Positions 1 through 17,125 of a stretch of 17,125 nucleotides of DNA are shown here, one piece after another. Each line of letters opens with the position of its first letter. The stretch's first letter is position 1. The notes beneath the pieces are model-generated. The model was not told the origin of the DNA. It did not search any database and saw only the letters and a list, made by a program, of their open reading frames with translations. Origin of the DNA: a bacterium (lineage in GTDB: Bacteria > JAJVIF01 > JAGGVT01); assembly GCA_021157815.1 (NCBI GenBank), contig JAGGVT010000148.1, positions 1 to 17,125 of the forward strand. The letters are read 5' to 3'. The position numbers were made by a program, and so were the translations under genes.

Positions 1-388
1 CGACTTTGTAGTGAATTATTCCCTGTTTGTCCACAAGAGGGTAAGACTGCTCCGGAAGCCAGGATGACTTTCCGGTTTCCATATCCGCAATTCTCAGCGT
101 GTGATAAAAACCAGCGAGCGCGACATATCGGTCATCGATAAAATATGCTTTTTCATCGCCTTTGCCCTCGAATATTTTATCGATTTTTCTTACGCCGGTT
201 AATTCCGTCAGCTTAACCGCATCGAGAGTGCCACCATCGTCGTATGTTTCCAGAATCATCTCAAAAGCGTCTGCCGGCCGATGTTCAAACCACGTATCAT
301 GGATTTTACCCATCATGTCATCGTTGGGTTTCGCCGCGGTAAGAAAAGGCAGCAGGAGCAACAGCCATATTAGTTTTTTTGATTTCAA
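1..388 (-). CDS. secreted protein of unknown function, N-terminal part (runs off the window)
   Basis: The reading frame is open from a TTG at 388-386 to the window edge (about 129 codons) and begins KSKKLIWLLLLLPFLTAA, a typical signal peptide (two lysines, a leucine-rich core, Ala-x-Ala-like cleavage), so the product is exported. No in-frame ATG precedes the signal core, so TTG is the best start. A GGAGG lies 12 nt upstream, inside the end of the preceding gene. The TTG comes 1 nt after that gene's stop codon, so the two are probably one transcript and translationally coupled. The mature part (including DDRYVALAGFYHTLRIADME) is hydrophilic and shows no family I recognise. The C-terminus is missing because the window ends. 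A role accessory to the PhnD-like protein upstream is inferred from position only. Confidence 0.62.
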   Translation of the reverse strand, partial: MKSKKLIWLLLLLPFLTAAKPNDDMMGKIHDTWFEHRPADAFEMILETYDDGGTLDAVKLTELTGVRKIDKIFEGKGDEKAYFIDDRYVALAGFYHTLRIADMETGKSSWLPEQSYPLVDKQGIIHYKV

Positions 389-389
389 T

Positions 390-1373
390 TTACTCTGTAT
401 CCTCCGGTAGAAGACCCATATCAAGATTATGTATCACGTTTCGAACCGGGTCATAATCGGAATCACTAGCGTCAACCAGTTCATCTATTTTGTCCATATC
501 GTAAAACGGTTTGACAATCTCACCATCTATTTCGACACCTTGCGATATCTCTTTTAACGCATTAATCAGATTAAGCTTGAAATCATGGTCAATATCGGCG
601 GAAACACAAAACATGTCATTTGGAATCGGGCCCACGACAGCGATTACTTTCGTTTTACTCATGATGTCGGGGAATTTATCAATCAGGCGTTCGCGAACAT
701 CCTGGAAAGTCGCCCCGGCATCGAAAACACCGTTCATGACATCAATCGCTACCTTGTCATGCGAGCCTACAAATGCCGGACGGTCAGAAAAGTCCTTGTC
801 AACATCAATATTATTTCGCAGAAGCATCTCCCTCGGATACATATGCCCCGATGTTGACATTCTATCGACAAACGCGAAAGAGTGCCCCTTAAGATCGGCA
901 AGAGTGTCGATTCCACTATCATTATTAACAATTATTTGCGAGTTATATTCGGTCGAATCATTGCGTTTGACTTTCAGAATAACATCCACCGCATAACGCT
1001 CCCGTCCAAGCACATAGCCAAGAGGATTCATCATGACACAGTCAATCTTGCCGCTGGTCAGTCCGGTAATTGATGCCACATAATTTGTCATTACCGATGA
1101 TTCAACCGGAATTCCCAATTTGTCGGAGAGGAGTTTATCCAGCAGCTTGTTTCTCTCCACAACCTCACCGCTTTTGATTGATGGGGCATACGCGATACGC
1201 AATACTTCAGGCGCGTTAGACATTCTTTCCGGCTTGATAACAATATCCTTATCCTGCCCGTTCGCTGATTGTTTATCCGCGGGATGCTCGGTTGATGACA
1301 CGCAGTGCATTGATACGCACATCACGGGAATGACTAAAAGGGCAATAATGATAAATTTCTCAGTAATGCTCAT
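390..1373 (-). CDS. PhnD-like periplasmic phosphate/phosphonate-type substrate-binding protein
   Basis: The 327-residue protein has an N-terminal hydrophobic export segment (about residues 6-24) and then a PhnD/phosphite-type type-2 periplasmic binding fold. Visible marks are LRIAYAPS near residue 58, GKIDCVMMNPLGYVLG, LADLKGHSFAFVDRMSTSG (the STSG anion-binding loop of this family) and FDAGATF. Length is normal for the family. The export segment contains cysteines (PVMC, SMHC) but no good lipobox, so lipid anchoring is uncertain. SD AAGGAAA sits 7 nt before ATG 1373. No ABC permease or ATPase is in view, and the next gene is an unrelated secreted protein, so the ligand cannot be named. Orphan members of this family can also be sensor-associated or oxyanion-binding proteins. 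Family assignment is firm; substrate is unknown. Confidence 0.85.
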   Translation of the reverse strand: MSITEKFIIIALLVIPVMCVSMHCVSSTEHPADKQSANGQDKDIVIKPERMSNAPEVLRIAYAPSIKSGEVVERNKLLDKLLSDKLGIPVESSVMTNYVASITGLTSGKIDCVMMNPLGYVLGRERYAVDVILKVKRNDSTEYNSQIIVNNDSGIDTLADLKGHSFAFVDRMSTSGHMYPREMLLRNNIDVDKDFSDRPAFVGSHDKVAIDVMNGVFDAGATFQDVRERLIDKFPDIMSKTKVIAVVGPIPNDMFCVSADIDHDFKLNLINALKEISQGVEIDGEIVKPFYDMDKIDELVDASDSDYDPVRNVIHNLDMGLLPEDTE

Positions 1374-1409
1374 GATGATTTCCTTTGTTTGGGAATATTC
1401 ATTATGTTG

Positions 1410-1439
1410 ATTTTACTCTGCAATGGAGTGCGCAATCAA
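1410..1439 (-). promoter_or_regulatory. candidate sigma-70 promoter of the PhnD-like gene
   Basis: On the minus strand TTGATT (1439-1434), an 18-nt spacer and TAAAAT (1415-1410) would start transcription about 30 nt before the start codon at 1373. Each box matches the consensus only partly, so this is tentative. Confidence 0.3.
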
Positions 1440-1486
1440 GAGCGGATTTCTTTTATAAATCTCAGGAGATTAAAAACGTAACCAAA

Positions 1487-1605
1487 TTCACGTAGCGCTG
1501 GCGTCTCGCCGGCTGTGTCGCCCCCGTCCCGGGGGCATAAGCTAACCAACCTAAAAAAGCGGGACGCTTTTTTACACAGCCGGCGGGACGCCAGCGCTAC
1601 GTGAA
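1487..1605. repeat. foldback (MITE/REP-like) intergenic repeat
   Basis: Two 32-nt arms (1487-1518 and 1574-1605) are inverted copies with a single mismatch; both contain TAGCGCTGGCGTC. The 55-nt centre holds two smaller hairpins: CCCCCG-tcc-CGGGGG near 1520-1535, and AAAAAAGCG-gga-CGCTTTTTT at 1553-1573, which could act as a terminator in both directions. The element ends 7 nt from the stop codon of the lipoprotein gene, so it may serve as its transcript end. It has no reading frame of its own. Confidence 0.85.
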
Positions 1606-1612
1606 ATAAATA

Positions 1613-4459
1613 TCAATTAACAAACCTTGTGTGCCAGACCCCCCTGCCGGCATCAATATCGTTGTTCCACCAGACAACATGAATGCGTCCCAAATCATCA
1701 ACGGCAATTCCCGGATCCTCCTGATTTCCGATGATACCGTCGCCGTACAGTTGCAAATCCTGATGGAATGTTTGTCCATAATCGTCAGTATAGTCATACC
1801 AGATATTATTGTAGTCGCCGACTTCCGCTTGCCGATTATCTGTCCAGACAAAATGAATCCTGTGATTTTGATCGACCGCGATATTTACTGAATGGACAAT
1901 AAAGGAACCTGGAAACTGCGTGTCGGACACGATAACAGGAGCATCCCAGTTATCGCCGTTGTCATGGCTGACTATAAGCATCAAATCGACAAACGGCGAC
2001 ATGGTGTCAATATGCTGGTACGCGACAAACACTTTATCGCCGTCAACAGCGGTTGCCACCCATTTTTCGGAAAAGTCGTCAGGCGTTTCGTTTATCCGCA
2101 CAACATCCCTTGTGATTGAACTGCCGTCAGGCGCAATGCGGCAATACATCGTGCCGTAATAGTAAATCGGCAAGCTTGCACTTAGCGCTTTTGTAAATGC
2201 CAGATGGATATTGCCGTCATCATCAACCGCAGCGGATTGGCACGGGAATCTCGCTAAATCAGCCGTCATTCCTGATGTATCAATATTAATCGGCGCATCC
2301 TGAAAAGATTGTGTCGGCAACGCCCTGTGAAAATAGTTAAGCGTACTAATTCCGCTGGGACCGGAAAAATCAACCATCTCAAAGAAAATGAACATATGGT
2401 CATTCGCGCCGTATATCATGTCGGTATCGACAATAAAATGCGGATTAGTGTTCTCCTCAAGAGACTCACCCGGATACCATGTTGAACTGTCCGGTGAGCG
2501 GCTTAGAAGCATCCATGTACGTTGAGGATTAACCACATCGTTATCGAAATACAGGCATGCCAATTCACCTGTTGAAGCAAAATCAAATCCGCCTATATGC
2601 TGACTGTACGGAGACTCAAGATCTTGTGTAATCAAGATGGGATTTGAATACGTTGAGCCGTAATCATCGCTGACAAGAACATACCGCTCACCTTCTGCAT
2701 TTCCACCGACAGGAATATAGACGTTTAAACCATCAATTCGAATCGGGTTATGCGCACCGTAATACAGGTTGCCGCAATCGCTTCCGACTGGCTGGATTAA
2801 TCGCGGCTCGATATTCGACGGGTCGTTCATCACGATTACATATTTGTATGTTATATCGTTCATGATTGGAATTGTGTTGTCCGTTACACGAAGCGCTATC
2901 CTGTATGTTCCCGGAATGGAATAGCTCCATGCTCCCTGCGATGATGTATGTCCCGGCTGGGGATTAAATGTTTCGACATCATATTGGAAATCCCATTCGT
3001 AAGTTGTGATGCTGCCATCGACATCATACGAATCGGTTGCGTCATAATCGATATCCTCATCGCGCCCGATGTAAATCGGGTCACCCGGAGGCGATGTTGT
3101 AAATCTGGCGACAGGCGACACATTCTGCAATGCGGTAACCACCGCGTTGAGATAGTAATACGTTCTAAATCCGGGAACCTCAAACGGGACAAGCCCGAAT
3201 CCCGAGTTGCGGATGCCATCCTCGGGCATTGACACATTGCCGCCGGTTTCGCGTTCATCAAGCACACAGACAAGACCGTCATAAATACCGGATGGCGCTC
3301 CGAGTTCATTATAGATTTCAAGCCGGTATTCAAACGGAGTAAGATACTGTCCTGTTCCACCTGTGTCATAAACGCTTTTGGAAACCGTACCGGAAAACAA
3401 TCCGGGAAATTCAACGCTGACCTCAGCGACACCACTTTGCGCGCGGATTTTATCGAGCGAACTTAACGTCAAATCAACAACAGCTCCCTGCTGCCAGTCC
3501 CATACTTTTACTTTTATTTCAGCCATCGATTCAGTTTCACCGGGACCAAGGCTGTTCGATTCGACATAAGCCTCAACTCGCCATGCTTCTTTCGCGTTAA
3601 ACTCAGGAATGTAATATGTCGGCTCAAGGCGGTATGTATAATCAATCGCGCTCTGGCCATAGTTTGCTGTTAAATAGAGTTTAAGTGAGATGCTTTCACC
3701 CGGGTCCAAATCCAGAAGAAGAAAATCATCAGAACTTTCACCCTGATTCATTACATTATGCCCGGATGCGTTTGCCAGGTCTGAAAATCCTGTGGGTGAA
3801 AGTGGGTCAACATTACCCTCCAGCGGATTCTTAAAAAGGATAATATATGGATGAGTGTCGTTTGGCCTGTTACCGATCTGGTCATAAACAGGCTCAATCA
3901 TGTCGGTGTAGCCATCGGCATTTAGCACTATGGTTGAACTGACAGTCCTGCCAAGTTCCGGAAATTCGATTCCATCGCCATCCTTATCGATCACAATAAG
4001 TTTCGAATCAAACACCCGGACATCATCGCGGTTTCTCGCATCCGGCGGCTGGCTGGAGTCACCTTTTTCAAACGGATGAGTTGTGTGTATCGCCACCTTG
4101 ACCCATTCCTGGGATGTTAGGGAAATTCCGCTCACTGCCAGGCAATCAACGCATGGTTTCGCAATGAAGAATTTCGTCATTTCAACAAACCATGAATCGC
4201 CGACATCATCAAGTGTCCTGACAGGAGTGATTTCAGCCGACTGCAAATCGGAGGAGATATTCAGGTCATAGACGCCAAGAACAAATCCGCCTGATTGCAT
4301 ATCGTTGATACGAGACGGGATATCATCCGCGTTCGGCATATTCAGGCCGGTTTCAACAGGCGATGTTCCGCCCGAACATCCGATTGATGAAATCATGAGA
4401 ATTGCAGATAGACCCGCTGTCAGAAGGAATCGATTGGATTTTGCAAACAGATGTGCCAT
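1613..4459 (-). CDS. large surface lipoprotein with PKD domain and sialidase-like Asp-box repeats
   Basis: The 948-residue protein begins with a signal peptide (residues 1-28) ending in MISSIGCSGG, a plausible lipobox with Cys as lipidation site, so it is predicted to be membrane-anchored outside the cytoplasm. Residues 30-440 are an unrecognised beta-rich region with a CVDC pair near 103. A PKD domain follows at about 450-545 (TTYEWDF, then SIPGTYRIALRVTDN). The C-terminal 350 residues carry repeated Asp-box motifs (VSDDYGSTY, VSHDNGDNW, TDDYGQTF) and HFVW/HVVW strands, as in BNR/sialidase-type beta-propellers. No sialidase active-site arginine triad was verified, so binding or scaffolding is as likely as catalysis. 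The frame is open upstream to 4579, but ATG 4459 has SD GAGGTGAG and the signal peptide starts right there. The architecture is clear; the function is unknown. Confidence 0.85.
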   Translation of the reverse strand: MAHLFAKSNRFLLTAGLSAILMISSIGCSGGTSPVETGLNMPNADDIPSRINDMQSGGFVLGVYDLNISSDLQSAEITPVRTLDDVGDSWFVEMTKFFIAKPCVDCLAVSGISLTSQEWVKVAIHTTHPFEKGDSSQPPDARNRDDVRVFDSKLIVIDKDGDGIEFPELGRTVSSTIVLNADGYTDMIEPVYDQIGNRPNDTHPYIILFKNPLEGNVDPLSPTGFSDLANASGHNVMNQGESSDDFLLLDLDPGESISLKLYLTANYGQSAIDYTYRLEPTYYIPEFNAKEAWRVEAYVESNSLGPGETESMAEIKVKVWDWQQGAVVDLTLSSLDKIRAQSGVAEVSVEFPGLFSGTVSKSVYDTGGTGQYLTPFEYRLEIYNELGAPSGIYDGLVCVLDERETGGNVSMPEDGIRNSGFGLVPFEVPGFRTYYYLNAVVTALQNVSPVARFTTSPPGDPIYIGRDEDIDYDATDSYDVDGSITTYEWDFQYDVETFNPQPGHTSSQGAWSYSIPGTYRIALRVTDNTIPIMNDITYKYVIVMNDPSNIEPRLIQPVGSDCGNLYYGAHNPIRIDGLNVYIPVGGNAEGERYVLVSDDYGSTYSNPILITQDLESPYSQHIGGFDFASTGELACLYFDNDVVNPQRTWMLLSRSPDSSTWYPGESLEENTNPHFIVDTDMIYGANDHMFIFFEMVDFSGPSGISTLNYFHRALPTQSFQDAPINIDTSGMTADLARFPCQSAAVDDDGNIHLAFTKALSASLPIYYYGTMYCRIAPDGSSITRDVVRINETPDDFSEKWVATAVDGDKVFVAYQHIDTMSPFVDLMLIVSHDNGDNWDAPVIVSDTQFPGSFIVHSVNIAVDQNHRIHFVWTDNRQAEVGDYNNIWYDYTDDYGQTFHQDLQLYGDGIIGNQEDPGIAVDDLGRIHVVWWNNDIDAGRGVWHTRFVN

Positions 4460-4489
4460 CACGCTCACCTCGGTTGTTTCGATTGAATT

Positions 4490-4495
4490 ATTATA
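4490..4495 (-). promoter_or_regulatory. candidate -10 box (TATAAT) for the lipoprotein gene
   Basis: A perfect TATAAT on the minus strand lies 30 nt before the start codon at 4459 and downstream of the hairpin at 4521-4550. No good -35 box lies 17 nt upstream (CCCCGC), so the promoter is tentative; the alternative is read-through past the hairpin from a promoter further upstream. Confidence 0.35.
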
Positions 4496-4520
4496 TGACA
4501 ATATTTCCTTAAGCGGGGAT

Positions 4521-4550
4521 AAAAAAACCGCTTTGTTAGAACCAAAGCGG
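4521..4550 (-). terminator. rho-independent terminator-type hairpin in the leader of the lipoprotein gene
   Basis: On the minus strand CCGCTTTG and CAAAGCGG form a perfect 8-bp stem with a 7-nt loop, followed directly by seven T residues. It lies 134 nt past the glutamate dehydrogenase stop and 62 nt before the lipoprotein start. It is either a second terminator for the upstream operon or a leader attenuator. The descending arm (AAGCGG) can also pair with CCGCTT just after the T run. Confidence 0.7.
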
Positions 4551-4617
4551 GAACTGTTCGTAACATAAATATACCACATTACATTACTGCTTTCAGCAAT
4601 TACCTGATATGCTGAAT

Positions 4618-4656
4618 AAAATCCTCCTTATTGAAAAATTCAACAAGGAGGATTTT
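4618..4656. terminator. bidirectional terminator after glutamate dehydrogenase
   Basis: Arms AAAATCCTCCTT (4618-4629) and AAGGAGGATTTT (4645-4656) are perfect complements. The stem continues through one mismatch into TTGAA/TTCAA with a 3-nt loop. It begins 28 nt past the dehydrogenase stop and ends in T runs on both strands. Confidence 0.85.
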
Positions 4657-4683
4657 AACCCTTAATACTGTAAATAATTACTA

Positions 4684-5961
4684 CTACGGAAAGATTCCCC
4701 TTTCCTTGTAGACGATTTCAAGTCGCATAAGCGCAACGATATAAGCTGCCGTTCTCCAGTCAGTATGATATTCTTCCGCAACTTCTCTTACATGGCTGTA
4801 TGCTTTAACAATTTTCTTCTTGAGTTTGCAGTCAACCTCATCGAGTTCCCAGTATTCACTGTGCTTGTTCTGAAGCCATTCGAAATAGCTGACAATTACT
4901 CCACCGGAATTACAAAGAATATCCGGGATAAGAGCAATATCCCTGTCCGCGAGGATTGAATCGCCGTCAGGGTCGGTAGGCCCGTTCGCGCCCTCGGCAA
5001 CGAGTTTTACATTCAGATACGGCGCCGTTTCAGCGGTTATCTGATTTTCCAATGCGGCTGGAATGAAAATATCGCAGTGGGTTTGCATGAATTCAACATG
5101 ATTGATTGGTTCTGAATGAAGGTATCCGGCAGAGCCGCCCAAATCCTTCACATAAGATGCAAGGTCATCCGCATCTATACCATCCGGATTGGCAATCGCA
5201 CCGGTAACATCCTCAACAGCAACCAGTTTCGCGCCAAGTTCTTTCATAAGACGCGCAGCCCATGATCCAACTTTTCCAAAGCCCTGAACTATGTATGTCG
5301 CTCCTTTCAGATCGAAATCATTGTCTTTTGCCCATTCCTGGATACAAAAAACAACGCCTTGGCCTGTGGCTTTGTCCCGACCAAGACTGCCGCCTGATTC
5401 AACAGGTTTGCCGGTAACAACATGAATATTCCCTTGCCTTTCCTGCGGTGGAATGGTTGAGAGATATGTGTCAAGCAACCATGCCATAATCTGTCCGTTG
5501 GTGTTGACATCGGGAGCGGGAATATCATAGTCCGGTCCGATATTGTTTCCCAGTGCATAGGTGAACCGCCTTGTGATTCTCTCAAGTTCAGTAATGCTGT
5601 ATTTGCCCGGGTCAATCTGAATGCCGCCCTTGCTGCCGCCAAACGGAATATCTGTTATGGCGCTTTTCCATGTCATCCAAGTTGCAAGTGCGCGAACCTC
5701 ATTGAGTTCGACATTTGGATGGAATCTGAGGCCACCCTTGTATGGGCCAAGCGTATTGTTATGCTGAACCCTGTAGCCGGTGAAAATCTCAATTCGACCA
5801 TCATCCATCTTGACCGGGAAATGAACCGTAATCTCGTTGTTGGTGGACCTGAGAATTTTACTTATGCTGTCGTCCAGTCCGATGATGTCAGCCGCCTTGT
5901 TGAACTGCCGTATTACATTGTCATAGACGTTTCGTTTTTGTTTTTTAACAAGAGTTGTCAT
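4684..5961 (-). CDS. gdhA: glutamate dehydrogenase (Glu/Leu/Phe/Val dehydrogenase family)
   Basis: This 425-residue cytoplasmic enzyme interconverts glutamate and 2-oxoglutarate plus ammonia with NAD(P), linking nitrogen assimilation or amino-acid catabolism to the TCA cycle. The glutamate-binding and catalytic motifs are intact: GPYKGGLRFHP with Lys75, FGGSKGGI with catalytic Lys111, and PAPDV with Asp151. The Rossmann motif QGFGKVG is at 226-232 and the C-terminal CNSGGV near 350. Length is that of the hexameric bacterial/archaeal small-subunit enzymes. Cofactor choice cannot be read with confidence, and leucine dehydrogenase activity is unlikely given the motifs. SD AGGAG lies 8 nt before ATG 5961. 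It lies 64 nt behind the small Cys-module gene with no terminator between them, so both probably depend on the sigma-54 promoter at 6444-6460. A strong hairpin follows at 4618-4656. Confidence 0.95.
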   Translation of the reverse strand: MTTLVKKQKRNVYDNVIRQFNKAADIIGLDDSISKILRSTNNEITVHFPVKMDDGRIEIFTGYRVQHNNTLGPYKGGLRFHPNVELNEVRALATWMTWKSAITDIPFGGSKGGIQIDPGKYSITELERITRRFTYALGNNIGPDYDIPAPDVNTNGQIMAWLLDTYLSTIPPQERQGNIHVVTGKPVESGGSLGRDKATGQGVVFCIQEWAKDNDFDLKGATYIVQGFGKVGSWAARLMKELGAKLVAVEDVTGAIANPDGIDADDLASYVKDLGGSAGYLHSEPINHVEFMQTHCDIFIPAALENQITAETAPYLNVKLVAEGANGPTDPDGDSILADRDIALIPDILCNSGGVIVSYFEWLQNKHSEYWELDEVDCKLKKKIVKAYSHVREVAEEYHTDWRTAAYIVALMRLEIVYKERGIFP

Positions 5962-6025
5962 TTCTGTCTCCTAAATGAAAAGGAATTTATTATTTTAAAT
6001 GTATAAAGATCAAATCCATTTCAGT

Positions 6026-6370
6026 TTATGCATACTCCTCACAATGCCAGATTCCACTCTCCGGCTTGTTGATTTTACATTCATGCCGTTTTTCGCAGTT
6101 GACACAAAGTCCCTTGAAGTTCTCTGTATCAGCCTGTTCTGATTCAGTCCGCGGTTCTGCCACAGCGGTTGTTGCTGTTTCAGCCTCAATGGTTTCAAAT
6201 TCGTTGCAATGAAAAATCGGCTCAGTGTGGTTTCTCAGATATGCGCATCCGGCGGAATGTTTGCATGTAGAGCAGATTCCTAAAACGTTGTCCTCAATGC
6301 CGTCAAAATCAGGAACTCCATCCTTGCGGATTTCGGCGATTTGCTCTTTTAGTTCGTGAATATTTGTCAT
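6026..6370 (-). CDS. small protein with two tandem CxxCx5Cx11-12C metal-binding-type modules
   Basis: The 114-residue soluble protein has two copies of one module: Cys33-x2-Cys36-x5-Cys42-x12-Cys55 (preceded by GI, ending HCNEF) and Cys89-x2-Cys92-x5-Cys98-x11-Cys110 (preceded by GL, ending HCEEY). They are joined by a low-complexity acidic linker (about 58-84, rich in Glu, Thr and Ala). The N-terminal 30 residues are helical-looking. Four regularly spaced Cys per module suggest a zinc or iron-sulfur site; His54 and His109 precede the last Cys of each. I recognise no named family. SD AGGAG is 7 nt before ATG 6370. It is the first gene behind the sigma-54 promoter at 6444-6460 and lies 64 nt before glutamate dehydrogenase. 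A redox- or metal-dependent partner role beside that enzyme is inference from position. Confidence 0.85.
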   Translation of the reverse strand: MTNIHELKEQIAEIRKDGVPDFDGIEDNVLGICSTCKHSAGCAYLRNHTEPIFHCNEFETIEAETATTAVAEPRTESEQADTENFKGLCVNCEKRHECKINKPESGIWHCEEYA

Positions 6371-6443
6371 GGTATTACTCCTTGCTTTGTTTTAATGTTA
6401 ATTCAACTGCCATCATTTCTTAGGCGTTTACGATTTCTTATAG

Positions 6444-6460
6444 AGCAACCGTTATGCCAA
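6444..6460 (-). promoter_or_regulatory. sigma-54 (RpoN) promoter of the Cys-module/glutamate dehydrogenase operon
   Basis: The minus strand reads TTGGCATAACGGTTGCT, matching the RpoN consensus TGGCAC-N5-TTGCW, with GG at 6458-6457 and GC at 6446-6445 separated by exactly 10 nt. Transcription would start near 6433, leaving a leader of about 63 nt before ATG 6370. The adjacent gene upstream encodes a sigma-54 activator. Confidence 0.8.
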
Positions 6461-6646
6461 AACGGAGAATTTGTGAAATATTTCTCAAAGTTTTCGCAAA
6501 ATTCTCTGGAAACCACTAAATATGAGGAGTTTCAGGCTATATTAAAACCTGAAATTTTAATTCAAGCAGAAAATTAGGTCTTATTTGAGTGGCTATTTCC
6601 GGGGATTCCAGAACCACCGGGGAGAAATTCCCCAGCTGATAAATTT

Positions 6647-6667
6647 AATTTGTACCCGGTACGAATT
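6647..6667. promoter_or_regulatory. palindromic operator/enhancer copy 1 (proximal)
   Basis: A 21-bp palindrome centred on C6657 around TTTGTACCCGGTACGAA, with one T/G imperfection. The centre lies about 210 bp upstream of the -12 element of the sigma-54 promoter. It shares its core with the second copy, 119 bp further upstream. Confidence 0.6.
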
Positions 6668-6761
6668 TATTTTAGAGACTTTTTCAACTTGAGGGATTTG
6701 GCAAAATCTATGGAATAGATGATGAATACTACAATGACGTGGATAACTGTCAAATTGGCCA

Positions 6762-6790
6762 AATTAATTCGTACCCGGTACGAATTAATT
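6762..6790. promoter_or_regulatory. palindromic operator/enhancer copy 2 (distal)
   Basis: A perfect 29-bp palindrome (14-bp arms) centred on C6776 around TTCGTACCCGGTACGAA. The block CGAATTAATT is then repeated once more at 6791-6800. Its centre is about 330 bp upstream of the sigma-54 promoter and about 100 bp past the end of the NtrC-type regulator gene. Confidence 0.65.
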
Positions 6791-6815
6791 CGAATTAATT
6801 CTTTTTTGTATATCT

Positions 6816-6850
6816 ATCGTAGGGGTGGGTTTTAAAACCACCCCTACGAT
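6816..6850. repeat. perfect hairpin repeat after the response regulator gene
   Basis: Arms ATCGTAGGGGTGG (6816-6828) and its exact complement (6838-6850) enclose the loop GTTTTAAAA. It starts 26 nt past the regulator's stop codon. There is no T run on the minus-strand side, so it is a weak terminator candidate at best; it looks like a dispersed palindromic repeat. Confidence 0.7.
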
Positions 6851-6875
6851 GAATCAAGCTTTTCCAACAGCTCCC

Positions 6876-8225
6876 TTAATCTTCGATTTTATACTTCTTT
6901 AATTTTTCCCTGAGCGTCTTACGGTCAATACCCAGCACCTCTGCGGCGCGAGTTTTATTTCCCTTTACATTCTGCAAGACATTTCGAATATATTCCGCCT
7001 GTATTTCAGCGAGTGTCCGGTTGAATCCGGCGCCGCTTAACGCAGAGAAATGCATTAGTGACGGCAGGTCGGCAACATCAATCTGTTCACCCTCGTTCAC
7101 AACTATCAATCGCTGGATAACATTCTCAAGTTCACGAACATTTCCGGGCCAGTGATAGCTGCACAAAGTTTTAATAGCTTTATCAGAAAATTCCATAACA
7201 GGCTTGCCAAATTCATCCGCATATTTTGAGGCAAAATACCTTGTCAACAACAAAATATCGTTTCCCCGTTCCCTGAGAGGTGGGATTGGAATCATAATTA
7301 CATTCAACCGGAAAAAGAGGTCCTCTCGAAAAACACCCTTTTTCACGAGGCCTTGAAGGTCTTTGTTGGTGGCGGCGATAATTCTGACATCCACCTTTCT
7401 GGTACGGGATTCGCCAATCATGTTGACTTCTTTTTCCTGCAGCACCCTAAGCAGTTTGACCTGCATCGCCGTTGTGGTTTCACTAATTTCATCCAGGAAA
7501 ATCGTTCCGCCATCCGCAATCTGGAAGAATCCGGCTCTTGTTTCCGTAGCGCCGGTAAAAGATCCCTTTAAATGCCCAAACAGTTCACTCTCAAGCAAAC
7601 CTTCAGGAATACCGCCGCAATTCACAGGGACAAATTTAGCTGCGGCTCTTGGGCCATTATAATGTATCGCTCTTGCGACCAGTTCCTTTCCGGTTCCACT
7701 CTCACCCATGATAAGGACAGTAGCTGGAATCCCTGCGGTTTTTTTTATGGTTCTCAACACAACCTTCAGAGGTTCGGATTCGCCAATCATGCCATAATTT
7801 TCGACATCCTCGCAAAGGGAGTCATCCGAACACGCCAGTCTCGCACGCTGTTTTTCAAGAGATTTTTCAACCGCGGCATAAAGTTCCTCATCCGTGAACG
7901 GTTTGACAAGGTAATCCTCAGCGCCGGCTTTGACAGCCTCGACAGCGCCTCCGATTGATGGATACCCGGTTATTATAATTACTTCCATCTTCTTGTAATT
8001 TTCTCTGACATGCCTTACAAGGTCAAGACCGCTGACTTTAGGCATCTTGATATCCGTTATCACAAGATCAAAAGTGGATGATTCAAGAATTCGCAGCGCT
8101 TCAGGAACATCAGCGGCAGTATGGATAAGGCAACTTTTGTCCTGAAGATTTCTTTTTATCAACTCGCGAGTATCCTGCACATCATCAACAACAAGAATAT
8201 GTATTTCTTTCTTCTTCAATGCCAT
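6876..8225 (-). CDS. NtrC-family sigma-54-dependent response regulator
   Basis: The 449-residue activator has three domains in the standard order. The receiver domain (about 7-125) has the acidic pair DD14-15, phospho-acceptor Asp58 in DLVITDIKMP, and Lys108. The AAA+ sigma-54 interaction domain (about 145-375) has Walker A GESGTGKE at 174-181, the sigma-54 contact loop as GSFTGA (221-226, usually GAFTGA), Walker B TIFLDEI at 241-247, and GNVREL at 361-366. The Fis-type helix-turn-helix (about 405-446) includes NKTRAAEVLGIDRKTLREKL. Its ATG overlaps the kinase stop codon by 1 nt (TAATG), so the two are coupled and form one pathway. The gene points into the region with two long palindromes and an RpoN promoter, its likely target. 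The gene symbol is withheld because the signal is unknown. Confidence 0.95.
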   Translation of the reverse strand: MALKKKEIHILVVDDVQDTRELIKRNLQDKSCLIHTAADVPEALRILESSTFDLVITDIKMPKVSGLDLVRHVRENYKKMEVIIITGYPSIGGAVEAVKAGAEDYLVKPFTDEELYAAVEKSLEKQRARLACSDDSLCEDVENYGMIGESEPLKVVLRTIKKTAGIPATVLIMGESGTGKELVARAIHYNGPRAAAKFVPVNCGGIPEGLLESELFGHLKGSFTGATETRAGFFQIADGGTIFLDEISETTTAMQVKLLRVLQEKEVNMIGESRTRKVDVRIIAATNKDLQGLVKKGVFREDLFFRLNVIMIPIPPLRERGNDILLLTRYFASKYADEFGKPVMEFSDKAIKTLCSYHWPGNVRELENVIQRLIVVNEGEQIDVADLPSLMHFSALSGAGFNRTLAEIQAEYIRNVLQNVKGNKTRAAEVLGIDRKTLREKLKKYKIED

Positions 8226-9964
8226 TACAATTCATCCTTTTCATCCATGTCGCTTGAAATTGGGATTTTAACCTCAAACCGAGAGCCAACTCCCTCTTCG
8301 CTTGTTACCCTAATATCGCCTCCGTGCGATGTTACTATGCCGTGAACAACCGACAAGCCCAATCCGGTTCCCTGCCCGACATCCTTTGTCGTGAAAAAAG
8401 GATTGAAAATTTGAGGCAGCAATTCTCTGCTGATTCCAGCTCCGGTATCTTCAATAATTAATGATATATTATTTTCATCGAACTCTGTACTAATTATCAG
8501 TTTGCCTTCGCCATACAACGACTGAAGAGCATTTACCACAAGATTTACCAGCACTTGATGAAGCTGAGTCGGGTCTGCCGCGATAACGGGCAGATTGTCT
8601 GCAAGGTTAATTTCCAGTTCAATATTCTCCCTTGCGATTCGGGATTCAATAAAATACAAGCCTTCCCTGACAATTTTATTCAAATCAACCTTGTCTGTTT
8701 TCCCGGGCATCTGTCTTGCGAAGATCAGAAGTCTCTTGACAATCTCTCGCGCATGCAGGGAGGCATTAACAATCCTGTCAATATCCTCCTCCGATTGATT
8801 TGGCAAATCTCCCGCCTTTTTAATCAGCTGGGCAAAACCGAGAATCGAACCAAGAGGTTCATTCAGTTCATGCGCCACACCGGCCGCAAGCTGCCCTATG
8901 GTTGCGAGCCTGTCAGAATGGCGAAGCTGTTCCTGCAGCATTGCTTTGTATTTCGATGTTTCACGCTCTTCGATGATAAGCGATATTTCATGCGCAACTG
9001 TTTCAAGAAGCCTCTCCTCCTCTTTCAAAAACGGATCCGCGACAAATATTGGCTCTTCCTCCCTGTATGCAACTTCAATGAATCCACGATTGGAGTTGCT
9101 TACAACGAGATTCGCATTCCTGGTATATTTTGATGGCGAAAATCCCTTTGTAATGTAACTCTTCTTGTCAAATACTATTCTTGCCATTGCAATGCCGGGA
9201 TATTTCATTGCGGGAGGGAGCAACTCGACAAATGCCTGAAGAAGTTCCTCAAGAGTACGCCCTGGTTGGTTTACAATTTGTGATATCTCATAAAGGCATG
9301 TCAGTTCCTTAACACGTTCCACCATCGCGGCTCGAGTTCTCCTGTAAACCACGACCATGCCCAAAATCCGTGAAATGCCCTCGAAAAATTCAACTTCATT
9401 TTCCGTAAAGTGATATTTTTTCAGGCTCTTAAGTTGAAGTATCCCTTGATTGTTCTCATTAGTTTCAAACGGGATAAGTACAATGGAATTGTATCCCTCG
9501 CCAATATGAAAGCTGATCTGATTGCTTTCATCAGCATCAGGAAAAATAAAAGGATTTTCCGCATCGCCTGTCCAGAAACTGCCGTTGTTAGTAACACCTG
9601 GAAGATTATTATTCAATTGCCGTGCCAGCAAACTTATGCAGAAATTCGGATGATCCAGTTGCATTTCAATATTCATCAAATTATCAATATCACAGCAAAT
9701 CCGCGGCATCAATTCGTAGGTGAATGATTCATCCGGACTGAAAACCGCTTTCCAATAATACTGAGTGACATCCTCCTCAATACAGAATTCAACCACATCA
9801 CACCCGCAGAAATTTTGAATGACTGTTGACACACCCCGCAGGAATTCAATTCGAGTATTATCCTGGCCGGCAAACATAAGAATTCGCTGGGACAGCGCGA
9901 GAAAGTCCTCAACCATTTTATAGCTGGGAACAAGAATGTCTTTTCGTTTCGCTTTGTTATTCAT
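8225..9964 (-). CDS. soluble GAF-domain sensor histidine kinase
   Basis: The 579-residue kinase has no membrane segment or signal peptide, so it senses a cytoplasmic cue. A first GAF-type sensor region spans about 25-205 and contains clustered cysteines (NFCGCDVVEFC at 51-61, CC at 90-91, Cys109). A second GAF-like region lies at about 215-335 (LTCLYEISQIVNQPG). The HisKA domain carries phospho-acceptor His365 in AGVAHELNEPLG. The ATPase domain has the N box around Asn475-Asn478, EDTGAGIS at 505-512 and FFTTKDVGQGTGLGL at 523-537. All catalytic motifs are intact. It phosphorylates the overlapping NtrC-type regulator. SD GAAGGA is 3 nt before ATG 9964. A terminator for the gene before it (10055-10085) implies a separate promoter. 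Cysteines in the sensor could mean redox or metal sensing, but this is inference. Confidence 0.93.
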   Translation of the reverse strand: MNNKAKRKDILVPSYKMVEDFLALSQRILMFAGQDNTRIEFLRGVSTVIQNFCGCDVVEFCIEEDVTQYYWKAVFSPDESFTYELMPRICCDIDNLMNIEMQLDHPNFCISLLARQLNNNLPGVTNNGSFWTGDAENPFIFPDADESNQISFHIGEGYNSIVLIPFETNENNQGILQLKSLKKYHFTENEVEFFEGISRILGMVVVYRRTRAAMVERVKELTCLYEISQIVNQPGRTLEELLQAFVELLPPAMKYPGIAMARIVFDKKSYITKGFSPSKYTRNANLVVSNSNRGFIEVAYREEEPIFVADPFLKEEERLLETVAHEISLIIEERETSKYKAMLQEQLRHSDRLATIGQLAAGVAHELNEPLGSILGFAQLIKKAGDLPNQSEEDIDRIVNASLHAREIVKRLLIFARQMPGKTDKVDLNKIVREGLYFIESRIARENIELEINLADNLPVIAADPTQLHQVLVNLVVNALQSLYGEGKLIISTEFDENNISLIIEDTGAGISRELLPQIFNPFFTTKDVGQGTGLGLSVVHGIVTSHGGDIRVTSEEGVGSRFEVKIPISSDMDEKDEL

Positions 9965-10012
9965 ATTCCTTCAATCAAGACAAGCAGATAAAATGCCAGT
10001 TCATTTTCGATT

Positions 10013-10041
10013 AAATTAACACTATGCTTTAATCAGGTCAA
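10013..10041 (-). promoter_or_regulatory. candidate sigma-70 promoter of the kinase/regulator operon
   Basis: Minus-strand TTGACC (10041-10036), a 17-nt spacer and TAATTT (10018-10013) lie between the upstream terminator and the kinase start, giving a leader of about 40 nt. The -35 is good (5 of 6) but the -10 is weak. Confidence 0.4.
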
Positions 10042-10054
10042 TTGAATTGAGGAG

Positions 10055-10085
10055 AAAAAATAAACCCCGGCCAATCATTCCGGAG
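10055..10085 (-). terminator. rho-independent terminator of the PRC-barrel gene
   Basis: The minus strand reads CTCCGG, a 9-nt loop, then CCGGGG (6 bp with one G-T pair), followed by TTTATTTTTT. It lies 29 nt past the stop at 10115. Confidence 0.6.
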
Positions 10086-10114
10086 CTGAAGAAAAAAACA
10101 AAATTGCGTTTGTT

Positions 10115-10996
10115 CTATCGTCGCATTCTGCTGGACAACGCAAGCTGCATGAAATTGCCGGACTTTTTGGCAAGTATTATCACTTCCTCATCTATCACCT
10201 GGCCTTTTTTGATTATAAGGTTACCGCTGACATCGTAAATATCGCGGTCAGTATGCCTGCCAAGCAGGTATTCATAATGCTTTCTCTGGAAATCCTCGCG
10301 AAGTTTTTGTGATTGCGATTTCGATTTGCCTGCATCCCCACTAATATCGTCAAACAGTCCCAGAGTGTCAAAGGCGTGAAGCGATTTCGGTTTTTCCTTT
10401 TGTGGTATAACATCCTCAGGCTTAATAATCGGCTGTTCGATTTTGTTCCTCTGCGAAATAGCCTCTTCAGGCATCCATGCCCAGGGACGTTTAACAGCCG
10501 GATGAATGTCGGTTTCAATCATCGGGCTTTCATCTATAATCACAAGCCCACGTCCAACGCGTTTGGTTTTTTCCGACGGGATTCTGTAACATTCCTCTTC
10601 GCCCGCGAGAAGGCGATGAATGTAATACTCGCCGATTTTGCCGTTGCTCTCATCGAAAGCGTAATCGAATATCTCGCCGATATATTTCCCTTCGGCGGTC
10701 ATGATATGCTTTTCGATTAAACTTTCCTTCTGTTTGAGAATCAGGCGAACATCAGCGGCATCATGCAGACTCATTATCTGCGTGTTATCTCCAACAATAA
10801 CAGCGTTAAGCCCAAATGATTCAACAGCTTTGAAAGGAAGGACTTTGGGACCCTCGTACCATTCATCATCCTCAAATGTAATTCCAAGTACGCGACCGAG
10901 ATAGGGATCCTCCACCCCTCGGCGAATGCCGCCAAGGACCTCGCCATCCATAAGTGATAAAACTATTAATCCCGGAAGGGATCCAGCACGTTTCAT
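10115..10996 (-). CDS. PRC-barrel domain protein (two PRC-like repeats) of unknown role
   Basis: The 293-residue cytoplasmic protein starts with two PRC-barrel-like segments: about 10-75 (GEVLGGIRR, LGRVLGITFEDD, LPFKAVESFG) and about 90-155 (MTAEGKYIGEIFDYAFDES). The middle 155-230 is polar and proline-rich, probably disordered. The last 50 residues (DRDIYDVSGNLIIKKGQVID) form a small beta-rich module often seen at the end of such proteins. PRC-barrels bind other proteins or RNA (as in RimM and photosynthetic reaction-centre subunit H); no specific partner can be named. ATG 10996 is preferred over a TTG 15 nt earlier because GAGGG lies 8 nt before the ATG and nothing suitable precedes the TTG. 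It lies upstream of the kinase on the same strand, separated by a terminator, so membership in that operon is doubtful. Confidence 0.8.
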   Translation of the reverse strand: MKRAGSLPGLIVLSLMDGEVLGGIRRGVEDPYLGRVLGITFEDDEWYEGPKVLPFKAVESFGLNAVIVGDNTQIMSLHDAADVRLILKQKESLIEKHIMTAEGKYIGEIFDYAFDESNGKIGEYYIHRLLAGEEECYRIPSEKTKRVGRGLVIIDESPMIETDIHPAVKRPWAWMPEEAISQRNKIEQPIIKPEDVIPQKEKPKSLHAFDTLGLFDDISGDAGKSKSQSQKLREDFQRKHYEYLLGRHTDRDIYDVSGNLIIKKGQVIDEEVIILAKKSGNFMQLALSSRMRR

Positions 10997-11171
10997 CCGG
11001 TCAACCCTCAATCGCCATGATTAAAATTAGAGTAATAGTAACAGCATCGTATCAAGTTGTAAACAGCTTACGAAACAATTTTATGAAATTTAATTGAAAT
11101 TGAAGAGATTAAGGGAAATTTAATAATATGTTATGGCATTTGTTATCATGAAATTACAGGAAGGTGGACTT

Positions 11172-11236
11172 TTTCAACAGTGCCAAAGTCTGCAAGCACC
11201 ACGATAAATCGTGGTGTTATTCGATTCATGTTGAAA
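11172..11236. repeat. short foldback sequence
   Basis: Outer arms TTTCAACA/TGTTGAAA (11172-11179, 11229-11236) enclose an inner perfect hairpin CACCACGAT-aa-ATCGTGGTG (11197-11216). The motif GACTTTTTCAAC (11167-11178) also occurs at 6677-6688, so it may be a remnant end of a dispersed element. Confidence 0.55.
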
Positions 11237-11271
11237 CATTCAAATAGACAAATTCGGTTTTAACCTTTTAA

Positions 11272-11505
11272 CGATAACACCATGCTTTAGAGGCTGTCGG
11301 GAAAGATTGCTTTTATCTTATCCCCCCCTTAATCCCCCCGCGAGCGGGGGGAAATATTTTATGCATTTGCATACAAAATATCCGATCTATACACTTGCGA
11401 AGGGAAAAGACAGCATGCTCCCTCCCCGCTCGCGGGGAGGGCTGGGGTGGGGGAGAACTTGTTTGCGATACCTTTTCTGACAAGCTCTTTAGCATGGTGC
11501 TATCG
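11272..11505. repeat. 234-bp MITE-like foldback element
   Basis: The termini are imperfect inverted repeats of about 39 nt (11272-11310 and 11467-11505), both beginning CGATA-CACCATGCT when read inward. Inside lie a second inverted pair of C-rich/G-rich blocks (around 11322-11353 and 11418-11455, both containing CCGCGAGCGGGG or its complement) and a central near-palindrome around ATGCATTTGCAT. The whole sequence can fold into one long hairpin. It has no coding capacity and no clear target-site duplication. Confidence 0.8.
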
Positions 11506-11546
11506 AAGCAGACGATTCAGGATATGCAATAACCCTATTTAAATGA

Positions 11547-11552
11547 TATAAT
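11547..11552 (+). promoter_or_regulatory. candidate -10 box (TATAAT) for the secreted-protein gene
   Basis: A perfect TATAAT lies 60 nt before the start at 11613. The sequence 17 nt upstream (ATGCAA) matches the -35 consensus only at three positions. Confidence 0.35.
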
Positions 11553-11612
11553 TACAGCTCTCGTGGTTCTTTATTCTCCTTTGATTTAGTTATCTTAAGG
11601 AGGTGCAGAGTA

Positions 11613-12353
11613 ATGCCTCGCAAATCGTTTTTTTTGATCTTGTCAGCAATTGTGCTTATGGCGCAGTTCGGAATACATCCCGCATCAGCACAGGAGAATA
11701 GCGAATCACGGAAGATTAAATCTCGCTCTTTGACCGGCTTTTACACAACGCGAATGGATTTCATGTCGGATGATTTAATTCATGGCGTTGTCGTTGAGGA
11801 AACCAAAGAGCGTAAAAAGAAACGCCTTTTGCCATTTTTACTATGGACTGCCGGCGCTTGGATAACTCTTGATTATATAAACGACAAGGCAGGCGGCGGA
11901 TATCAACCTGTCGATGAGGATGAGTTTTTTGCGAATCTTGATTTACGATGCCTTGAACGTATTTCTGACGCAAAGATATCACTGCGGCAACAAAGAGGTC
12001 GCGCGATGCTTGCCGATGTTGTTGCTGTCAACATGCAAACCGCTCTGGATTCACAATCAGGATATCCAAATCATCTCGAACAGAAAATACACTGGCGTGG
12101 AGAATTCCTTGTTGGACGCCTTAACCCGTTATATGTCTCTCTCGCAAATTCTGGTGATAATCAAACCGGTGTCCTTGCAGCCGGTTTGAATAATCTTGCG
12201 GATGGCGAAATCGCGCTTATCGAGCTGTACGATGATAAGATCTGGTACACAATCGAGATTGATAATTCGGATGGAGACAATCTCGGCGTCTTCAGGACAA
12301 CGGTTGATCTTGACATAACAAACATTCATCTTTCGATTGAAATTATAAGGTGA
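11613..12353 (+). CDS. exported protein of unknown function
   Basis: The 246-residue protein has a clear signal peptide (MPRKSFFLILSAIVLMAQFG, cleavage likely after HPASA, about residue 26). A basic stretch ERKKKR is followed by a moderately hydrophobic segment (LLPFLLWTAGAWITLDYI, about 70-87), which may be a membrane-associating helix or a buried core. The rest is mixed alpha/beta with no motif I recognise. A strong SD AAGGAGGTG lies 7 nt before ATG 11613, so it is probably well translated. It is flanked on both sides by foldback repeats (11272-11505, 12388-12557) and is therefore likely monocistronic. It resembles no flagellar protein I can name despite fliR downstream. Confidence 0.8.
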   Translation: MPRKSFFLILSAIVLMAQFGIHPASAQENSESRKIKSRSLTGFYTTRMDFMSDDLIHGVVVEETKERKKKRLLPFLLWTAGAWITLDYINDKAGGGYQPVDEDEFFANLDLRCLERISDAKISLRQQRGRAMLADVVAVNMQTALDSQSGYPNHLEQKIHWRGEFLVGRLNPLYVSLANSGDNQTGVLAAGLNNLADGEIALIELYDDKIWYTIEIDNSDGDNLGVFRTTVDLDITNIHLSIEIIR

Positions 12354-12387
12354 TATTTTTTGGACAGCTGTAGCCCGGTTTCTCATT

Positions 12388-12557
12388 AGGCTGTCTCAGA
12401 ACGTGTAATACTCTGTCATCCTGAGCGAAGCGAAGGATCTATATGTTTCTGTGTTCGTGATTAAATTTTAAGATAGAAATTTACGTTATCGCGAATAGAT
12501 TCTTCGCTACGCTCAGAATGACAATTTTGGCTGTTTCCCTGAATTCTGTGACAGCCT
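12388..12557. repeat. 170-bp MITE-like foldback element
   Basis: The terminal inverted repeats AGGCTGTCTCAGAA (12388-12401) and TTCTGTGACAGCCT (12544-12557) differ at one base. Inside are 29-nt inverted arms (12414-12442 and 12495-12523) carrying TGTCATCCTGAGCGAAGCGA and its near-complement. The spacer is AT-rich, and there is no reading frame. Confidence 0.82.
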
Positions 12558-12581
12558 CCTCATTAACCATGGTATTATGTG

Positions 12582-12626
12582 TATAATTCTCGTGTTTTAC
12601 AACCTCATGAGAAGCCGGTTTATAAT
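12582..12626 (+). promoter_or_regulatory. candidate -10 boxes upstream of fliR
   Basis: Two perfect TATAAT hexamers lie at 12582-12587 and 12621-12626, between the foldback element and the fliR start. Neither has a good -35 at the usual spacing, so which is used, if either, is open. Confidence 0.25.
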
Positions 12627-12657
12627 CAATAAATCTTTTTATGGTGATACGGCATAA

Positions 12658-13446
12658 GTGGACATTCCACTTGATGAAATACTCCTTACAACCTACCTGA
12701 TTCCCTTCATGCTCATTCTAATCAGGATGCTCGGATTCTTCGGTGTCGCGCCCCTGTTCAGCGCATCCGGATTTCCCAATCAGGGAAAAGTATTACTTGC
12801 CGCGTTTTTCGCTTTTATAATCCTATTTCTTCGAGGAAGCGAAATCCCGGCAATTGAACTTGATTTCTGGATGCTGGCAGGATTGGCAATTGGCGAGGCG
12901 GTTATCGGAATGGTGTTTGGTTTTATCGTTGGTTTGATTTTCGCCGCCATGCAGCTTGCCGGATATATCATGGGTTACCAGATGGGCTTCGCTGTGGCAA
13001 ACGTACTTGACCCTGTCAGCGGCGGGCAAAGTTCGGTGCTCGGACAGTTCCTTTTCCTTTTCGGGCTACTGACTTTTTTGAACATAGACGGCCATCACAT
13101 GGTTATCAGCGGAATGGTGGACAGTTTCGATATCATGCCTGTCGGCGCGTTCAGCCTGAATTTCGCTCTTGTTGGCATGATGGCGGGCTTTTTTCAAACA
13201 TACTTCTCCGTGGCAATCAAAATCGCCCTGCCGATACTTGGAATAATAATCATGATTGATGTCAGTTTGGGAATTGTCGCCAGAACGGTCCCGCAGATGA
13301 ATGTGTTTCTAATCGGCATGCCTCTTAAAACGCTCATTGGTCTTTTTACTCTGTATGCCGGTTTTTCGTTCCTTCATAAGCTAATGGAGCATGAGATATA
13401 TTCGATGATCCTTGATTTCTATGAATTTGTCCATGCGATGGTTTGA
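12658..13446 (+). CDS. fliR: flagellar biosynthesis/export protein FliR
   Basis: This 262-residue membrane protein of the FliR/SctT family forms part of the export gate (FliP-FliQ-FliR) of the flagellar type III secretion apparatus in the inner membrane. At least six hydrophobic segments are visible (about 10-30, 38-56, 68-100, 125-145, 168-200, 215-235). Family marks include GFFGVAPLFSASGFP near the start, GLIFAAMQLAGYIMGYQMGF mid-protein and PQMNVFLIGMPLKTLIGL near the C-terminus. Length is normal for FliR. The start is GTG 12658; only a weak GGTGAT lies upstream. It stands apart from other flagellar genes: no fliP, fliQ or flhB is in the window, and the next gene, 24 nt downstream, is a DNA-repair enzyme. 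A virulence-type SctT cannot be fully excluded, but no other type III gene is nearby. Confidence 0.9.
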   Translation: MDIPLDEILLTTYLIPFMLILIRMLGFFGVAPLFSASGFPNQGKVLLAAFFAFIILFLRGSEIPAIELDFWMLAGLAIGEAVIGMVFGFIVGLIFAAMQLAGYIMGYQMGFAVANVLDPVSGGQSSVLGQFLFLFGLLTFLNIDGHHMVISGMVDSFDIMPVGAFSLNFALVGMMAGFFQTYFSVAIKIALPILGIIIMIDVSLGIVARTVPQMNVFLIGMPLKTLIGLFTLYAGFSFLHKLMEHEIYSMILDFYEFVHAMV

Positions 13447-13470
13447 GAAAAATTTCTTTTGGAGAGAACA

Positions 13471-13971
13471 ATGAAACACTACGCGGATGAATTTGAATCT
13501 CCTTTTGGAATGATTACCGTATCGGTAGATGACAATGGCGCGCTTGAGTGGGTTTATGTAAGTCCGTCCGGCAAACCCAATCAGGGCAGAAAAGCGATGG
13601 AGGAATATCTGGGCAGGCTGGATTGGAATAAAAACCGATGCGCACGTGTTGTTAAACATATTAAGGAATACTGCGACCACGAAAGAAAAACCTTTGATTT
13701 CAAACTGTCAGTTCGTGGGACACCATTTCAAATTCGAGTCTGGTCGGAGCTGATGCAAATACCATACGGCACGACAATTAGCTATGGTGAAGAGGCGCGT
13801 CGGATTGGTGATCCCAAAGCCAGTCAAGCGGTGGGACAGGCGAATAATAAAAATCCAATCATGATTGTCATTCCGTGCCACAGGGTAATAACTGCTGGCG
13901 GCAAAGTCGTAGGCAGGGAAACAAGCGTTAACATAAGAGAACTGCTTCTTAAACACGAAGGCGCGCTTTAG
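13471..13971 (+). CDS. methylated-DNA--[protein]-cysteine S-methyltransferase (Ogt/Ada C-terminal type), variant
   Basis: The 166-residue protein belongs to the suicidal O6-alkylguanine-DNA alkyltransferase family, which moves an alkyl group from O6-alkylguanine to its own Cys. The DNA-binding/active-site domain (about 80-166) has GTPFQIRVW, IPYGTTISYGEEA, and PCHRVI with acceptor Cys136. Two positions are unusual. The arginine finger that flips the base (17 residues before the active Cys, Arg128-Cys145 in human MGMT) is Gln119 (PKASQAVGQAN). The loop after the active site lacks the usual GG and aromatic/serine (GRETSVNIREL). Activity or substrate range may therefore differ. ATG 13471 is preferred over a TTG at 13459 because GGAGAG lies 4 nt before the ATG. 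It lies 24 nt after fliR and may be co-transcribed with it. Confidence 0.88.
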   Translation: MKHYADEFESPFGMITVSVDDNGALEWVYVSPSGKPNQGRKAMEEYLGRLDWNKNRCARVVKHIKEYCDHERKTFDFKLSVRGTPFQIRVWSELMQIPYGTTISYGEEARRIGDPKASQAVGQANNKNPIMIVIPCHRVITAGGKVVGRETSVNIRELLLKHEGAL

Positions 13972-14071
13972 CCTGATTCATGTGAAATTAATTCCAAATC
14001 TTTTAATTCCTGAACGAATCACTGGTCTCTCTTAACTTAGTGGGCAGGGTTTGTGATTTCCAGAATGACCC

Positions 14072-14142
14072 AGTTAAAGGTAGAGAAAGTTCTTGACATG
14101 TTAAAGAATGTATGGTAATATTGTCTTAGTTAATGGTAGAGA
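14072..14142 (+). promoter_or_regulatory. strong sigma-70 promoter bracketed by 15-bp direct repeats
   Basis: TTGACA (14093-14098), a 17-nt spacer and TAATAT (14116-14121) form a near-ideal promoter for the transposase fragment and P63C genes. The direct repeats AGTTAAAGGTAGAGA (14072-14086) and AGTTAATGGTAGAGA (14128-14142) differ at one base and flank it at a 56-bp period, as operator pairs do. Confidence 0.65.
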
Positions 14143-14164
14143 TAATTTAGGGCGGGGGGATAAG

Positions 14165-14584
14165 ATGAATATCATACAAGTTTATCAACGGTTTCCATCA
14201 CATGAATCGTGCCTTAAACACCTTGAAAAGATAAGGTGGCACGGCAAGCCCGTTTGCCCTTATTGCAAGTCTGATAATTCATCGCCACTTCCAAAAGAAC
14301 TCAGGCATCATTGCAACACATGCAATACTTCTTACAGCGTTACAGTTGGAACTATATTCCATAAGACTAAAATCGACCTGCAAAAATGGTTTGCGGCAAT
14401 CTCACTTGTTTTGAATGCTAAAAAGGAAATTAGTTCGAGACAGCTGGCTGTACATATTGAAGTGAATAAAAATACAGGTTGGTATTTGACCATGAGGATA
14501 AGACGCGCACTGGCAGAACAACCTGGTTTATTACAAAGAATTGTTGAAGATAAGGAAGCGTATATTGGCGGTAAAACTAACTAA
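14165..14584 (+). CDS. IS1595-type transposase fragment (zinc ribbon plus helix-turn-helix, catalytic domain missing)
   Basis: The 139-residue protein matches the N-terminal half of IS1595/ISXO2-type transposases. It has a zinc ribbon with Cys31-x2-Cys34 and Cys50-x2-Cys53, the stretch SVTVGTIFHKTKIDLQKWF, then a helix-turn-helix (about 86-115, SSRQLAVHIEVNKNTGWYL). It stops right after EAYIGGKTN, where full transposases (about 300 residues) continue from VDETYIGG into the DDE nuclease domain. The first catalytic Asp position reads Lys. It therefore cannot transpose DNA but should still bind DNA. ATG 14165 follows a G-rich ribosome site. An upstream in-frame ATG at 14108 overlaps the promoter and is less likely. 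The P63C gene begins 31 nt later, so the pair looks like one operon. It is either a decayed transposon or a domesticated DNA-binding protein. Confidence 0.82.
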   Translation: MNIIQVYQRFPSHESCLKHLEKIRWHGKPVCPYCKSDNSSPLPKELRHHCNTCNTSYSVTVGTIFHKTKIDLQKWFAAISLVLNAKKEISSRQLAVHIEVNKNTGWYLTMRIRRALAEQPGLLQRIVEDKEAYIGGKTN

Positions 14585-14615
14585 AAATCAAAACCTGGGT
14601 CTTGGGGAATTTAAC

Positions 14616-15497
14616 ATGACTGAGAAAATTTTAAGAGCAATTTGGGGTTCACCTGACAAACCGCTAATTCTGGCCGGGTTTGAAATTCCCTGTTATGTTC
14701 TTGAGGACGGAACAAGAGTATTATCCGTCAAAGGCATGCAGGCGGCACTATCACTGGGGCAAAGCAATGGTGCGGCTTTCATGAATTTAATTGGGCAAAA
14801 AAACATCAAACCCTTTATTAATGAGCATTTAGCCAGGACGCTATCTAATCCAATCAGGTTTATAAGGCCTGGGCATGGTGGCAGGCCGGCTTTAAGCTAT
14901 GAGGCAACTGTCCTGGCGGATATCTGCAACTCGCTATTGAAAGCGGGAAAAGAGGGTCAATTAACGTTATCCCAACAAAGAATTGCAGACCATTGCGAAA
15001 TGCTTTCCAGAGCTTTCACAAATGATGGTTTAATAGCTTTAATTGATAAAATAACCGGATATCAAGAAGTAAGGCATCGCGATTTACTTCAAGAAATTAT
15101 CAAGAAGTACATTACAAAAGATTTAATGAAGTGGCAAAAACGTTTTCCTGATGAGTTTTACAGGCAAATTTTCAGGTTAAAAAATTGGTCATGGCGAGGT
15201 AAGGATTTTAATCCTTCCCCGATTGTTGGGAAATATATAAATGATGTTGTTTATGAAAGATTAGCTCCCGCTGTGTTGCAAGATCTGAAAAAAGTTAATC
15301 CGCCTGATAAGAAAAGAGGAGGTGAACAGCATCATGGATGGTTAACTGAAGAGGTTGGCCACCCGAAGCTCAGAGACCATCTCATGGGCATTATTGCTTT
15401 AATGAGAGCAGCGCCTAACTGGCCTTCTTTTAAACGTATGCTTGAACGAGCATATCCTAAAAAGGGAGATACAATCGACTTTTTTAATAAGTATTGA
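14616..15497 (+). CDS. P63C-domain protein (phage-associated family, function unknown)
   Basis: The 293-residue soluble protein starts with an antirepressor-like N-terminal segment (IPCYVLEDGTRVLSVKGMQAA, about 24-44), continues with a basic central part (RPGHGGRPALSYEATVLADIC), and ends with the P63C domain (about 165-260: WQKRFPDEFYRQIFRLKNWSW, then YERLAPAVLQDLKKVNP, HHGWLTEEVGHPKLRDHLMG). P63C proteins are known from phages and many bacterial accessory regions, without an established biochemical role. ATG 14616 is preceded by GGGG at 9 nt. The frame is open 75 nt further upstream but overlaps the transposase fragment. Expression probably depends on the promoter at 14093-14121, and a hairpin follows at 15510-15529. 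Position suggests an accessory or mobile-element cassette, perhaps regulatory or defensive; this is inference. Confidence 0.85.
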   Translation: MTEKILRAIWGSPDKPLILAGFEIPCYVLEDGTRVLSVKGMQAALSLGQSNGAAFMNLIGQKNIKPFINEHLARTLSNPIRFIRPGHGGRPALSYEATVLADICNSLLKAGKEGQLTLSQQRIADHCEMLSRAFTNDGLIALIDKITGYQEVRHRDLLQEIIKKYITKDLMKWQKRFPDEFYRQIFRLKNWSWRGKDFNPSPIVGKYINDVVYERLAPAVLQDLKKVNPPDKKRGGEQHHGWLTEEVGHPKLRDHLMGIIALMRAAPNWPSFKRMLERAYPKKGDTIDFFNKY

Positions 15498-15509
15498 AAA
15501 GATGAGACA

Positions 15510-15550
15510 TCCCTGTATTTTTACAGGGACACTGGTTATTATTTTTTATT
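15510..15550 (+). terminator. terminator after the P63C gene
   Basis: A perfect 8-bp stem TCCCTGTA/TACAGGGA with a TTTT loop (15510-15529) lies 12 nt past the stop. It is followed after 11 nt by a T-rich run (15541-15550). The delayed T run makes it weaker than a classical terminator. Confidence 0.6.
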
Positions 15551-15582
15551 TAACATGCTTGATGCATAACTTGGAGTGAACC

Positions 15583-16956
15583 ATGAATCTTAAATCAAAA
15601 ATATTAGCTTTGGAGGATGATATCATTGTCACCGTAAAAGAAGCGGCATATCGAAACTGCAAACCTCAGATCGAATTGTCTTTGGACAATGATGGGCTAA
15701 TCTACGCTCAGGGAAAAGGTCTTATTGGTTCGCGAATTCAGGGTATTATCGACCATAATACCGACAAGCAGAAAGAGATGAAAATAATTGCCCATAGAAA
15801 CGGCGGGAATGTATATTCGCTGTATTATCCCCCTTTGCCTTCAAAACCGGGAATGCGCGCTATTGATTACCATATACGCGGGCACATATTCCATCTTCGT
15901 ACTCCATCCACAAACACAATGGCGGTAACATACAAATGCAACTGCAGTTGCGAACACTGTTCCGCCGAGGTGAAAATAGACCCCAGACGGGAGGAACTCA
16001 CAACTGAGGAGTGGAAAAAGGTCATTGATGACGGCTGCAAACTGGGCGTTTACAACCATGTATTCACCGGCGGCGAACCATGTGTTCGGAAAGACCTTCC
16101 CGAATTAATCGCGCATGTCACATCCGAAAAGGGCACCACGTTGATGTTTACCAACGGAACTCTATTGAAAAAGCGCGCAAAGGAACTGGCGGACGCCGGC
16201 CTGTATGCCGTAAATGTATCCATTGATAATATTGACCCAAAAGTGCACAACAAATTGCGTGGGATGAAAAACTGTTATGAGAAGGCGTTGGAAGGCGCAG
16301 CCGCGGTTCGTGAACTGGGTGTGCTTACAGGCTTAAGCACTTATGCCACAAAGGAAACAATCCATAATGGCAGTGTTGAAAAACTTATCCAACTTGCCGA
16401 TGAAGAAGGATTTATCGAGGTTACGATTTTTGATCCCATGCCCAGCGGACGATGGATGCACGATACATCGTTCGTTCTTGATGAGGATGACCGTGCGTAT
16501 CTTCGCAAACTAACATTGGATTCCCGCCTGGCGAGCAATACAGGTCCTGCTGTAATCGCACAGTCATATATCAACTCCCCCTATGGTTTAGGCTGTTTTG
16601 GCGCTTACGATCAGTTTTACACAACCGCGTACGGTGACATAAATCCATGCGATTTCAACCCGGTAACTTTCGGAAACACAAGAAAAGAGGGTGTTATTAA
16701 ATCATGGCATCGCATGATTCACCATGAGGAATTTCGCCATAAACGCAAAAACTGCCGTATGCAGAATCCGGAGTATCGAAAAAAATTTATTGATACCGTA
16801 CCTGCTGGATTGCAGTGGCCGATTCCGATTGAGTTTTATGAATCAAACGGCAAATTCAAACCTGTGAAGGCATATGACGCATCAGTTGAAAACCACAAGA
16901 TGCATGAGACTAAAAGGGAAACCAGAGAAACTGTATTCCACGGCATGAATGGTTAA
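15583..16956 (+). CDS. radical SAM/SPASM-type protein of unknown specificity
   Basis: The 457-residue enzyme has about 110 N-terminal residues of unknown fold, then a radical SAM core with the [4Fe-4S]-binding CX3CX2C motif Cys119-Cys123-Cys126 (YKCNCSCEHCSAE) and the SAM-binding TGGEP near 163-167. It belongs to the MoaA/PqqE-like group. The C-terminal region (about 340-420: GLGCFGAYDQFY, TAYGDINPCDFNPVTFGN, then a further Cys in RKNCRM) resembles a SPASM/twitch domain holding an auxiliary iron-sulfur cluster. Such enzymes modify peptides or cofactors by radical chemistry. No precursor peptide, transporter or partner is visible in the 85 nt upstream or 169 nt downstream, so the substrate cannot be named. 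GGAG sits 7 nt before ATG 15583. It is probably a single-gene transcript. Confidence 0.9.
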   Translation: MNLKSKILALEDDIIVTVKEAAYRNCKPQIELSLDNDGLIYAQGKGLIGSRIQGIIDHNTDKQKEMKIIAHRNGGNVYSLYYPPLPSKPGMRAIDYHIRGHIFHLRTPSTNTMAVTYKCNCSCEHCSAEVKIDPRREELTTEEWKKVIDDGCKLGVYNHVFTGGEPCVRKDLPELIAHVTSEKGTTLMFTNGTLLKKRAKELADAGLYAVNVSIDNIDPKVHNKLRGMKNCYEKALEGAAAVRELGVLTGLSTYATKETIHNGSVEKLIQLADEEGFIEVTIFDPMPSGRWMHDTSFVLDEDDRAYLRKLTLDSRLASNTGPAVIAQSYINSPYGLGCFGAYDQFYTTAYGDINPCDFNPVTFGNTRKEGVIKSWHRMIHHEEFRHKRKNCRMQNPEYRKKFIDTVPAGLQWPIPIEFYESNGKFKPVKAYDASVENHKMHETKRETRETVFHGMNG

Positions 16957-17011
16957 AATTATCAGATCGTTTGCAAGCAGGAAGATTAACCCTAAATCCG
17001 CGATTGAACTC

Positions 17012-17092
17012 ATTGTCATTCCGGGCTTGACCCGGAATCCATCTTGACAAGCGAAAAAGATATGGATTCTGAATCAAGTTCAGAATGACAAT
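17012..17092. repeat. 81-bp foldback repeat
   Basis: Two 31-nt inverted arms (17012-17042 and 17062-17092) carry ATTGTCATTC...GAATCCAT and its complement around a 19-nt AT-rich spacer. Six mismatches all lie in the arm centres. Each centre is itself a small palindrome (CCGGG-cttga-CCCGG in the left, CTGAA-tcaag-TTCAG in the right). It lies 55 nt past the radical SAM gene. Nothing else is seen from 16957 to 17125. Confidence 0.8.
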
Positions 17093-17125
17093 TTATCACC
17101 CAATTGGTGAATTCAATGTTAACCA

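Follow-up and report, generated by a model that had tools for sequence, protein, structure and literature searches.

Layout and conservation of the locus

The locus lies in a window of 17,125 nucleotides (the whole stretch of DNA that was analyzed), and all its parts are on the minus strand, running from high to low coordinates. It starts with a soluble sensor histidine kinase of 579 amino acids (8225-9964), which combines a GAF-like N-terminus with HisKA and HATPase_c domains (Pfam) and in which no hydrophobic segment was found (maximum 19-residue Kyte-Doolittle mean of 1.19). The kinase gene overlaps by 1 nt with that of an NtrC-family response regulator/sigma-54 activator of 449 amino acids (6876-8225). 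The regulator consists of receiver, AAA+, and Fis-type HTH domains (Pfam Response_reg, Sigma54_activat, and HTH_8, all over the cut-off) and carries the loop GSFTGA. The pair lies directly upstream of the promoter region on the same strand, which verifies its description in an earlier note on this DNA. The regulator gene is separated by a gap of 0.5 kb from the gene of an unnamed 8-Cys protein (114 amino acids, 6026-6370, with the ribosome-binding site AAGGAG, graded good), hereafter the Cys protein. Situated in this gap are a predicted enhancer (UAS) formed by the tandem dyads GGGGAATTTCTCCCC and TGGTTCTGGAATCCCC (6599-6636), proposed from its conservation, its leave-out score, and its single copy in the home genome, and a sigma-54 -24/-12 promoter with exact consensus (6444-6460), which is kept in the corresponding gaps of relatives.

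The last gene encodes a glutamate dehydrogenase (GDH) of 425 amino acids (4684-5961) of the archaeal/halobacterial-like hexameric type. Pfam recognizes it as ELFV_dehydrog (7.4e-72), with both the N-terminal dimerization domain (PF02812) and the C-terminal NAD(P) domain (PF00208) present, and it matches GdhA_Arch at 9.2e-141, yet under the cut-off. Its start lies 64 nt past the Cys gene, and a terminator scan found no terminator-like site between the two. Two more ELFV dehydrogenase genes lie on opposite strands of a single contig (G000:C23:10079-13871), where genome searches found no copy of the Cys protein or of the UAS. The window contains zero Rfam RNA families. Just past the stop codon of the regulator, a strong 17-bp inverted repeat (94%; 6816-6850) that lacks a T-run may mark the end of a transcript or be one more repeat. 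At 14108-15497, the N-terminus of an IS1595-type transposase (zinc ribbon only) overlaps a P63C-domain gene, an arrangement that reads as an insertion element which either is broken or has itself received an insertion.

Of the four genomes of the home phylum that were sampled, two belong to relatives of a different family that also have the regulator. Their syntenic regulator orthologs are 61% identical to that of the window and stand directly ahead of the Cys protein, although in one of them (G003) only the end of the regulator is on the same contig. The next genes in both relatives are NuoE-, NuoF-, NuoG-, and GltS-like rather than a GDH, and NuoF is fused to GltD in one of them. A wider scan, with one genome per species and the Cys protein alone as query, delivered 80 loci, whose counts are not independent (L126, L127, L129, and L141, for example, are near-copies). 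They are found in Planctomycetota, Zixibacteria, WOR-3, Omnitrophota, Coatesbacteria, Bacteroidales, Spirochaetes, Gemmatimonadetes, Latescibacterota, Cloacimonadota, Calditrichaeota, Deltaproteobacteria, and others, amounting to more than 10 phyla. Where enough sequence was available, the regulator is located directly upstream of the Cys gene in 63 of 73 loci, and both kinase and regulator are upstream in 57 of 66.

The gene that follows is variable. Across 75 loci, a close GDH lies downstream of the Cys gene in 12, another ELFV dehydrogenase in 5, and a NuoE cluster in 51. Single loci add a second hexameric type, the E. coli-type NADP-GDH of L125, and the large NAD-GDH of L154, and no downstream enzyme was found at L124, L144, and L179. 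The NuoE cluster has the order NuoE-NuoF-GltD-NuoG-GltS and is glutamate-synthase-like. Its GltS protein gives a partial match to Pfam Glu_synthase, and its structural model (pLDDT 68, low) points to the general FMN-barrel superfamily only, with an Azospirillum glutamate synthase at rank 48; the glutamate-synthase assignment is one by family only. The downstream enzymes are non-orthologous, but each either forms glutamate or is homologous to an enzyme that does, and all of them are expected to make it.

The Cys protein and the regulator pair

The Cys protein is built from two C-X2-C-X5-C-X(11-12)-C modules, the second of which ends in WHCEEY, and all eight Cys are invariant across 58 aligned homologs. 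Profile searches of Pfam, NCBIfam, and PDB sequences gave no relatives above the cut-off, and AlphaFold2 (58 sequences) returned a model with a pLDDT of 65.8 and a pTM of 0.27. In four loci the Cys modules are fused to a NuoE-like subunit, either N-terminally (L108:5536-6477 and L170:7932-9152) or C-terminally (L164:8346-9263 and L177:7569-8483). Because of the two invariant 4-Cys modules and these NuoE-like fusions, the protein likely binds a metal or an Fe-S cluster, and it may act as an electron carrier, an assembly factor, or an enzyme regulator. GDHs need no electron carrier, and since the Cys protein is also found before GDHs, a regulatory role is favored. That it instead carries electrons as a subunit of the enzyme complex is a possibility to be taken seriously, if short of an even chance: all four fusions join it to a NuoE-like [2Fe-2S] subunit, the four Cys of each module could hold an Fe-S cluster, and C-X2-C-X5-C resembles the auxiliary cluster motifs of the SPASM type (weak TIGR04085 match, E 0.014). 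The occurrence before GDHs speaks against such a subunit, the low-confidence model (pLDDT 66) has no recognizable fold, and Zn would fit the modules equally well.

The regulator has the domain layout of NtrC, and it could be argued that the locus simply encodes the organism's global nitrogen regulator, which adjoins gdh by chance. The regulator does match the NCBIfam ntrC model (TIGR01818) at 410.9 bits, and the neighboring genes concern nitrogen. Nonetheless, the regulator stays below the cut-off of 558.6 bits, which E. coli NtrC exceeds with 826.7, and the kinase scores 101.2 bits against NR(II) (NF008293), where the cut-off is 240 and E. coli NtrB reaches 700.8. Global NtrC identity was rejected on these equivalog cut-offs, and none of the other activators checked in the home genome reaches the NtrC cut-off. 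In a regulator tree whose E. coli rows sit on long branches, the regulators of the Cys loci group in a single clade (100/100) that excludes E. coli NtrC, AtoC, and ZraR, and 58 of 59 have a GAFTGA-type loop. The usual nitrogen sensor, P-II (PF00543), was found neither in the home genome, which is 90.9% complete, nor in the three relatives of the home phylum (one of them 99% complete). In a set of 42 genomes, made up of 38 carriers from the scan and the four of the home phylum, a P-II match is absent from 25, while it is present in 13 of 14 control genomes; some of these absences may be due to incomplete genomes and lineage effects. Furthermore, the home genome contains a single strong tandem site, and other genomes have about one each. 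The global-regulator explanation is therefore improbable, and the distinction that the earlier note drew between the circuit and global NtrB/NtrC is supported by the missed equivalog cut-offs and the P-II that was not found.

Promoter, candidate enhancer, and dispersed repeats

On the minus strand, positions 6460 to 6444 read TTGGCATAACGGTTGCT, and 6444-6459 matches the sigma-54 consensus TGGCAYRN4TTGCW exactly, with a spacing of 10 nt between GG (6458-6457) and GC (6446-6445). The 3' end of the promoter is 74 nt ahead of the ATG of the Cys protein at 6370, and the transcription start is predicted near 6433, about 12 nt past the GC. The RpoN promoter is thereby borne out as the earlier note described it, in its GG-GC spacing of 10 nt as well as in its distance of 74 nt from the start of the Cys gene. 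The window holds no other exact match, and two sites with one mismatch were observed in it vs 0.79 expected. The home genome encodes one RpoN and seven strong Sigma54_activat proteins, and its 3.2 Mb hold seven exact matches vs two for the reversed pattern, a mild enrichment that makes the motif alone weak evidence. The other six exact matches have no common theme; one is ahead of a lipoprotein-like gene, and another far ahead of a citramalate/isopropylmalate-synthase-like gene.

What lifts the match beyond chance is its conservation at the corresponding position across other phyla. When the regulator-Cys gap, or otherwise the 500 bp ahead of the Cys gene, was scanned in 79 loci, the best sigma-54 match had no mismatch in 18, one in 46, and two in 14. 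Sites with at most one mismatch thus occur in 64 of 79 loci, whereas the opposite strand gives 1 of 79 and shuffles 0.55. Two relatives in the same class speak against the reading: the single mismatch in the G003 site hits the GC of the -12 element, and G002 has sites with two mismatches only.

The tandem GGGGAAATTCTCCCC / TGGTTCAAATTTCCCC dyad at 6599-6636 has its center 158 bp upstream of the -24 element and so lies within the 80-200 bp from the promoter at which the NtrC family has its upstream dyads. The pattern GGGGA-N5-TCCCC is present in 19 of 81 gap regions vs at most 2 in shuffles (dyad count). An iterative matrix built on the gaps converged on two side-by-side dyads with the consensus accGGGGAAaTTCTCCCCggTGGTTCAAAttTCCCCg, which score above 20 in 72 of 81 regions, vs 1-2 when the same EM procedure was run on shuffled regions. 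With a matrix built without it, the UAS of the window scores 41.1, the maximum of 300 shuffles being 3.6. In most loci the UAS is found upstream of the promoter, usually by about 80-215 bp; it remains beside the promoter even where the regulator is 2.3 kb off (L121), and the two loci with two Cys operons (L137 and L165) have a separate UAS for each.

At the genome level, in searches that could reveal only strong tandem sites as opposed to single dyads or weaker ones, the home genome has one tandem UAS at up to three mismatches, and 36 matches were counted in 33 of the 42 genomes, while the reversed control pattern gave 0. Two matches in one genome were found only in G054 (the genome of L165, with its two Cys operons), G058, and G019. 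The second match of G019 (contig C84) is probably chance, because a sigma-54 site is absent there. In G058 (contig C304, L216, about 1917-2150), the second tandem UAS has a sigma-54 site 200 bp downstream, but it is followed neither by a Cys gene nor by any obvious gene on the same strand; it may be a decayed copy or belong to a small RNA. The recognition helix of the regulator, GIDRKTLREKL, is kept along with the UAS. Taken together, a near-single UAS per genome and a co-conserved recognition helix are the trace expected of a dedicated, single-target activator, and the tandem dyad at 6599-6636 is likely the enhancer of the regulator.

Both elements also bear on the skeptical view that the promoter match and gene order reflect chance or an inherited neighborhood, with the operon being read by a housekeeping sigma factor. 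The mild enrichment of exact sigma-54 matches in the genome (7 vs 2) would suit that view, as would a sigma-70-like site (10/12) at 6753-6726, which is within shuffle expectation. Because promoter and UAS are kept over many phyla with a stereotyped spacing although the rest of the intergenic DNA differs, we regard it as very improbable.

Two near-perfect palindromes, TTAATTYGTACCCGGTACRAATTAA, are also located in the gap (6642-6671 and 6761-6790), upstream of the UAS candidate, and leave both this candidate and the promoter intact. They belong to a REP-like repeat, TTAATTYGTACC(C)GGTACRAATTAA, with about 38 exact copies genome-wide (on contigs C5, C11, C18, C29, C31, C99, and C160 of G000, among others). 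The copies often form pairs spaced 119-131 bp apart, in which the internal DNA is related and falls into subfamilies, and several copies lie about 100-130 bp from contig ends; the copy of the window is 78% identical to that of L039 over 154 bp. At L047:3007-3964 (G000:C151), five copies flank a Y1/IS200-like transposase gene (3276-3944, RAYT-type), which is the probable mobilizer of the repeat. In their number, intergenic position, and pairing, and in flanking a Y1 transposase, the palindromes show the features of REP/RAYT systems. As near-perfect paired dyads between regulator and promoter, the GTACCCGGTAC palindromes were considered as the enhancer of the regulator and rejected, being a dispersed REP-like repeat; that they are the enhancer is hardly credible in view of about 38 genomic copies, some flanking an IS200-like transposase, and a conserved UAS motif that excludes their sequence.

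A proposed circuit for glutamate formation

The most plausible reading, which we hold with considerable confidence on the basis of sequence comparison, is that the locus constitutes a self-contained switch for glutamate formation leading from kinase to regulator, UAS, sigma-54 promoter, and finally cys-gdh. A cytosolic signal, most likely the nitrogen/carbon or glutamate state, would act on the soluble GAF-type kinase, which would phosphorylate the regulator encoded beside it. The regulator would then bind the tandem GGGGA-N5-TCCCC-type site at 6599-6636 and, by looping of the DNA, activate the sigma-54 polymerase at the -24/-12 element (6444-6460). A short operon would be transcribed from near 6433, encoding first the 8-Cys protein and then the GDH. 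The Cys protein presumably binds a metal or an Fe-S cluster and acts as a partner or regulator of the enzyme that forms glutamate, and elsewhere among the phyla this switch would precede different glutamate-making enzymes. The earlier note had named conservation of promoter and gene order in advance as a test that could refute its proposal, and both are conserved across many phyla. Its self-contained local circuit, in which the adjacent regulator would control the GDH and the Cys protein, draws support from the conserved order, the promoter, and the UAS.

GDH is usually the high-ammonium enzyme and glutamate synthase the low-ammonium one. Because one switch appears to serve both a GDH and a glutamate-synthase-like cluster, we think that the signal is the demand for glutamate (e.g., the 2-oxoglutarate/glutamate state) rather than ammonium. 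Apparently, the circuit is a single-target, P-II-independent variant of the NtrC/sigma-54 theme. A broader interpretation is put forward tentatively: this would be a widespread P-II-free form of nitrogen control, in which a pair with one target per genome matches whichever of four unrelated glutamate-forming enzymes is present. The 8-Cys protein expressed along with that enzyme would be a subunit that senses metal or redox state and adjusts the enzyme, and would so be the counterpart, at the protein level, of the switch in transcription.

With NtrB/NtrC (GlnL/GlnG) of enterics, the locus shares a soluble kinase, a REC-AAA-HTH activator, a sigma-54 promoter, tandem upstream sites, and a target in nitrogen metabolism. 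It differs in that the pair are not NtrB/NtrC equivalogs, a GAF-like input replaces that of NtrB, the home genome is without P-II and the locus without glnA, one strong predicted target takes the place of a global regulon, and the site GGGGA-N5-TCCCC is a different one. Local two-component sigma-54 circuits that serve a neighboring operon are also represented by AtoS/AtoC and ZraS/ZraR, whose targets differ and from which the regulators of the Cys loci are set apart by clade. Ueki and Lovley are said to have described, in 2010, GnfL/GnfM of Geobacter as two-component nitrogen regulators, GnfM being an NtrC-type activator. Like the locus pair as read here, GnfL/GnfM and DVU3220 of Desulfovibrio, both from Deltaproteobacteria, are two-component nitrogen regulators, but they act on nif or amt-glnB genes. 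DVU3220, a nitrogen response regulator, binds the amt/glnB/glnD operon by EMSA (PMC3333781).

Glutamate synthase and GDH are both under sigma-54 control in Geobacter sulfurreducens, which offers a counterpart: its GOGAT operon (GSU1235-GSU1239) has a predicted RpoN promoter and its GDH is RpoN-dependent (PMC2725144). Hypothetical genes precede pyridine-nucleotide oxidoreductase, Fe-S, and glutamate-synthase-related genes in that operon, a feature shared with the Cys loci, and in the text consulted the operon is described without an activator, an enhancer, or a Cys protein (PMC2725144). In the literature, of which coverage was partial, the kinase/regulator family, the DNA site, the Cys protein, and their pairing were not found described. 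Part of the system may already be known under another name.

Many anaerobic candidate phyla are without P-II, and how glutamate synthesis is set there is the question on which this locus bears. It names a candidate regulator, DNA site, promoter, and target, together with a grammar of one site per genome. It also defines an unnamed protein family of two 4-Cys modules, which is tied to glutamate formation in more than 10 phyla and also occurs in fusions with the NuoE-like subunit of a glutamate-synthase-like complex.
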